Positions 1 to 64,000 of a stretch of DNA of 64,000 bases are shown piece after piece. Position numbers and translations under genes: made by a program. Position 1 is the stretch's first letter, and each line of letters opens with the position of its first letter. This stretch comes from Aeropyrum camini SY1 = JCM 12091 (lineage in GTDB: Archaea > Thermoproteota > Thermoprotei_A > Sulfolobales > Acidilobaceae). Location: assembly GCF_000591035.1 (NCBI RefSeq), contig NC_022521.1:1054001-1118000 (forward strand), read 5' to 3'. The notes beneath the pieces are model-generated. The model was not told the origin of the DNA and did no database searches. It saw only the letters and a list, made by a program, of their open reading frames with translations.

Positions 1-1100
1 CCGGGCCTGACGGACGCCACTATACCGCGGGACTCGAGGAACCTGCCTAGCCTTTCCGGCTCCCTATGCCTGAAAACCACTATACCAGCCGTCATGCCCC
101 GTGGGGTCACAGTCTCTACCCCCATGCTGGCTAGCGAGTCTATGAGCCGCTGGACCAGCCTTCCCGTGTGGCTGTTGTAGAGGCCGGGCGCGTCGTAGAC
201 GGTGAGGAGCTTTAGAGAAGCCTTTAGGCTCACGAACGCTATGGCGGGCCATGTCCCCCACTCCAGCACCTTAGCGTCTCTCGCCCTCCTAAACTCTGAG
301 AGGTCGAAGGGCCTCGAGAAGAGGGGCTCCCCCCTCGCAAGCCTCTCCATCACAGAGTCGTCGATAGCCATCCAGCCGGAGAACATGGGGTCGAGGCTTG
401 GGAGGAGCTCCTGGGAGACGTAGGCGAAGCCGCCTCCGTGGAGGCCTAGGAGCCACTTGTAGCTCCCTGTAAACGCCGCGTCAAGCCCTAGCTTCTTAAC
501 GTCGAGAGGGTGGACGCCCGCGGCGTGGAAGACGTCGCTCACCATCAACGCACCGTGGCTGTGGGCCAGCTCGGCGAGGGCCCTCAGGTTCTCCCTACAC
601 CCCGTTATCCAGGAGACCATGTCCACGTATACTATGGAGGTGTTGTCGTCAACAAGCCTCTCGAACCCATCGAGGCCCACGCAGCCGTCGGTGGCGCGGG
701 CTATCCTCACCTCTCGTATAAGCCCCCTCCTAGCCATGGCGTGGAACGTATAGACGCCGGTGGGGAAGTTGGTCTCGCTCACCACAACGTTAGACTCCCG
801 CGGGAGCTTCAGGCTGGAGAGGAATGCGTTAAGCCCGTATGACACCCCGGGTACGGCAGCCACCTCCTCCAGCTTCGCCCCCACCATAGAGGCGAAAAGC
901 CTCCTCGCCTCCACTATGTCCTCCAGAGCCTCGCCCCAAGGCTCCCCCTCTCTGTTCCACAGGTCGAGGAAACCCTCTACAGCCTCCTTGACGTCGAGCG
1001 TCAGGGGGCCAGCGCCGGCGGTGTCGAGATATATCTTCCTGGAGAATATGGGGATCCGAGACCTAACCTCTGTTAGCCAAGAGCTGCTCAAACACACCAC
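1..1100 (-). CDS. Class V aminotransferase (cysteine desulfurase/kynureninase-like), C-terminus cut off
   Basis: A PLP-dependent fold-type I enzyme. Translating the minus strand gives a continuous frame that leaves the window at position 1, so the C-terminal part is missing. Visible marks are an N-terminal YLDTAGAG stretch, a central VSDVFHAAG segment (the cofactor-binding Asp region) and SYKWLLG, whose Lys is the expected Schiff-base residue; then GGGFAYVS. These fit the class V (NifS/CsdA/kynureninase-like) family; which substrate is used cannot be told from here. Start is uncertain: GTG codons end at 1118, 1100 and 1097 and a TTG at 1091; 1100 is a compromise. It lies downstream of argS, same strand, after a short gap. 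Confidence 0.8.
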   Translation of the reverse strand, partial: MVCLSSSWLTEVRSRIPIFSRKIYLDTAGAGPLTLDVKEAVEGFLDLWNREGEPWGEALEDIVEARRLFASMVGAKLEEVAAVPGVSYGLNAFLSSLKLPRESNVVVSETNFPTGVYTFHAMARRGLIREVRIARATDGCVGLDGFERLVDDNTSIVYVDMVSWITGCRENLRALAELAHSHGALMVSDVFHAAGVHPLDVKKLGLDAAFTGSYKWLLGLHGGGFAYVSQELLPSLDPMFSGWMAIDDSVMERLARGEPLFSRPFDLSEFRRARDAKVLEWGTWPAIAFVSLKASLKLLTVYDAPGLYNSHTGRLVQRLIDSLASMGVETVTPRGMTAGIVVFRHREPERLGRFLESRGIVASVRP

Positions 1101-1183
1101 ACCTCTAAGGCCTGACACTATTGTGAGGAGGCCAGGCTAGAAAACGGTTGAGAGCGGGCCGTACGGGGGGCTCTCTCGGGTGG

Positions 1184-3118
1184 CTACATTTTTTCCAGGG
1201 GCTCGACGCCCAGGAGCCTGAGCCCCTCTCCTATGACGCTCTTCACTAGGAGGACGAGCGCGGCCTTGGCGTGCCTGGCCCCCTCCCACTCCTCGTGTAT
1301 AACACTGTCCTTCTGGTACCACGAGTTGAACATGTCGGCGAGCCTCAGCAGGTAGGATGCTAGGTCCTCTGGAGCTAGGTCGTCGGCAGCTTTTGCCGAT
1401 ACTAGGGGGAACCGGAGTGCCTCCACGAAGATCTCCCTCCTAGCACCCTCTTCCAGGCTGGCCGGGTGGGCCTTGAGATAGTCTATCTCACCGTGTTTCT
1501 CCAGGATGCTCGAGGCCCTGGCGTGCGTGTACTGGAGGTAAGGCGCTGTGTTCTCCTTCAAGTCTAGTATCCTCTCCACGTCAAGCGTTATCGGCTTCAG
1601 CCTACCAGGCCTAACCAGGGCGAACCTTATGGCCCCCACTGCGATCTTCTCCGCAGTAGCCTCTATCCACCCCCTATCGGCGCCGGGGTTCCTGGACTCG
1701 ACCTCCCTAACGCTCCTGGCCTTCGCCATATCCAGGAGCTCGTCCAGAGTCACATACTCCCCCCTCCTGCTGCTCATCCTCCTCCCGGGGAGGCTGACTA
1801 TCTCGTAGTCATAGTGCATCATGTTGAGGGCCTCCCTCCTGTAGCCCAGCCCCAGGAGGGCCAGCCTTATCTGGAGCTGGGGCAGCCTCTGGTCAGCCCC
1901 TATCACGTTTATAACCCTGTCGGCCCCTGTCACCCTAAACTTGTACACGCTATAAGCCAGATCTCTCGTCGTGTAGAGCGTGGTGCCGTCGCTCCTCACA
2001 AGTATTAGGGGGGGTATCTCCAGGCTTTTAGGCAGCTTTATGTAGGAAGACGCCTCAGGGTCTCGGGCGAGGACCTCGCGGGCGATCCTTGGTATGTCGA
2101 GGGCTATAGCATCCTTGTGTACCGTCAGGAACGGGCTACGCCTAGCCTCCTCTATAATCTTCTCCACGAGCCTGCTCCACAGGAGGTCGCTCTCCCAGTC
2201 CCAGTCGTCGAAATCAACCCCGAACCTGCGCAGCGTCTCCCTGAAGCCCTCGAGGACGGCGGAGACAACCCCCCTAATGAGGCTCTTCTCAGGCTCCTCA
2301 CCCCTCTCATACCTCCTCATCATATCGGAGACGAGCCTCTCAGGATCTTCCAGAGAGCCCACGGACTCGAGTATACGCTCGAAAACCTCCTTGTCACCCC
2401 TCTCCTTGAGCCTGGCTAGTATAGATAGGGCCTCGTCAACCTTCGAGGTCTCACCCCTCCGCCTCGCAGCAACGGCTTCCAGAGCGTTATGTGTGACCGC
2501 GTAGACCCAGCCAACGGCGTGGTCAACCTTAACACCCATCCTCGAAGCAAGCTCCCCAGGCGTAACCCCGGATAGCCTGAAGCCTAGCGAAGCCACAACA
2601 GCCTGCCTACCAACGTCGTCAATATAGAACCTCGTGTTAACCCTGTGCCCCCTAGCCTTCAACAGCCTTGCGAGAGCATCGCCTAGGGAGGAGTTCCTGG
2701 CGTGCCCCAGGTGCAGGGGGTGTATGGGGTTGGCGCTTGTGTGCTCCACCACTATAGTCTCCGGCCTGGAGGTCCTCGCCATCGAGGGGCGCCAGCCCGA
2801 TGATAGGAGCCTGAAAACCTCGTCCCCCAGCTTCTCCACGTCAAAGACAATGTTGAGGTAGCCGGCCTCGAGCCTTGGGGAGGCCCACGTTATCCCCCTC
2901 TCCCACAGCTTCCCCCTGAGAGACTCAACTATCGAGTCAGCGCTCGCGTTTGAGGACCTGGCGAACCTCATAAGCGGGAATCCAAGGTCACCATACTCCC
3001 TCCTAGGCGGGGGGGCTAGGAGGCGCTCCACAACGCCTATATCAACGCCGAGGACCTCGGATAGGTAGCTCGACACTATACCGTGGAGCCTCGTCAGGGG
3101 GTCTATCGAGTTCACCAC
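1184..3118 (-). CDS. argS: Arginyl-tRNA synthetase
   Basis: Class I synthetase that charges tRNA-Arg. The 644-residue length is normal for archaeal ArgRS. Seen in order: an N-terminal Add1-like domain (about residues 1-110), the HLGHARN version of the HIGH motif near residue 136, the IDDVGRQ segment, a long insertion typical of ArgRS, a degenerate KMSKS-like MSSRRG motif near residue 440, and an alpha-helical anticodon-binding domain ending in a hydrophobic VEPLEKM tail. The start is GTG-GTG-AAC at 3118. An A/T-rich TATA-like stretch sits about 40 bases upstream (around 3157-3165). It seems to be the first gene of a unit that could continue into the aminotransferase. Confidence 0.97.
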   Translation of the reverse strand: MVNSIDPLTRLHGIVSSYLSEVLGVDIGVVERLLAPPPRREYGDLGFPLMRFARSSNASADSIVESLRGKLWERGITWASPRLEAGYLNIVFDVEKLGDEVFRLLSSGWRPSMARTSRPETIVVEHTSANPIHPLHLGHARNSSLGDALARLLKARGHRVNTRFYIDDVGRQAVVASLGFRLSGVTPGELASRMGVKVDHAVGWVYAVTHNALEAVAARRRGETSKVDEALSILARLKERGDKEVFERILESVGSLEDPERLVSDMMRRYERGEEPEKSLIRGVVSAVLEGFRETLRRFGVDFDDWDWESDLLWSRLVEKIIEEARRSPFLTVHKDAIALDIPRIAREVLARDPEASSYIKLPKSLEIPPLILVRSDGTTLYTTRDLAYSVYKFRVTGADRVINVIGADQRLPQLQIRLALLGLGYRREALNMMHYDYEIVSLPGRRMSSRRGEYVTLDELLDMAKARSVREVESRNPGADRGWIEATAEKIAVGAIRFALVRPGRLKPITLDVERILDLKENTAPYLQYTHARASSILEKHGEIDYLKAHPASLEEGARREIFVEALRFPLVSAKAADDLAPEDLASYLLRLADMFNSWYQKDSVIHEEWEGARHAKAALVLLVKSVIGEGLRLLGVEPLEKM

Positions 3119-3486
3119 TCTATATACACACCCAGTTTCAGGTCTAGATGCTGGCCTCTAAATTTTTCCCGTCCCCAGGCTATCCACCGACAAGTGATAC
3201 AACGATCCACCTAGCCCCCCCGGGTCTCCACAGCAGCCCCAGGGCGATGCCCGGCTGTATAAACCTCGTCGTCAACCAGGTACGTGCGATGCACAACCGG
3301 GACTACTGCAAACACGCTAGACTACACGCTATTCAAGACTCCCCGGGGACCCCATTATGACAGGGCTTGCAGGCGGCTGGCGGGGTTTCCGCCGAATTGT
3401 GGCTTAGGCCTGCTTCAGATTAAAACCCTTCCGAGTCCAATACATGTTAAACAGGAGTTAACTGGTAGTGTGGTGGGTGGTTGCTC
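3119..3486. promoter_or_regulatory. Divergent intergenic region argS / rtcB
   Basis: 368 bases without a convincing gene. For rtcB there is a TATA-like GATTAAAACC at 3418-3427, an inverted repeat GTTAA-N7-TTAAC at 3446-3462 near the expected transcription start, and a strong GGTGGGTGG ribosome binding site at 3472-3480. For argS there is an AAATTTAGAGG TATA-like element near 3157-3165 on the minus strand. A second plus-strand TATA-like sequence (TGTATAAACC, about 3256-3265) has no obvious gene behind it. Confidence 0.5.
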
Positions 3487-4932
3487 ATGCTTCCTGTTAG
3501 GAGGATAGACAAGTACGTGTGGATGATTCCCCAGGACGCCAAGCCTTGTATGAGGGTTCCCGCTATTGTCTATGCCGACGACTTTCTGATCGAGAAGATG
3601 AAGCAGGATAAGACGCTTCTCCAGGCAGCCAACGTGGCGTGCCTTCAAGGTATTCAGAAGTACTCTATAGTAATGCCAGACGGACACCAGGGATACGGCT
3701 TCCCGATAGGCGGAGTCGCAGCCATGGATATTGAGGAGGAGAACGGTGTCATAAGCCCTGGCGGCGTAGGCTACGATATAAACTGTGGGGTCAGGGTTCT
3801 AAGGACTAATCTCACAGAGGAGGATGTTAGGCCTAAGCTGAAGGAGCTTGTGGACACGCTCTACTACAACGTCCCCAGCGGGCTGGGGAGCACTGGCAAG
3901 GTTAAGCTGAGCATCCAGGAGCTGGACAAGGTTCTGGACACGGGTGTGGAGTGGGCTATATCCAGGGGATACGGCTGGGCCGAGGATAAGGAGCACATAG
4001 AGGAGAGGGGCAGCTGGAGCCTGGCGGACTCGAGCAAGGTCAGCCAGACGGCGAAGAGGAGGGGGGCCGAGCAGCTGGGCACCCTCGGCAGCGGCAACCA
4101 CTTCCTCGAGGTCCAGGTTGTGGAGAGGGTCTTCGACGAGAGGATAGCCAAGGCTTATGGCCTGTTCGAGGGGCAGGTTGTGGTTATGATACACACTGGC
4201 AGCAGGGGTCTCGGCCACCAGGTTGCCAGCGACTATCTAATGGTGATGGAGAGGGCAATGAGGAAGTACGGGACCATACCGCCTGACAGGGAGCTAGCCA
4301 GCATACCATACAACTCGCCTGAGGCCCAGAACTACGTTAGGGCTATGGCCGCGGCCGCGAACTTTGCATGGACTAACAGGCAGATGATAACCCACTGGAC
4401 TAGGGAGAGCTTCAGGAAGGTCTTCCACCAGGACCCGGACAAGCTCGGCCTCGAGATAGTCTATGACGTGGCTCACAACATAGCTAAGATTGAGGAGTAC
4501 GATGTAGACGGGAAGAGAAAGAAGCTGGTGATACACAGGAAAGGAGCCACAAGAGCATTCCCGCCCGGCCACCCAGAAATACCCAGGGACTACATGGACG
4601 TAGGCCAGCCTGTGCTAATACCCGGCAGCATGGGGACAGGAAGCTACATACTAGCCGGCGTCCCCGAGGGAGTGAAGAGCTGGTACACAGCCCCCCACGG
4701 CGCCGGGAGGTGGATGAGCAGGTCCAGGGCTAAGAGGACTAAGACGTTCAACCAGGTCCTCGAGGAGCTGGCCGCCAAGGGCATCTACATAAGGGCGAGC
4801 AACCGGGCGACCGTCGTGGAGGAGATGCCGGAGGCTTACAAGGACGTCGACAGGGTCGCACAGGTGGCACACGCCGTCGGTATAGGGAGGCTCGTTGCGC
4901 GCATGAGGCCTATTGGCGTGACCAAGGGCTAG
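3487..4932 (+). CDS. rtcB: RtcB-type RNA-splicing ligase (3'-phosphate RNA ligase)
   Basis: Joins 2',3'-cyclic phosphate and 5'-OH ends with GTP and Mn2+, the step that seals archaeal tRNA exons after intron removal. The protein (about 481 residues) has the family signatures: MPDGHQGYGFPIGG, GGVGYDINCG containing the metal-binding Cys, GTLGSGNHFLEVQ with an active-site His, HTGSRGLGHQ, YDVAHNIAK, and PHGAGR at the C-terminal end with the guanylylated His. No intein is present, unlike some archaeal rtcB genes. A TTG at 3481 is in frame, but ATG 3487 has a 6-base spacing to the GGTGGGTGG site and is preferred. An intron-bearing tRNA-Pro in this same window is a natural substrate class. Confidence 0.97.
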   Translation: MLPVRRIDKYVWMIPQDAKPCMRVPAIVYADDFLIEKMKQDKTLLQAANVACLQGIQKYSIVMPDGHQGYGFPIGGVAAMDIEEENGVISPGGVGYDINCGVRVLRTNLTEEDVRPKLKELVDTLYYNVPSGLGSTGKVKLSIQELDKVLDTGVEWAISRGYGWAEDKEHIEERGSWSLADSSKVSQTAKRRGAEQLGTLGSGNHFLEVQVVERVFDERIAKAYGLFEGQVVVMIHTGSRGLGHQVASDYLMVMERAMRKYGTIPPDRELASIPYNSPEAQNYVRAMAAAANFAWTNRQMITHWTRESFRKVFHQDPDKLGLEIVYDVAHNIAKIEEYDVDGKRKKLVIHRKGATRAFPPGHPEIPRDYMDVGQPVLIPGSMGTGSYILAGVPEGVKSWYTAPHGAGRWMSRSRAKRTKTFNQVLEELAAKGIYIRASNRATVVEEMPEAYKDVDRVAQVAHAVGIGRLVARMRPIGVTKG

Positions 4933-4961
4933 GCGGCCACACGCTCCAGCCCCCAAACACC

Positions 4962-5495
4962 CTACCCCTCCCCCCTCAGCTTTTTCAAAGCCATCTCAGC
5001 GTAAGTCTCACTCACCCTCCTATCCCTTAGCCCGAGCATAGACTCCACCCTCTCTATACTCTCCGGCTCCCCGGCCTCGATCTCCACGAAACACCCAAGC
5101 GACTCCACACTATCCAAGGTGACAATAACCCCCCTGCCCCTGTAGTACCGTCGCCTTTTCCTCACAGCTAGGGCCTCCTCAAAGCCTAGCCTAGCCAGTA
5201 GGAGGCGGGCCTCCTCAACGCTGGAGAGACTGATCTCTATCTCCTCCCTAGCCTTGAAACCCCCCTCCATCCTCGGCCCCTTGTAGGTGAGCTTACCCCC
5301 TCCACCGCTGTAGACTCTAAGCCTGAGCGCCTCGTCCCTCGATAGCATGTCCCTACAGGGGTGCCTATAGTATATGTCGACCTCCAGACTCTCCTGCTCG
5401 AAGGTGAAGCCTGCGCCCCGCAACACCGCCTCGATGGTCTCGATCTCACCACACTCTATCCTATACTTTGACTCAATCTCAACTCCCCTACCCAA
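4962..5495 (-). CDS. CYTH domain protein (class IV adenylate cyclase / triphosphatase-like)
   Basis: The 177-residue protein opens with the EIESKYRI form of the ExExK motif that defines CYTH triphosphate tunnel enzymes, followed by alternating charged strands (ALRLRVY, KLTYKGPR, FKAREEIEI, VTLDSVESLGCFVEIE) that supply the tunnel Arg, Lys and Glu residues. It is full length for CyaB-like archaeal proteins. Family members include class IV adenylyl cyclases, thiamine triphosphatases and inorganic triphosphatases; the reaction here cannot be chosen from sequence. It is the last minus-strand gene behind the isoprenoid cluster, separated from it by a gap that holds a candidate C/D box RNA. Confidence 0.88.
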   Translation of the reverse strand: MGRGVEIESKYRIECGEIETIEAVLRGAGFTFEQESLEVDIYYRHPCRDMLSRDEALRLRVYSGGGGKLTYKGPRMEGGFKAREEIEISLSSVEEARLLLARLGFEEALAVRKRRRYYRGRGVIVTLDSVESLGCFVEIEAGEPESIERVESMLGLRDRRVSETYAEMALKKLRGEG

Positions 5496-5529
5496 ACGCT
5501 ACACCCCCAGAGGAGGCCTGGCGGGAGGG

Positions 5530-5600
5530 GTGCTCAGAGAGGGTGACAACAGATCATCCCCCGGCAGTCTGGGTCGCAGCCGTCACCACTCATCACAGCC
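5530..5600 (-). ncRNA. Candidate C/D box guide sRNA
   Basis: On the minus strand a perfect C box GTGATGA (forward 5590-5596) is followed 51 bases later by a perfect D box CTGA (forward 5534-5537). Between them is a C'-like GGATGAT preceded by a poor D' (CTGC). The size and box order match archaeal 2'-O-methylation guides, which bind L7Ae, Nop5 and fibrillarin. The guide in front of box D would read TTGTCACCCTCT; I did not identify a target. The element sits in the gap between two same-strand genes, so it may be cut from a longer transcript. The weak D' box is the main doubt. Confidence 0.5.
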
Positions 5601-5648
5601 ATCTATAAGGCTGAGGACCTGGAGGGTGTTAAGCCTAGCTCGCCCAGC

Positions 5649-6185
5649 CTATTCGGCCGGGTCCAGCCACACAATATCGCTCTCGTCGGCTATCACATAT
5701 ATATAGGCTGGGGGGTGTCTCGCGTGGTCTGTAAGTATTATCGCCACAACGCCCTCCACGCCAGCCCTTAAGGTCCTCGTCTCCCCCTTCCCCGTTAATA
5801 TGTAGGAGAGAACAGTCCTCTCGCCAACACGAGTGCCCTCTAGAGAGAAGTGGCTAACCTGGACTCCCGCCGCCTCCACTAGCTTAACCCTCGTGCCCTC
5901 CCTCAGCATGAGCCCCTTCATACCCCTCCAGGGTATGAGTACTACGAAGCTTCTGACCACCTTAGAGCCCACGATGTCTATAGACTCCTTGATAGCGTGC
6001 TCGTAGACTGCTAGCCCGTAGCGCTTCAGCCCCTCGACAGGCCCCCTGTAGTACTTTCGACGCTCCACGTCCACCCATATGCTCCTCTCGGAGGTGCGGT
6101 CCTCTATGTAGAGCTCGGGGAACCTGTAGTCTTCGGGGCTATACTCCTCCCCCCACCCCCTCTTCTCCCTCGCAGACCCGCTCAT
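5649..6185 (-). CDS. Conserved-context unknown protein, coupled to the prenyl synthase gene
   Basis: A 178-residue protein I do not recognise. It has a charged, hydrophilic N-terminus (about 50 residues) followed by alternating beta-rich segments (SFVVLIPW, VKLVEAAGVQVSHFSL, VLSYILTGKG, GVVAIILTD, YIYVIADE) and no membrane segment, signal peptide or cysteine motif. The initiating ATG follows directly on the stop codon of the prenyl diphosphate synthase gene (TAGATG), which implies co-translation in the isoprenoid operon. The codon use is like that of its neighbours. Function unknown; a role with the lipid pathway is only inferred from position. Confidence 0.75.
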   Translation of the reverse strand: MSGSAREKRGWGEEYSPEDYRFPELYIEDRTSERSIWVDVERRKYYRGPVEGLKRYGLAVYEHAIKESIDIVGSKVVRSFVVLIPWRGMKGLMLREGTRVKLVEAAGVQVSHFSLEGTRVGERTVLSYILTGKGETRTLRAGVEGVVAIILTDHARHPPAYIYVIADESDIVWLDPAE

Positions 6186-7184
6186 CTACTTCTCCCTCTC
6201 GACAATATAGTCTAGGAGCTGGTTTAGCAGCTCCTTCGCCTCCCCGTCAACAGCCGGGACCCTGGCGAGTATGTCCCTGGCCCTCTCTACGTAGAAGCGG
6301 GCTCTAGACTCTGCATAGTCCAGAGCCCCCGACTCCACTATTATAGACGCAGCCCTCCTCAGCTCCTCTTCGCTAGCCTTGGGGCCTACTAGGTCGACAA
6401 TCTCCTTCCTCCCCGCCTTCTTCACAGCGTATATGACTAGCAGCGTCTTCTTCCCCCTCCTCAAGTCGTTGTAGACAGGCTTCCCGGTCACCTTCGGATC
6501 GCCTATCACACCCAGTATGTCGTCCCTTATCTGGAAGGCCACCCCAGCGTTCATGCCGACCTCGCCCATAAGCTTCTCCAGCTCACTACTAGCACCAGCC
6601 GCGACGGCCCCTATGCGGGCGGCCGCCTCTATAAGGGCCCCGGTCTTCAGCCTGACCATGTTGAGGTAGTCGGCGACGTCGACATCCCAAGTCTTCTCGA
6701 AGAGCATGTCGTATGCCTGGCCCCTGGATATTTGCAGTGCAGCCTCGGAAAGAACCTTGAAGGCCCTGTAGGCCTGCTCGAAGCTCATACCCCACTCCCT
6801 GGAGTCTGCTATCATCTTGAAGGAGGCCGCGTGGAGGGTGTCCCCAGCGAGTATAGCCCAGTCCTCCCCGTAGACTACGTGTGTCGCCGGCACGCCCCTC
6901 CTCATCTCATCCCTATCCATTATGTCGTCGTGGATAAGCGAGAACGTGTGCGCCGTCTCTATAGACGATGCGAGAGGGACGGCGCGGGCCTCAGCCTCAA
7001 CCCCCCCGAGCATCCTCGCCGTCAAGAGCGTTATGAGGGGTCTAAGCCTCTTCCCCCCGGCCTTTATGAGATGTAGACTCGCGCCGCTCAGCCTGTCGGG
7101 GGAGAAGCTCATGAAGTCCATAATATAGTGGTCTATCAGCATCGAGTACCTGGACGCGGCTTCAAACAGTTTATCCCACTTCAA
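6186..7184 (-). CDS. Long-chain prenyl diphosphate synthase (farnesylgeranyl/geranylgeranyl type)
   Basis: Trans-prenyltransferase that extends allylic diphosphates with IPP to make the side chains of archaeal membrane lipids. The 332-residue protein has GGKRLRP near the N-terminus, the first Asp-rich motif DDIMDRD, a GD(T)LHAASF helix, the Lys-Thr (LKTGALIE) region and the second Asp-rich motif RDDILG. Aeropyrum is known for C25,C25 lipids and a characterised farnesylgeranyl diphosphate synthase, so C25 product is expected; a C20 product cannot be excluded from sequence. Phe lies five residues before the first Asp-rich motif. It follows the IPP isomerase gene by about 70 bases and directly abuts the next gene. 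Confidence 0.93.
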   Translation of the reverse strand: MKWDKLFEAASRYSMLIDHYIMDFMSFSPDRLSGASLHLIKAGGKRLRPLITLLTARMLGGVEAEARAVPLASSIETAHTFSLIHDDIMDRDEMRRGVPATHVVYGEDWAILAGDTLHAASFKMIADSREWGMSFEQAYRAFKVLSEAALQISRGQAYDMLFEKTWDVDVADYLNMVRLKTGALIEAAARIGAVAAGASSELEKLMGEVGMNAGVAFQIRDDILGVIGDPKVTGKPVYNDLRRGKKTLLVIYAVKKAGRKEIVDLVGPKASEEELRRAASIIVESGALDYAESRARFYVERARDILARVPAVDGEAKELLNQLLDYIVEREK

Positions 7185-7256
7185 AACACCAACACCCTCA
7201 GCATCCCCGGGGCTCTAGGGCTGTTGTCGACAGCCTTTCAATCTTTAGCGGGAAGC

Positions 7257-8384
7257 CTACTTAACCTCTTTATAGGCGAGGGCCTCGAGCCTCAGTATAT
7301 TGGCGTACCACCGCGGGTCTATACCTCTAGCGGCCGCCTCCTCCGCAAGCCTACCCCACACCACTATAGGCGCCCTCCAGAGGCCCCTCGCCCTCCTCTC
7401 GCCAACCATGTAAACAACAGTCCTGAGCTGATACTCGAACGCCCGCAAAAGCTTCAGAGTAGCCCCCCTACCCCCGGAGAGCAGGCTCCTTATAGCCGGT
7501 AGCGCTACGCCCGCGGCGTCAGCCCCAAGGGCTATGGCCCTGGCTGCGTCGAGACCGTTCCTAACACCCCCGCTCGCTATAATATACGCGTCGGGGGCCG
7601 CCGCCCTCGCCTCCATCACCGCAACGGCCGTGGGGTTGCCCCAGAAGTCCTGCAGCGGCCCCGCCTCCAGCGGTGACCCAGCCTTCTTACCCCTGAAGAC
7701 CTCGATTTTAATCCAGTTAGTCCCTCCGAGCCCGGCGGTGTCGAAGCACCTAACCCCCAGCGCCCTAAGCTGGGCCACCGTCTCGCGGGAGAGGCCGTTG
7801 CCCGTCTCCTTGACTATAACCGGCACCCCAGCAGCCTCTGCAGCCTCGGCTATCTTCCCGATAACACCCCTGTAAAAGGGGTCTCCCTCGGGCTGGTAGG
7901 CCTCCTGCCCAGGGTTAAGGTGTATCGCAATAGCGTCCGCGTCAATCATCTCAACAGCCATCCTAACCTCCCTCACAGAGTAGCCGAGGGAGAGCTGCGG
8001 CGCTCCAAGGTTGGCTATAAGAAATGCATTGGGCGCCGCCTCCCTAGCGGCCCTGAAGGTCCTGGCGAGGCTAGGATCCTCTATAGCAGCCCTCTGGCTC
8101 CCAACGCCTATAGCTATACCCAGCTCCTCGGCGACGGAAGCCAGCTCCCTGTTTATCCACTCCACATCAGGGTGGCCCCCCGTCATACCCGTTATAACTA
8201 GAGGCGCCTTGAGCCTGCCCCCGCAGAAGTCTATCCCCAGGTCCACGTCCCCAAGGTTAACCTCTGGAGTGGGGTTGTGCACAATCCTGACATACTCGAG
8301 CAGCGTGGACTCTCTAGACTCGACCTTGCTAGACACTATCATCTTCAGGTGTTCTAGCTTCCTCGCTGAAGTGTCGCCTGTCAA
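7257..8384 (-). CDS. fni: Type 2 isopentenyl-diphosphate delta-isomerase (FMN-dependent)
   Basis: Interconverts IPP and DMAPP using reduced FMN. The 375-residue TIM-barrel protein shows ITGMTGGH (FMN-binding), GIGVGSQRAA, IANLGAPQL, AIHLNPGQEAYQPEGD, VIVKETGNG with a conserved Lys-Glu, DTAGLGGTNW, and the phosphate-binding IIASGGVRNGLD plus GADAAGVALP. The TTG start overlaps the TGA stop of the isopentenyl phosphate kinase gene (TTGA), a four-base overlap that indicates translational coupling. It supplies the allylic starter for the prenyl synthase encoded next. Confidence 0.96.
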   Translation of the reverse strand: MTGDTSARKLEHLKMIVSSKVESRESTLLEYVRIVHNPTPEVNLGDVDLGIDFCGGRLKAPLVITGMTGGHPDVEWINRELASVAEELGIAIGVGSQRAAIEDPSLARTFRAAREAAPNAFLIANLGAPQLSLGYSVREVRMAVEMIDADAIAIHLNPGQEAYQPEGDPFYRGVIGKIAEAAEAAGVPVIVKETGNGLSRETVAQLRALGVRCFDTAGLGGTNWIKIEVFRGKKAGSPLEAGPLQDFWGNPTAVAVMEARAAAPDAYIIASGGVRNGLDAARAIALGADAAGVALPAIRSLLSGGRGATLKLLRAFEYQLRTVVYMVGERRARGLWRAPIVVWGRLAEEAAARGIDPRWYANILRLEALAYKEVK

Positions 8385-9136
8385 CGCGCCTCAACCCTTG
8401 TACCAACATTAACGCCTTTAAGAGCGTCTAAAAGTCTATCACCACCCACTATAACAACCCTGGAGACACCCCTCCTGGAAGCCTCCAGAGCAGCCCTAAC
8501 CTTCCTAGCCATACCCCCCGTGGCATCCCCGCTCCCCAGGTCCTCGAACTCCCCCACACTCCTTATACTGGGGACAACGCGACCACCGCTCATGACGCCG
8601 GGCACGCGGGTCGCATATATGAGGCACTCGACACCCAGCTCCACCGCCAGCTGGGCTGCCAGGTCGTCCCCACTAACTATCTCAACACCGCCCTCCACCG
8701 GGACCGCGTCTCCGAATGTCATGGGCGTGAGGCCCAGGATATAGTCCCTCCTGAGAGGTTCAAGTATACACCCGCCTCCATAGCAGAATGTGTGGGGCGG
8801 GTGGACCGACACCTCCACACCGTGTCTCGCGAGGGACGCTACTACCTCCATAGCGAGCCTTAGCATAGCCTGCTGCACACGGGGCGCCGCCTCGAGCGTC
8901 AAGCCCCCCCGGGCCTCCGCCTCCGCCACAGCAGCGTGGCCGTAGCTACCGCCGCCGTGCACCAGTGCCGCCAGCCTGCCGACGCCCCTCGAGTAGGCGG
9001 CTATCTGCGATGCCGCGCTCTCAAGCATTGCACGGTCTATAGTGTAGGGTCTGCTCTTGAACGTTATCAGCCCGCCCCCCAGCTTAACCACGGCGCTGGA
9101 ACACGGGCTTCTAGGTCCTGGGCCCGCCTTTTCCAC
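8381..9136 (-). CDS. ipk: Isopentenyl phosphate kinase
   Basis: Amino-acid-kinase-fold enzyme that phosphorylates isopentenyl phosphate to IPP, the last step of the archaeal mevalonate branch. Visible motifs are VVKLGGGLITFK at the N-terminus, the LVHGGGSYGH glycine-rich loop with the catalytic His typical of IPK, EIVSGDDLAAQLA and DATGGMARKVRAA near the C-terminus. An open frame reaches 9241, but that would overlap the upstream gene by 130 bases. GTG at 9136, with GGTGG five bases before it, gives a 26-base overlap and is preferred; a GTG immediately before VKLGGG is also possible. Confidence 0.92.
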   Translation of the reverse strand: MEKAGPGPRSPCSSAVVKLGGGLITFKSRPYTIDRAMLESAASQIAAYSRGVGRLAALVHGGGSYGHAAVAEAEARGGLTLEAAPRVQQAMLRLAMEVVASLARHGVEVSVHPPHTFCYGGGCILEPLRRDYILGLTPMTFGDAVPVEGGVEIVSGDDLAAQLAVELGVECLIYATRVPGVMSGGRVVPSIRSVGEFEDLGSGDATGGMARKVRAALEASRRGVSRVVIVGGDRLLDALKGVNVGTRVEAR

Positions 9137-9914
9137 CGCTACCACCCGTGCAGAGCCTGGTGAAATAGCCTGGCATGTCTGGCGTCCAGACGCACCCGCC
9201 CCCCGGGTCGCCCAGGCCCCAGACAATATTGGCCACCCCATCCTGGATTGGCTTCATGTCCCCAACAATCCTGGCCAGAGGCTGTCCCTCGCCCAGCCTG
9301 ACCGCGGCCTCGAGTACAGCAACCCCGGCTAGGTGAACTAGGGCGTTGTAGGTGTCCATGCCTATCCTCTCCCTCGAGACCCTTGGCTCAACCCTCACCA
9401 ACCCGCCCGAATACCCTGCTTCTATAAACTCCTCGCCGTATAGGGCCAGCTCCTCCTCATTCCTATACACGGCAACCCTCCCCTCGGCCGAGGATAGCCT
9501 GGCAGACGATATCACCGGGTGCCAGCTCCTGTCGTAGGAGAAGGGGTCGGCCACGGAGGCTAGCTCGAGTATCTCGTGTGAGGAGAGGTGCTCGCCGTGA
9601 GCCTCAGCTACCCAGTAGACTAGGGCTACAGTTGCCGCTGCATACAGTGGTAGCCCTCTATAGCGGTGGCGGCCTACGCTTCTCACAGAGACGCAGTAGC
9701 CGGCGTCTATACCCTTTAGAAGGTTGTCGGCGAAACCGGCTATCTCGCCGCTAACATCCCCTGCATCAGCCCGGCACTCCTGGCTTCGGGCTATCTCGAG
9801 GCGTACCCTGCCCAGCGGCGCCGCTATGACAGGGTTTTCAGAGTCGGGTATAGGCACTCCTAGTATGGGAGCCGCCACTGCTACCTCAAGCCCCGATGGG
9901 CTCTCTACAGCCAA
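9111..9914 (-). CDS. GHMP-kinase-like protein of the isoprenoid operon, motifs degenerate
   Basis: A 267-residue soluble protein, probably of the GHMP kinase superfamily (mevalonate kinase relatives). The reasons are an N-terminal AAPLGRVRLE strand, a Gly/Ala-rich helix RGLPLYAAATVALVY where motif 2 (normally a PxxxGLGSSAA loop) should be, an SSHEILELASVAD helix and a C-terminal GLGDPGGGCV loop resembling motif 3. The phosphate-binding motif 2 lacks the usual Gly-Ser-Ser, so kinase activity is doubtful. The TTG start lies four bases after the MEMO stop, and the gene overlaps ipk. It could be an altered mevalonate-type kinase or an inactive relative. Confidence 0.5.
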   Translation of the reverse strand: MAVESPSGLEVAVAAPILGVPIPDSENPVIAAPLGRVRLEIARSQECRADAGDVSGEIAGFADNLLKGIDAGYCVSVRSVGRHRYRGLPLYAAATVALVYWVAEAHGEHLSSHEILELASVADPFSYDRSWHPVISSARLSSAEGRVAVYRNEEELALYGEEFIEAGYSGGLVRVEPRVSRERIGMDTYNALVHLAGVAVLEAAVRLGEGQPLARIVGDMKPIQDGVANIVWGLGDPGGGCVWTPDMPGYFTRLCTGGSGGKGGPRT

Positions 9915-9918
9915 CCCT

Positions 9919-10764
9919 CTAGACCCTCACAGCAGGATAGCCTACTACCCAGGCCTTCTCCCCGGTGACGTCGCCAGAGTTCGCGTACGCCAGCACCCTC
10001 GGTTTAACCCCCGCAAGCCTCCCCGCCTCGACAGCGGCCGCTATTGGCGAGGGGCCGCAGGCGCTTATCGCGTTGGCCTCTATAATCCTGAAAACACCAT
10101 CGGGATCGCCCTCCTCGATAGCCTTCAGCAGAAGGAGGTCCTTCCTCCTGTTCTCCTCGTAGGGCTCATAGTGGTTGAGGTCGCTTGTAGCGATAAGCAC
10201 CGTGTTAACCCCGTTCTCCTCTCTCAGCCTGTAATAAGCCCTGGCTATCCTGATGGAAATGTCGAGGGTCTGGTGAAGCACCACTATCGGCACTATCTTA
10301 AACTCCCCCCCATAAAGGTATTGCAGGAAGGGCAGCTGGACCTCCAGGCTGTGCTCGTATATATGGCCCTCGTCGTCCGGCGCCACTATGCCGCTGTACT
10401 CCACAACAAGCCTCCCAACCTCGGAATCCACTTCAACCTCCCCAAGAGGGGTGCGCCACACACCCTCATCCCACAGGCTCGCAGCAAGCCCGAGGCCAGT
10501 GTGGTTTGGCCCGAGCAGAACAACGACTTCAGGCTTCCTCCCTAGGGAGAGGTCGTAGTAGACGTGGGCCGCTATTGGGCCGCTGTACATGTAGCCCGCG
10601 TGGGGTGGTATGTAGGCTATAGCCTGCTCTCTAGACCCCCCGCCCTTTAGAGGCAGCTTGCCTGGTCCTAGGGGGTGTGTGAAGGATGACTCTATAGACC
10701 TGACTAGCTCCTCCGGGCTGGCGGGGTAGAAGGTGCCAGCGTGGGCCGGGTTCCTTATCTTCAC
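9919..10764 (-). CDS. MEMO1 family protein
   Basis: A 281-residue member of the MEMO family (extradiol-dioxygenase-like fold). Conserved elements seen are RNPAHAGTFYP at the N-terminus, YIPPHAGYMYSGP, LLGPNHTG, YEHSLEVQLPFLQ, IATSDLNHYE and ISACGPSPIAAA, which together give the His, Asp and Cys residues of the family's metal/active-site pocket. It is full length. MEMO genes are recurrently found beside mevalonate-pathway genes in archaea; here it is the first gene of the isoprenoid operon. The biochemical role is not established. Gap to the next gene is four bases. Confidence 0.93.
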   Translation of the reverse strand: MKIRNPAHAGTFYPASPEELVRSIESSFTHPLGPGKLPLKGGGSREQAIAYIPPHAGYMYSGPIAAHVYYDLSLGRKPEVVVLLGPNHTGLGLAASLWDEGVWRTPLGEVEVDSEVGRLVVEYSGIVAPDDEGHIYEHSLEVQLPFLQYLYGGEFKIVPIVVLHQTLDISIRIARAYYRLREENGVNTVLIATSDLNHYEPYEENRRKDLLLLKAIEEGDPDGVFRIIEANAISACGPSPIAAAVEAGRLAGVKPRVLAYANSGDVTGEKAWVVGYPAVRV

Positions 10765-10835
10765 CTAAGCGCCACCCACGAGTATGGGTTTGTGGCTAGC
10801 GGGGTAATGGCTTTAGGCTTTACACACAGGCCTTC

Positions 10836-12164
10836 CTAGGCCACCCTCCTTGCGAGCCTTGTGTAGTACCTTAGGTATATGATCACTATCACGGCCGCCC
10901 TCCCCAGGATGTCGACGGCCATCGCCAGCCAGGCCCCCAGCACGCAGAGGCCCGGGGGCATGAGGCCCGGGAGGAGGTAGGCCGGGATAACCCTGAGAAG
11001 GTATAGGCTGCCCAGGTTTACCAGGGTTGGCGTCCTAGTATCTCCAGCGTTCCTTATGATCTGGCCGGCCACCATTACAACCCCTAGGAGCGGCTCTGTA
11101 AGCCCAGCTATCACCAGGTAGACTGCGGACAGCCACGCGACTTCGGGGTCGCTCGTGAACACGGGAGTCACAAGCCAGCCGCCGACGGCCAGGGCCACGC
11201 CTACGGCCAGCCCCACTAGGGAGGAGAGCTTGATGAGCTCCCACCCCGTGCTCTTCGACTCGGCGATCTTACCAGCCCCAACCTCCCACCCCACCATGAC
11301 GCCGGAGGCGGTTGCTATAGAGAACAGCGGCAGGAAAGCCAGGCTCTCTATCCTAACCCCTATAGTGTGGGCCGCCAGGGCCTCAGCACCGCATCTCGAA
11401 ACGCTCCCCAGGTACACAACGTTTCCAACAACGAACACAACCCTCTCAACCATGCTGGGAAACCCTAGGGAGAGGATGCTGCGCGACACTGACGAGGGCT
11501 TGAGCGGGCGAAGGCTCAAGTCGAGGTACCGGGATAGGTGGACCAGGACAAGCAACCCAAGCAGCGAGGCGGCCACCGAGGCCCAGGCAGCCCCCTCCAC
11601 CCCCAGGGCAGGAGCCCCCAGATGGCCGTAGATTAGTATAGGGTCGAGTATGGTGTTCGCCAGGGTGAAAACACCGCTCGAGTAGAGGATCGGCATCGTC
11701 TTACCTAGGGCACGGAACACCGCGTCGTAGAGTATGGTCAAGTAGTGGATAGCAACAGTTAGCAGGCTCACCGAGAGATAGCTCCACGCCAGCTGCTCCA
11801 CCTCCGGGGCCAGTATCCGCAGCACACTCCTAGACACTAGGAAAGCCGCGGCACAGACAACTATGGATAGTATTATGGAGAGCGTAAGCCCCTCGCCAGA
11901 AGCCCTCTCGACCAGCTCCCTGTTCCCCGAGCCTATAGCCTGGCCGAGTATGACGAGTACTCCCATGTAGACCAGCGTGGAGAAAACCATGTAAAGCCAT
12001 ATCAGGTAGCCCGCGGCGCCAACAGCAGCTATACTCTCAGAGCCGAGTCCGCCGACGAAGTATGTGTCGACAATCCAGGCTATACTTAGAGCCGAGTCCG
12101 CGACCACCAGGGGCCAGCCTATGGAGATGGCTCTTCTAGCTACGTCTACCCTGACTAGCCTCAA
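10836..12164 (-). CDS. MATE family multidrug/cation efflux transporter
   Basis: A 442-residue integral membrane protein with about twelve hydrophobic segments in two similar halves, as in MATE (DinF/NorM-like) Na+ or H+ antiporters. The N-terminal half has the typical GWPLVVADSALSIAWIVDTYFVGGLG helix pair and a QAIGSGN loop; the second half repeats this with LGFPSMVERVVFVVGN and GWEVGAGK. The start appears to be TTG at 12164. The gene is upstream of the MEMO gene with about 70 bases between, so it may be a separate unit. Substrate unknown. Confidence 0.9.
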   Translation of the reverse strand: MRLVRVDVARRAISIGWPLVVADSALSIAWIVDTYFVGGLGSESIAAVGAAGYLIWLYMVFSTLVYMGVLVILGQAIGSGNRELVERASGEGLTLSIILSIVVCAAAFLVSRSVLRILAPEVEQLAWSYLSVSLLTVAIHYLTILYDAVFRALGKTMPILYSSGVFTLANTILDPILIYGHLGAPALGVEGAAWASVAASLLGLLVLVHLSRYLDLSLRPLKPSSVSRSILSLGFPSMVERVVFVVGNVVYLGSVSRCGAEALAAHTIGVRIESLAFLPLFSIATASGVMVGWEVGAGKIAESKSTGWELIKLSSLVGLAVGVALAVGGWLVTPVFTSDPEVAWLSAVYLVIAGLTEPLLGVVMVAGQIIRNAGDTRTPTLVNLGSLYLLRVIPAYLLPGLMPPGLCVLGAWLAMAVDILGRAAVIVIIYLRYYTRLARRVA

Positions 12165-12221
12165 CCCGGCATACCTGCTCTGGGAAGTGGATATGGGGGT
12201 TGGCTGGCGGTGCTGGCCTGC

Positions 12222-13724
12222 TCAGCCCCTGTAGAACTTCTCGGTTATGTACTGGTTGTAGTACTCGGGGTTCAGAGGCTCTCCCAGCCCCCTCTCCACC
12301 AGCTCTTTCGGCGGGTATGTCGAGCCGTACCTGTGTATGTTCTCTCTCAGGAACATCCTCACCTTGCCCAGCTCACCCTTCTCAACGAGCCTGTAGAGGC
12401 CTCCGAGGGACCTGTCTATAGCAGCCTTTATCTGTGCCGAGAGCACCGTGCCTAGGGTGTAGGTTGGGAAGTAGCCTATGCTACCGTGGCTCCAGTGCAC
12501 GTCCTGGAGGACCCCGTCCCTGTAGCTCTTGGGCCTGACGCCAAGGAGGTCGTCCATCATGCTGTTCCACAGCTCGGGGAGGTCGTCCACCTTTATAGAG
12601 CCCTCTATCAGCCCCTTCTCTAGAGTGTACCTTAGGTATATGTGGAAGTTGTAGGTAAGCTCGTCGGCCTCGACCCTTATCAGGCCCGGCCTCACTATGT
12701 TGAAGTAGAGGTAAACGTCCTCGTCGCTATAATCCTTGAGGAAGCTGAGGCGCCTCCTGAGTATGGGGGTTACTTGGGGTATGAAGGCCCTGCTCCTCGC
12801 CACAACATTCTCCCAGAACCTGCTCTGGCTCTCGTGAACGCCCAGGCTAGCACCCTCGGCCAGTGGTGAGGCCTTCAGCCTCTCGTCTATCTGCAGCTCG
12901 TAGAGGGCGTGGCCATACTCGTGGATAACCGCGAACAGGGTGTGCCTGAAGTCGCGGCCCTCGTACCTAGTGGTTATCCTAACATCCCCTATACCCATGC
13001 TTATGGTGAAGGGATGGGGGCTCACGTCCAGCCTCCCCCTGTCCCACGGGAAGCCGAGGAGGTCCAGGACCTCTCTGTTCACAGCCTCCATAACACCACG
13101 CTCATACTCCACAGACTCGAGGGGATGGCTCCTAGGGTAGGAGCCCGTGGAGAGAACCCTCTCCAACGCCCTCCTGAGAGTGGGGACTATCGAGTCGAAC
13201 ATCCTATCAACATCCACAACAGTCAAGCCCTCCTCATGCAGGTCCAGGAGAGCGTTGTACGGATGCCCCTCCCAGCCAAGATAATCAGCCATCCTCCTGG
13301 CGTACTCCACAATCCTCTCCAGATAGGGCTTGAACAGGCCGAAATCATCCCTCTCCCTAGCAGTCCTCCAGGCATGAGTAGCCTCCTCCCTCAGCTTGGC
13401 AAACTCGAACACAAACTCCTCCGGTAGAGACCTGGCGATACGCACCTCCCTCTTCAAAACCCTCACAACACCAGCCTCATACTCGTTGAGGCCCTCCTGA
13501 GACTCAGCCCTCTCCAGCAGCCGGAGGAGCTCCTCCCTCAGCAGCAGCCTCCTCCTAAGAACAAACAAGTCAGCCCGGGCGAGAGCCCTCTCCCCAACAC
13601 CACCCTTAGGCATGTAAGTCTCGCTATCCCACCCCATCAGCGAGAGAGCATGGGAAACACTCCACACAGGCCTATAAGCCTCGACAAGCTCCCTAACAAC
13701 ACTATTCTCAAAAACCTCCCACAC
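12222..13724 (-). CDS. Thermostable carboxypeptidase, M32 family (Taq-type)
   Basis: Zinc metallocarboxypeptidase. The HEYGHALYE (HExxH) motif supplies two zinc ligands and the catalytic Glu; the HESQSRFWEN motif about 30 residues later supplies the third ligand region, a hallmark of M32. The WDSETYMPKGG segment and the YNFHIYLRYTLEKGLI and GSIGYFPTYTLG segments are also typical. The frame stays open upstream to 13847, but that extension is hydrophobic and AT-rich; GTG at 13724 behind a GGTGGG site gives a 501-residue protein, the family's normal length. It follows the AT-rich island on its upstream side. Confidence 0.95.
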   Translation of the reverse strand: MWEVFENSVVRELVEAYRPVWSVSHALSLMGWDSETYMPKGGVGERALARADLFVLRRRLLLREELLRLLERAESQEGLNEYEAGVVRVLKREVRIARSLPEEFVFEFAKLREEATHAWRTARERDDFGLFKPYLERIVEYARRMADYLGWEGHPYNALLDLHEEGLTVVDVDRMFDSIVPTLRRALERVLSTGSYPRSHPLESVEYERGVMEAVNREVLDLLGFPWDRGRLDVSPHPFTISMGIGDVRITTRYEGRDFRHTLFAVIHEYGHALYELQIDERLKASPLAEGASLGVHESQSRFWENVVARSRAFIPQVTPILRRRLSFLKDYSDEDVYLYFNIVRPGLIRVEADELTYNFHIYLRYTLEKGLIEGSIKVDDLPELWNSMMDDLLGVRPKSYRDGVLQDVHWSHGSIGYFPTYTLGTVLSAQIKAAIDRSLGGLYRLVEKGELGKVRMFLRENIHRYGSTYPPKELVERGLGEPLNPEYYNQYITEKFYRG

Positions 13725-14219
13725 GCCAACCCACCAAACAAACTCGACATACGAAATAACGCCTAAATACACCAAACCCCCAGCAACCACCCAAAAAGCA
13801 ACAAAAAGCCGCACAGTGGAAAGAAACCTACACCCACTATAAAACAAGCCACAAAATAATCAGACGGGATACGAGGAGACAAACAAATCCTAGAGTAAAG
13901 GCCTGGGAGAAGGCAAAATCGATACCACACAAACCATGAACATACTCACACATATAACTCCTTTTAAAGACGAAAACAACACACAAAATAATAGAGTACC
14001 TTTTAAACCTTCCCACCAGATATAGTATTACCCCAAGAACAAAAACTGGAAAAGAAAAAGGAACCTACCTACAAAAACGGTGTCGACAGATGTCCCCAGG
14101 CGGAGCACCAAGGCCACCAGACTTCGACCCGTTCTAGCTATCTTTACTCTATATGTCTATCTAAAATGATAAATTTTAGGATACTTTTTAAACTATGCCC
14201 AAAAAATACCAAAGAACTT
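13725..14219. other. AT-rich intergenic island
   Basis: About 495 bases with no credible gene, clearly poorer in G+C than the rest of the window (for example 21 G/C in 60 at 13981-14040). It has many A-runs and T-runs, TATA-like sequences (CTTTTAAAGA near 13974, CTTTTTAAAC near 14184) and one sharply GC-rich pocket at 14076-14133 listed separately. The AT-rich composition continues into the 3' half of the adjacent helix-turn-helix gene up to about 14,900. I see no terminal repeats or integrase. Confidence 0.6.
14076..14133 (-). ncRNA. Candidate structured RNA, GC-rich hairpin in AT-rich DNA
   Basis: AACGG-T-GTCGA (14076-14086) pairs with TCGAC-CCGTT (14124-14133), ten base pairs with one bulged base. 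Inside, on the minus strand, GGTGG pairs with CCGCC to form a second helix. A GC-rich stem in otherwise AT-rich sequence is the classic appearance of a hyperthermophile RNA gene. Orientation is taken as minus because a TATA-like ATATAGAGTA lies about 15-25 bases upstream on that strand and T-rich runs follow the stem (GTTTTTG, then TTCCTTTTTC). No known family was recognised, and a protein-binding site or DNA cruciform are alternatives. Confidence 0.4.
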
Positions 14220-15374
14220 TTAGCTGACCTTAAAAATCCAACTACCCTTTAGTGGAGAATACATTTTATATGTTAAAGTATACACTCTATTACCAAGTTC
14301 CGGAGTGAAAAACGAGACACTTATATCATCTATATCGCAAATTTCCCTTATTTTATCTACTATATTATAAAGATATACAGGACTTATAGCTAGCAGAATT
14401 AGCATGTTATATGTGAGTACAGTTTTTCCTTTTTTGAACCCACTTTTTTGTAATTCCATTTCCATTTCTTTAAACTTTTGCAAATTACTATACATTACAA
14501 TTTGAGTTGCATAAAAATAATGAGACATTGTTAATGCTAGGCTCCGCATACACGAAAGATCTTTAATGTTCAAATACAACAGCATACCAGGAACGTCCAT
14601 TTTATCATACATCATTATTTTGAAGCCGTCAATTATGGAAGAGATATGTTTTTTATGTTTTGAATACTTTCTCATAGGAAAATTCAAGTCATGCAGTTTT
14701 TTCATTATATATACTAATGATTTTTGTACTGATAATGAATCTATTTCGAGGCCTGCCAGTATCATTAGGTCTATTAGGTCTCTGAACGCTGGTTTCTCCT
14801 TAGACTGCGGCTTATGTAAAAGTCTGTATAGTTTTTCTTCTATTATTGGTATTTTTGGGTGGTTGTCTAGTAGTTCTAGGGCGGTTGCCGGGTTTATGTC
14901 TTTGGGTTCTTCGAAGTAGTATGTGAAGCTGGGTTTTGAGAGTAGGACCTCGTTTGCCAGTAGTAGGTTTAGCCTGGAGCCTTGGTAGTTTTCTATGAGG
15001 TATCTTGCCAGCTGCTCTTCCGCGCCTGTTGGTGTTGCGTAGATTCTGAGGGCTCCTAGTGCAGTTCTTAGCTCGGATTTTAGGGCGTGCTCCACGTGTA
15101 TGTACTGGAGGTTGCTCCCGGTCGACTCCATGGCCACGTAGGAGAGCCCGAGCTTCTGTAGGCTGTAGTCGACCCTAGCCCTGACACCGGTGTTTTTAAG
15201 GTTTTCCACTATCCTCCTCACATGCGATACGTCGAGCCCCGTCATCCGGGCTAGGTGGCCGATCTCCGGCGGGTTGTGGCTGTATTGTATGGCGTCTAGG
15301 AGCTCCAGCAGGTCCCTCCTCCCCTGCTTCAGCATCCTGGCGAAGTCGTATAGTATGCCCTCCAGAACTGGCAC
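14220..15374 (-). CDS. Helix-turn-helix regulator-like protein with composition break
   Basis: A 384-residue protein. Residues about 18-85 form a winged-helix/HTH resembling AsnC/Lrp regulators (DLLELLDAIQY, IGHLARMTGLDVSHVRRIVENL, then LGLSYVAM). Residues about 190-330 appear to repeat the arrangement: another DLIDLMILAGLEIDSLSVQKSLVYI helical unit followed by a PGMLLYLNI strand and FYATQIVMYS. The coding sequence changes abruptly: 33 G/C in 60 at 15061-15120 but 13 in 60 at 14461-14520. The GTG start at 15374 is preceded by a GGGGGGTG-like site. Target genes unknown; a chimeric or partly transferred gene is possible. No frameshift is seen. Confidence 0.75.
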   Translation of the reverse strand: MPVLEGILYDFARMLKQGRRDLLELLDAIQYSHNPPEIGHLARMTGLDVSHVRRIVENLKNTGVRARVDYSLQKLGLSYVAMESTGSNLQYIHVEHALKSELRTALGALRIYATPTGAEEQLARYLIENYQGSRLNLLLANEVLLSKPSFTYYFEEPKDINPATALELLDNHPKIPIIEEKLYRLLHKPQSKEKPAFRDLIDLMILAGLEIDSLSVQKSLVYIMKKLHDLNFPMRKYSKHKKHISSIIDGFKIMMYDKMDVPGMLLYLNIKDLSCMRSLALTMSHYFYATQIVMYSNLQKFKEMEMELQKSGFKKGKTVLTYNMLILLAISPVYLYNIVDKIREICDIDDISVSFFTPELGNRVYTLTYKMYSPLKGSWIFKVS

Positions 15375-15670
15375 TTCAGCTAGGCACCCCCCTTCCCTGC
15401 CTGGGCTTCCCTCTCTATAGGATGTGCCTCTACACTGTTTAACAAAGCCCTATCCCCCCATGGCTAGCAGCCCCGCCACCGCTATTTGAGCCTTGGACCT
15501 CACCTGTAGTACCTCATCTTACATTGGTTAACACGTGTGCTGGAGGCTGTATTACAGTCGCGGGCCACCCTTTTTATTCTTACCGCCGGGTTCTAGTAAT
15601 ACCTTATATTGGATGTCTTTTATAGGAGGTTTGGGAGGCTATTAACAGGACAGTATCCCGGGGCCGTGTG
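15375..15670. other. Intergenic region with promoter-like elements
   Basis: 296 bases without a gene. Minus-strand signals for the HTH gene include TTGTTAAACAG around 15437-15447. T/A-rich stretches at 15571-15630 (TTTTTATTCTTACC, CCTTATATTGG, CTTTTATAGGAGG) look like further promoter elements but no open frame of useful size follows on the plus strand. Confidence 0.4.
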
Positions 15671-16108
15671 CTAGAGCTGTTGGTAGCGCCTTCTAAGCCT
15701 TTTTATGAGGATCTCGTAAATGGGGCTGCCGGGCTCCAGCAGGGTATAGCTGAAGGGGGGGTTCCAGCCTGGGATTATCCTCCTAATCTCCTCAAGTGTG
15801 ACAGGCCTCTCGTAGATCCTCCTGGAACCGACCTCGATTGCTATAGCCCTCTTAGCACCCCGTATGTACTGCCATGCATCCTCGCCAACCCCTGACCCCG
15901 GCTTGCTGGCTATGCTCCATATCTTCTCCGGCGTCGCCTGTATGACCCTCCTGGCCTCGAACTCCCCTATAATGCTCTTGACCTTACCGCTTGCATAGAC
16001 AACTATTATAGAACCCTCCTCTATGGGGGGCACGCCGTGTATCCTGCGCAGCTCGTACTTCTTCCTGCCAGCCATTATAGCCCTCGCATACTGCGGCCTT
16101 ATGCTCAT
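15671..16108 (-). CDS. ASCH domain protein
   Basis: Begins with SIRPQYARAIMAGRKKYELRR, the signature of ASCH (PUA-like) RNA-binding domains, followed by IIVVYASGKVKSIIGEFEARRV and a C-terminal basic helix KRLRRRY. It is about 145 residues, normal for archaeal single-domain ASCH proteins proposed to act in RNA binding or coactivation. The frame is open to a GTG at 16150, but the minus-strand TATA (CTCTATAAACC, 16167-16177) would place transcription start near 16146, so ATG 16108 behind GGAGGAG is preferred. It is divergent from the Sir2 gene and shares a promoter region with it. Confidence 0.82.
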   Translation of the reverse strand: MSIRPQYARAIMAGRKKYELRRIHGVPPIEEGSIIVVYASGKVKSIIGEFEARRVIQATPEKIWSIASKPGSGVGEDAWQYIRGAKRAIAIEVGSRRIYERPVTLEEIRRIIPGWNPPFSYTLLEPGSPIYEILIKRLRRRYQQL

Positions 16109-16251
16109 CAGATAAAGTATCTCCTCCAACTCCTCCAACACGGCTCCCACACTACAGCCTTAAAACAGGGGTTTATAGAGGTTTGGACATTAGACCGTAG
16201 ACTCCTGAGGGGGCGATTAGGGCTGGTGGTGACGGCTATATCCCTATAGGG

Positions 16252-16998
16252 GTGCAGGCTGTGGTCGGTGTCGAAGTTGCCGTCAAAATCCTGCGGGAGG
16301 CCGGCTCGGCGGTGGCGTTCACAGGGGCTGGTATAAGCGCGGAGAGCGGTATACCGACCTTTAGGGGGAAGGGCGGGCTGTGGAGCAGGTTTGACCCGCG
16401 AGAGTTGGCTACACCTGAGGCGTTCAGCCGCAGCCCCAGGCTGGTGTGGGAGTGGTATGCCTGGAGGATTGAGAGGGTTCTATCGGCGAAGCCAAACAAG
16501 GCGCACCGGCTTCTGGCCAGGCTTGAAGACAGAGGGGTCCTAACAGCTGTTATAACACAGAACGTGGACGGCCTGCACCGGAGGGCGGGTAGTAGGAGGG
16601 TGCTGGAGCTTCACGGCAATATACTTAGGGCTCGCTGCACTAGCTGCGGCTTAAAGCTGGAGTGGGGAGGGAAGCCGGAGAGGCTACCGCCAACATGCCC
16701 CGAGTGCGGAGGGCTTTTGAGGCCTGACGTCGTTTGGTTTAGCGAGCCCCTGGACAAAGGGGTTTTGGAGGAGGCGTTCCGCCTCGCCCGTCAGTGCGAT
16801 GTTATGATAGTTATAGGCACATCTGGAGCGGTGGATCCGGCTGGCCTTATACCCCTCGTGGCAAAGGATAGCGGGGCCGTCCTTGTCAATGTGAACCCGG
16901 AGCCCAATAGGTACACCGGCATGGCCGACGTAGAGCTCCGCATGAAGGCTGTACAATTCGCAGAGAGAGTCTCGGCAGCATTAGGGATAAATGTCTAG
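16252..16998 (+). CDS. cobB: Sir2-family NAD-dependent protein deacylase
   Basis: Removes acyl groups from lysines using NAD; archaeal members deacetylate Alba, two of which are encoded in this window. The 248-residue protein has FTGAGISAESGIPTFRG for NAD binding, TQNVDGLH, the catalytic His in LELHGNI, and a four-Cys zinc site (CTSCG and CPECGG). GTSGAVDPAG and NVNPEPN complete the Rossmann half. GTG start at 16252. A TATA-like GGTTTATAGAGG lies at 16168-16178 in the divergent gap. Class U/III-like archaeal sirtuin; preferred acyl group not determinable. Confidence 0.96.
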   Translation: MQAVVGVEVAVKILREAGSAVAFTGAGISAESGIPTFRGKGGLWSRFDPRELATPEAFSRSPRLVWEWYAWRIERVLSAKPNKAHRLLARLEDRGVLTAVITQNVDGLHRRAGSRRVLELHGNILRARCTSCGLKLEWGGKPERLPPTCPECGGLLRPDVVWFSEPLDKGVLEEAFRLARQCDVMIVIGTSGAVDPAGLIPLVAKDSGAVLVNVNPEPNRYTGMADVELRMKAVQFAERVSAALGINV

Positions 16999-17059
16999 GC
17001 TCCGCTACCCCCAGGTCCTCAGCCTGTATAGGAGGAGCTCCAAGCCCACCCCACCCATG

Positions 17060-17368
17060 CTATGGTTCTCCAGCCCCTCTTTCCCCCGGGGGGAGCATGA
17101 GACACTTGCAGTCTAGACAGCCCTTCTCCAGGTGTCCCACATCTATAATGCATGAGGCCAGGGGTTCGCCTCCCACGGTGTAAAGCCGAATTACAACCTT
17201 GCCGTCCTCAACTCCAGCTTCGGCCTTGCCAGGAAGGCAGCAAAGCCTGGAGACCTTCACCACATGCTCGCCGCCCTTGTATACAAGTGTTATTGTGGCC
17301 TCGTAGGTGTCGCCCGTGGAATGGCCCCTCACATCCTTAACGGCAACCTCTCCGGCCAAGAGACTCAA
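17060..17368 (-). CDS. Small cysteine-containing unknown protein
   Basis: A 102-residue protein of alternating beta strands (YEATITLVYKGGEHVVKVSRLCC, KVVIRLYTVGG, SCIIDVGHL) with a Cys-Cys pair in the middle and a KGCLDCKCL cluster near the C-terminus that could bind a metal or Fe-S cluster. I do not recognise the family. Codon use matches neighbours. Its start codon is near 17368 and it is preceded by a 213-base gap containing a structured element. Reality as a gene is likely but not certain. Confidence 0.6.
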   Translation of the reverse strand: MSLLAGEVAVKDVRGHSTGDTYEATITLVYKGGEHVVKVSRLCCLPGKAEAGVEDGKVVIRLYTVGGEPLASCIIDVGHLEKGCLDCKCLMLPPGERGAGEP

Positions 17369-17454
17369 CCCCTATATTATAGGGATTCAGGCAGGGCCTA
17401 TCCTCTTTTCCGTCACCAGATTAGGAGTATATTTTAGGTTGAGGCGCGCACCGA

Positions 17455-17540
17455 CGGATCCCCGCTTCACCCTATCTCCCGCGTGGCGCGCGGGCGTCTG
17501 CGGGGCGGAGGTCCCAATACTATTTCCATAGGGGCTCCCG
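17455..17540 (+). ncRNA. Candidate structured RNA (nested GC hairpins)
   Basis: In the 213-base gap 17369-17581, CCCCGC (17460-17465) pairs with GCGGGG (17500-17505), and inside it CCCGCG (17478-17483) pairs with CGCGGG (17489-17494) around a five-base loop, leaving an asymmetric internal loop of 12 and 5 bases. A TATA-like TATATTTTA (about 17429-17437) lies the right distance upstream for plus-strand transcription. No tRNA, 5S or C/D features were found. The fold resembles a guide-RNA pocket but the ACA box expected of an H/ACA RNA is missing. Confidence 0.3.
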
Positions 17541-17564
17541 ACGGCATATAACGGTTTTGAGGAG

Positions 17565-17582
17565 GCTTCCCTTACGGGAAGC
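17565..17582 (-). terminator. Hairpin at the 3' end of the 152-residue ORF
   Basis: GCTTCCC-TTAC-GGGAAGC is a perfect seven-base-pair stem with a four-base loop placed immediately at and after the stop codon of the minus-strand gene. It lacks a strong T-run on the minus strand, so it may act as an RNA 3'-end stabiliser rather than a terminator. Confidence 0.4.
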
Positions 17583-18040
17583 TAATACTCTTCTTCGAGT
17601 TCTTTGATTATCTTTTCTAGCTCCTCGTTGCTTGTCTCTCCGTTGCCATAGAACCTCTCGAACCACTCCATGAAAACGTGGAATGCTATGCCCACGTCAA
17701 TCTCATACTGGTTTAGTATATAGGGGAGGACGGGGGTGAAGCCGAACACCTCCTCAACGTTCTTACCATAGTCTACAGCCTCCATAACAATCTTATCCAC
17801 AAGCTCGTCACCAACCGCCACAGCCTTATCCCCTTGCTCGCTCAGCACTATCTTACCGTTATCCATCCTGATATACCCTTTTTTAGCTAGCGACTCCAAC
17901 ACAGCATCTATCACTTCGTCGTCAAGAAATATGGAGTCATAGAGCTTTCCAATCCTGTTAATCCCCGTCTTCTTTATAGTAACCAGCATCAGAAGTTCCT
18001 TGATGCTCAGTCCGTGTAGAGGCTCGTAGAGTGACAACAC
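17582..18040 (-). CDS. Winged-helix-like unknown protein
   Basis: A 152-residue acidic protein. The first 75 residues look like a winged helix (ELLMLVTIKKTGINRIGKLYDSIFL, then VIDAVLESLAKKGYIRMDNGKIVLSEQGDKAV, a recognition helix followed by a beta wing). The rest is helical and ends in an EEEY-rich acidic tail. It may be a DNA-binding regulator or an antitoxin-like small protein; no partner gene is visible. The codon composition is slightly more AT-rich than its neighbours. Upstream TATA-like TCTATTTATG lies near 18100. Confidence 0.65.
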   Translation of the reverse strand: MLSLYEPLHGLSIKELLMLVTIKKTGINRIGKLYDSIFLDDEVIDAVLESLAKKGYIRMDNGKIVLSEQGDKAVAVGDELVDKIVMEAVDYGKNVEEVFGFTPVLPYILNQYEIDVGIAFHVFMEWFERFYGNGETSNEELEKIIKELEEEY

Positions 18041-18361
18041 TAACCCCCATTCAATACTATAGACTACTAATGCTACTTAGAGTTTTATCCACATAAATAG
18101 ACAGGGTTTGGTAATTCCTTTTTAAATGTTCATACCGGTATATTCCGCTGGAAAAGCCATAGGTGAAATAGGGTCCAGGCTCTCCTAAGAGGTTAACAGT
18201 CGAGGTGGGCGCACCGCACTTTTAAAGAGCATCCCGTATTATACCTGGCGGGAGCCCGTGCCGCTGTGTTAGAGAGCACTCACATGAACATAACCCAGCC
18301 GCCGGGTTGAGGGTTGAGAAAACCTTGTCGCAATGACATTGAAAGGGGTAGGTGAGGCGGT
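18041..18361. other. Intergenic region
   Basis: 321 bases without a credible gene. The part next to 18041 is AT-rich and carries minus-strand promoter-like elements (TCTATTTATG, CATTTAAAAAGG near 18120-18130). A second TATA-like TCTTTAAAAG lies at 18221-18230 ahead of GC-rich sequence. I find no tRNA or C/D box pattern. Confidence 0.4.
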
Positions 18362-19894
18362 TTAGAGGTACTCCCAAATTCCGCGGCCTCTGTAGTTGTA
18401 GACTATTGTCTTCAACGCAGTCACATACTCTATGCTGTAGCCTATCCCCTCTCTCCCTATTCCCGAGTCCTTCCTCCCGCCGAAGGGGTAGTAGCCTATG
18501 CCGTGTCTTGGGTACTCGTTTATGTAGATAGCCCCTACCTCCAGGAATCTTATGAGCTTCCTTATCCTAGCCATGCTCTCCCCGAATATAGCGGCGTCGA
18601 GGCCATAACGCCTGCCGTTCGCGAGTTCTACGGCCTCGTCTAGGGTTGAGAAGCTGGTTATGAGGGCTACGGGGGCGAATACCTCGTCTTTGTATAGCTT
18701 TAGCTCCTTGAGTATACTCTTATCCTCGACCTCTACTAGAGCTGGTGTTATGTATGTGTCGCCTATTCTCTCGCCTCCGTATAGTAGCTTTGCGCCCTTG
18801 GATACCGCCTCTTCAATCGCCTCAACCATGGCGTCAACAGCTTCTTTATCAATAAGCGGTCCCATGGTTGTGGATTCACTCCTCGGGTCTCCAACCTTTA
18901 CCTTTGAAAGCTCCTCTACTAGGAGTTTCTTCATCTCGCTGTAGACCGGCTCCTCGACGAGCACGAGCTTTATAGCGTCGCACCTCTGGCCAGCGTAGCT
19001 AGTTATACCCGTGGCTATCTTGGAAGCCGCCGACTTCAGGTCGGCGTCCGCCAATACTATAGCCGGGTCTCCCCCGCCCAGCTCCATTATCAGCTGTTTA
19101 ATGCCCGCGGACTGCATCACTTTGACGCCCGTCTCGCTGCTGCCTGTGAGGCTTATAACGCTTATCCTCCTGTCGGCGACTAGCCTCTCCGCCTCTGAGC
19201 CCTTTAGAGTTGCAACCATGAGCGACTCTGGCGGGAACCCTGCCTCGATCGCTAGCCTAGCGAACATGATAACCGGTAGGGGGTCTGCGCTGGGAGGTTT
19301 CACTATGAAGGCGTTGCCTGGTATAGTGCTGTAGACAAACTTGTTTACAGTGTCGAATAGGGGGTAGTTGAAGGGTATTATGGCCAGTACAACACCGTAC
19401 GGCTCCCTCCTCACTATGCCCTCGCTCTCCAGAGTGTGCCTGTCCCAGTCTCCCGGCACGTACTCACCCTGGAGCTTTCTGAGGTCCAGGGCCGCCTTCC
19501 TGAGCCTATCTATACTAGCCTCAACCTCTCCCGCAGCCTGCTTCCGCGTCTTCCCAGCGTTAACTATGAGTACCTCCTCAAAGTCGCCTGCATTCTTTTC
19601 TAGCAGGTCGGCTATCCTGGACAGTATGTTTAGCCTCTTCTCTCCGGGGATGTCCCTTATCCTCCTCCTCCCCAACCTATAGACGACGTCAACACCCTTC
19701 TCTATGGCTCCGGCATCGAGCCTAGACACCTTCGCTATTATACTCCCGTCAATCGGGCTCTTAACCACCGCTAGGCTGTCCGTCAAAACCCAGCTTCCGG
19801 CTACGAAGGTTTTAAAGACACCTACTTCTCCTTCCCTCTCGACGATGTCCTCGAAGAGAGGGCTCCTAAGTTCTAGGGAAGCCTTATGGTTCAA
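18362..19894 (-). CDS. gapN: Non-phosphorylating glyceraldehyde-3-phosphate dehydrogenase (GAPN-like aldehyde dehydrogenase)
   Basis: NAD(P)-dependent aldehyde dehydrogenase; archaeal homologues oxidise glyceraldehyde 3-phosphate directly to 3-phosphoglycerate in the modified Embden-Meyerhof pathway. The 510-residue protein shows VLAIIPFNYPL, the cofactor-binding LTGSSETGVKVM, ELGGGDPAIV with the general base Glu, YAGQRCDAIK with the catalytic Cys, and EVFAPVALI. Similarity to crenarchaeal GAPN is judged from the N-terminal FVAGSWVLTD and the C-terminal YPRHGIGYYPFGG region. TTG start at 19894 follows a GGAGGTGAG site (forward 19901-19912) and a minus-strand TATA (19935-19942). Confidence 0.9.
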   Translation of the reverse strand: MNHKASLELRSPLFEDIVEREGEVGVFKTFVAGSWVLTDSLAVVKSPIDGSIIAKVSRLDAGAIEKGVDVVYRLGRRRIRDIPGEKRLNILSRIADLLEKNAGDFEEVLIVNAGKTRKQAAGEVEASIDRLRKAALDLRKLQGEYVPGDWDRHTLESEGIVRREPYGVVLAIIPFNYPLFDTVNKFVYSTIPGNAFIVKPPSADPLPVIMFARLAIEAGFPPESLMVATLKGSEAERLVADRRISVISLTGSSETGVKVMQSAGIKQLIMELGGGDPAIVLADADLKSAASKIATGITSYAGQRCDAIKLVLVEEPVYSEMKKLLVEELSKVKVGDPRSESTTMGPLIDKEAVDAMVEAIEEAVSKGAKLLYGGERIGDTYITPALVEVEDKSILKELKLYKDEVFAPVALITSFSTLDEAVELANGRRYGLDAAIFGESMARIRKLIRFLEVGAIYINEYPRHGIGYYPFGGRKDSGIGREGIGYSIEYVTALKTIVYNYRGRGIWEYL

Positions 19895-20250
19895 GCTTTG
19901 GACTCACCTCCACATACTAAGTACTCTAACCCAGTATAAATTAGAGGGTTGGCAGCTGTCATGAAGCGGCAAAAGCTGAAGTGGGAGCCAGGCAGCAATA
20001 CTTACGGAAAAACCCACTTATATTCGCTTCCCCCCTTTTCCCTGGGATAGCAGGCGGGAGTATAGACAAAGGCCTATTACTGCTAATTGAAAGTTTTGTT
20101 CGACACGCAGGGATTAGACGCTAATTTTTGGTTTCCATAGCTTCCCTTAGGGGGTGCGACCCCTTTTGTCCCCGCGTCCTGACTATTTTCATGGAGTATT
20201 ACTGGAGGGATGGTGGGGCTACGGTGGGTCTAAGTGTTAGTGGGGTGGGA
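19895..20250. promoter_or_regulatory. Divergent promoter region gapN / zinc-ribbon gene
   Basis: 356 bases. The gapN side holds a clear TATA element ATTTATAC (minus, 19935-19942) and ribosome site. The plus-strand side has a GGGG-TGCGA-CCCC hairpin followed by TTTT (about 20153-20169) and a GGGGTGG ribosome site at 20242-20248. An in-frame extension of the zinc-ribbon ORF back to 20128 covers part of it, but that extension has no good start signal. Confidence 0.45.
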
Positions 20251-20586
20251 GTGATAACCCTGGTCTGCTCCAAATGTAATTTTAAGCTCTATTGGTACGT
20301 GATAGGTGATAAGAGCAATAGAAACAAGTTCAGCGGGCCTCCCGTCCCGTCTAAGGCTCTGGCGGGCTATGACAATGCTCAGTGCCCTAGGTGCGAGTCG
20401 CCGCTCAGCATATCGAGGCCAAGGAGGATCAAGATCATGACCAGGGATGAGTTTGAGGAGGAGTATGTGGTTACCAAGTTTGAGGTCCTCAGGAGGACGA
20501 CGCTTGTCGAGGAGCATATAAAGAGGCAGATCCAGCCGATTGCAGGGGTTGAAACGGGAGAGGCTGCCTCCGGCCTCAACTTCTAG
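20251..20586 (+). CDS. Small zinc-ribbon protein
   Basis: A protein of about 112 residues with two CxxC pairs, VCSKCNFKLYW at the N-terminus and AQCPRCESPL about 40 residues later, which should form one zinc ribbon. The C-terminal half is charged and helical (DEFEEEYVVTKFEVLRRTTLVEEHIKRQ). The open frame begins at 20128, but GTG at 20251 preceded by GGGGTGG puts the first Cys pair at the N-terminus, as is common. Function unknown; a nucleic-acid-binding role is suggested only by the zinc ribbon. The 3' end overlaps the convergent kinase-like gene by four bases. Confidence 0.75.
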   Translation: MITLVCSKCNFKLYWYVIGDKSNRNKFSGPPVPSKALAGYDNAQCPRCESPLSISRPRRIKIMTRDEFEEEYVVTKFEVLRRTTLVEEHIKRQIQPIAGVETGEAASGLNF

Positions 20587-21326
20587 CTCAGGCTCTTTTT
20601 CACCGCCTCCACTATATCGATATAGGTGGTTTCTCCGCAGCCTTCCCAATAGTATTTCTTAGCAAGGCTCCGGAACCTCTCACTCCGGACCAGGCTTAGG
20701 ATCCCAGGTATTCTTCTCGACAGGCCGGAGACTAGTTTCACCACGTTACCACAGCCTCTGGAGGCCGAGTCGTAGTCTATTATCACAGCCTTACTGGGGG
20801 TGAACAGGACGCTCCTCCATGGCCTATGGAGCTCCCCGTGGAGTATGCCCGCGGTGTCCAAGGCCCTGGCAGCCTCTATGGCGGCCAGTATGTGGCGAGG
20901 CCTCAGAAGCCCCTCCTCAGAGAGGTCCTCAAGGCTTGGGCCGAGAACGGGGGCCATGACTATATACTCCTCGCTGAAGTCGTAGACCTCAGGCCCTGCT
21001 CCCGCCAAGGCGGCCAAGGCAGCGGCCCTGGCCTCGGGCTCCAGGGTCTCCCGGCGAGAATCCCTCCTCCTAACCTTTAGAGCCGCAGCGGAGCCCCGCC
21101 AGTCGACGAGGAACACGACTCCAGCGTGACCCTTACCCAACAGGCTGCAGACCCTCTCAACACCAGCCTTCTCCAAAACCGCCGCTATCCAGCAGTCTCC
21201 CCGGGGCGGGTAACAGGTCTGGATCAGCTCCTGCAGTCCTCCAAGACATAGCGCACCCAGGGAGGAGTGGGGTCTCGAAGGGCTTCCAGCTGGCTGGGGA
21301 AACCGCAGCGGCCAGTCGACGGGCAT
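20583..21326 (-). CDS. Serine/threonine protein kinase-like protein (RIO/Bud32-related, COG2112 type)
   Basis: A compact kinase fold: glycine loop LLGKGHAGVVFLVDW, ATP-anchoring Lys in AAALKV, catalytic-loop equivalent ILHGELHRPWRSVLF and a metal-binding AVIIDYDSAS in place of DFG. These variants are usual for this archaeal family. The only in-frame ATG is at 21326, overlapping the CCA-enzyme gene by about 103 bases; no ATG, GTG or TTG lies between it and a TTG near 21174, which would remove only pre-kinase sequence. A true start nearer 21225 would need a rarer codon. It appears co-transcribed with cca. Substrate unknown. Confidence 0.8.
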   Translation of the reverse strand: MPVDWPLRFPQPAGSPSRPHSSLGALCLGGLQELIQTCYPPRGDCWIAAVLEKAGVERVCSLLGKGHAGVVFLVDWRGSAAALKVRRRDSRRETLEPEARAAALAALAGAGPEVYDFSEEYIVMAPVLGPSLEDLSEEGLLRPRHILAAIEAARALDTAGILHGELHRPWRSVLFTPSKAVIIDYDSASRGCGNVVKLVSGLSRRIPGILSLVRSERFRSLAKKYYWEGCGETTYIDIVEAVKKSLS

Positions 21327-22639
21327 ACTATCACCCTATACATCCTCGTCCCCGGGGGGAGGGGGAGCGTCTCGAGCGCCCTCTCTATATCAACTGCAGC
21401 CTTCCCTTTGTATAGCCTGGCCCCCGATAGGCTGCCGTCCTCCCCCACCCACACCCAACCCCCCTCCCCCAGCCTCTTCTCGGTGAAGCGAACGGCCCTC
21501 TCACTCTCCCAGGGCGGCGGCCCTGGCCTAGCCTCTATATGGTATCTGGATGGCGACTCCATGTGTATGTAAACTGCGGCCTCCGTAGCCTCGTCTGTGT
21601 AGAAGGCGTATGAGAGGGCTGGGTAGCCTCTTGCCCTGGCCGCTCTGAACAGCCGCTCGCCGATCCTCTTGATGCGCCCCCAGATAGCGTCCGGCGGGTG
21701 GTTAGAGTAGTCGCCGACCATAACAACCATAACGCCCGGCAGAGGCTTGATGCAGGGGTTGCGGGGTTGGAAGGCGTGGAAGAACTTTTGTGAGGGCTTC
21801 CGCATGAAAAGGTTTGCTGCGTGTACAAGCTCTGATAGCCTCTTTAGAGTGACGGAGGCTGCTGTGTTTCTAGAGGGGTCAACGGGGTCGGGGACTATCA
21901 TGGGGGAGTCTGGATACCTCCTGGCAAGCATGCCGAAGTCCGCCTTGCCGCCGGTTGTATCTATCATCACTGGAGGCCTCCAGGATGAGGCGGCCTTAAC
22001 CGCCTCCTCAAAGCCCCTGTAGTGTATTACAAGCACCTCAGCAAGGTAGCCTGAGAACCCTCCTACACGGGTTTCAGCGCCATAAACGCCCACCCCCTTG
22101 AGGAACGACTTGAACAGTAGTATATCGTCAACAAGCCACGGCTCCTCCTCCAGCCTGCTCCTCACGTACCTCGTGTGGAACGGCGTCCTCTCCACCCCCA
22201 TGGCCTCCCTCGGGTCTACGGCTAGCGGCGCAGGAACTATGTCTGCCTGCATACCCATGAGGGAGACTGTCGCGTATGGGTGCTCGCTGTACTTGAAATA
22301 GTAGGGCAGCCTCCCCCCCAGGCATGATCTAAGTATCTCTTCGCCTAGCCTCTTTATCTCCCCCCGCGGCGCGTCCAGTAGGAGGAAAACGTCTATCTCC
22401 CACTTGTCTCTAAGCAGCGTGCCCTTCGCTGCGCTCCCCACAAGCTCCACCCTATATCGGGGAGAGAGTAGCTTGAGGTCCTCGCAAGCTTCTAGAGCGT
22501 CCTTAACGATGTGGTAGAGCCTTCTGAGTATCGAAAGCTGGAGCCTTGTAGGCCTTATACCCTCCAGTACCTTCTCCCTCAACCCGCTAGGCAAGATACC
22601 CCTACTCTTGACGCCGTTCAACACCAGCGCCCCATCCAC
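21224..22639 (-). CDS. cca: Archaeal class I CCA-adding tRNA nucleotidyltransferase
   Basis: Adds or repairs the 3'-CCA of tRNA without a template. The 471-residue protein carries the nucleotidyltransferase signature VGSAAKGT followed by WEIDVFLLL (the catalytic Asp pair), then LMGMQADIVPA, and the archaeal tail domain ending VIVCPSTGRCGFPS. Length and domain order match archaeal class I enzymes. The three tRNA genes in this window already encode CCA, so a repair role is likely. It starts two bases after the thpR gene stop on the same strand, a pairing seen in many archaea. Confidence 0.96.
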   Translation of the reverse strand: MDGALVLNGVKSRGILPSGLREKVLEGIRPTRLQLSILRRLYHIVKDALEACEDLKLLSPRYRVELVGSAAKGTLLRDKWEIDVFLLLDAPRGEIKRLGEEILRSCLGGRLPYYFKYSEHPYATVSLMGMQADIVPAPLAVDPREAMGVERTPFHTRYVRSRLEEEPWLVDDILLFKSFLKGVGVYGAETRVGGFSGYLAEVLVIHYRGFEEAVKAASSWRPPVMIDTTGGKADFGMLARRYPDSPMIVPDPVDPSRNTAASVTLKRLSELVHAANLFMRKPSQKFFHAFQPRNPCIKPLPGVMVVMVGDYSNHPPDAIWGRIKRIGERLFRAARARGYPALSYAFYTDEATEAAVYIHMESPSRYHIEARPGPPPWESERAVRFTEKRLGEGGWVWVGEDGSLSGARLYKGKAAVDIERALETLPLPPGTRMYRVIVCPSTGRCGFPSQLEALRDPTPPWVRYVLEDCRS

Positions 22640-22641
22640 CG

Positions 22642-23211
22642 CTAACCCTGGTCTTGGGTGGCCTTGACCTCATAGAGAGTCTTGTAAATCGGTCCCTGCC
22701 TTGTGAGTATGCTCTGCTTCAGCCTTATACTTGAGACTTCAACGCTTCCCACCTCCACGTCGCCCATCTCCCTAAGGAGCTTCACGAGTGCGGGCAGGTT
22801 CCTAGCCCCCTTTATCCTCGCTAGAGTGACGTGGGGATGGAACTCCTGCCTCTCCGGGCTGAAGCCCATGCTTGAAAGGATCCTCTCCACCTCATCCCTT
22901 ATCCTCCTGAGGTCCTCGGCCCCAGCACTCACCCCCACCCACACCACCCGGGGCCTCTCCGGCCTGGGGAACGCTCCTAGCCCCCTAAGCTCTATCCTGA
23001 ACCTCCCGAACCTGATGGAGGCCAAACGCTCCCCAATCTCCGAGGCCACAGGCTCGCTTACCTCTCCTATAAACCTAAGCGTTATATGGAAATTCTCATC
23101 CTCAACAGTCTTCATAGGAACGCCCGTGTGGGCTATGGAGTCCCTAAGCCTAGCCAGCCGGCCTACTACCACCGGGTCTTCTATATCTACCGCGATAAAA
23201 ACCCTAACCAA
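22642..23211 (-). CDS. thpR: RNA 2',3'-cyclic phosphodiesterase (LigT/ThpR family)
   Basis: Two-histidine phosphoesterase acting on 2',3'-cyclic phosphates or 2'-5' linkages in RNA. Both HxTx motifs are present, HITLRFIG and HVTLARI, about 85 residues apart. The mature start VRVFIAVDIED fits TTG at 23211; an upstream TTG at 23247 is in frame and would add 12 residues. It is about 189 residues, normal for the family. It is tightly linked to cca, which supports a role in tRNA end processing or repair. Confidence 0.93.
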   Translation of the reverse strand: MVRVFIAVDIEDPVVVGRLARLRDSIAHTGVPMKTVEDENFHITLRFIGEVSEPVASEIGERLASIRFGRFRIELRGLGAFPRPERPRVVWVGVSAGAEDLRRIRDEVERILSSMGFSPERQEFHPHVTLARIKGARNLPALVKLLREMGDVEVGSVEVSSIRLKQSILTRQGPIYKTLYEVKATQDQG

Positions 23212-23335
23212 GGCCGTGTCCCAGTGATAAACACCCGGGGGGTCCAAGGATTTTTATCCATAACACAGACCGCCGGGGAGCCAGCCCCGCTTATCCCGCC
23301 AGCTGACAAATAGGATCCTGTGGGTTCAAGGTGCT

Positions 23336-25417
23336 ATGCTTCGCCGCCGCTCAAGCGGTAGGAGGAGGTGTTTCAAGCCGTCGTCCTTCATAGCCGTTCT
23401 TGCCGAGAAGCCTAAGGCGGCTGCCAAAATAGCGTACGCCCTGTCAGACGGCAGGGCGCCCTTGAGGTGCAGCGAGTACGGTGTTTCCTACTGGTTAGTG
23501 CGCAGGGATGGGGCCACAATAGTTGTGGCCCCCTCGGCTGGCCACCTCTTCGGCCCCCACTCGGAGTACAGGGGGTTCCCGGTGTTCCACTTCCAGTGGC
23601 GCCCGATTTTCGAGTTCGACAGGAGAGCAGGGTATCTTGCCAGGTTCTACCGCATGCTCTCCAGGATCCTCCCTGGAGCCATTCTCTACGTAAATGCGTG
23701 CGACTACGACATTGAAGGCAGCGTGATAGGCTTCAAGATAATAGAGGCGTTCGGAGACGTTACACGGGCTAAGAGGATGAAGTTCTCGACGCTAGCCCCC
23801 CAGGATATAAGGAGGGCGTATGCACGTATGGACCCCCTCGACGTGGAGATGATAGAGGCTGGCATGGCGAGAAGCGAGATGGATTGGCTGTGGGGGATAA
23901 ATGTGTCGAGGGCGCTAATGGAGGCGGCTAGGAGGGCAGCCGGCAAGAGGGTCATACTGAGCGCCGGGAGGGTCCAGAGCCCAACGCTAGTCGAGGCCTA
24001 TAGGAGGTGGAGGGAGATAAACCTCCACGTCCCCAAGGCCTCGGTGGCGGTGAAAATATCGGTCGAAAAGAGTGGGAGCGTTTTCGAGGCCAGGCCGCAC
24101 GGCTGGAAGCCACCCTCGCTGGATACAGCTAGGTCTTTGAAAAGCGAGTTTAGAAAGGACCCCTGGCTCGCCGTGGATGAGGTTAAGAGCGAGAAGGCCA
24201 GTATGAAGCCCCCGCCCGCTTTCAACCTGGGCGACCTCCAGAAGGAGGCGAACAGGATACTGGGCCTACCGCCCTTGAAGACGCAGAGCATAGCCGAGGA
24301 CCTCTATCTCGAAGCCCTCATAAGCTACCCACGCACCAACAGCCAGAAGCTGCCGCCATCAATAAACTACAAGTCTATAATCGACAAGCTCGCCAGAGGT
24401 CCCTTCGCCAGGGAGGCTGGAGAGCTTCTCAGAGAGACGGGAGGAGTGCTTAGGCCCGTCCAAGGGCCTAAGGAAGATCCTGCACACCCAGCTATACACC
24501 CCACCGGGGAGACGCCGAGCCGGAGCCTCTCCAGAGAGCATATGGCTGTATACGAGCTTATAGTCAGGAGGTTCCTGGCCGCTTTCAGCAGGAGCGCGAT
24601 AGTGGGGAAGTCTACGGTACTCCTGAGGGACTCGAGGGGTAGGGGTTGGAGGTCTGAGGGCATTAGGATAGAGGATCCCGGGTGGCTTAAGTACTACCAT
24701 TATAGCGCACCCCGAGAGAAGCTTCTACCCCCCCTGAATACGGGGGATCAGGCTAGAGTGGTTGGGGTTGACGTCAAGGTGGAGTGGAGCCAGTCTCCAG
24801 TTAGGCTAGACAAGGCCAGCCTGCTGAGGTGGATGGAGAGCGTTAACATAGGCACAGAGGGCACCAGGGCCAGGATCATAGAGACGCTGTACAAGCGGGG
24901 GTACCTCGAGGGGGCTAGAAAGTCTCAGGTCACACCGCTGGGGGAGGCCGTGGCCACCATAATCCAGACCCTCTTCCCCGAGCTCTCCAAGCCCGACCTC
25001 ACTAGGAGGTTCGAGGCCATGATAGAGGAGATACGCAGCGGCCGTAGAACAAGGATGGAGGTGGTAGAAGAGTCTAAAAAGGCTATATCCAGGCTTATAG
25101 AGAGTTTCCTCGAGCGGCTGGACTCTGCAGCAAGGGAGATAGGCGTTTCCCTCGGAAGCATAGAGGTGGATGAAACCTGCCACATATGCGGTAGGAGGGC
25201 TGTTTCGACAGTAGGGGGCTACAGCCTATGCAGCAACCATCTCGAGGCTTTTGAGAGGCTTAGGAAAGCACTGCCCAGAACTGCTTCGACACTATCCTCC
25301 ACCCCTAGAGAAGCCCTGGAGGCTATAGCTAGAAGCAGGTCCAGGGCGGGGTCCTGGGTGAGGGAGATAGCGGCTCTCGCTCTAGGCGATGAAAAGGTAT
25401 ACGAAGCCTTGCTATGA
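23336..25417 (+). CDS. topA: DNA topoisomerase IA (topoisomerase I/III type)
   Basis: Relaxes or decatenates DNA through a 5'-phosphotyrosyl intermediate. The 693-residue protein has a Toprim domain (VLAEKPKAA, then ACDYDIEGSVIG with the acidic DxDxE-type residues), SAGRVQSPTL, and the catalytic Tyr in ALISYPRTNSQ near residue 337, followed by HPAIHPTG. The helix EGTRARIIETLYKRGYLE also fits. Near the C-terminus a CHICG...CSNH cluster could bind zinc. It has no helicase half, so it is not reverse gyrase. ATG 23336 follows AAGGTG. A basic Arg-rich N-terminus precedes the Toprim. Confidence 0.95.
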   Translation: MLRRRSSGRRRCFKPSSFIAVLAEKPKAAAKIAYALSDGRAPLRCSEYGVSYWLVRRDGATIVVAPSAGHLFGPHSEYRGFPVFHFQWRPIFEFDRRAGYLARFYRMLSRILPGAILYVNACDYDIEGSVIGFKIIEAFGDVTRAKRMKFSTLAPQDIRRAYARMDPLDVEMIEAGMARSEMDWLWGINVSRALMEAARRAAGKRVILSAGRVQSPTLVEAYRRWREINLHVPKASVAVKISVEKSGSVFEARPHGWKPPSLDTARSLKSEFRKDPWLAVDEVKSEKASMKPPPAFNLGDLQKEANRILGLPPLKTQSIAEDLYLEALISYPRTNSQKLPPSINYKSIIDKLARGPFAREAGELLRETGGVLRPVQGPKEDPAHPAIHPTGETPSRSLSREHMAVYELIVRRFLAAFSRSAIVGKSTVLLRDSRGRGWRSEGIRIEDPGWLKYYHYSAPREKLLPPLNTGDQARVVGVDVKVEWSQSPVRLDKASLLRWMESVNIGTEGTRARIIETLYKRGYLEGARKSQVTPLGEAVATIIQTLFPELSKPDLTRRFEAMIEEIRSGRRTRMEVVEESKKAISRLIESFLERLDSAAREIGVSLGSIEVDETCHICGRRAVSTVGGYSLCSNHLEAFERLRKALPRTASTLSSTPREALEAIARSRSRAGSWVREIAALALGDEKVYEALL

Positions 25418-25461
25418 AGAAAGCCGAACCGCCCCGCGGACTCGAGGCCTGGTCTCAAGCC

Positions 25462-25944
25462 TCAGGAGTATAGGTTTTCCAAGAGTATTTTGATTATGCC
25501 TATGTACGGGATCTTTATGGGGACTCCCGAAACCTCCAACACCTTACCCACTATAGCGTCCCCTGGTACTCCGACTGCGTAGCCCACGCCCTCTATAGAA
25601 GCTGGGCCGCACCTGACAGGGTCTCCCATGTCGGTTATGGGGTTGTTGTCGCCCTTGACAACGTAACACTCCAAACCGCTGTCGCCCTGGTAGACGGCTA
25701 CCACCCTATGGATTATCAGCCTATCGCCCTTCCTGTAGACCACAATATCTCCAACGCTGTAGCCGTCCTCGCCAACTATAACCACGAGATCCCCACTATG
25801 GAGGATGGGCTCCATACTTCTCCCTTGAACCACCGCGAATCCAGCCCCGTAAAGGATGCCAGCAATGTAGAGCATAGCTGTCAATACTATTAGAATGGTT
25901 GCCACGAGCTGGAGGGCCCTGGCGAGCCTTGTAGTAGTCCGCAC
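25462..25944 (-). CDS. Signal peptidase I, archaeal Sec11-like
   Basis: Membrane protease that removes signal peptides. The 160-residue protein has one N-terminal membrane helix (LVATILIVLTAMLYIAGILYG), then the catalytic Ser in QGRSMEPILHSGDLV and a His in LIIHRVV, the Ser/His arrangement of archaeal and ER signal peptidases rather than the Ser/Lys of bacteria. YVVKGDNNPITD completes the conserved box D. A second hydrophobic segment is near the C-terminus (IPYIGIIKILLENL). It is convergent with topA and divergent from the B3/4 gene. Confidence 0.93.
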   Translation of the reverse strand: MRTTTRLARALQLVATILIVLTAMLYIAGILYGAGFAVVQGRSMEPILHSGDLVVIVGEDGYSVGDIVVYRKGDRLIIHRVVAVYQGDSGLECYVVKGDNNPITDMGDPVRCGPASIEGVGYAVGVPGDAIVGKVLEVSGVPIKIPYIGIIKILLENLYS

Positions 25945-26028
25945 TGTTCCAACCCCGCATCCCGAGGCTCTCCAGCCATCAGGGTGTCTCTAGCGGCCTT
26001 AACATCTATTATTCTCCCCCACAGTACC

Positions 26029-26736
26029 ATGTCAATTGTAAGGCGCGGGAGAATGGGGGTAGTTGGGGTTAGAGTAGAAGAGCCTTTGGCGAAGCTTGGC
26101 GTCAGGCTTGTCTATATAGTCTTCGACGGCGTCTCGGTGGGCGAGTCTCCAGAGGGTCTCGTCCAGACCCTTAGATCTGTTGAGGACGAGGTTGTTCAGG
26201 CCTTCGCCGGGCCCGAGGCTCTAAAGGACGATCCCAGGGTTAGAGCTTACAGGAGGTTCCTCTGGAGGCTTGGCATAGACCCTACCAAAGTGAGGCCGAG
26301 TAGCGAGGCTCTAGCCCGTAGGGTTCTGAGGGGCTCCAGAATACCCCTTATAAACAATGTTGTTGATGCTGGCAACATAGCAAGCCTCAAGACGATGGTT
26401 CCCATAGGCCTCTACGATCTAGACACTGTGAAACCGCCTCTAAGGCTGACCCTCAGCCGGGGGGGAGAGGTCTTCGAGCCTATAGGCGGGAGGCCGCAGA
26501 CACTACCCAAAAACTACCCCATACTCGTGGACTCCCAGGGCCTGGTTATGCACGTCTACCCACATAGAGACTCGAAAGCGTCAATGATAACGCGCTCAAC
26601 CAGGAGGGTGCTGGCTATAGCCGCGGGTGTGGAGGGGGTGGAAACAGGGGATCTTAGGAGGGCTATAGAGATACTCTCGGGGCTTCTGGAGAAGTTCGCG
26701 GGCGCCAGGCCGCTAGGACATGCTGTGGAGGTGTAG
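26029..26736 (+). CDS. B3/B4 tRNA-editing-like domain protein
   Basis: Related to the B3/4 domain of phenylalanyl-tRNA synthetase beta, a fold that in PheRS hydrolyses mischarged Tyr-tRNA-Phe. Stand-alone archaeal copies are uncharacterised. Evidence is the DPRVRAYRRFLWRLGIDPTKVRPSSEAL block, RIPLINNVVDAGNIASLKTMVPIGLYD and the late ILVDSQGLVMHVYPHRDS. The open frame reaches back to 25984; ATG 26029 is chosen because a TATA-like CTTAACAT near 25997 would start transcription almost at it. ATG 26053 is a further possibility. The next gene begins four bases after the stop, suggesting an operon with the IMPase and the TtuA-like gene. Confidence 0.88.
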   Translation: MSIVRRGRMGVVGVRVEEPLAKLGVRLVYIVFDGVSVGESPEGLVQTLRSVEDEVVQAFAGPEALKDDPRVRAYRRFLWRLGIDPTKVRPSSEALARRVLRGSRIPLINNVVDAGNIASLKTMVPIGLYDLDTVKPPLRLTLSRGGEVFEPIGGRPQTLPKNYPILVDSQGLVMHVYPHRDSKASMITRSTRRVLAIAAGVEGVETGDLRRAIEILSGLLEKFAGARPLGHAVEV

Positions 26737-26739
26737 GGG

Positions 26740-27543
26740 GTGCACGACGCGGAACAACTTAGAAGGGTGGCCGTCAAGGTCTCCTCAGAGGCGGCCGGGC
26801 TCCTAAGGGATATGGCGTGTAGCGAGGACCTCGGGAGGGTTATTACAGGTGAGACGACGGTCGCCGACAAGAAGGCTGAAGACTACATTGTTGACATGCT
26901 GCGGAGCGAGCTGGAGTCGGTGCAGGTTATAAGCGAGGAGGCCGGGGGGGTGGCTTCGAGGGCTTCCGACGCTCCTATAGCTCTTGTAGACCCGCTGGAC
27001 GGGAGCACTAACTACCTATCCTGCATAACCTGGTGCTCGGTGAGCATAGCCTTCGCAGACCCGCGGAGCGGCGAGGTCCTGGCAGGGTCTGTAGCCCCTG
27101 TTTACAGCGGCATGCCAGTCTCCTTCTCACGGGGGGGAGGCTGCTACCACGGGGGGGTTAGGTTTGGAAAACCTGGTATACGGGGGTCTATAATATCGGT
27201 TTACGTAGACGAGCCCGGCGCAGTTGAAGCCGTGGCGGGAGCTATAGGCAGGTTGAAGGGGTTGAGGAGGGGCTTCAAAGTCAGGAGCCTGGGTAGCGCC
27301 GCCCTAGAGCTCGCCTACACAGCCCTAGGCTATATAGCCGTGTTCGTGGACCTAAGGGCTAGGCTGCGCAACATAGATGTGGCTGCGGCTGTAGGTGCTA
27401 TCAGAGAGTGCGGCGGCGTTGTCATGGACGGGCGAGGCTATCCCCTTAGGATTGGCGTGTGGAGCGTCGAAAGAGTCGGCAGCGTAGTCGCATCTCTAGA
27501 CGAGACTCTGGCCAGGATCGCCGTAGAAGGGGGAAGTGGATAG
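26740..27543 (+). CDS. suhB: Inositol monophosphatase / fructose-1,6-bisphosphatase family phosphatase
   Basis: Metal-dependent sugar phosphatase. The 267-residue protein has the metal ligands in SEEAGG (EE), VDPLDGSTNY and the C-terminal NIDVAAA version of the WDxAAG motif. Archaeal members hydrolyse inositol 1-phosphate and often fructose 1,6-bisphosphate, serving compatible-solute or lipid head-group synthesis and gluconeogenesis. GTG start at 26740 behind GTGGAGGTG, four bases after the previous gene. Its 3' end runs to within three bases of the next gene's likely start. Confidence 0.93.
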   Translation: MHDAEQLRRVAVKVSSEAAGLLRDMACSEDLGRVITGETTVADKKAEDYIVDMLRSELESVQVISEEAGGVASRASDAPIALVDPLDGSTNYLSCITWCSVSIAFADPRSGEVLAGSVAPVYSGMPVSFSRGGGCYHGGVRFGKPGIRGSIISVYVDEPGAVEAVAGAIGRLKGLRRGFKVRSLGSAALELAYTALGYIAVFVDLRARLRNIDVAAAVGAIRECGGVVMDGRGYPLRIGVWSVERVGSVVASLDETLARIAVEGGSG

Positions 27544-27545
27544 GC

Positions 27546-28406
27546 TTGGAGGCTCCAGCCGGCCCCAGGCCCATGTGCAGCTTATGCCGCGTTAGACCGG
27601 CAGTCTACTACAGGAGGTTCAGCGGGCACAGGCTGTGTAGAAGGTGCATGAAGACGGCGCTGGAGAGGGGTGTTAAAAGGAGCCTCCGCGGCTCGAACGT
27701 CTTCAGGCCGGGAGTCAGCATACTCGTCTACCCCTCGGCAACAAACCCCCCGGCAAGCCTCGCCTTCGCCAGGCTAGTCGGCCTTGTGGAGAGGAGCTAT
27801 GGGGCTAGGGTTTACGCCGTCCTGCCCAGCTATATCAAGGTCTACAGTGGCCTCGGCTTGCTCAGAGATTCTGTCGAGCTTGTGGAGCTGCCTGCACAGG
27901 TGGAGAGGGCTGCTGAGCGTCTAGAGAGTGTTGTGTGGGCGCCTAGGCTCCTCAGGCTGGAGAGGGGTCTAGCCTCGGTCGCCGCCGAGCTGTTGGGGCT
28001 GGATGCGGCGGTTCTACCGATAACTAGAACCGTGATAGGCATGATAGGTGTTGAAGCTCTAATATCGGCTAGCCTCCACTACATGTGGGACCTCGACGCC
28101 CCTCAGGCGGGTGGTGGAAGGCCTGTTGTGCTCGGGCTCAGGAATGTGGAGGCAGAGTTTATAACGGGGTATGCAGCCTTGGAGAGGTTCGACGCCTCCT
28201 CAAGGGTTAAACCAAAATACTCGTTTAAATACGTGTATAAAGCACTTGTGACTGACGACAAGCCCGAGCTGGAGTTCAGCAGCGCATCAACCATAAGCCT
28301 CCTAGCACGCGCCTTGGAAGGCGGCAAATGCAGGTGTAAAGCCTGTGGAGCCCCCATAGCCTGTGGAAAAGAGTTTTGCGAGGACTGCCAGTCTGTATGG
28401 GGCTGA
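27546..28406 (+). CDS. TtuA/Ncs6-like protein with lost PP-loop (probable pseudoenzyme)
   Basis: Shaped like the tRNA 2-thiolation enzymes TtuA/Ncs6. The N-terminal MCSLC...CRRC zinc finger with AVYYRRFSGHRLC matches the family, and the C-terminal CRCKACG...CEDC zinc finger also matches. But where the SGGKDS ATP-binding PP-loop should be, after RPGVSILV, the sequence reads YPSATNPPAS, and the central Cys residues that hold the Fe-S cluster in TtuA are absent (LPITRTVIGMIG). So structure appears kept while catalysis is not. TTG 27546 is the chosen start (287 residues); ATG 27573 is the alternative; an open frame extends to 27459 inside the IMPase gene. Probably co-transcribed with it. Confidence 0.75.
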   Translation: MEAPAGPRPMCSLCRVRPAVYYRRFSGHRLCRRCMKTALERGVKRSLRGSNVFRPGVSILVYPSATNPPASLAFARLVGLVERSYGARVYAVLPSYIKVYSGLGLLRDSVELVELPAQVERAAERLESVVWAPRLLRLERGLASVAAELLGLDAAVLPITRTVIGMIGVEALISASLHYMWDLDAPQAGGGRPVVLGLRNVEAEFITGYAALERFDASSRVKPKYSFKYVYKALVTDDKPELEFSSASTISLLARALEGGKCRCKACGAPIACGKEFCEDCQSVWG

Positions 28407-28594
28407 AGGAAGAAAATATACCCCCGTGCCGCGGAGGGCAAACGTTAGGGATGACGAGCGGGGATCAATGAGTCAGCAGCCGCTTCAGGAGCCCCGGGGG
28501 GCTGTGACGTTATGGGCCGGCGCTACTGACCCATTGTTTTCCCATGTTTAAATCCTGCTCAATCCAGAATGGATAGTTGGTGGCTCTAGCTGTG

Positions 28595-28834
28595 ATGTCC
28601 GAGGCTATTGTCGCCTACGTTTTGATAAACGTTGATGTGGGTAAGGAGAAGGAGGTGTTGGACGAGATTGTGAGGAGGTATGGCAGGAATGTTACGGAGG
28701 CTAGGGTTACCTACGGCGATTTCGACCTTATTGTAAGGCTTGAGGCGAGCAACATGAGGCTTCTAGACAAGATAGTCACGGGCATAAGGAGCATACCGGG
28801 CGTTTTGAGGACTACAACCCTTATAGCCTCCTAG
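28595..28834 (+). CDS. Stand-alone AsnC/Lrp ligand-binding (RAM) domain protein
   Basis: About 79 residues forming just the alpha-beta effector domain of Lrp/AsnC regulators: AYVLINVDVGKEKEVLDEIVRR, VTEARVTYGDFDLIVRLEA, ILRSIPGV-type ending (IRSIPGVLRTTTLIAS). There is no DNA-binding part. Such stand-alone domains are usual in archaea and may pair with full regulators. ATG 28595 is chosen; TTG 28577 and GTG 28592 are in frame, and a GGTGG at 28579-28583 serves as ribosome site. A TATA-like GTTTAAATC (28546-28554) precedes. It is convergent with pelota, overlapping by 14 bases. Confidence 0.88.
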   Translation: MSEAIVAYVLINVDVGKEKEVLDEIVRRYGRNVTEARVTYGDFDLIVRLEASNMRLLDKIVTGIRSIPGVLRTTTLIAS

Positions 28835-29891
28835 CCTCCTGCGGGACCGGGTATCTTAGAATGGCCACCACTCCGCCGAAGCTCGCCAGCCTTTCCCCGG
28901 CTGGGGAGTCGTCGGGTATGATAATCACCCTTCCCCCCATAGATTCCACGAGCCTTAAGGCCTCGTCAACAGCCTCCCTCTCGGCATCGTCCGGCGAGTG
29001 GAGGAGGCTGTCTACTAGGAGAACGGTGTCAACAGCTCCCATCCTGGCTACTGCGAGGACCTCCTGTGGCGTGTAGGCTACAGTGTCCCTCGACTTGGCT
29101 ATCCTCCTTAGAAACTCCTCGAGCACCTCCTCGGCCTCGACTATGCTAAGCTCCCTCAGTATCCTGGTTACTGTTTCCCTCCTAAGAGCTTCTCTAACCC
29201 CGGCGACACCGCCCATTGAGGTGTCAACTGTTGCCACTTTAAGCGAGGGCATTGCTCGCTGCACCTTCTCGGCCACCCTGGCTTTGAGGAGGCCAGGACC
29301 TGCTATGACCGCTATGGGGGCCCTGTGCCTTGAGGCCTCCTCCACTATCCTCCCCGCGGCCCTGTCTATATACTTCTCTATCTCCTGCTCACGCGATGGA
29401 TCGTCCTTCCCGGGGAGCCTTGCAGAGGTGTCCTCTAGAATCTTCATGCCATGACCCGCCAGAACGGCTAGGGCGAATTCGTCGTAGTCAACTGCAGCCA
29501 CGACTGCAGTCCCCCTAGCCCTACCCGAGGCCAGCCTATCCAGCTCCTTTTCACCCCACCCCTTCTCCCTCTCAACCACAAGCCACGTGCCTATAGAGAC
29601 AGCGGTTGAGTGCCTCCTTCCTTTCACGCCGAACTCGTCGGGGCCTTCAACCACTATACCGCTTATCCTCAGCTTCCCTGTGAAAGGCTGGAACTCGATG
29701 GAGTCGAGTCTTATGCTGAGGGTCATAGCAACCCTCTCCTTCCTGCCCGAGCCCACCTGCACGTCTCTGTATGTGCGTATTCTCACCACATCACCAGGTC
29801 TGAGCGTGATCCTCAGCAGCCAGAGGTCCTCCTCGCTCTCTGGCCTCAGCCTAACTATCTTCCGCTTGTTGTCTAGGACCTCGACGCGCAA
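28821..29891 (-). CDS. pelA: Pelota (Dom34) ribosome-rescue factor
   Basis: eRF1-like protein that, with aEF1alpha and ABCE1, splits stalled ribosomes. In archaea aEF1alpha, encoded later in this window, is its partner. The 356-residue protein has an Sm-like N-terminal domain (DNKRKIVRLRPESEEDLW...), a middle domain with GRARGTAVVAAVDYDEFALAVL, and an L7Ae-like C-terminal domain (TVLLVDSLLHS...VIIIPDDSPAGERLASFGGVVAILRY). It lacks the GGQ motif of release factors, as expected. Divergent gap to valS-side genes is short and it lies downstream of valS on the same strand. Confidence 0.96.
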   Translation of the reverse strand: MRVEVLDNKRKIVRLRPESEEDLWLLRITLRPGDVVRIRTYRDVQVGSGRKERVAMTLSIRLDSIEFQPFTGKLRISGIVVEGPDEFGVKGRRHSTAVSIGTWLVVEREKGWGEKELDRLASGRARGTAVVAAVDYDEFALAVLAGHGMKILEDTSARLPGKDDPSREQEIEKYIDRAAGRIVEEASRHRAPIAVIAGPGLLKARVAEKVQRAMPSLKVATVDTSMGGVAGVREALRRETVTRILRELSIVEAEEVLEEFLRRIAKSRDTVAYTPQEVLAVARMGAVDTVLLVDSLLHSPDDAEREAVDEALRLVESMGGRVIIIPDDSPAGERLASFGGVVAILRYPVPQEARRL

Positions 29892-29956
29892 GCCATATCC
29901 ACCTACGTCAAAACAGAGTGCCTTATCTGAGAGAAGCGTGGAATGGTGGGAGGAAG

Positions 29957-32434
29957 CTAGGATTTAACGGTATAGTATACTCCGGATCCCGGAAGCGCCT
30001 CCTCCGCGCCCTCGGGACGCGTATTGCTGTATGTCTTTATGGCTGTCTTATGGAGGCTCTCAAGATCCCTCTTGGCATTCTCTAGACTGCTGGGCACTAG
30101 TATCTCTGCAGTGTCAAGCGGCTCGTACAGCTTCTTACCCATAGACCTCTTCAGGTTCCATATAGCCCTGTTCACGGTGACTATGGACCGAGCCGTCGCG
30201 GCTAGCTTCTCCCTCTCCTCGGGGGCGAAGAGGGGTTCCGGCCACCTCTCTTTGTGGACGGTTCTGCCGTAGAGCCTCCTGTATATGGCGTCTGTTACGA
30301 ATGGCATTATAGGTGAGAGGGCTATAAGTATCCTCCTGAGGATCTCGTGCAGCGTCGCCCAGGCCGCCTCCTGCTCCTCCCTCGTGAATAGGCCAGACCT
30401 GTTGTAGGCTCTCTCCTTAACAAGCTCCACGTAGTGTGAGGCGAACATGTCCCAAGCCAGCTCGTAGAGCAGGCTGGCCGGCTCGTAGACGTCCAGCTCT
30501 GCATAAGCCCTGTCAGCAGCCTCCAGATACTCGTCGACCAGAGCGAGGAAGGCCTTGTCGACCTCGGTAGCCTTCTCCAGAGGGCTTCCACCAGGTCTTG
30601 GGAAGCTTGAGACGAACCTGGCAAGGTTCCATAGTTTCGTGGCGAAGTTCCTACCCGTCTTCACCTTATTCTCGTCGAAACGATAGTCGTAACCGAGCTT
30701 GGCTGCTATGGCCGCCCAGAATCTGAAGGCGTCGCCGCCATACTTAGCCACTATCGGCTCGGGATCTATAACGTTGCCTAGGCTCTTATGCATAGGCCTC
30801 CCCTTGGGGTCTAGGCCCAGGCCCGTTATCCTAACCCACCTGAAGGCGGGTTTCCCGGTTAACTGGAGCACCCTCAGTATGCTGTAGTAGAGCCAAGTCC
30901 TGATTATGTCCTGCCCCTGGGGCCGCAGGACGTTGCGTGACGCCCTCTCATAGAACCTTTTATCCCACATCCATCGGGTCACGTAGAGAGGGCTTATGCT
31001 GCTGTCGAACCACGTGTCGAAAACCCTCGTCTCCCCCTTGAGATACTCGCGGGGGGCCCCGCACCTGGGGCAGGAGTCCCACGGGGGCTCCTCGGCCCAC
31101 GGCCTGTAGTACCTACCCGGCTCCGGGACCAGCTTAGCCCCACACCTACTACAGGTCCAGAGGGGTATCTCTGTCCCGTAGAACCTTTCTCTGGATATCG
31201 GCCAGTCCATCTTGATGCTGTCGATCCAGTCGTAGAGCTTCTTGCGGTGCATCTCAGGCTTGAAATCCATCTTAGCCGCCGCCTGCTTCACCACATCCTT
31301 GAAGTCGAGCTGCTTGAGGAACAGCTCCTTCCTGTGTATGATCTGGAGGGGGGTCTTACACCTCCAGCAGACTGGGACGCTGTGGACTATCCTCTCCTTC
31401 TTTACAAGAAGACCCTCCTTCTCGAGTATCTCGGCTATCCTCCTCCTAGCCTCTTTCACGGGTAGCCCTGCTATGGGGCCTGCATTCTCGTTCATGACCC
31501 CGTTCTCGTCTATCAGGACCTTCGGCTTGAGATCCAGCTCTAGGAAGAGTCTCACGTCCTCCTCGTCACCGTAGCTACATATCATCATCAGGCCTGTGCC
31601 GAAGTCCTTCTTAACAGCCGGGTGCTCGACTATCTTGACCTTATGCCCGTAGAGCGGCGCCACGGCGGTCTTCCCAGCCAGCCCTTTATACCTCTCATCC
31701 TCGGGGTGGTAGGCCAGGGCTGCGCAGCCGGCGAGCAGCTCGGGCCTTGTCGTGGCCACCACGAGGTCCCTGCCGTCCTCCTCTAGCTTGTATTTGACGT
31801 AGTAGATAAAGTCCTCTTCATCCTTATGCTCTATCTCGGCCTCGGCCAAAGTCGTCTTACACCTTGGACACCACCTTACAGGCCTTTCCGCCTCGTATAT
31901 CAGGCCACGCCTCCAGAGGTCTATGAAGGTCGCCTGGGTCATCGACCTGTATCTGGGGCTGTCCGTACCTTCCCTCCAGTAGTCGAAGCCGCAGCCGAGC
32001 CGCCTCCATAGCTGCACTATCTCCCCCTCAACCCTGTCTAGGAACTCGCTGCATAGAGCTAGGAACCTCTCCCTCCCCTCCCTGGTCCTTGCCATCTCGT
32101 GAGCAACGACACCGTAGGTCTTCTCCACCTGCACCTCCACGGGGAGACCGTTACGGTCGGCGTAGAAGGGAACCACGACGTTATAGCCTTTCAGCTTGAA
32201 ATACCTGGCTATCATGTCTATCTGTGTGTAGTGGGCAGCCCCGCCTACATGCCACTTGCCGCTTGGGTATGGTGGTGGCGTGTCTATCACAACTATCTCA
32301 CGCGGGTCATCCGGGTCTAGGGTGGACTTGTGCAGGTCCTCAGAGTCCCAGAGGGAGAGTAGCCTCTCCTCCTCGCTTAAATCCCACCTCTTCTCCTGAA
32401 TAACTGGTTTAAACTCCTCGCCCAAACATGCCAC
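29957..32434 (-). CDS. valS: Valyl-tRNA synthetase
   Basis: Class Ia synthetase charging tRNA-Val. The 825-residue protein has the HIGH-equivalent HVGGAAH after PPPYPSGKW, an editing (CP1) domain with VVATTRPELLAGCAALAYHPED, zinc-type pairs (CPRCKTT, CWRCKTP, CSRCGAKL, CPRCGAP), RVFDTWFDSSISP, and the KMSKS-equivalent MHKSLGN. An anticodon-binding helical domain follows. The C-terminal coiled coil found in bacterial ValRS is short, as in archaea. Upstream lies an inverted repeat in the divergent promoter. Confidence 0.97.
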   Translation of the reverse strand: MACLGEEFKPVIQEKRWDLSEEERLLSLWDSEDLHKSTLDPDDPREIVVIDTPPPYPSGKWHVGGAAHYTQIDMIARYFKLKGYNVVVPFYADRNGLPVEVQVEKTYGVVAHEMARTREGRERFLALCSEFLDRVEGEIVQLWRRLGCGFDYWREGTDSPRYRSMTQATFIDLWRRGLIYEAERPVRWCPRCKTTLAEAEIEHKDEEDFIYYVKYKLEEDGRDLVVATTRPELLAGCAALAYHPEDERYKGLAGKTAVAPLYGHKVKIVEHPAVKKDFGTGLMMICSYGDEEDVRLFLELDLKPKVLIDENGVMNENAGPIAGLPVKEARRRIAEILEKEGLLVKKERIVHSVPVCWRCKTPLQIIHRKELFLKQLDFKDVVKQAAAKMDFKPEMHRKKLYDWIDSIKMDWPISRERFYGTEIPLWTCSRCGAKLVPEPGRYYRPWAEEPPWDSCPRCGAPREYLKGETRVFDTWFDSSISPLYVTRWMWDKRFYERASRNVLRPQGQDIIRTWLYYSILRVLQLTGKPAFRWVRITGLGLDPKGRPMHKSLGNVIDPEPIVAKYGGDAFRFWAAIAAKLGYDYRFDENKVKTGRNFATKLWNLARFVSSFPRPGGSPLEKATEVDKAFLALVDEYLEAADRAYAELDVYEPASLLYELAWDMFASHYVELVKERAYNRSGLFTREEQEAAWATLHEILRRILIALSPIMPFVTDAIYRRLYGRTVHKERWPEPLFAPEEREKLAATARSIVTVNRAIWNLKRSMGKKLYEPLDTAEILVPSSLENAKRDLESLHKTAIKTYSNTRPEGAEEALPGSGVYYTVKS

Positions 32435-32458
32435 CCAGCATTAAGCGAGGTTGAACCC

Positions 32459-32487
32459 TGATACTCATAATTTTTACACAGTATCAG
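32459..32487. promoter_or_regulatory. Inverted repeat in the divergent valS / membrane-protein promoter
   Basis: CTGATAC (32459-32465) and GTATCAG (32481-32487) are perfect inverted copies separated by 15 A/T-rich bases. They lie 25-53 bases upstream of both divergent start codons, where core promoters should be, so a repressor operator or RNA hairpin is possible. Confidence 0.4.
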
Positions 32488-32512
32488 ACGATAGGTAGAT
32501 GGGGCGTGGTGG

Positions 32513-33040
32513 ATGGAGGATAAGCCTAGCGAGGCCAGCTTCAGAGGCGAGTCGCCTCTGGAGGAGGGTGTAGAGTGTGGATGGGTAGAGGCTGTGGAGC
32601 GGGCCTACGGTCTCGAGGTCCTCATAGCCTCGGCATGGACACTGCTTGTATCCCTGGTAGCTGCCGCCCTGGGCGGCCCCGAGGCGGCCTCCCTCATAGT
32701 ATCCCTATCCCTCGTTACATACCTCATACTCTCACTCTTCGAAACCCGCATCCGCCTAGCACCCCTCGCCGCCGCCGCGGGAGCCCATTTGGGTGCTGTA
32801 GCCTCATACTACTCAAACCCTCTTCCACTGCCCTTCCTAGTGGTTGAGCGAGGGCCCAACGGGGCCATCGTTAACGTCGACATAGTCCAGCTAGTAGCTT
32901 TTACGGAGATCGCTAACCTGCTACTATCAGCGCCTGCATGCGGGAGGGAGAAAGACTCAAAAACCCCCGTGGAGATTAATAGTGAGATCGGGCCGCAGGC
33001 CGGAGCACCTGAGCTAGCGAGCGCGCGGGAGCCGCGGTAG
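32513..33040 (+). CDS. Small unknown membrane protein
   Basis: A 175-residue protein with an acidic N-terminus, about three hydrophobic segments (VLIASAWTLLVSLVAAALGG, LIVSLSLVTYLILSLFE, LAPLAAAAGAHLGAVASYY) and one more near VNVDIVQLVAFTEIANLLL, then a hydrophilic tail. I do not recognise it. ATG 32513 directly follows a GGTGG. Its stop codon is inside the tRNA-Glu gene: the last 10 bases form the 5' acceptor strand. That makes the last residues of the tail unlikely to be selected, but the gene body is coding-like. Confidence 0.6.
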   Translation: MEDKPSEASFRGESPLEEGVECGWVEAVERAYGLEVLIASAWTLLVSLVAAALGGPEAASLIVSLSLVTYLILSLFETRIRLAPLAAAAGAHLGAVASYYSNPLPLPFLVVERGPNGAIVNVDIVQLVAFTEIANLLLSAPACGREKDSKTPVEINSEIGPQAGAPELASAREPR

Positions 33041-33105
33041 TATAGCCCGGCCCAGTATGCGGGCCTCTCGAGCCCGTGACCCGGGTTCAAATCCCGGCCG
33101 CGGCA
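33031..33105 (+). tRNA. tRNA-Glu (CTC anticodon)
   Basis: Folds as a 75-base cloverleaf. Acceptor GCCGCGG pairs with CCGCGGC (33098-33104), the anticodon arm is CGGGC-CTCTCGA-GCCCG with anticodon CTC, and the T arm is CCGGG-TTCAAAT-CCCGG. The discriminator is A at 33105 and CCA is encoded at 33106-33108. No intron. It reads GAG codons. Confidence 0.95.
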
Positions 33106-33172
33106 CCACATTATAACTCCGGCATCCTAAAGCCTAGCTGGGCTAGATGCCTTGCGAGGTCCTCATACCACG

Positions 33173-33658
33173 TCATCCACCGGTATAACCTATCGAGGCT
33201 CCGTAGAAATCGGTGAGGAGGTAGTAGAGCAGAATTACCGTGCCCAGGGTTGCCATGGCCCTGTTGACCGCCTTGTTGCTGGATTTGAAGAGTTTAAACG
33301 CCATCTTCCTTTTTGACAGAGGCCAGAGCGGCTGGAACTCCATGTACGTCATGAGGTCCCCGAGTATGTGTATCCAGACTGCCGTGAAGCCCGCTATAAA
33401 GCCCTCGAGGAAACCTAAACCCTCGACACCGCCCGACTCCAGGAGAACCCCTATCAGCAGGCCTGCTATTATCGATGCTGCTAGGTTGTGGGTATACTTC
33501 CTATGTGCTATCTCGAGGGCAAGGTCTATGTCGGGTAGTGTTGAGAGGCCTACTATCAGGAAGCCGAGGAAGATGGAGTCGATTGATTTCACGTCTAAAA
33601 TAGAGTACACCCCGAATACAATCGCCATGGCCATTCCGAAATGCCCTTCCCTATTCAT
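33173..33658 (-). CDS. YdjM/DUF457-like membrane-bound metal-dependent hydrolase
   Basis: A 161-residue membrane protein with four to five hydrophobic segments. It has the family's conserved polar residues between them: an N-terminal REGHFGMA, LSTLPDIDL, HRKYTHNLAAS and WIHILGDLMTYMEFQPLWPLS. These His/Asp clusters at membrane borders define the YdjM-like (LexA-binding/metal-dependent hydrolase) family, whose function is not known. It is convergent with the tRNA-Glu gene and divergent from the ABC-class ATPase gene; a second related membrane protein lies beyond that ATPase. Confidence 0.8.
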   Translation of the reverse strand: MNREGHFGMAMAIVFGVYSILDVKSIDSIFLGFLIVGLSTLPDIDLALEIAHRKYTHNLAASIIAGLLIGVLLESGGVEGLGFLEGFIAGFTAVWIHILGDLMTYMEFQPLWPLSKRKMAFKLFKSSNKAVNRAMATLGTVILLYYLLTDFYGASIGYTGG

Positions 33659-33812
33659 GTTTCGCCAATCCCATGAAAACCGGAAATTACTGGATTATGT
33701 TTTAATTTTTACCGGAGCAGATGCACGGTTACACCGTTAACCGCGCTTTGGCCCCTGGGGCTGGCCAACATTAATTTCCCCCGGGGCCCCGGGATATGTT
33801 TGGGTCTAGGTT

Positions 33813-35489
33813 TTGGTAGGACGCGTTTCTATAGAGAGTGTACTCCGCAGGATAGACAGACGGGGGTATAAGGCGTATAAGGATCTAGCTGGCGCATCCG
33901 AGGACCTCGGCAGGATGGAGGTGAGGGTGTCAAGGGTTCAGGGAGACCCCTTCGCCCCTCCCAGCGTTATCGAGGTTCATGTGAAGAGGGTTAAACCCCC
34001 GGCGGGAGCCCACCCCGTGCCATATGCGGACTACGCCCATAGGCTGCTCAGCGGGATTCTACCGAGGTATTCCATGAGGGGTGTTGGCGAGGGTGGCAGC
34101 GGCAGGCTTTCAGTACCCACACCTTCACCCATAGTCATACCCAGGAGCGCTGTGGAGGCCAGGCCTAGGAACGGGGAGTTCTGGAGCCTCCTCTTCCGGG
34201 TTTGGGCTGGTCTACCCTCGAGGGGGAGGAGGGTTCTGGCGGGGGCTGCGAGGGAGCTCCTTCTTGACAGGCTGCCGAGGGCTGTGGAGAGGGTTCTCGA
34301 GGACCTCGCCGGTGGGGATGTGGAGAGGCATATATCCGTCTGGAAGGACCAGGAGTACATAAGGTCTAGACTCGACGATATGGGTCTCTACGCCTTTGTG
34401 GGAGACGGGTCGATTCTCCCCAGGAAGTGTGGAGGCTGCTGGGAGCCTCTGGAGGATGCTGTGCCCTTCGAGAGCCCGCCAAGCATGAGGGTTGAGATAG
34501 AGCTGCCTAGTGGTAGGGTTATCAGCGGTATGGGGCTGCCTAGGGGGGTTACCACTATAACCGGCCCCGCTTTCCACGGGAAGACTACTCTGGCGGAGGC
34601 TATAGCCCACGGCGTGTGGAACCACATACCCGGAGACGGTAGGGAGCTCGTCGTAAGCGACCACATGCTAGCCTATGTCGAGAGCGAGAACGGCAGGTGG
34701 GTTTCGTGCGTCGACGCGTCGCCCTTCATAGAAGCGCTCCCAGGCGGGGCCGATACACGCTGCTTCACCACGCCTGACGCCAGCGGTGCAACCAGCATAG
34801 CGGCGTCGATACAGGAGTATGTCGAAGCCGGCGCCTCGGGGGTGCTGTTCGACGAGGACCAGACCGCCACAAACATTATACATAGGGACGTCTGGGCGGA
34901 GGAGATCACCGGTAAGAGGACGGTAAACCCCCTGAGCGATATGGCGCCTAGCATGAAGAAGGCTGGCCTATCAATGATAGCCGTTGCGAGCGGGGCTATG
35001 CCCCTGCTAGAGAGTTCTGATAGGATAGTGGTTATGGATGAGTTTAGATCCCGCGACGCCACTGAGAAGAGGCTCGAGGCCTCCAGGGTTCTAAGGGAAA
35101 TGGGGTATAGGAGGGTGGCGAAGGAGTATGGACGCCCGGCTGGCCGGGTGGTGGCTGAGGCTAGGGTGCTGGAGAAGCCCAGGGTTAAGGGCTTCGTGGC
35201 CGAGGCTAGAAACCTGAAGGATAGGATTGACCTGAGGCCGCTCAGGCAGGTTGAGGAGGAGCAGCAGCTATCAACAGCGTGGAGAGCGGCCAGCGTCATC
35301 GCATCCAGAAGAGGCGCCAGCATAGCGGGGCTGGCGCGGGAGATCTCCAGCAGGCTATGGAGGTGGGACTACAGCATGCTCACTTCCAAACCAGGCCCGG
35401 AGATATCCTATGTGAGGCCCCTTGAGATAGCGTTCATGGTCAACAGGATACCAGGCCTCAGAGCCTGCTACGGCCGCTACTGCGGCTAG
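33813..35489 (+). CDS. ABC-class ATPase (COG3044 / PF09818 family)
   Basis: A 558-residue soluble ATPase of a poorly studied family. The N-terminal RNA-binding-like half contains DPFAPPSVIEVHV and IPRSAVEARPRNGEF. The ATPase half has the Walker A ITGPAFHGKTTLAEAIAHGVWNH, a signature-like DASGATSIAASIQEYVEAG, and Walker B GVLFDEDQTATN, followed by ITPLS-type ITGKRTVNPLSDM and the switch-like MIAVASGAMPLLESSDRIVVMDEF. Known members bind double-stranded RNA in trypanosome mitochondria; archaeal function is unknown. The likely TTG start is 33813. It sits between two minus-strand membrane-hydrolase genes and overlaps the second by four bases. Confidence 0.9.
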   Translation: MVGRVSIESVLRRIDRRGYKAYKDLAGASEDLGRMEVRVSRVQGDPFAPPSVIEVHVKRVKPPAGAHPVPYADYAHRLLSGILPRYSMRGVGEGGSGRLSVPTPSPIVIPRSAVEARPRNGEFWSLLFRVWAGLPSRGRRVLAGAARELLLDRLPRAVERVLEDLAGGDVERHISVWKDQEYIRSRLDDMGLYAFVGDGSILPRKCGGCWEPLEDAVPFESPPSMRVEIELPSGRVISGMGLPRGVTTITGPAFHGKTTLAEAIAHGVWNHIPGDGRELVVSDHMLAYVESENGRWVSCVDASPFIEALPGGADTRCFTTPDASGATSIAASIQEYVEAGASGVLFDEDQTATNIIHRDVWAEEITGKRTVNPLSDMAPSMKKAGLSMIAVASGAMPLLESSDRIVVMDEFRSRDATEKRLEASRVLREMGYRRVAKEYGRPAGRVVAEARVLEKPRVKGFVAEARNLKDRIDLRPLRQVEEEQQLSTAWRAASVIASRRGASIAGLAREISSRLWRWDYSMLTSKPGPEISYVRPLEIAFMVNRIPGLRACYGRYCG

Positions 35490-35956
35490 CTAAGAGCCAT
35501 TAAAACGCCTATTAGAGTTAAAGAGAGGCCTGCCAACGAGAATACCCCGTTAAGCACAGGATCATCCCACCTACCCAGCGGTACCGACACCCTTCTACCC
35601 AAAACCCACACGCCCGTAGGGTTGAGCGCGTCGAGGAATAGGTGGCTTGCCCCGGAGGCCAGAAACACTAGACAGCCGCCGAGCTCGCACTCAAGGGTCC
35701 CCCCGGCCATATAGCCAGCCACTAGCCCGGCGGCCGCCGAGACCGGGGCCAGGGTTTCCACGCTGTGGAGAAGCCTAGTCCTGAGGCTGAAGGCCTGGAC
35801 AGTCTCGTGCGATAGCCGATCTATAGCAATGTGGATGGCGGCGGAGGCTAGAACTAGGGGCAGTAGGCAGGCTCCGCCGAAGCCTGCTTCATACGCCATA
35901 GATGCTGCTAGAGCAGCCGCCCCGAGGCCAAAAACTATGTGGGTCTCGGTCTTCAA
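35486..35956 (-). CDS. YdjM/DUF1286-like membrane protein
   Basis: A 156-residue membrane protein with about four hydrophobic stretches and a recurring His/Asp pattern: KTETHIVFGLG at the N-terminus, IHIAIDRLSHE, RTRLLHSVETLAP, and GASHLFLDALNPTGVWVLG. The pattern HxxxD, SHE, LLHS and SHLFLDALNPTG is that of archaeal DUF1286/YdjM-like membrane hydrolases, and the protein shows general likeness to the one encoded at 33173-33658. Function unknown. Convergent overlap with the ABC-class ATPase gene is four bases. Confidence 0.75.
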   Translation of the reverse strand: MKTETHIVFGLGAAALAASMAYEAGFGGACLLPLVLASAAIHIAIDRLSHETVQAFSLRTRLLHSVETLAPVSAAAGLVAGYMAGGTLECELGGCLVFLASGASHLFLDALNPTGVWVLGRRVSVPLGRWDDPVLNGVFSLAGLSLTLIGVLMALS

Positions 35957-35970
35957 ACCGCTTGCCTCCC

Positions 35971-36939
35971 CTAGTATAGGAGCGCGAGAATGTCGCCTAT
36001 TCCGAAGATCCTACCTAGAACATCCCCGAATATATACGCCGCGGCTGCGGTTCCGAAGAGCACGCCGAGGTTCTCCACGATCTCCCGCCTAAAGCTAGTC
36101 TCGTTTATGACGGCGCTGTAGAATACGAAGGCGGTTATTAGGACCACGGCCAGCATTACGCTCGCCACGAAGGCCAGTATGTTCGAGTGGGTGATGAAGT
36201 ATGGCAAGGCAAGGGTTACTACCGCGAAGAAGTAGGCGATCCCTGTTGCTATAGCTGAGGGTAGGGGGGCGGTAGTGCTCGACTCGTGTTTAGCCTGGAG
36301 ATACGCCGCCGCCGCCATAGATATGGCTGCGGAAAGCCCTACTATAAGGCCCGCCACACCCGCCACCAAGGTTGTGGAGGTCGCGCCGAGGAACCCGGCG
36401 TGGACACCGGTAATCTCGACTATAGCGTCGGCAAGTCCTAAAGCTATGAAGCCTAGATACCTTACTATGTTCTCGTTGATCCTAGATATAAGATAGTTCT
36501 CGTGGCTTATCTCCTCCTCTATAATCCCCTCCAGCTTCCTCCTAGCCTCGCCGTCGAGATTCTCGAGGAACTTCTTATAAGACTCTATAACCTCCTTCTC
36601 GTGCCTCTCCAGGAATTTAACAGTAAATGTAACCCCGAGCATCCGCCTTAGAAGCCCGAGTACCATAAGCCTGATTCTGGAGACACTAACTTTGCAGTCA
36701 CCACCGACTAACTCCTTCCAGAACTCGTAGTGGCGATACTCCTGCTCGGCCATCTCCCTCAATACTCTCCGGTTCTCCTCGTCCCCCTCAATCCCGGATA
36801 GATAGCTGTAAACTATGTAGTCTACGTACTCGTCCTCACAGAACCTCCTTGCCTCCTGCACACGCTCCTCCGTCAGCAAATCAAACCCACCCTCGCCCTG
36901 ACTCGGTACCCCCACCAGCGTCCTAGGCTCTAAACCCAC
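35971..36939 (-). CDS. Rubrerythrin/ferritin-like domain fused to VIT1/CCC1 iron transporter
   Basis: A 322-residue fusion. Residues about 20-150 form a four-helix di-iron domain with EDEYVDY, EMAEQEYRHYEFWKEL, FLERHEKEVIESY and EEEISHENYL supplying Glu/His ligands. Residues about 165-322 have five membrane helices of the VIT1/CCC1 family, beginning LGLADAIVEITGVHAGFLGAT. This layout matches membrane-bound ferritin-like (MbfA-type) proteins that export or detoxify iron or manganese. A TATA-like AGCTTATATCC (minus, about 36968-36978) gives a very short leader. It may have a shorter N-terminus than the open frame. Confidence 0.9.
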   Translation of the reverse strand: MGLEPRTLVGVPSQGEGGFDLLTEERVQEARRFCEDEYVDYIVYSYLSGIEGDEENRRVLREMAEQEYRHYEFWKELVGGDCKVSVSRIRLMVLGLLRRMLGVTFTVKFLERHEKEVIESYKKFLENLDGEARRKLEGIIEEEISHENYLISRINENIVRYLGFIALGLADAIVEITGVHAGFLGATSTTLVAGVAGLIVGLSAAISMAAAAYLQAKHESSTTAPLPSAIATGIAYFFAVVTLALPYFITHSNILAFVASVMLAVVLITAFVFYSAVINETSFRREIVENLGVLFGTAAAAYIFGDVLGRIFGIGDILALLY

Positions 36940-37034
36940 ATTCTTAGGCTGTGCAGCGAGGCCTAAAGGATATAAGCTAGTACCCGCTAACCAATAACAG
37001 CCCTACACACAAAATAGTTAGAATGGCTGCTGGG

Positions 37035-37136
37035 GCCCCCGCCCCGGGAGCCTCTATGAGCTGGCTAGACGACGCCGACTCCGTGCGTGGCTGGTGTGGG
37101 GTAGCGGCGTGTGCGAGGGGCTCCCGGGCTGGGGGC
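37035..37136 (+). ncRNA. Long GC hairpin ahead of fumC (leader structure or small RNA)
   Basis: Bases 37035-37055 pair with 37116-37136 over 21 positions with one C-C mismatch and two G-T pairs; within the 60-base loop ACGCCG (37072-37077) pairs with CGGCGT (37105-37110). The whole element is 102 bases and ends 29 bases before the fumC ATG. It could be a structured mRNA leader, a separate small RNA, or terminal inverted repeats of a dead mobile element; no flanking target duplication is visible. The open reading frame of fumC extends across part of it, but the pairing argues against this being coding. Confidence 0.45.
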
Positions 37137-37165
37137 TAGAGCTTGTGTCGTGTGGGTGTTGGTGT

Positions 37166-38500
37166 ATGGGCAAGTACGTGGAGAGGGCTGTTAGGGTCTT
37201 CCTAAACACGGGTACGAGGTTTCCTGGGAGAATTGTGTGGGCTATAGGTATGGTTAAGTACTCGGCGGCGAGGGCTAACATGGAGCTCGGGCTTCTCGAC
37301 GAGAAAAGAGCTAAAGCTATTATGCAGGCGGCGCTTGAGGTCGCCGAGGGTAAGCACAGAGATAGAATCGTGGTAGACGTGTTCCAGACGGGCAGTGGAA
37401 CAGGGTTGAACATGAATGTGAACGAGGTGATAGCCGAGAGGGCTTCTGAGATAGCTGGTGTCGAGGTCCACCCTAATGACCACGTGAACATGGGACAGTC
37501 AAGCAACGACGTTATACCCACCACAATACGGCTGGCCGCTGCCTCGGCGGTCATAAACGAGCTGGTGCCCGCTCTTGAAGCCTTTATATCAAGCCTTGGC
37601 ATTGTTGAGGAGAGGTATGCTAACGTAGTGAAGCCCGGGCGCACCCACCTCCGCGACGCCCTCCCCGTCACCTTCGGCCAGGAAATGGGCGCCTTCAGAG
37701 ACGCTTTCTCCAAAGACCTCTCCATGGTCAGGAGCGCTCTGGAGGCGGTTCTGGAGGTACCTCTCGGCGGCACCGCCGTCGGTACTGGTCTCAACGCCCA
37801 CCCGGAATACCCGCGTAGAGCAGTTGCCATACTGGCCGAGAAGACGGGTATACCAGTCAAGCCTGCGGCCAGCCGGTTCAGGGCTATGAGGCTGGTCACA
37901 GACATAGCAATGCTCACAGCCGCGGTCAGGGCCGTAGCCATAGACCTCTGGAGGCTATCCCAGGACCTCAGGCTAATGTACAGCGGGCCGTTCACCGGTA
38001 TCGCCGAGGTTGAGATACCGCAGGAGGTCCCAGGCAGCAGCATGATGCCTGGCAAGGTGAACCCTGTTACACTAGAGGCTGCGATGCAGGCCGCGAGCTA
38101 TGCCATAGCCCTGGACAGCAGCCTGGTCCAGGCCTCCCTCCTCGGCGAGTTCGAGCTTAGCATGGGCCTCCCCCTGGCGGGCTATGCTGCGGTGAGGCAG
38201 GTAGAAATTGTAGCTGAGGCCCTTAGGAAGACCGCCAGTCTCGTCATAGAGAGGGTGGAGCCGAGGGTCGAGCGTATGAGGGAGCTTGCAGAGAGGAGCC
38301 AGGCACTGATAACACTGGTCGCGCCTATAATAGGCTACGAAAAGGCCGCAGAGGTTTCTAGGATGCTCTATGAGGGAAAGAGTATAAGGGAGGCTCTCAA
38401 AGCAGTAGGGCTTAGCGACGACGCTATAGAGAAGCTGCTCGACCTTGAAAAACTAGTTAAGCCTGGAATACCAAGTCTTGAGGTCGGGCGTAAAGGTTGA
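37166..38500 (+). CDS. fumC: Class II fumarate hydratase
   Basis: Converts fumarate and malate in the citric acid cycle. The 444-residue protein has VFQTGSGTGLNMNVNEV, HPNDHVNMGQSSNDVIPT, GRTHLRDALPVTFGQE and the superfamily signature GSSMMPGKVNP. These include the conserved Ser, His and Lys of the active site. The reading frame is open from 37094, but ATG 37166 gives the N-terminus MGKYVERAVRVFLNTGTRF, like other crenarchaeal enzymes, and avoids the hairpin upstream. The stop overlaps the start of the following DUF2286 gene (TTGA), implying co-translation. Confidence 0.95.
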   Translation: MGKYVERAVRVFLNTGTRFPGRIVWAIGMVKYSAARANMELGLLDEKRAKAIMQAALEVAEGKHRDRIVVDVFQTGSGTGLNMNVNEVIAERASEIAGVEVHPNDHVNMGQSSNDVIPTTIRLAAASAVINELVPALEAFISSLGIVEERYANVVKPGRTHLRDALPVTFGQEMGAFRDAFSKDLSMVRSALEAVLEVPLGGTAVGTGLNAHPEYPRRAVAILAEKTGIPVKPAASRFRAMRLVTDIAMLTAAVRAVAIDLWRLSQDLRLMYSGPFTGIAEVEIPQEVPGSSMMPGKVNPVTLEAAMQAASYAIALDSSLVQASLLGEFELSMGLPLAGYAAVRQVEIVAEALRKTASLVIERVEPRVERMRELAERSQALITLVAPIIGYEKAAEVSRMLYEGKSIREALKAVGLSDDAIEKLLDLEKLVKPGIPSLEVGRKG

Positions 38501-38925
38501 AAGTAGCTGTTATACGTGCAGAACATGGTAGGGTAGAGGAGAGCTTGATATTCGAGGCCAGGCTTGAGGAAGTCGTCAAGGACATGGCCAGACATGCTCT
38601 TGAGGAGTGGGATCCTAGCAGCAGCGATTTCCTGGTGATAAGCGATGACATAGAGATAACTGTTGTGAGTGACATCGAGGAGGATGTGCTGAGGGAGCTT
38701 GAGTCTCAGGGTAGAGTCGAAGTGGAAGGCGGGGAAACCAGGGTTCTAGTGCCCATATACTACATTAGTTTTGACAACGAGATGATTGACGACGAAAATT
38801 ATATAGACAGGAAGATACTAGTCATAGCCCCCCTAGTCTACAAAGGTTTCAAAGAGGAGCTTGAGGCGCACGCAGCCAGCATGACAACCCCACCACAGCG
38901 CCCAGGCGGGATCAAGAAGGTTTGA
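38497..38925 (+). CDS. DUF2286-like crenarchaeal protein
   Basis: A 142-residue acidic protein: KVAVIRAEHGRVEES at the N-terminus, then EEVVKDMARHALEEWDPSSSDFLVISDDIEITVV, a VLVPIYYISFDNEMIDDENYIDRKILVIAPLVY core and a hydrophilic tail. This order matches my memory of the archaeal DUF2286 family; function unknown. Its TTG start overlaps the fumC stop by four bases, so the two are translated from one message. No membrane segment or motif for catalysis. Confidence 0.7.
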   Translation: MKVAVIRAEHGRVEESLIFEARLEEVVKDMARHALEEWDPSSSDFLVISDDIEITVVSDIEEDVLRELESQGRVEVEGGETRVLVPIYYISFDNEMIDDENYIDRKILVIAPLVYKGFKEELEAHAASMTTPPQRPGGIKKV

Positions 38926-39017
38926 CGCATGGAATCACAGGTTAAACCACATCTTTAATTAGGTCTGCCACACCCTGATTCTAGAGGCTGTGACGACCTG
39001 AAAGGGGAGGAGGAGCC

Positions 39018-39401
39018 ATGAGTAAGCCCATATACGTGAGGTTCGAGGTTCCAGAGGACCTAGCTGAGAAGGCCTATGAGGCCGTTAAACGTGCTAGGGA
39101 GACTGGGAGGATAAAGAAGGGTACTAACGAGACCACTAAGGCTGTTGAGAGGGGTCTCGCCAAGCTGGTTGTTATAGCGGAAGACGTGGATCCCCCGGAG
39201 ATAGTCATGCACCTACCCCTTCTCTGTGACGAAAAGAAGATACCCTACGTCTATGTGCCCAGCAAGAAGAGGTTAGGCGAGGCTGCTGGTATAGAGGTTG
39301 CTGCTGCTAGTGTTGCCATAATCGAGCCTGGCGACGCCGACACCCTAGTAAGGGAGATTATAGAGAAAGTCAAGGAGCTTAGGGCTAAGGCTGGCGTATA
39401 G
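39018..39401 (+). CDS. rpl7ae: Ribosomal protein L7Ae
   Basis: K-turn-binding protein of the large ribosomal subunit that is also a core part of C/D and H/ACA guide RNPs and of archaeal RNase P. The 127-residue protein has [27 protein letters not shown], the RNA-binding signature, then [27 protein letters not shown] and an alpha-helical C-terminus. ATG 39018 follows a strong GGGGAGGAGGAG site. A TATA-like CTTTAATTA lies at about 38951-38959. It would be the binding partner for the candidate C/D RNA found elsewhere in this window. Confidence 0.97.
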
Positions 39402-39480
39402 AGCTGGGATTCTATTCCCGATCTACAAAGGCCCCTTAGCCCGTCAACATAGTTTTTCCACCTTCCTAAAAAGTTAAGTA

Positions 39481-39552
39481 AACATATAAAAGCCCCACTC
39501 CATTACACGGTAGTCTTCAACTGATGTTCGCGGAATAAGGTGGCTCTAGCAT
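39481..39552 (+). promoter_or_regulatory. truD promoter and ribosome binding site
   Basis: A clear TATA element CATATAAAAG at 39483-39492 would start transcription about 25 bases later, giving a leader of roughly 40 bases. A GGTGG site at 39539-39543 precedes the ATG at 39553 by nine bases. Confidence 0.6.
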
Positions 39553-40641
39553 ATGAGCAGCGGTTCTCAATGCCGGCCTGCCGACTGGGCTCTGGAAGAG
39601 CTCCTTGGCCTCCCCCATTCTACAGGTCCTGAAGCCGTCATACAGTTTCCCTGGGGCTTTAGGGTCGTCGAATCCCGTGCTGATTGGGAGAGGAGGAGGG
39701 GGTGGGTGCTTTACCTCGTTAGGAAGAAGCTGCTCAGCACGCCAGCAGCTGCTGGTGCGCTCTCAAGGCTTCTAGGGTGTAGGATATACTCTTACGCGGG
39801 TTTGAAGGATGCATGCTCTATCTCGTGGCAACACGTATCCCTATACAGGTGTAGAAAAACGCCTCTTAGGGTTAAGGCTTACGGCGGTAGGATGGAGGCA
39901 TGGCTTCTGGGGAGGGGGGGATACGTATACCCTGGGGGCCACAGGGGTAACATGTTCAGGATTAGGCTGGAGGCTCGCGGGGGTTGCAGGACTTCGAACC
40001 TAGAGTGGATTACCGGCCATTACGGTCCCCAGCGTTTTGGAGTGTCAAGGCCCAACACCCACTTGTATAGCATCTTATACGCTTCGGGGAGATGGGATCT
40101 CCTCGCCCGGGAGCTGGGGTACAGGTATCCTCTCGAGCGGAGAATTGCTCCTGGAGACTATGAGTCCAAGATACTTACCGAGATATCCAAGAGCCTGGCC
40201 CCTCCCCAGGGCCGCAGTTTCGGAGGAGTTGTGGTGGAAGCCTTCAGAAGTTACCTCTTCAACAGGGCGCTCACCCGCGCCGTCGAAGAGGGGAGGAGCC
40301 TCTGGTCGCTGGGAGAGTCTGCGGCTAGTGTCGTATGTGGAGGATACACGTACAGAGTACCAGTTGCCAGGCTCCCCTCTAGGACTCTCCTAGGCTCGCA
40401 TACCGGCTGGTCAAGGCTCGTAGCCAGGGTTATGGAGGAGGAGGGTGTGGAGCCTGGAATACTGCCCTTGAGGGGTGGTTTGAGGCCCCTTATCTACCCT
40501 GTCTGCAGGTATAGCTGCAGGCGTCTAGGCGATTCTGAGGTGTCGATACGCCTCCACCTTCCGCCGGGCGCCTTCGCCACCACAGCCCTTCTAGCCCTCT
40601 ACTCTATACTTTGGATAGACTCCTACTTGGAGTGCATGTAG
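39553..40641 (+). CDS. truD: tRNA pseudouridine synthase TruD (Pus7-like)
   Basis: Makes pseudouridine in tRNA (position 13 in most organisms; archaeal enzymes can differ). The 362-residue protein has the catalytic YSYAGLKDA motif with the nucleophilic Asp, GHRGNMFRIRL, and the family signature GPQRFGVSRPNTHL. It is somewhat shorter than bacterial and other archaeal TruD, with a compact insertion domain after the signature. It ends just before the convergent FAD oxidoreductase gene. Its frame uses many rare short codons only at the N-terminus, with no sign of disruption. Confidence 0.9.
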   Translation: MSSGSQCRPADWALEELLGLPHSTGPEAVIQFPWGFRVVESRADWERRRGWVLYLVRKKLLSTPAAAGALSRLLGCRIYSYAGLKDACSISWQHVSLYRCRKTPLRVKAYGGRMEAWLLGRGGYVYPGGHRGNMFRIRLEARGGCRTSNLEWITGHYGPQRFGVSRPNTHLYSILYASGRWDLLARELGYRYPLERRIAPGDYESKILTEISKSLAPPQGRSFGGVVVEAFRSYLFNRALTRAVEEGRSLWSLGESAASVVCGGYTYRVPVARLPSRTLLGSHTGWSRLVARVMEEEGVEPGILPLRGGLRPLIYPVCRYSCRRLGDSEVSIRLHLPPGAFATTALLALYSILWIDSYLECM

Positions 40642-40650
40642 GATTTTAAG

Positions 40651-42063
40651 CTAGATTTTTGCAAGAGGGCTCCTAGGCTTAACGCCGGCATCGACTAGCA
40701 GTCGAACGGCGGCATTGTGCCCAGGCACCCCCGACACCTGGCCTCCAGGGTGGCTGGAGGCGGATCCGTGGTATAGTCCTTCAACGGGTGTAGTATAGTC
40801 TGACCAGCCTTCGAAGGGCCTCCTATCAAGTATCCGGCCATCGTTTAGCGGCACGTGGTTGGGGTTGCCTGAGGAGTTTAGAAACTCCATGGCCAGAACA
40901 TGCTTATCTATACTCTCAACCCTGTCTACACAACTCACTCCCGCCGCGTTAAGAATCTCGTACGGGTCAGCACCGCCGAATAGCCCGGTGAGAGCCACCA
41001 CATGCCTCCTGGAGAGGCTATCCCGACCTTCTGGGTGGAGCGTGGGGTAGGCGGCCTCAAACCAGTAGCCCCTCCCCCATACTTCAACGAGAGACGGCCT
41101 GCCGCCAGCCCTGTAGAAAGGCTCGGGTTTGCAGCTAGTGAAAATGTTAAGCCTGTCAGCCACTAGAGAAGTTCTTGAAATCCTGTCTATCTCCCTCAGG
41201 ACCTCGCTCCCCAGTACATCCTTGGAGTCACCCAGTGCTTCTGGCAGCGCTACTATGCTCCCCGAGTATATCACCCTATCCGCTTCAAAAACCCTCTTCC
41301 CGATCCTAACGCCCTTTACCCTCTCGCCCTTAACCATTATCCCGGCGGGCCCTAAACCCTTGAATATGTCTACGCCGCTTCGCCTAGCCTTCTCCTCGAG
41401 ATCGAGGAGGAGAGGCGCCCATCCTCCGGGAATCTGCCTCCACACACCGCCGTTCCAGATATGCAGGAGAGATGCAGCCCCCGGTTCCGATTCGTAGCCG
41501 GGATACGTTACCAGCCCCCAGAGATCCCTAGGCAGCAGCTGTCCAAGGCCCTTCTCGAACCTCTTGCGGAACACACTCCCTAACTGCTCGCCGCCGCAGC
41601 GGCTGAGCACTTCAGAGGCCTCTTCAAGGCTTGGTGGTCTAACAGAAAATATTACCTCGCCGCTACACCGCCTCCACGAGTCGAGGAGGCTCACGAAGGC
41701 ACGAGCCTCAGACTGAGGCAGCCCTCTCTCCACGAATTCCTGCATAAGCGCGTCAAAGCTGGTCCACCACCTGAATATGGTTTCCCCCGATGATGCATCC
41801 ACCACAACCCAAGAGGGTTCGGCGAGCACGGTGTATGCACCGAGATTTACACCTAGAAATCTCGCGAGGCCCTCCGGGAACAGCCCCAATGCATATGCTA
41901 CCCTCGGGTATCTGACGCCTAGCGAGAGGCCGTCGGAGGAGAGGCCTCCCAGCTGGTCCCGGGCCTCTACCAAAGCTACTCTGGCACCGTGGAGTGCCAG
42001 CGTTAGCGCAGCAACTAAACCGTTGTGGCCGCCTCCCACAACAACGGCATCGTAACGCGGCAT
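40651..42063 (-). CDS. Phytoene-dehydrogenase-like FAD oxidoreductase
   Basis: A 470-residue flavoprotein with the N-terminal dinucleotide-binding signature VVVGGGHNGLVAALTLALHGARVALVEARDQLGG and a C-terminal GLYHGSASSHPGGQVSGVPGHNAA motif typical of the phytoene desaturase/CrtI and retinol-saturase group (COG1233). Archaeal members may act on isoprenoid chains, for example lipid or carotenoid reduction, but no such neighbour is present here. Substrate unknown. It is convergent with truD, separated by nine bases. Confidence 0.85.
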   Translation of the reverse strand: MPRYDAVVVGGGHNGLVAALTLALHGARVALVEARDQLGGLSSDGLSLGVRYPRVAYALGLFPEGLARFLGVNLGAYTVLAEPSWVVVDASSGETIFRWWTSFDALMQEFVERGLPQSEARAFVSLLDSWRRCSGEVIFSVRPPSLEEASEVLSRCGGEQLGSVFRKRFEKGLGQLLPRDLWGLVTYPGYESEPGAASLLHIWNGGVWRQIPGGWAPLLLDLEEKARRSGVDIFKGLGPAGIMVKGERVKGVRIGKRVFEADRVIYSGSIVALPEALGDSKDVLGSEVLREIDRISRTSLVADRLNIFTSCKPEPFYRAGGRPSLVEVWGRGYWFEAAYPTLHPEGRDSLSRRHVVALTGLFGGADPYEILNAAGVSCVDRVESIDKHVLAMEFLNSSGNPNHVPLNDGRILDRRPFEGWSDYTTPVEGLYHGSASSHPGGQVSGVPGHNAAVRLLVDAGVKPRSPLAKI

Positions 42064-42358
42064 ACCACTACACCCATCTAAATGTTGAAACCTGCTGGGG
42101 GGAGATAGGAGATTCGGCTATGTAAGGTGGTTACGCTTATTAGAGTGATCTGTGGGAATTCGGCTCCTAAGGGAGGAGTATTGAATTTTTAAAGTAGGAG
42201 ATTCATGGACATCGACATTAAGTTTCTCGTCACGGTGGAGCCTGGGTTAACGCAGTATATATACCTCCCCAGGTTCTCCCGTTAACGCCGGCGCGCTTAC
42301 GCCTTCTCCGCGGAAAAAACCCTGTTTCTCCTGCTAGCCTACCGGTCTTGCCGCTGCT
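42064..42358. promoter_or_regulatory. Intergenic region with alba terminator and TATA element
   Basis: 295 bases between two minus-strand genes. A run of six T on the minus strand (42314-42319) just past the alba gene looks like its terminator. Further along the minus strand, GGTATATATACTG (about 42254-42266) is a strong TATA-like palindrome, and CTTTAAAAATTC near 42187-42198 is another. No gene is seen. Confidence 0.45.
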
Positions 42359-42667
42359 TTAGGCTGCCTCGCCCGTCTTCTCGAGGCATATTTCTATGCT
42401 GCTGACCCTCCTAGTCCTCGTCTGGCCCTCCGGCGTCTGTACCTCGATCTCCTGGCTGTCTATCTTTATGTCCTTTATCTCGATGTTCTTTGCAAACCTC
42501 TTCCTAACTATCTCAACTGCGTCGACAGCGTGGTTTATGTTCCTGCCCCTGGCTTTCACCACAACCTGGTTGGTGCCCTGCTCCATCAGAGTGGTTAGTA
42601 TAGCTAGGACATAGTTCATTACAGGCTTCCTACCGATCCTGACCTCAGGTGCTCCCTCACATGCCAT
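42359..42667 (-). CDS. alba1: Alba chromatin protein (Alba1)
   Basis: DNA/RNA-binding chromatin protein of crenarchaea. The 102-residue protein has the diagnostic [22 protein letters not shown] with the Lys that can be acetylated, [20 protein letters not shown] and a C-terminal beta hairpin KIDSQEIE. The Sir2-type deacylase encoded at 16252-16998 is the family known to deacetylate Alba. The [12 protein letters not shown] start and length match the Alba1 of A. pernix as I recall it. It is divergent from the DUF763 gene with its own promoter. Confidence 0.96.
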
Positions 42668-42795
42668 GCCTCTGCCACCTCGTCTGGTTCTATGCTATTC
42701 TGTCGTTACCCTAATAGTCTCAACACGTGTTTTTAAGCTTTACTACCTCCCGTAATCGAGTGTTACTATAATGGGATCAGCGTAATCGGTGGGAT

Positions 42796-43953
42796 ATGAT
42801 GGCTGGTATAGCAGATCTCCCGCTGCACAGCGGCAAGGTACCTGTGTGGATGCTAAGGGTTATGGAGAAACTGGCCAGGGCTATAGCTAGAGCCGTTGTT
42901 GAGGTCCACGGGCCGGACGCGATTGTCAGGGGCCTCGCGAACCCCTACTGGTTCCAAGCGTTCAACAACGCTATAGGTATGGATTGGGACAGTAGCGGTA
43001 GCACCACTGTCCTCATATCAGTACTCAGGAAGGCTAGCTTGGACGAGGACCTGGGATTCGTAGTTGTGGGTGGTAAGGGCAGGAGGATGAGGAGTATAGG
43101 TGAGGAGGTGAAGGCTGTTGAGGATAGAGTTGGGGTAGATGCTTCGAAAGTCCAAATCTTCAGCCAAGCAGCCGGCAGAGTCTCCAATGTGCTCCTCCAG
43201 GACGGCTACTCCCCCTATATACATGCCCTTGCAGTCTCGGAATCCGGTTTAATGGTTGCTGTTCAACAGGGTATGAACGTCGAGGCCGGCCTCTCCAGAA
43301 GGTACCATATTGATAGAGAGTCGGTTGAAGAGCCTTTCGGCGGAGTCTCAGGCCTGCGAAGCAACTCGGGTGTCCTTAATGCTGTGGCGTCGGAAAGTAG
43401 GGATGCTAGAAAGCTGTATATCGATCTGGCACAAGAGGGTGCAAAGAGGATAGAGAGGATGGTTCTAGAAGCCTCTAGGATAGTGCGGGGAAACACGGTA
43501 CTCACAGACTATATGGAAAGCCGCGGAGAGAAAGCCGCGGAGACGCCGAGAACCCCGCGGGTCGCTAGACCCTACTACAAACCGGTTCTGCTGGATCCGA
43601 GGACGAGGAGGTATCTTGAAATGCTCGCCGACAACCCCCCCGTGGATGAGCGGGAACTCCTAACGGCTCCTGGCTTGACACCCAAGGTTGTTAGGGCTCT
43701 CGCTCTAGTCGCTGACATAATCTACGGTGTTCCGACTAGCACTAGAGACCCCGTTTCAACCCCGCTCAACCCCTTCGTCTACGCCTATGCCGTGGGGGGT
43801 AAGGATGGAGTGCCTTACAAGTTCGACAGGCGGACTGCAGAGAGGGTTGTCATTACCCTGGAAGAGGCTGTTGAGCTCGCCCGGCTCGGGAGGGATGAAA
43901 AGCTTAAAGCTTTAAAAAGGCTCAGGAGCCTGTTGGAACCGCTAAGATCCTGA
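42796..43953 (+). CDS. DUF763 family protein
   Basis: A 385-residue protein of the DUF763 family, uncharacterised but widespread in archaea and thermophiles. Recognised from the opening IADLPLHSGKVPVWMLRVMEKLARAI, VHGPDAIVRGLANPYWFQAFNNAIGMDWDSSGSTT, and FSQAAGRVSNVLLQDGYSPYIHALAVSE; the C-terminal half contains a predicted helical RNA/DNA-binding region (EELLTAPGLTPKVVRALALVADIIYG), which resembles a helix-hairpin-helix. Two ATG codons start it (42796 and 42799) behind GGTGGG. Confidence 0.9.
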   Translation: MMAGIADLPLHSGKVPVWMLRVMEKLARAIARAVVEVHGPDAIVRGLANPYWFQAFNNAIGMDWDSSGSTTVLISVLRKASLDEDLGFVVVGGKGRRMRSIGEEVKAVEDRVGVDASKVQIFSQAAGRVSNVLLQDGYSPYIHALAVSESGLMVAVQQGMNVEAGLSRRYHIDRESVEEPFGGVSGLRSNSGVLNAVASESRDARKLYIDLAQEGAKRIERMVLEASRIVRGNTVLTDYMESRGEKAAETPRTPRVARPYYKPVLLDPRTRRYLEMLADNPPVDERELLTAPGLTPKVVRALALVADIIYGVPTSTRDPVSTPLNPFVYAYAVGGKDGVPYKFDRRTAERVVITLEEAVELARLGRDEKLKALKRLRSLLEPLRS

Positions 43954-44013
43954 ATGAACTCCGTTTGAACGCCCTTATCGCACACTATACTTGGCATCCT
44001 ACCCCGGAACCTG

Positions 44014-45144
44014 CTACTCTACCTTGACCATCTTCCACTTGCCGTACCCCACTAGCACCCTGATGTAGCCCCGCAACATCCTGTCAACCTCTTCATCGCC
44101 AGTGTCTACCCTTAGCCTCTTCAATCCCCTCAGCTTCTCCGGGTCAGAAACTACTACTATCCCATCTCCCCCCACCCTCTTGACAACCCGCGGGCTTATC
44201 TGCTGGTTACCCCGGCCTAGTATGAAGCCCTGCCCTCCTATGGGGGAGAGGACGAGGACACTCCTAGGATACCTCTCGGTAAGCTCGAGTAGAGACTTTT
44301 CATCTAGATCCCTGCCCACTAGCCGGCGGTTGTGAAGTGCATCCACGCCTAGAAGCGTCTTCTTAACGCCAAGGTACTCCGCTATTCTAGCGACAGTCTG
44401 CCCAGGCCCTAGAATATACAGTGTACAGTCTCTGTATAGCTCGTCCGCGAAGAACCGGGCTATATCCTCTACGCCCTCCCCGCCGCCCATGGTTTTAGGG
44501 CTCTCAACAACGCCCTCAGCGGCTGGAACGAGGAGTTTTCCAAAAGTTCTCAGCACCAGCCTGTCACGCCTGAATTCCTCCTCGTCAACGTCCACTACCA
44601 GTCTTTCCTCAAGCCTTGCCCTCCCCTCCAGGAAGGCTATAACAACCCTAGCTGCAGCCTGTGGGTTGACTGCGAAGACGCTGCTATAAACCTTGACTCC
44701 TGAGGGTATGCCAAGCACTGGGAGCCTCATGTCGACCGCGTTCAAGATGTCTCTCGCTGTGCCGTCTCCTCCGACGAAGATTAGAAGATCAACCCTATCC
44801 TGCAGGGCCCTTGCACATCTAACCGTGTCGTGCGCCGTGGTAGGCCATATCCTGGGGTCTACGCAGGGAACAGCCTCTACCGCTATGTGCCGTAGCCGAT
44901 GCATTTCTCCAACAATAGAAGCCCCCATCCTGCCCGGAGGCATTAGAAGCCTAACCTCGGAACCCAGATGGTCTAGCGCATCATCTAGAGCCTCCAGGAA
45001 GGCCCTGGTTCTCCTTGGCGCCACGAGCTCTGCACCCATCATAAGGGCTCTAACACCGTAAGCCCCATCACTACCTTTGAAACCGAGCCTCCCACCTATT
45101 CCGGCGAGAGGGTTTACTATCAATCCTAGCACTCTACCTGTCAA
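44014..45144 (-). CDS. ATP-NAD kinase/AcoX-like protein (COG3199)
   Basis: A 376-residue protein with the NAD/diacylglycerol-kinase fold: IVNPLAGIGGRLGFKGSDG at the N-terminus, LLIFVGGDGTARDILNAV carrying the GGDGT motif, and a later GPGQTVARIAEYLG segment. COG3199 proteins are long versions predicted to phosphorylate NAD or a related molecule. Metal-binding and acidic residues are present, so activity is plausible. The gene overlaps the ABC permease gene upstream by four bases, suggesting one transcript. Confidence 0.88.
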   Translation of the reverse strand: MTGRVLGLIVNPLAGIGGRLGFKGSDGAYGVRALMMGAELVAPRRTRAFLEALDDALDHLGSEVRLLMPPGRMGASIVGEMHRLRHIAVEAVPCVDPRIWPTTAHDTVRCARALQDRVDLLIFVGGDGTARDILNAVDMRLPVLGIPSGVKVYSSVFAVNPQAAARVVIAFLEGRARLEERLVVDVDEEEFRRDRLVLRTFGKLLVPAAEGVVESPKTMGGGEGVEDIARFFADELYRDCTLYILGPGQTVARIAEYLGVKKTLLGVDALHNRRLVGRDLDEKSLLELTERYPRSVLVLSPIGGQGFILGRGNQQISPRVVKRVGGDGIVVVSDPEKLRGLKRLRVDTGDEEVDRMLRGYIRVLVGYGKWKMVKVE

Positions 45145-45965
45145 GTAAGCCCCACGCCCCTCGGCCCCATCCTCCTGTAGTCGCTATACGCCACATGCCT
45201 AGTCAATGCCACAAACACTGTAAGGAGAAATAAGAATAGTAAAGATGCAAGCAGCTCTCCCTGGAGGCCTAGGTATGGTCTATCACCGGCCACCGCGTAG
45301 CGCATGATTTCAGCCGGGTGGCTGTAGGGCGTTATGACCGCGACTATCCTAAGAGGCCAAATAAGAGTTTCAACGTCAACAGCTACGCCGCCTACGAAGA
45401 ACATAGCCAGGTTCATAACGTCGAGACTTGGCGCGGGCACCTTCAGCTTTAGACCGATGAAGGCTAGCCCTAGCGCGTATAGCGTTGACATGAGCGCAAG
45501 CATCAGCAGTGAGAGTGCGAGAAGGGGAGGGTTACTCACAGTAAATATGTTAACCCCTGTGGAGTAGTATAGCATCGCTCCCACACCCAGAGAGGATATA
45601 AGGCTTATAGCTAGGCTGGGGATCGCCCTCGTCGCCAGGAATAGAGTGTGGCTCGCGCCCGAGGCTTCAACCTCGTCCATAAGACCTATTGCCACATAGA
45701 ATTTAATCCAGTTGCCTATAGACCATACTGGCGTGCTCATCAAGCTCCACATAACCACGCTGAAGAAGAGGACTGGTACTACCTCACTATAGTCGCCGGG
45801 AGGCGTGAAGGCCAGGCCTGCAAATACGAATATGAGAAGCCATAAGGCGTCTATTATAGCCCAGTTCACCAGGTTGTATCTCATCCTCCATGCTCTCTTC
45901 GAGTGAGCCCAAACCATAATGGTAAACTGGGTGAAAGCCCTGGCCACGCCCCCCAGCATACTCAA
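45141..45965 (-). CDS. ABC-2 type transporter permease (second)
   Basis: A 274-residue membrane protein with six hydrophobic helices, the layout of ABC-2 exporters (NodJ/DrrB-like). The segments include NLVNWAIIDALWLLIFVFAGLAFT, VVPVLFFSVVMWSLMSTPVW and VFVALTRHVAY. The ATG overlaps the preceding permease stop by four bases. It belongs with the next two genes to one exporter. The exported substrate is unknown. Confidence 0.85.
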   Translation of the reverse strand: MSMLGGVARAFTQFTIMVWAHSKRAWRMRYNLVNWAIIDALWLLIFVFAGLAFTPPGDYSEVVPVLFFSVVMWSLMSTPVWSIGNWIKFYVAIGLMDEVEASGASHTLFLATRAIPSLAISLISSLGVGAMLYYSTGVNIFTVSNPPLLALSLLMLALMSTLYALGLAFIGLKLKVPAPSLDVMNLAMFFVGGVAVDVETLIWPLRIVAVITPYSHPAEIMRYAVAGDRPYLGLQGELLASLLFLFLLTVFVALTRHVAYSDYRRMGPRGVGLT

Positions 45966-46807
45966 CCGGAGACACCCCTCCGCTGAGCGATCTTTTCTAG
46001 GTATTCCAGCGCTAACAGGCCGCCCACGTTATAAACCAGAGACATGAGTGCGAAGGCGTACAACACAATATATAGGAGTTTCACGCCGGGGGCGTCGAAC
46101 CCTGATACCAGCTTTGCTGACTCCACCACATACGTTACCGGGATGGCCCTAGAGGCCCACTCGAGCAGCCTTGGCAGGAGTTCCACGGGGTAGAAAACAC
46201 CAGCGAGTAGTAGGAGAAGCGGGTTCAGGAAGCCCAGAACATTACCCTCTTCCCTTGCTACTATAGACAAGAGGCTCGCTACAACCGCTATGCCCATCAA
46301 CGGTATCATGCCAAGGAACACTATAGCTACTATAGCCATAAGCCTGAGGAAAGAGTCGAGGCCGCCTAGTAAGAGTATGAGAGGCGCTATAGAGACATAG
46401 TTTATGGCGATTGAGAATATGGTCAGAGTAGTGCCAGACGCCAAGAGGTAGATCGAGAACCTTGGAGAGGAGAGGATAACGTATGGAAGAGTGCCCAGCC
46501 AGCGGTGCCAGAGGAGAGAGTTTGAAGTGTAGTCGATAATCCCTACGGCCGTGAAAGCTACTGCACTAGCTACAGCAAGAAATATTAGGGGATCTTTCAC
46601 GCCAGTCACAGCCTTGTAATATTCTATGCTTCCATAGCTCGTACCCAGTATGTAGATTGACACCATCATCAGATACGGCCATGAGAGCGTTATTATGGTG
46701 TACTGTTTGTTGCGCCTAAGCTCCATGAGCCTAAACTCCGCCTCGGCCCTCGCAAGCCTTAGGAAAATGCTGAACAGGCTGCTGGCCGAGCTGGGTCGAG
46801 CGGCCAT
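45962..46807 (-). CDS. ABC-2 type transporter permease (first)
   Basis: A 281-residue membrane protein with about six helices: YTIITLSWPYLMMVSIYILG, LIFLAVASAVAFTAVGIIDY, LLASGTTLTIFSIAINYVS, IVAIVFLGMIPLMGIAVV and the C-terminal LLYIVLYAFALMSLVYNVGGLL. It carries the loop RAIPVTYVVESAKLVSGF typical of ABC-2 permeases. Positioned directly after the ATP-binding gene (18 bases), it forms a heterodimeric exporter with the other permease. Confidence 0.87.
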   Translation of the reverse strand: MAARPSSASSLFSIFLRLARAEAEFRLMELRRNKQYTIITLSWPYLMMVSIYILGTSYGSIEYYKAVTGVKDPLIFLAVASAVAFTAVGIIDYTSNSLLWHRWLGTLPYVILSSPRFSIYLLASGTTLTIFSIAINYVSIAPLILLLGGLDSFLRLMAIVAIVFLGMIPLMGIAVVASLLSIVAREEGNVLGFLNPLLLLLAGVFYPVELLPRLLEWASRAIPVTYVVESAKLVSGFDAPGVKLLYIVLYAFALMSLVYNVGGLLALEYLEKIAQRRGVSG

Positions 46808-46825
46808 GGCGGCTAAGCCCCCCCG

Positions 46826-47860
46826 TCACCTGGCTATTCTACCCCTCACCCGCCCCTGCTGCGCGTCGACGCTCCCGCTAACAGCGACGAAAACGTCCTC
46901 TAGAGAGGGCTCTAGAGCCTTTATCTCGAGTACCTTAAACTTGTACTGGTAGGCTAGCCGCGTTACATAGTCTATTATAGGCTCCGCGGGCTCCTCCCGA
47001 CTAACAGAGATCCTGAAGGTAAGCACACCCTCAGAAAAGGTCACACCCCCAACTAGCCTATTGGCGTACTCGCTTCTAACCTTCGAGAAGAACTTTTTTG
47101 CTGCTTGACCGTCTCCTCTCACCTTAAACTCTAGGTTTACCGAGTTGAAAACCCTCTTTTTGAGCTCATCTGGGGTGCCCTCCATAGCTATTCTCCCACC
47201 TACTATGATTGCGGCCCTGTCGCTGACCAGCTCGGCCTCAACCATGTTGTGGGTAGTTATAAATATGGTCCGGCCTTCAGAGGCCAGTCTTTTTATAACT
47301 CCTCTGATAGTCCTAGCGCTAGCCGGGTCAAGACCCAGGGTCGGCTCGTCGAGGATAAGCACCTCAGGGTCTTTTAGAAGGACCCTGGCAAGCCCGAGTC
47401 TCGCCTTCATACCCAGGCTCATCTCCTCGAACGGCTTATCAGCACCACCCAGGTCCTTGAGACCAACTATATCCAATACCTCCTCTATCCTGCTCTTAAG
47501 CTCCCGCGAGGGTATTCCGTAGAGCCTGCCGAAATAGTACAGGTTCTCCCGGCCAGTAAGCTTCCAGTAGAACCCTCGCTCTACGGACAGCATTACACCT
47601 ATTCTCCTCCTAACCTCCCACCTCTCCTTTACAACGTCGAAACCCGCTACCCTAGCCTCACCACCGTCAGGGTCGAGAAGGGTTGCTAGTATCCTGACGG
47701 TAGTAGTCTTCCCCGCTCCATTAGGGCCTAGAAAAGAGTAGATTTCACCCTTGTATACCCTGAACGATACGCCCCTAAGCGCCTCCACAACTCTTCTCCT
47801 GATACGGCCGCTCACAAACCGTTTTACCAGGTTGCTAGCTTCTATCATGGCCTCAGCCAC
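46826..47860 (-). CDS. ABC exporter ATP-binding subunit
   Basis: A 344-residue ABC ATPase of the daunorubicin-resistance (DrrA-like) group. Walker A is FLGPNGAGKTT, the Q-loop region follows MLSVERGFYWKLTG, the signature is EEMSLGMKARLGLARVLL, and Walker B is VLILDEPTLGLDPAS with the switch His in FITTHNMVE. A C-terminal extension after residue 235 is typical of this group. GTG at 47860 and ATG at 47848 are both possible. It heads the three-gene exporter operon and has a palindromic site in its promoter. Confidence 0.93.
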   Translation of the reverse strand: MAEAMIEASNLVKRFVSGRIRRRVVEALRGVSFRVYKGEIYSFLGPNGAGKTTTVRILATLLDPDGGEARVAGFDVVKERWEVRRRIGVMLSVERGFYWKLTGRENLYYFGRLYGIPSRELKSRIEEVLDIVGLKDLGGADKPFEEMSLGMKARLGLARVLLKDPEVLILDEPTLGLDPASARTIRGVIKRLASEGRTIFITTHNMVEAELVSDRAAIIVGGRIAMEGTPDELKKRVFNSVNLEFKVRGDGQAAKKFFSKVRSEYANRLVGGVTFSEGVLTFRISVSREEPAEPIIDYVTRLAYQYKFKVLEIKALEPSLEDVFVAVSGSVDAQQGRVRGRIAR

Positions 47861-47887
47861 AGCCCTTACTCCCCCGTACCCAGGTTA

Positions 47888-47903
47888 AGTGTAGCTATAC
47901 ACT
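47888..47903. promoter_or_regulatory. Palindromic putative operator of the ABC exporter operon
   Basis: AGTGTA-GCTA-TACACT, an exact six-base inverted repeat with a four-base spacer, lies 28-43 bases upstream of the ABC ATPase start codon. On that strand a TATA-like CATTTAAAGAG (about 47925-47935) would place transcription start at or near the palindrome, where a repressor would block the promoter. No regulator gene of the matching class is adjacent. Confidence 0.45.
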
Positions 47904-48192
47904 AAACAGTCGCAGAGGCCTCTTTAAATGCATCCAGGGTTATTAAATTGTTTTTAACAGTAATTACGTTGTTAGATCGATACTGCGATGCTAAGGCAGC
48001 AAATACTTTATAAACGGTCCTCAAACGCTTCATACGCAGTCTCCCAAACTATTATTATTATGCCGCGGAAATTTAGGGGCGCTTCCCGATCTCTCGCTAC
48101 CTGCTAAAAACAGTCTCTGGAGATATAGTGTTATAGCTGGTCAACGCTTATAGATAGTGGAAAACTCTTATAGCCTTTGGTGTGCTGACGCT
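47904..48192. promoter_or_regulatory. Divergent promoter region, ABC exporter / glyoxylate reductase
   Basis: About 290 bases, AT-rich in the middle. Besides the minus-strand TATA for the exporter, the plus strand has a strong TATA (ACTTTATAAACGG, about 48006-48018) well upstream of the reductase start and two weaker ones (GATATAGTG, CTTATAGATAG). A simple TTATTATTATTATG run is at about 48048-48061. No open frame of useful length is present. Confidence 0.4.
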
Positions 48193-49200
48193 GTGGAAAA
48201 GCCTAGGGTTTTCGTTACGAGAGAAGTTTTCCAAGAGGCTCTAGAACTCCTCTCCAAGTATTATGAAGTTGAAGTTTGGGATAAATATCAGCCGCCGCCG
48301 TACGATACCCTTCTCTCTAAAGCAAGGGAGGCGGACGCTCTCTATACACTGCTGACAGACAGGATAGACTGCAACCTACTTAAACAATCACCCAGACTCA
48401 GAATTGTCGCCCAGATGGCTGTGGGTTTTGACAATATTGATGTAAAATGTGCAACTAGCCTAGGAATATATGTGACAAACACCCCAGGCGTTCTAACAGA
48501 GGCCACAGCCGAGTTCACCTGGGCTCTAATACTGGCTGCCGCTAGGCGTGTAGTGGAGGCTGACCACTTTGTAAGGTGGGGGGAGTGGTGGAGGCTGAAA
48601 ACCGGCTGGCACCCTATGATGATGCTAGGGTTGGAGCTTAGGGGTAAGACCCTAGGCGTTCTAGGTATGGGCAGGATAGGCTCTAGAGTCGCGGAGATAG
48701 GAAAAGCTTTTGGAATGAAAATAATCTACCACAGCAGGTCTAGGAAGCCGGATATTGAGGAGAAGATCGGAGCCGAATACAGGAGCCTCGAGAACCTTCT
48801 GCGGGAATCTGACATACTGAGCATCCACCTACCTCTGACGGAGGAGACTAGACATCTAATAGGCGAGAAAGAGCTAAAACAGATGAAAAGGACGGCAATA
48901 CTGGTAAACACAGGAAGAGGAGCTATAGTGGATACCGAGGCCCTTGTGAAAGCCCTTAGGGAGGGTTGGATAGCAGCGGCCGCGCTGGACGTGTTCGAGG
49001 AGGAGCCTTTGAATCCTAACCACCCGCTCACGGCATTTAAAAACGTAGTGCTAGCGCCTCATGCAGCCAGCGCTACTAGAGAGACGAGGCTCAGGATGGC
49101 TATGATGGCCGCGGAGAACCTGGCAGCTTTCGCCCAGGGTAAGGTCCCGCCTAACCTTGTTAACAAAGAGGTAGTTAACATAAGGCGGCCGGGGTTCTAG
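48193..49200 (+). CDS. gyaR: Glyoxylate reductase (D-2-hydroxyacid dehydrogenase)
   Basis: NAD(P)H-dependent enzyme reducing glyoxylate to glycolate. The 335-residue protein has AQMAVGFDNIDV, the NAD-binding LGVLGMGRIGSRVAEIGKAFG, the substrate Arg region NTGRGAIVD, the Glu of DVFEEEPLN and the catalytic His in APHAASATRETRLRM. It matches the archaeal glyoxylate reductase described in A. pernix, differing at scattered positions, as I recall it. GTG 48193 gives the N-terminus MEKPRVFVTREVF; an open frame starts at 48157. Confidence 0.93.
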   Translation: MEKPRVFVTREVFQEALELLSKYYEVEVWDKYQPPPYDTLLSKAREADALYTLLTDRIDCNLLKQSPRLRIVAQMAVGFDNIDVKCATSLGIYVTNTPGVLTEATAEFTWALILAAARRVVEADHFVRWGEWWRLKTGWHPMMMLGLELRGKTLGVLGMGRIGSRVAEIGKAFGMKIIYHSRSRKPDIEEKIGAEYRSLENLLRESDILSIHLPLTEETRHLIGEKELKQMKRTAILVNTGRGAIVDTEALVKALREGWIAAAALDVFEEEPLNPNHPLTAFKNVVLAPHAASATRETRLRMAMMAAENLAAFAQGKVPPNLVNKEVVNIRRPGF

Positions 49201-49281
49201 GATTTTCGAAAACTATACCATACCAAAACCACTGTTAATAAGCCCCCCGGGTGATAATGCTGTAGATTGAGTTGAACAGCT

Positions 49282-51261
49282 ATGACTAGTCCTAGGAAGG
49301 GTGTCGCCCCGGAGGATATAACTCGCTTGACATTCGTGTCGAACCCTAGTGTTAGTCCTGAGGGTGATAAGGTAGCCTATCTCGCTGTAAAGGCTGATAC
49401 TAAGGAGAACAAATACAGGTCGGGCATATGGATAGCGGAGGAGAACTCTTACCGCCCTCTTACGGGGGGACCATCTGACAGGTGTCCGGCCTGGAACCCG
49501 GAGGGGAGTGTTATAGCGTTCTCCCGTACATTAGACACCAAGCAGGGTAAGAGACATTATATAGCCGTAACAAGCCCGACAGGCGGAGAGCCACAGGTTA
49601 TTCACGAGTCTATACTTCCAGCGTTAAACATCAAGTGGTCAAGCCAGGGTGGCATGATAGGGTACTTGTCTAGAAGGCCTGTTGGGAGGGATTGGAAGCC
49701 CTATAGCGAGCGAGATGTGTTAGAGATAGACCGCATACCGGTGTGGTTCGATAGTGAGGGGTGGGTTTTCGATAGGTACTGGGGGTTGACTGTTATCTCG
49801 TACCCTGGAGGAGAGGTGCTGTTAGAGAAGGGTGGTCCCGACTATAATATAGTTGATTTCGACTTTGGCCCCGACGATGACACCATAGTCTATGCCGTCT
49901 CCACCGACATGAAGAGACCGTTCATACACAAGCTAGTCCTGTGGGATATAGCTGGCGATAGTGAGAGGACGCTGCTAGAGGGTCTAACTATTGCTGCCGT
50001 CGCTTTCGACCCCAGGGGTCGATATATAGCGGTAAAAGCGAACGACAGGAGAAGAGGCCTCTTCTCCCACTACAAGATATTCGTCTACGATCTCAACTCT
50101 GAGGAGCTTTTATGCATGACATGCGATCTCGACCTAAACACTCTAAACACCGTGAACAGCGACTCAAGAGGGCCTAGTTGCCTGAAGGGCATGTACTGGG
50201 ATGACAATGGCCACATCTACTTCAGTGTTCATAATGCTGGTCGCATGGTAGTTATGAAGAGCAGGCCCTTGGGGGAGCCTGAGACTGTGGTGGATCCGGC
50301 TTCCGCGACGGTGGATGATTTCAGCATATCCAAGACTGGGGATACCATAGCCTATGTGAAAATGGGACCCACTAACCCCCCAGACATCTACGTCTATCGT
50401 GACGAGACAGAGTACAGGCTTACAGAACACAACTCGTGGTTCACAAAGTCCAGGAGACTTTCAGAGCCTGTGAGGCTTCAGGTGCAGAGCCCACATGGAG
50501 GCAACATAGACGCCTGGGTCCTGTTGCCCCCTGATGCTGAAGATTGTAGCGGGTGTCTACCCTGGATACTCTACATACACGGGGGGCCGAAGACTAGCTA
50601 CGGCTACGCCTTCATCCACGAGTTCCAGATGCTCGCTTCCCAAGGCTTTGCAGTAATCTACTCGAACCCGAGGGGGAGCGATGGATACAGCGAGGATTTT
50701 GCAGACCTAAGGGGTAGATATGGCGTTGACGATTACTTGGAGCTCATGAAAGTTGTAGATGAGGCGTTGTCGGACTTCCCCCAGCTAGACGCCCAGAGAG
50801 GTGGAGTCACGGGAGGCAGCTACGGGGGCTACATGACAAACGTTATAGTAACTAAGACTAGAAGGTTTAAAGCGGCGGTCACTCAGAGGAGCTGCAGTAA
50901 CTGGATAACCTTCTTCGGGGAAAGCGATATAGGCTGGTACTTCGCTCCAGAGCTTATATCAGCACAAGAACCCTGGAGCGACCTACAGAAATATGTGGAT
51001 TTCAGCCCCCTTTTCTCTGTAGAGAAGATCGAGACGCCGCTACTTATTATACACTCCACCGAAGACTATAGATGCCCTCTTAGCGGTGCTCTACAACTCT
51101 TCACAGCTCTAAAGCTGAAAGGCGCGAAAACAAAGCTACTGGTGTTCCCAGGGGAAAACCATAACCTCTCGCGCAGTGGAACGCCCAGGAGACGGGTGGC
51201 GAGGCTCAAAGCAATAGTTTCTTGGTTCAAGGAACACCTGGCAGGGCAGCAAGAGAGCTAA
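49282..51261 (+). CDS. S9C acylaminoacyl-peptidase-like serine peptidase
   Basis: Prolyl oligopeptidase family peptidase, 659 residues. The N-terminal half is a seven-bladed beta-propeller with repeated WD-like strands (SPEGDKVAYLA, NPEGSVIAFSR, DPRGRYIAVKAND). The alpha/beta-hydrolase half has the catalytic Ser in GGSYGGYM, an Asp in HSTEDYRCPLSGALQ and the His in GENHNLSRSGTPRRR. LYIHGGPKTSYGYAF is the oxyanion-hole motif. A. pernix has a well-studied shorter acylpeptide hydrolase; this is a longer relative. Confidence 0.93.
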   Translation: MTSPRKGVAPEDITRLTFVSNPSVSPEGDKVAYLAVKADTKENKYRSGIWIAEENSYRPLTGGPSDRCPAWNPEGSVIAFSRTLDTKQGKRHYIAVTSPTGGEPQVIHESILPALNIKWSSQGGMIGYLSRRPVGRDWKPYSERDVLEIDRIPVWFDSEGWVFDRYWGLTVISYPGGEVLLEKGGPDYNIVDFDFGPDDDTIVYAVSTDMKRPFIHKLVLWDIAGDSERTLLEGLTIAAVAFDPRGRYIAVKANDRRRGLFSHYKIFVYDLNSEELLCMTCDLDLNTLNTVNSDSRGPSCLKGMYWDDNGHIYFSVHNAGRMVVMKSRPLGEPETVVDPASATVDDFSISKTGDTIAYVKMGPTNPPDIYVYRDETEYRLTEHNSWFTKSRRLSEPVRLQVQSPHGGNIDAWVLLPPDAEDCSGCLPWILYIHGGPKTSYGYAFIHEFQMLASQGFAVIYSNPRGSDGYSEDFADLRGRYGVDDYLELMKVVDEALSDFPQLDAQRGGVTGGSYGGYMTNVIVTKTRRFKAAVTQRSCSNWITFFGESDIGWYFAPELISAQEPWSDLQKYVDFSPLFSVEKIETPLLIIHSTEDYRCPLSGALQLFTALKLKGAKTKLLVFPGENHNLSRSGTPRRRVARLKAIVSWFKEHLAGQQES

Positions 51262-51336
51262 CCTACCTCCCTACCAACAGTTTTAATATCTAATATAGGT
51301 TTCGACGATAAATCGTACTGTGGGGTGTACAGCATC

Positions 51337-51621
51337 GTGTCGATAGAGCCGCAGAAGCCAAACACGATTCTCGTGGGCAAGAAGCCCACTATAAACTATG
51401 TCATGGCTGCCCTGAAGCTTTTAAACGAGGAAGGCGCTCCAGAAGTTGTAATAAAAGCTAGGGGCAGAAACATTTGTAACGCAGTCGACACTGTAGAGAT
51501 GCTCAAAAACCTATTCATAAAAAACCTGGTGATAAAGAGCGTAAACATATACAGCGAAAACCTGGATACCGAGGGAAAGAAAAAAGTTTCTGCCATAGAG
51601 ATCGTAGTCGCTAAAGGCTGA
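51337..51621 (+). CDS. alba2: Alba paralogue (Alba2)
   Basis: Second Alba-family chromatin protein, 94 residues. [42 protein letters not shown] and a C-terminal NIYSENLD hairpin follow the same plan as Alba1 but with a Cys at the dimer-face position and clear divergence. In crenarchaea the two Alba types form heterodimers that compact DNA differently. A GTG at 51325 is in frame; GTG 51337 is preferred because it has TGGGGTG about nine bases upstream. TATA-like TTTTAATATC near 51279-51288. Confidence 0.94.
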
Positions 51622-51723
51622 ATAGGTAAGCCCCCAAATAACAGCTCCTAGAGTTCTCTGCTTGTCCACCCAGACACACGACCGCGATTCCCCGAGTATA
51701 GCGGGGGGATGGGGTGACAGCTA

Positions 51724-52653
51724 TTGGTGGCGCCGGATAGTTGGGTTGTAGTGGGGGGATGGGGGGCTGCGTCTACAGAGTTCTCTGAAGGACTGGCCAG
51801 AAGGATGATGCTCCACCTCGTTAAACCCGTGTTTAAACTGTTCCCGGATGACGAGGAGTATGTTAGGATTGAAGAGGATATAGACAATATAAAGGGGGCA
51901 ATTGTAGTACAGTCTTTTGAGAAGCCCGCATCAAGGAGCCTCGTCTACTCGATACTCATTGCTGATGCCTTGAGGGAGGCTGGCGTTAGCAATATTGTAC
52001 TAATGGCGCCTTACATGGCCTACACTAGGCAGGACAGGGTGTTTCTACCTGGCGAGCCAATAAGTGTTAGAGCTGTCATGAGAGCCCTATCGTCGTCAGG
52101 CTATAAAGCCCTGGCTTCTATCGAAGTACATAAGGACTATGTTCTGCGCCATTTCAACGGGCCAACCCTTAACATGTTTCCCTTCACCTACATGATGAGG
52201 GAGGCTGGAGTTTCATGTGGAGAAGACACTATTATAGTAGCCCCAGATATAGGCTCCCTTCCCCGGGTTGAGAGGTTAGCCCGTGAGACGGGGTGCACCA
52301 GCTACGGATACCTGGTTAAGGAAAGAGATAGGGTTACTGGAGAGGTGAGGCTAGTAAAGTCTACGGTAGACCCTCGAGGCAAGGATGCTATAGTTGTAGA
52401 TGATATAATAAGTACTGGGGGGACCATAGCTCTGGCTTCTCAGTGGCTTCTCGAGAAGGGCGCCAAAAGTGTTGTAGTACTTGCAGCGCACTACCTAGGT
52501 GTTGGTGATGCGGAGGAGAAGATGGTAAGGGCGGGGGTCTCCAGAGTTATCACCGGTAACACACTGCCCCGCAAGCCTTCGAAAATAGTCGCCTATGTCG
52601 ACTTGACGGGCCTCGCGGCTAGCCAGCTGGTGAGGCTGGTGTATAGCCTTTGA
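51724..52653 (+). CDS. prs: Ribose-phosphate pyrophosphokinase (PRPP synthetase)
   Basis: Makes PRPP from ribose 5-phosphate and ATP for nucleotide, histidine and tryptophan synthesis. The 309-residue protein has the N-terminal DEEYVRIEEDIDN and VVQSFEKPASRSLV, APYMAYTRQDRVFLPGEPIS (ATP-binding flexible loop), the class motif IVVDDIISTGGTIALAS for PRPP binding, and LAAHYLGVGDAEEKM. It is a classical enzyme rather than an adaptor-lacking oddity. TTG 51724 or GTG 51727 could start it. The stop overlaps the next gene by four bases. Confidence 0.94.
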   Translation: MVAPDSWVVVGGWGAASTEFSEGLARRMMLHLVKPVFKLFPDDEEYVRIEEDIDNIKGAIVVQSFEKPASRSLVYSILIADALREAGVSNIVLMAPYMAYTRQDRVFLPGEPISVRAVMRALSSSGYKALASIEVHKDYVLRHFNGPTLNMFPFTYMMREAGVSCGEDTIIVAPDIGSLPRVERLARETGCTSYGYLVKERDRVTGEVRLVKSTVDPRGKDAIVVDDIISTGGTIALASQWLLEKGAKSVVVLAAHYLGVGDAEEKMVRAGVSRVITGNTLPRKPSKIVAYVDLTGLAASQLVRLVYSL

Positions 52654-53705
52654 TGGAGAGATTCTACGCTATACTTAGCGGCGACTCCCCCACGCTATCC
52701 CGCGAGGAGCTGAAGGCCATTCTCGACGTCGAGTCCAGGCTCTACAGGGTTGAAGGGTTTTTTGAAGGCCTCGCTATTTTCCAGGCTGATATAGACGATC
52801 CAACCCTAATAACCCGAAGGGCCGCTTACGTGAAGGAAATAGGCTACCCCCTTGGCTTCTACTCAACCTCTGAGTCCTGCATAGATAGAGTGGTAAACGA
52901 TGCCCAGTACGTTATTGAGTCGTCGATACTCGGAGGTGACAGAGAGTTCTGGATAGACGTTGAGACACGGGGTCCATACACTCACCCCCTGGACCCGGAA
53001 AAACTGCGCCTCAAGATAGCGTCAGAGGCGGGCAGAAGGGGGTTCAAACTCTCTAAAAGAAAGGCTACACTAAACCTACGCATTTTCGCCACGGAAGGTG
53101 CTCTCATGCTCGGAGTAGCCTTATCAAGGCTAGAGGGTAAAGGGTTCATGGAGAGGAGCCCTGGAAGGCGCCCATTCTTCAAGCCCGGCCCGCTATCGCC
53201 GAGGCTGTCCAGAGCCTTCGTCAACCTTTCACGCCTCCGAGTAGGAGGCTACTTTGCCGACCCTTTCTGCGGAACAGGGGGCTTCGCCATAGAGGCATGC
53301 ATTGTGGGTGCTTCTAGGATAGCCTGTGGCGACCTGGATTGGGCTATGGTGAGAGGCGGCCCTGCTAATCTATCTAAATACTGCCCGCCCGGTGTATGGT
53401 TCTACTCAGCCTGGAACGCTGCAAGGCTCCCCCTCTCAGGCGATAGCGTTGACTCTATAGCGACAGACCCTCCTTATGGGAGGTCTACCACTACTGGTAG
53501 AATGGGATACCAGGCTCTCACTAGAGAATTCGTCAAAAACGCCGTTGAAGTTCTGAGGAAGGGTGGATGGATCGTCTATGCAGGTCCAAGCAGGAGATCG
53601 CCTGAATCGCTTGCCGTGGATGCCGGGTTGAGTGTAGTCAGGGTTATAGAGATGTTTGTACACGGGAGCCTGACGAGAAGCATAGTGGTGGCTAGGCTTG
53701 GGTAG
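52650..53705 (+). CDS. tRNA (guanine-N2)-methyltransferase, Trm-G10/Trm11 family
   Basis: Methylates the exocyclic amine of G10 in tRNA, giving N2-methyl or N2,N2-dimethylguanosine. The 351-residue protein starts with a THUMP-like region (FYAILSGDSPTLSREELKAIL...), then a Rossmann methyltransferase with ADPFCGTGGFAIEACIVGASRIACGDLDWAMV and the catalytic DPPYGRSTTTG. This is the archaeal Trm-G10/COG1041 layout. It overlaps prs at the 5' side and the RNase Z gene at the 3' side, so all three are probably co-transcribed. Confidence 0.9.
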   Translation: MMERFYAILSGDSPTLSREELKAILDVESRLYRVEGFFEGLAIFQADIDDPTLITRRAAYVKEIGYPLGFYSTSESCIDRVVNDAQYVIESSILGGDREFWIDVETRGPYTHPLDPEKLRLKIASEAGRRGFKLSKRKATLNLRIFATEGALMLGVALSRLEGKGFMERSPGRRPFFKPGPLSPRLSRAFVNLSRLRVGGYFADPFCGTGGFAIEACIVGASRIACGDLDWAMVRGGPANLSKYCPPGVWFYSAWNAARLPLSGDSVDSIATDPPYGRSTTTGRMGYQALTREFVKNAVEVLRKGGWIVYAGPSRRSPESLAVDAGLSVVRVIEMFVHGSLTRSIVVARLG

Positions 53706-54630
53706 AATAGATATTGCTATACTCGGCAGCGGCAGTGCGGTCCCGACGCTGCAGCGATGGCATCCCTCAATACTTGTCAGAGACTGGATGGGAAACACGG
53801 TACTGCTGGATTCTGGCGAGGCAGCTCAGATAAGGCTCAGGAGGCTGGGAGTCAGCCTCCCAAGCATAGATGTGGTGGCCATAACCCACCCCCATGGAGA
53901 CCATATAAACGGTTTAGCCGGGCTCCTCATGACAATGTCGCTCCAGTCGAGAAGAAGACCTTTAACCATAGTGTCAACGCCGGAGTCGCTGGAGTTCGTT
54001 AAAGAGACCTTGGAGGCTACCAGGGAGAACCTCGGTTTCGAGATTGTACTCGTCGATGCTGGGAAGAATAGCTCGCTAGAGATAGGCAGGTCCTCAGGCG
54101 ACCGCCTAAGCATAGAATGGACTCCGGCCTGCCACAATATAGAATCCCTCGCCTTCAAACTGGTATGGAAGCTTAGACCGCGTATAGACCCTGGGATCAT
54201 CGAGAAAAGAGGCCTAAGGGCTGGCCCCTGGGTAAGAGAGCTGATAGAGAAGGGGCGAGTCGAAGTAGGGGGTGAGACCCTCACCCTCAGAGACCTTGCA
54301 GTATTAGGTGAGAGAAGCTATTCTATAGCGTACACAGGAGACACATCCCCATGCAGCAGGATAGAAGAGTTCCTCAAAGGCTCTGACGTAGTGATACACG
54401 ACTCCACCCTAGACTCAAGCCTAGCGCAAGAGGCGGCTGAGAGAGGGCACTCCACGTCGCTAGACGCTGCTAAAACAGCACTACGCTCAGGAGCTAAAAT
54501 GCTAATCCTCTTCCACATAAGCAGCAGGTATAGCGGATACGAGGCAAGGTCTCTTCTAAGCGAAGCGAAAAGAGTATTTCCCAACACTGTTCTTGCTTGG
54601 GATGGAATGAAAGTCTCGATAACAGTCTAG
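53698..54630 (+). CDS. rnz: tRNase Z (3'-tRNA endonuclease)
   Basis: Metallo-beta-lactamase-fold nuclease that trims tRNA 3' trailers. The 310-residue protein has GSGSAVPTLQRWHPS at the N-terminus, the zinc motif THPHGDH, an insertion of about 60 residues that is likely the exosite arm (with the flanking Arg-rich KLRPRIDPG), the CHNIESLAF His, YTGDTSPC with the bridging Asp, VVIHDSTL, and GHSTS / FHISSRY for the final ligands. TTG start overlaps the preceding stop. The tRNA-Pro gene immediately downstream on the opposite strand is a possible substrate among others. Confidence 0.93.
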   Translation: MGRIDIAILGSGSAVPTLQRWHPSILVRDWMGNTVLLDSGEAAQIRLRRLGVSLPSIDVVAITHPHGDHINGLAGLLMTMSLQSRRRPLTIVSTPESLEFVKETLEATRENLGFEIVLVDAGKNSSLEIGRSSGDRLSIEWTPACHNIESLAFKLVWKLRPRIDPGIIEKRGLRAGPWVRELIEKGRVEVGGETLTLRDLAVLGERSYSIAYTGDTSPCSRIEEFLKGSDVVIHDSTLDSSLAQEAAERGHSTSLDAAKTALRSGAKMLILFHISSRYSGYEARSLLSEAKRVFPNTVLAWDGMKVSITV

Positions 54631-54654
54631 GTTTAAGCCGTGTAGAGTTTGTGG

Positions 54655-54765
<111 letters not shown>

Positions 54766-54827
54766 TGGCCGTCTATCGTGTTCTATACAACTAGGGGATA
54801 AAAAGTTTGAAATATCAGTGATATCCT

Positions 54828-55247
54828 CTACTCAAGCTCGCCCACTTCTTCCTTATAGCGTTTCAACACCTCGGTTATGCTCGAGGCAGTTATTATACCT
54901 ACCAGCCTGCCCTCATGATCTACCACTGGTAGATGTCTAACCCTTCGCTCCAACATTAATGCTAGAGCCTTTGTCAGGGATTCGCTATCCCTAACAACAG
55001 CAGGGTTCCTCGTCATATATTCTTCCACCGGGGCATCTAAGCTGCCGCCTGTGGCTACAACCCGCACAACATCTCGCTCTGTAAATATCCCTATAGGCCT
55101 GTTATCCTGATCCACGACAACCGCCGCACTTTTTCCCTGGGTGTACATCATTTTAACAACTTCCTTCACAGGGGTTTGAGGCGTTACTGTGAGGGGTTTA
55201 ACAGCCGCATCAATGGATTTGTAGGCCGAGTACAATGTCGACACCAC
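54828..55247 (-). CDS. Two-CBS-domain protein
   Basis: A 139-residue protein made only of a CBS pair: AAVKPLTVTPQTPVKEVVKMMYTQGKSAAVVVDQDNRPIGIFTERDVVR and VEEYMTRNPAVVRDSESLTKALALMLERRVRHLPVVDHEGRLVGIITASS. Such stand-alone CBS modules bind adenosyl nucleotides and sense energy or ionic state; target unknown. GTG start at 55247. It is divergent from the polytopic membrane protein gene, which could be its partner, although no evidence beyond position supports this. Confidence 0.88.
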   Translation of the reverse strand: MVSTLYSAYKSIDAAVKPLTVTPQTPVKEVVKMMYTQGKSAAVVVDQDNRPIGIFTERDVVRVVATGGSLDAPVEEYMTRNPAVVRDSESLTKALALMLERRVRHLPVVDHEGRLVGIITASSITEVLKRYKEEVGELE

Positions 55248-55375
55248 AAACTCTTAATATGGGTAGCGTAAAATATATTTCCCAAATACTTATCATCAAC
55301 CTGCCGAACCGGCATACAAGTTAAATACAGTCTAAGGAGGATATACGCTAAAACCCTGAATACAGGCTACTAAGT

Positions 55376-56494
55376 ATGGTGTCCGAAATAAGCCCCCCAC
55401 CTCTGCACGTGGGTTTTGTAATGGCGTACTCCATCCTAGCTGCTTCAATAAGCATATTTCTAGGTCTCGCTTTGGCGGAGTTTAACGTGTGGAGTCACGT
55501 GATGCTTGCCGGGTACTATGCTGGCCTCCTATTTCCAATGTCTGTGTATATTAACTTCTATACTGCAGCAGCATCTGGAGCGCCCAGGCCGCCGAGGGAA
55601 TACATACCGCTCCTGCTAGCCTTAATTCTCGCTACTGCAGCTCCCATACCCGGCTCTACTATCATGCTTGCAATGCTGTTTCTATTATCACAAGTGGCAC
55701 TACTATACTATATGGCGCTGCAGGCCGAGAAGATTAGGAGAAATACACTGACCCGGATAGCAGCCTTAGCTCCCCCAGTATCCGGCATATTAGCTTCCCT
55801 AGCTCTACTATACTCAGATGTATCTAGTCTGTTCGAAGCCATCATGATCCTTGTGCTCGCATTCTCAACACCAGTGCCCCTACTGATGGCCCCGACGGCT
55901 GTGGGCGCCTCTATCTATGGCCTGGGGCCCGTGCAGGGTAGAGAGTCTATAATCAGGCTGTCTCCAGCCCTTCTCGCCGTTGCAGCGTCAATACCAACGG
56001 TTTTCACCATGTCAGTCAAACCCTATCTAATACCACTATTGATATACCTGTTCGTCATGAGGCCCTGGAGGCCAGCCTCCAGCCTTCTAAAGCCTGGTTT
56101 AAAAGCTCCCCAGGCCTATCTGCTCTCCGTCCATATAGCAACACTGGCCGCAATAGCCACTATCCTATTCATAGCTGGTGACCGTGATATTGTTGAAGCC
56201 GGGCACGCTATAATGATAGGCGTTATAGCTCCACACGCGCTTCTACACTCCCTCGTGAGGGGCGGAGAGATACCTTTCACTAGGAGGCCTAGATCCTGGA
56301 CGCCTATCCCCCCGCTTCTGCTGGCGGCATCAACACCGCTTAGACTCGTTAGCAGAGAAGCATCGTTGGCCCTCGCTCTCCTGGCACTAGCCGTACACGC
56401 AGCATCACTCTTAGACCCGCACCCTAAAAACATAGTTCCGCGAGCTTTCAGGGTAGAAAGGAGGGCAGCATCGCCAGTAGTCTTAGGAGAGTAG
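55376..56494 (+). CDS. Polytopic membrane protein, function unknown
   Basis: A 372-residue protein with about ten to twelve hydrophobic helices, for example FVMAYSILAASISIFLGLAL, YIPLLLALILATAAPIPG, TIMLAMLFLLSQVALLYYMAL, LFEAIMILVLAFSTPVPLLM, and VHIATLAAIATILFIAGD. Polar residues inside helices include His in NVWSHVMLAG, GHAIMIGVIAPHALLHS and VHAASLLDPH. No family was recognised. It starts at 55376 (ATG or GTG close by) with promoter-like AT-rich sequence upstream, and ends just before the convergent tRNA-Ser gene. Confidence 0.7.
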   Translation: MVSEISPPPLHVGFVMAYSILAASISIFLGLALAEFNVWSHVMLAGYYAGLLFPMSVYINFYTAAASGAPRPPREYIPLLLALILATAAPIPGSTIMLAMLFLLSQVALLYYMALQAEKIRRNTLTRIAALAPPVSGILASLALLYSDVSSLFEAIMILVLAFSTPVPLLMAPTAVGASIYGLGPVQGRESIIRLSPALLAVAASIPTVFTMSVKPYLIPLLIYLFVMRPWRPASSLLKPGLKAPQAYLLSVHIATLAAIATILFIAGDRDIVEAGHAIMIGVIAPHALLHSLVRGGEIPFTRRPRSWTPIPPLLLAASTPLRLVSREASLALALLALAVHAASLLDPHPKNIVPRAFRVERRAASPVVLGE

Positions 56495-56514
56495 AAGGAG
56501 ACCCGCGTGTCTGG

Positions 56515-56600
56515 CGCCGGGGGCGGGATTCGAACCCGCGCGCCCCTCGCGGGGCAACGGGTCTCCAGCCCGTCCCCTTGGACCGCTCGGGCACCCCGGC
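56515..56600 (-). tRNA. tRNA-Ser (GGA anticodon)
   Basis: A class II tRNA on the minus strand with a long variable arm (GCCCC-GCGA-GGGGC-type). Acceptor GCCGGGG pairs with CCCCGGC, the anticodon arm is ACGGG-CTGGAGA-CCCGT with anticodon GGA, and the T arm is GCGGG-TTCGAAT-CCCGC. Discriminator G, CCA encoded at 56512-56514. No intron. Confidence 0.95.
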
Positions 56601-56625
56601 ACCTATGCACAAGAGATGCGATAAC

Positions 56626-56636
56626 CGTTATAAAGA
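56626..56636 (-). promoter_or_regulatory. tRNA-Ser TATA box
   Basis: On the minus strand TCTTTATAACGG puts a TATA core (forward 56628-56634) about 28 bases upstream of the mature tRNA 5' end, the expected distance for archaeal stable-RNA promoters. Confidence 0.6.
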
Positions 56637-56802
56637 TCTTAGACTGCGAAAGGGTAAAACCGTTAGAAGCAGTTCATTTAGAAGTTTAACCGCCGTGCTA
56701 AAAGGCTGGGGAAAACGATATGTATAATAGGCGAGGAGTTGGGCTGGGAGAATAAGCTAAGAGATGTGAGTGTAGCGGGGCTGGGGAAGCTGCTTCTCCC
56801 CT

Positions 56803-57117
56803 TTAACCCGTCATCTGCTTAATCTCTATATAAACATCTTCAGGTACCTTTATCCGCATCAGATGCCTTAGAACCCTCTCGTCAGCCTCCAAGTCTATGA
56901 GGCGCTTGTGCACCTTCATCTCCCAATGCTCCCAATATTTGCTGCCCTCGCCGTGGGGTAGCCTAAACACAGGGATCTCAAGCCTTTTGACCGGAAGTGG
57001 AACCGGGCCTCTCATGCGTATCCCGGTTTTATTGGCTATATTCCTTATCTGCTCAACAACATCCTCTAGACTCCTGACGTTCGTGCTCCACAGCCATATC
57101 CTTAGCTTGAAAGCCAT
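56803..57117 (-). CDS. rps10: Ribosomal protein S10
   Basis: Small-subunit protein of the 3' domain. The 104-residue protein has [45 protein letters not shown] and [17 protein letters not shown], the archaeal/eukaryotic S10/S20e pattern. It follows EF-1alpha in the same order as the archaeal str operon but with a 308-base gap and its own TATA box (57158-57165), so it can be transcribed separately. A GGGG/CCCC hairpin lies just past its stop (about 56786-56804). Confidence 0.97.
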
Positions 57118-57425
57118 TGCCCGGGAACACCCTCACTCTAATGAGATTAGCGAATGGCTATAAATCTCCTCTGGAAGCTCTGGAAGGCGAGGGATTATAG
57201 ACCTGGGCTTACCCCGGGACTAACAGCTTATTCTGGCTTTCATCCCAACGGGCTGACACAAATTGCCAAAAGACATCTCTAATCTAATAAGCTTAGAGCT
57301 TTTGGACGACATTCATGCTAAACTATTAGGTATAATTCTAGTCAGGAGGTAGAAGGACTGCCCTAAAACCCAGGTTGCAGAGGGGAGGAGTAGGGGGATT
57401 GGGGTCGCTATATAAATACTGCTCG
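57118..57425. promoter_or_regulatory. EF-1alpha / S10 spacer with S10 promoter
   Basis: 308 bases. On the minus strand GATTTATAG (forward 57158-57165) is about 40 bases before the S10 start, and a GAGGGTG ribosome site precedes it. Directly past the EF-1alpha stop, GTATTTATATAG (about 57407-57418) is a second strong TATA-like sequence, followed by a small CTGC/GCAG hairpin. A small RNA between them cannot be excluded but none is recognisable. Confidence 0.5.
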
Positions 57426-58739
57426 CTACTTTGCCTTTATATCTACCTTGGCGGGCTTTACGTCTGTCACGATACCTATACCGACTGTTCTGTTCATGTC
57501 CCTCATAGCGAATCTTCCTAGCTGTGGTATTTCGCTGAACTTCTCAACTACCAGCGGCTTCACCGGCTTGAACTTAACTATTGCTGCATCACCAGCCTTT
57601 AGGAACTGCGGGTTCTGCTCGACCACCTGGCCTGTCTTCGGGTCGAGTTTAGCCTTAATCTCTATAATCCTGGAGCTGACGCTTGCGGTGTGTATGTGTA
57701 TCACTGGTGTGTATCCTACTGTTATCGCGCTTGGATGCCATATTACGAATATCCTAGCCTCGAACTCCTCAGCAACTGTGGGCGGCTTGTCTAGGTGACC
57801 TGCCACGTCGCCCCTCTTTATGTCGCTCTTGCTGACACCTCTAACGGCGAAGCCAATATTGTCTCCAGGCTCGGCCTGCTGTAGCTGCTGGTAGTGCATC
57901 TCTATACTCCTAACCTCTCCCACTACGCCCGGTGGCATGAAGACTACCTTGTCGCCAACCCTTAGAACGCCGGTCTCAACCCTGCCCACGGGGACGGTGC
58001 CTGCACCGGGTATGCTGTAGACGTTCTGCACAGGTATCCTGAGGGGCTTGTCCACGGGCTTTGCAGGTGGCTGCAGCTGGTCTAGGGCCTCGACTAGTGT
58101 CGGCCCGTTGTACCAAGGCATGTTGGGGCTCCTCTCTATCAGGTTGTCGCCCTTCCAGGCGCTAACGGGTATGAACGGTATCTTATCCACCTGGTATCCC
58201 AGGCCCTTCATGAACTTCTTTAGAACGGATACTACGAACTCGTACCTCTTCTGGTCGTAGTTTACGTCCGGCGCGTCCATCTTGTTGACAGCCACTATTA
58301 TCTGCTCTATACCCATAGTCCTAGCAAGCAGGAGGTGCTCCCTCGTCTGTCCCTCCGTGCTCATGCCAGCCTCAAACTCTCCCTTCCTCGCGCTGACCAC
58401 CAGGATAGCGGCATCGGCCTGGCTAGCGCCCGTTATCATGTTCTTCACGAAGTCTCTGTGACCCGGAGCGTCGATTATTGTAAACACATACTTCTTTGTC
58501 TCGAACTTCATAAAGGTTAGATCTATAGTTATACCCCTTTCACGCTCCTCCTTCATCTTGTCTAGGATCCAAGCGAACTTGAAGGACTCCTTACCCCTAG
58601 ACTTAGCCTGCTCTTCTAGCTCCTTCAGCTTCTTCTCCTCAATATAGCCAAGCCTATATAGCAGGTGGCCTACCAGCGTGCTTTTACCGTGGTCTACGTG
58701 ACCTATCACCACTAGGTTCATATGCGGCTTCTCGGCCAT
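57426..58739 (-). CDS. tuf: Elongation factor 1-alpha (aEF1A)
   Basis: GTPase delivering aminoacyl-tRNA to the ribosome, and in archaea also carrier for pelota and release factor. The 437-residue protein has G1 GHVDHGKST, G3 DAPGHRDF, G4 NKMD, then three-domain organisation with VETGVLRVGDKV in domain 2 and a C-terminal TVGIGIVTDVKPAKVDIKAK. The switch-I region EERERGITIDLTFMKFET is intact. It has its own minus-strand TATA-like TTTTTAAGCC (forward 58788-58797) and a GGTGG ribosome site, in addition to read-through from S7. Confidence 0.98.
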   Translation of the reverse strand: MAEKPHMNLVVIGHVDHGKSTLVGHLLYRLGYIEEKKLKELEEQAKSRGKESFKFAWILDKMKEERERGITIDLTFMKFETKKYVFTIIDAPGHRDFVKNMITGASQADAAILVVSARKGEFEAGMSTEGQTREHLLLARTMGIEQIIVAVNKMDAPDVNYDQKRYEFVVSVLKKFMKGLGYQVDKIPFIPVSAWKGDNLIERSPNMPWYNGPTLVEALDQLQPPAKPVDKPLRIPVQNVYSIPGAGTVPVGRVETGVLRVGDKVVFMPPGVVGEVRSIEMHYQQLQQAEPGDNIGFAVRGVSKSDIKRGDVAGHLDKPPTVAEEFEARIFVIWHPSAITVGYTPVIHIHTASVSSRIIEIKAKLDPKTGQVVEQNPQFLKAGDAAIVKFKPVKPLVVEKFSEIPQLGRFAMRDMNRTVGIGIVTDVKPAKVDIKAK

Positions 58740-58812
58740 GACATACCACCTTCTCTAGAGACACCGTAAGGATAAGGGAGAGAGTAAGGCTTAAAAAGAA
58801 ATTGGCTCGGCC

Positions 58813-59430
58813 TCACCTCGAGCTCAGAGCTATCCTCTCAATCTCCTCCTTCTGCCTAATGGCGTAGCTCCTCGGATCTCCCTTTGCAGCTAGTATAAGC
58901 TCCTCCGCCAGACACTCTTCAATCGGCTTCGGATTGTTGAATGCACACTGCCTGGCACCGTCTGCTATAAACTTCAGCGCCTGGTCAACCCTCCTCTGGG
59001 GGGCTACATCGACCGAAACCCTGTAGGTTATACCTCCGTACGTTATTTTCGTGGTATCCTCCCTCGGGGCACTGTTCTCTATAGCTCTAACCAGCACCTG
59101 TATCGGGTTCTCCCCTGTCTCGAAGTATATAATGTCGAAAGCAGTCTTAACAATGTTGTAGGCAAGATGCTTCTTCCCCCCGTTCCTCCCAGGCCTCATT
59201 AGCTTGTTCATAAGCCTCTCAACTATAGGGACTTCAGCCTTCCCGAACCGCCTTTTCTCGTGTCTCCCGCCAGTGTGAGGCAGCCAAACAGGCTTGAGGT
59301 TAATGTATCTCTTGAGGCTTGGATCTCTAACCTCCACACCTACCCAGCTCCACTTTCCGAATAGCCGTATTTTGTCGGGCCTTACCTCCACTCCCTCGCT
59401 TAAGTTAAAGCCTACGCCCTGCCCGGACAA
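58813..59430 (-). CDS. rps7: Ribosomal protein S7
   Basis: Nucleates the 3' domain of 16S rRNA. The 205-residue protein matches archaeal S7 (S5e): [42 protein letters not shown], then [57 protein letters not shown] 59430 is the probable start. It is separated from S12 by an inserted, opposite-strand gene, unlike the usual adjacent order in archaea. Confidence 0.97.
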
Positions 59431-59521
59431 ACCGCTACATCCCCGAGGTGTCGGATTAGCCTCCTAAACTCTTATACTTCTCGCTCCCTAATTTAGTCTC
59501 TGGCGAGAGAGGGTAGCAGGC

Positions 59522-59992
59522 TTGCCGGTACTGCCGGGGGAGGGCCTCGTAAAGGTTGTGGATGTAGAAGCATATATAAAGAGGATGAGCGACCCCAGGT
59601 CCGGCTTCGTCTTCGACGTCACAGTCATGGAGCTCAAGCTAGAGAACGGGTCTAAGTTTGTAATGTCAAATATACCTATCGAGATAGTGGAAGCGGTTAA
59701 CGTTATGAAAAATAATATAGATACTCCTAGGAGGCAGAGCCTCTTCATATTTTTAATGAACAGTGAGGTATTTAGGGATGCTGCCGTGAACGCTGTGAAA
59801 GAGGTTGTAATTGACGAGATCGACCAGAATACTGGGCTCTACACTGCAACCCTAGTCCTCGAGGAAGACGGTTTTAGGCTCAAGCTTAAAATGATTCCGA
59901 GCCACGCGGTTTACCTCGCTTTAATAGCGGGAAAGCCTATCTACGTTCTCGAGAAACTCGTGCATGAGTCCTACTCGGAGGAGGAGTACTAG
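59522..59992 (+). CDS. Bifunctional nuclease (DUF151) family protein
   Basis: A 156-residue protein of the DUF151/bifunctional-nuclease family: VVDVEAYIKRMSDPRSGFVFDVTVMELKLENGSKFVMSNIPIEIVEAVNVM, and later HAVYLALIAGKPIYVLEKLV, which matches the family's DAIALA-like region. Plant and bacterial members show RNase/DNase activity; the archaeal role is unknown. TTG 59522 behind GAGAGGG is the chosen start; GTG 59558 is possible. It runs opposite to the ribosomal cluster, between S12 and S7, with short divergent and convergent spacers. Confidence 0.88.
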   Translation: MPVLPGEGLVKVVDVEAYIKRMSDPRSGFVFDVTVMELKLENGSKFVMSNIPIEIVEAVNVMKNNIDTPRRQSLFIFLMNSEVFRDAAVNAVKEVVIDEIDQNTGLYTATLVLEEDGFRLKLKMIPSHAVYLALIAGKPIYVLEKLVHESYSEEEY

Positions 59993-60078
59993 TAGTATAT
60001 TGGATTTGAGAATTAAGCAAGCTACCGGCGAGAAACAAGATCTATGAGTGTAGTGTTAAAGCTTATCGTACACTGGCG

Positions 60079-60522
60079 CTACTTTCTCGGCTTCTGCTTC
60101 TTGCCTTCCCAGAGTGCTTTTAGAGAAACACCGTTTACCATAACAACCCTATACCTAACTCCTGGTATATCTCCCATCGACCTACCCCTAGGACCTCCTA
60201 TACCCTCTATTATAACCTCGTCATGTTCATCTACATAAAGGATACCGCCGTCCCTAGGGACAAACGCGGTAACCACCTTCTTATTCTTAACAAGCTGAAC
60301 CCTCACGCACTTTCTCAGGGCGCTGTTAGGCTGTCTAGCTTCGACGCCAACCTTCTCCAACACAATACCCCTAGCCATGGGAGCTCCTTCTAGAGGATCA
60401 TACTTCCTCTTTAGGTCTAGCATTCTGATCCTGAACTCCCTCTGGCTCCATCTGAACTTTAGCCTCTTCCTCCTTAGCTTCCGTGCTGCGAATAGGCCCG
60501 CCGGAGCCTTCTTCCCAGTCAT
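60079..60522 (-). CDS. rps12: Ribosomal protein S12
   Basis: Decoding-centre protein. The 147-residue protein has [21 protein letters not shown] and the loop around [40 protein letters not shown], with the PNSALRK and GRSMGDIPG segments that contact 16S rRNA. The N-terminal basic extension ([24 protein letters not shown]) is archaeal. ATG 60522 start. It follows NusA-like gene after about 90 bases on the same strand. Confidence 0.98.
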
Positions 60523-60611
60523 ACCTACCTAATCCCCCCCCGATAATCCGAATTCAGGTGTGGCTAATAAATCCTCTCTAGAGCTCGATGTTATTTCGCC
60601 TTTGCTTCCCC

Positions 60612-61046
60612 TCATCTTATCACCACCTTATCTACTCCGAAGAGCTTGTTGAGAACTAGCCTAGCCCTCTTTACGTTCTTTCCTCCCTTTCCTATAGCAG
60701 CTCCCTTATCCTCCTCGCTTACCTTAATAATTACTTGTTTAACTCCGTTCCTTTCCCTCACACTTATGCCCTCTATATTCACGCCCGGAAAGAGGTTTTT
60801 CACTATTTTCTCTAGCTCGCTCGAATACTCTACAACCTCTATGTTCTTTCCAAGAGCTTCTCTGAGGAGCTTTATAAGCCTGCCCCCCCTTCCTATGGCC
60901 TTTCCAGCCTCGCCCTCCGAAACAAGGAATATCAGCCTGTTGTTCTCCTCGTCGACTATGCAGCGGTATGCAGTTACCCCTGTTATGCTATGGAAGACTG
61001 AGATGTAGCGTAGCTCCTCGAGAGTGATCCTGTCGTCACCGCTCAT
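60612..61046 (-). CDS. nusA: Archaeal NusA-like KH protein
   Basis: A 144-residue protein with two KH domains, GKAIGRGGRLIKLLREALGKNIEVVEYSSEL and GAAIGKGGKNVKRARLVLNKLFGVDKVVIR, each with the GxxG loop. Archaeal NusA consists only of these KH domains and sits between L30e and S12, as here. It probably binds RNA during elongation or termination. Start at 61046 lies one base from the L30e stop, implying co-translation. Confidence 0.95.
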   Translation of the reverse strand: MSGDDRITLEELRYISVFHSITGVTAYRCIVDEENNRLIFLVSEGEAGKAIGRGGRLIKLLREALGKNIEVVEYSSELEKIVKNLFPGVNIEGISVRERNGVKQVIIKVSEEDKGAAIGKGGKNVKRARLVLNKLFGVDKVVIR

Positions 61047-61047
61047 C

Positions 61048-61356
61048 TTACGCTTCCTCCGCTTGTTCCAGTATCCTGCTGGATCCCTCGTCTATGACAG
61101 CGAGCACACTAACACCGTGTCTCCTACCTATTACGAGCCCCATGTCTGTCCTTGTCCCTTTAAATACTATAATGGGTATGCCCGCTAGCTTAGCGTAGTA
61201 TTCTAGCTTCCTCCGCATCTCCGGGGGTGTGTTCTCAGCTATCACAACTGCCTTAGCCTCGCCAGCTTTCACAGCCTTGAGCGACTGTTTGAAGCCCATT
61301 ATATACACGCCGGTTTTTACAAGATCTTTTAGAGCCTTCTCCACTGACACGGACAT
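61048..61356 (-). CDS. rpl30e: Ribosomal protein L30e
   Basis: L7Ae-fold protein of the large subunit. The coding part SVEKALKDLVKTGVYIMGFKQSLKAVKAGEAKAVVIAENTPPEMRRKLEYYAKLAGIPIIVF is standard for archaeal L30e. The frame is open to 61407, but ATG 61356 follows a GGGGTGG site and gives the normal length of about 102 residues. It lies between the RNA polymerase and NusA genes in the conserved archaeal order. Confidence 0.95.
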   Translation of the reverse strand: MSVSVEKALKDLVKTGVYIMGFKQSLKAVKAGEAKAVVIAENTPPEMRRKLEYYAKLAGIPIIVFKGTRTDMGLVIGRRHGVSVLAVIDEGSSRILEQAEEA

Positions 61357-61390
61357 ATCTACCACCCCACGGCCACACACTCCACCATAG

Positions 61391-64000
<2,610 letters not shown>

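Follow-up and report, generated by a model that had tools for sequence, protein, structure and literature searches.

The two-part design of the wobble-uridine (U34) tRNA thiolase, in which Ncs6/Ctu1 is paired with Ncs2/Ctu2, is described until now only in eukaryotes. Ctu2 has lost the cluster cysteines, retains its zinc fingers, and is required for thiolation; models pair it with Ctu1 as the two NcsA chains are paired in the homodimer, and no soluble human Ctu2 has been obtained (PMC10067955). A yeast variant of Ncs2 stabilizes Ncs6, and Ncs2 is modelled to touch the tRNA core (PMC10450187). Archaea, according to published accounts, use a single protein or homodimeric NcsA, with the heterodimer having arisen in eukaryotes (PMC10067955, 2023; PMC12645042, 2025). 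In the thermophilic S. acidocaldarius, U34 thiolation has been measured as s2Um34 (PMC7668247), and a eukaryote-like Urm1 is under study (PMC12645042). No description of an archaeal Ncs2-like subunit was found in the openly accessible literature.

We analyzed a 64,000-nucleotide stretch of the Aeropyrum camini SY1 genome (NC_022521.1, positions 1,054,001 to 1,118,000), hereafter the window. It carries a gene for a catalytically dead NcsA/Ncs6 paralogue, which we term a pseudo-thiolase; such proteins form a previously unnoticed family. The features of the locus, in window coordinates, are as follows.

25984..26736, + strand: B3/4-domain gene, a neighbor in Aeropyrum only
26740..27543, + strand: inositol-monophosphatase-family (IMPase) gene, 2 bases upstream of the pseudo-thiolase gene, a neighbor in Aeropyrum only
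27546..28406, + strand: pseudo-thiolase, catalytically dead NcsA/Ncs6 paralogue of 286 aa (ORF reading, family profile, fold search, dN/dS); start codon TTG, with alternatives GTG at 27459 and ATG at 27573 on the same strand
27576..27647, + strand: N-terminal zinc finger C11-x2-C14 ... C31-x2-C34, TtuA_LIM_N-like (family alignment)
27732..27758, + strand: site of the ATP-binding SGGKDS loop, reading PSATNPPAS (alignment to NcsA)
27936..27965, + strand: site of [4Fe-4S] ligands 1 and 2 (NcsA CxxCGxxRR), lacking cysteine (alignment)
28014..28034, + strand: site of the catalytic HNLDD motif, reading LPITRTV (alignment)
28191..28208, + strand: approximate site of [4Fe-4S] ligand 3 (NcsA ECP), lacking cysteine (alignment)
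28263..28268, + strand: family signature Pro-Glu, P240-E241, where canonical NcsA has Pro-Gly (alignment)
28335..28388, + strand: C-terminal zinc finger C264-x2-C267 ... C278-x2-C281 (alignment)

A first-pass annotation, made from the DNA letters and their open reading frames, had described a TtuA/Ncs6-like protein that keeps both zinc fingers and has lost its ATP and Fe-S sites. The reading frame bears this out: all eight finger cysteines (C11/C14/C31/C34 and C264/C267/C278/C281) are in place, the PP-loop position carries the sequence given in that annotation, and residues 35 to 261 are free of cysteine, leaving no [4Fe-4S] ligand. The orthologue in a same-genus genome is 78% identical, and the ratio dN/dS for this pair of Aeropyrum genomes is 0.11, indicating purifying selection; the pseudo-thiolase gene is therefore a real, selected gene.

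As a single query, the window protein matches known families weakly. Its match to Pfam TtuA_LIM_N (PF22082) has an E value of 0.005 and a score of 17.3 bits, below the cut-off of 27; its match to NcsA (6scy) has an E value of 0.23, and a single-sequence search of the genome contigs returned no relatives. Other family members match PF22082 at up to E 1e-8. A family profile built from 21 relatives and searched against the whole PDB recovers 5mko (E 1e-16) and 6scy (E 8e-13) at full length, and its significant matches are exclusively TtuA and NcsA (E 1e-16 to 6e-8), placing the proposed TtuA/Ncs6 kinship beyond chance with no unrelated family matched. Alignment of the family to canonical NcsA with hhalign gives a probability of 99% over 266 columns.

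The AlphaFold2 model of the window protein, computed from seven sequences using the six relatives of a tighter alignment that had recruited them together with one canonical NcsA, reaches a pLDDT of 85.4 and a pTM of 0.85. Foldseek ranks NcsA 6scy first (TM 0.67, E 2e-10), followed by TtuA chains and then TilS, and the best 17 PDB fold matches are all NcsA or TtuA. Model and alignment together give the predicted fold of the PP-loop thiolases, flanked by zinc fingers, as the first-pass annotation had led us to expect. A TtuA-rooted tree places the family on the NcsA side, with an SH-aLRT of 100 on the branch splitting TtuA from NcsA plus the family. Within NcsA, the family is weakly nested among proteins of the wider phylum, possibly as a long-branch artefact; since its branches are long, only the first split is trusted.

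NcsA (6scy) is thus the best fold match, with the same zinc-finger plan and the same side of the tree, while TtuA (5mko, 3vrh, 5b4e) shares the fold and finger plan and provides the best sequence-profile match. Unlike NcsA, the pseudo-thiolase has no PP-loop, HNLDD motif, or cluster cysteines, and carries Pro-Glu for Pro-Gly; unlike TtuA, it lacks an active site and groups with NcsA. The SGGKDS loop and the three [4Fe-4S] cysteines are defining features of NcsA, and a protein in which they are absent is not NcsA.

Alignment of 72 pseudo-thiolase members with 31 NcsA rows from gene-bearing genomes separates what the family has lost from what it retains. The SGGKDS loop is gone in all aligned members and intact in 30/30 readable NcsA rows. 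Cluster cysteines 1, 2, and 3 persist in 1/72, 14/72, and 12/72 members, respectively; their loss is therefore total in the window protein and not family-wide, as ~12-14 of the 72 relatives retain one or two. Among columns conserved in NcsA, the ones that have all but vanished in the family belong chiefly to the PP-loop, GIxGY, cluster/arginine, and HNLDDxxQT positions, and the survivors lie chiefly in the zinc fingers, with the N-terminal finger kept in 68-69 and the C-terminal finger in ~45 of the 72 members. Two proteins run against this trend, L021 (genome G138) and L022 (G010), in which the N-terminal finger cysteines are partly or wholly gone and the rest is retained.

Other positions are conserved within the family. 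The LP proline at the HNLDD position is 88% conserved, and the glutamate of the Pro-Glu signature is present in 68/68 aligned members. As the strongest new signature, this invariant glutamate could mark an enzyme re-purposed by building a fresh active site around it and other new residues. Such an enzyme is improbable, however: few other polar residues are family-wide, the conserved columns being the fingers, structural residues, and that glutamate, and some lineages have shrunk to ~240 or 184-222 aa, which is unusual for a new enzyme.

Members of the family are found in 10 of the 11 sampled families of the order (numbered f1 to f11), which goes beyond what the first-pass annotation had named as support, a shared fold lacking the PP-loop throughout the order. 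The first profiles detected members in f1-f5, f8, f10, and two f7 genomes and scored f6 and f11 as lacking the gene. A broader profile overturned that absence, recovering a shortened member of ~240 aa in each of the 14 f11 genomes searched and, as weak matches, 184-222-aa members in 2/3 f6 genomes. We take f11 to be the family that holds Sulfolobus acidocaldarius (genome G042). An extension of the family beyond the order was rejected, the best outside matches being canonical SGGKDS proteins.

Long branches, the shrinking size in f6 and f11, and a split copy in one genome (G062) might suggest a decaying, functionless paralogue heading for loss. This is very improbable given the low dN/dS between the two Aeropyrum genomes and the fingers and Pro-Glu signature kept across most families. 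The split copy (G062:C1:589153-589916, L023) consists of frames of 126 and 190 aa, reflecting a frameshift or an assembly error, and is the only one of its kind seen in f1.

The first-pass annotation had proposed a tRNA-binding pseudoenzyme, possibly a regulator or partner of an active paralogue elsewhere, and two active-looking paralogues are indeed encoded in the window genome: NcsA at C1:373138 (~373 kb; 342-aa frame; SGGKDS, CTYC, and ECP all present) and TtuA at C1:1255280. Among the gene-bearing genomes tested, NcsA is present in 30/30 and TtuA is missing from 13/30, so the relevant paralogue is NcsA and not TtuA. TtuA forms a homologous dimer, which makes a role beside TtuA in U54 thiolation, as partner or regulator, conceivable for the window genome; the absence of TtuA from those 13 genomes largely refutes such a role, the tree sides with NcsA, and we rejected this candidate as the least probable of the alternatives. 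In two TtuA-like f9 proteins (L112, L116), the PP-loop reads SGGVDS and not SGGKDS.

On the NcsA tree, the proteins of the order fall into two types, A and B, the latter on a long stem. Type A comprises most f7 and all f9 genomes sampled, and type B everything else, including f6, f11, and the window genome. Pseudo-thiolase is present in 42/43 type-B genomes and in 0/16 type-A genomes; 32 genomes had been picked for carrying the gene, a choice independent of NcsA type. Both f6 and f11 had type-B NcsA while still scored as gene-less, which predicted the gene that was then found in f11. The rpoB tree groups f7 as a single clade, with its two gene-bearing genomes, G082 and G088, nested among f7 genomes without the gene. 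G082 possesses both type-B NcsA and pseudo-thiolase amid type-A relatives; in G088 (78% complete), a search for NcsA found none. The nesting of G082 implies that the gene and type-B NcsA changed jointly at least two to three times on the rpoB tree, with no discordant case. Because only two to three changes are independent, the association falls short of significance (sign test p 0.5).

Covariation of distances points the same way with less specificity. In mirror-tree comparisons, pseudo-thiolase correlates with NcsA given rpoB (partial r 0.62), and so do the controls c3, a conserved neighbor gene described below (0.55), and pelota (0.56); beyond rpoB, c3, and pelota jointly, the partial r is 0.60 (13 genomes), and of these values it is this joint one that singles out NcsA. 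Since both controls also correlate in the simple tests, this support is weak and non-specific. The overall test for reciprocal residue loss between type-B NcsA and pseudo-thiolase is null (Fisher p 1.0), and the five sites that fit such a pattern (Y17, V57, F212, Y265, and S270) are overall not above chance. Type-B NcsA has replaced Y17, T42, D87, F212, and Y265, residues otherwise invariant in type-A NcsA and in NcsA outside the order; Y17 and Y/F265 are retained in pseudo-thiolase, again in a pattern not above chance overall.

Further NcsA arrangements were observed. One genome (G037:C8:191338-193763) carries three tandem NcsA-like frames of 142, 178, and 357 aa and also has pseudo-thiolase. 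Another, which is without pseudo-thiolase, carries two type-A-like NcsA genes (G111:C1:279405 and C2:21311).

Because its active site is lost, it is conserved across the order, and it occurs only with type-B NcsA, pseudo-thiolase probably serves as the non-catalytic member of an enzyme made of two proteins, which favors the first-pass proposal of a pseudoenzyme partnered with an active paralogue: the fold is kept, the catalytic sites are gone, and NcsA accompanies it in every gene-bearing genome tested. We assign a probability of about 0.63 to its being the non-catalytic subunit of a heterodimeric U34 tRNA thiolase together with type-B NcsA. An ancestral gene for homodimeric NcsA would have duplicated; one copy, type-B NcsA, would have retained the [4Fe-4S] cluster along with ATP binding and catalytic activity, while the other kept the fold and zinc fingers and lost the active site. 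The dead copy would now hold the tRNA and stabilize or orient NcsA, the role that Ncs2/Ctu2 plays toward Ncs6/Ctu1. Physical pairing, tRNA contact, and the U34 substrate are the putative parts of this proposal. Beside the few independent changes, the unspecific mirror-tree correlation, the null residue test, and the weak f6 matches, further observations count against the heterodimer: euryarchaeal NcsA is active alone (PMC10067955), pseudo-thiolase is unlinked to ncsA in the window genome, and type-A lineages manage without pseudo-thiolase.

By analogy, a Ctu2-like working mode is the most likely one. Like Ncs2/Ctu2, pseudo-thiolase is a degenerate NcsA/Ncs6 homologue with its [4Fe-4S] cysteines gone, its zinc fingers kept, and a co-occurring active Ncs6-type protein (PMC10067955, PMC10450187). 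The family differs in being archaeal, in its size of about 180-330 aa, and in its PP-loop, wholly lost in pseudo-thiolase where Ctu2 still has a degenerate SGGxxS (PMC4014090). In a scan of 21 members at E ≤ 1, Pfam CTU2 (PF10288) is absent from the 25 families listed out of 35, and it has no match anywhere in the window genome at E ≤ 10. Judged by its sequence, with no PF10288 match and a more degraded PP-loop, pseudo-thiolase cannot be filed as Ctu2. The missing match is compatible with a common origin, as both families evolve very fast. It nevertheless seems quite unlikely that one duplication event gave rise both to this family and to eukaryotic Ctu2, with a heterodimeric U34 thiolase and an Urm1-like sulfur carrier already present in archaea before eukaryotes.

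That a catalytically dead NcsA paralogue is conserved across an archaeal order and tied to a single NcsA type suggests an independent, archaeal step from homodimer to heterodimer. That step would include Sulfolobaceae, where genetics works, so that the role of a dead subunit becomes testable in a simple system. The heterodimer would also explain an uncharacterized gene beside the thermosome gene in these archaea.

The gene neighborhood differs between Aeropyrum and the rest of the order. The first-pass annotation had placed pseudo-thiolase in an apparent operon with the IMPase and B3/4 genes; both neighbors are present in Aeropyrum, and the arrangement is confined to that genus, so we rejected it as a guide to function. 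The typical neighbors are thermosome, thioredoxin-like, and c3 genes (f1 outside Aeropyrum, f2, f3, f4, f7, f8, f10, and f11), with ribonucleotide reductase and RpoK often near the pseudo-thiolase/thermosome locus; in one f5 genome (G036), pseudo-thiolase lies ~2 kb from c3. In the type-A genomes, 11/11 examined loci have the order c3-thioredoxin-thermosome with pseudo-thiolase missing. The absence is therefore genuine, and the ancestral locus probably contained the gene. Its relocation beside the B3/4 and IMPase genes in Aeropyrum makes the operon a local accident.

This setting bears on a role apart from NcsA, in which pseudo-thiolase would bind tRNA or some other RNA through its zinc fingers as a stand-alone chaperone, sensor, or regulator forming no stable NcsA complex, and the thermosome/thioredoxin-like neighborhood would reflect a stress or folding function. 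The fingers are the best conserved part of the protein, and most families share the thermosome/c3/thioredoxin neighborhood. We nonetheless regard this role as unlikely, though the strongest of the alternatives: it leaves the strict link to NcsA type and the joint change in f7 unexplained, and the link to type-B NcsA persists in Aeropyrum and f6, where the locus has moved. A subunit working with type-B NcsA remains the preferred explanation.

The c3 gene (~250 aa; L159:9994-10725, - strand; orthologues L292-L318) has no match above cut-off in Pfam or NCBIfam. It is conserved across the order beside the thioredoxin-like and thermosome genes, whether pseudo-thiolase is present or not. Downstream of pseudo-thiolase in the window, a gene at 28577-28834 (+ strand) encodes a stand-alone Lrp/AsnC ligand-binding domain without the DNA-binding part; this gene and the pelota gene (28821-29891, - strand) share 14 bases where their ends overlap.
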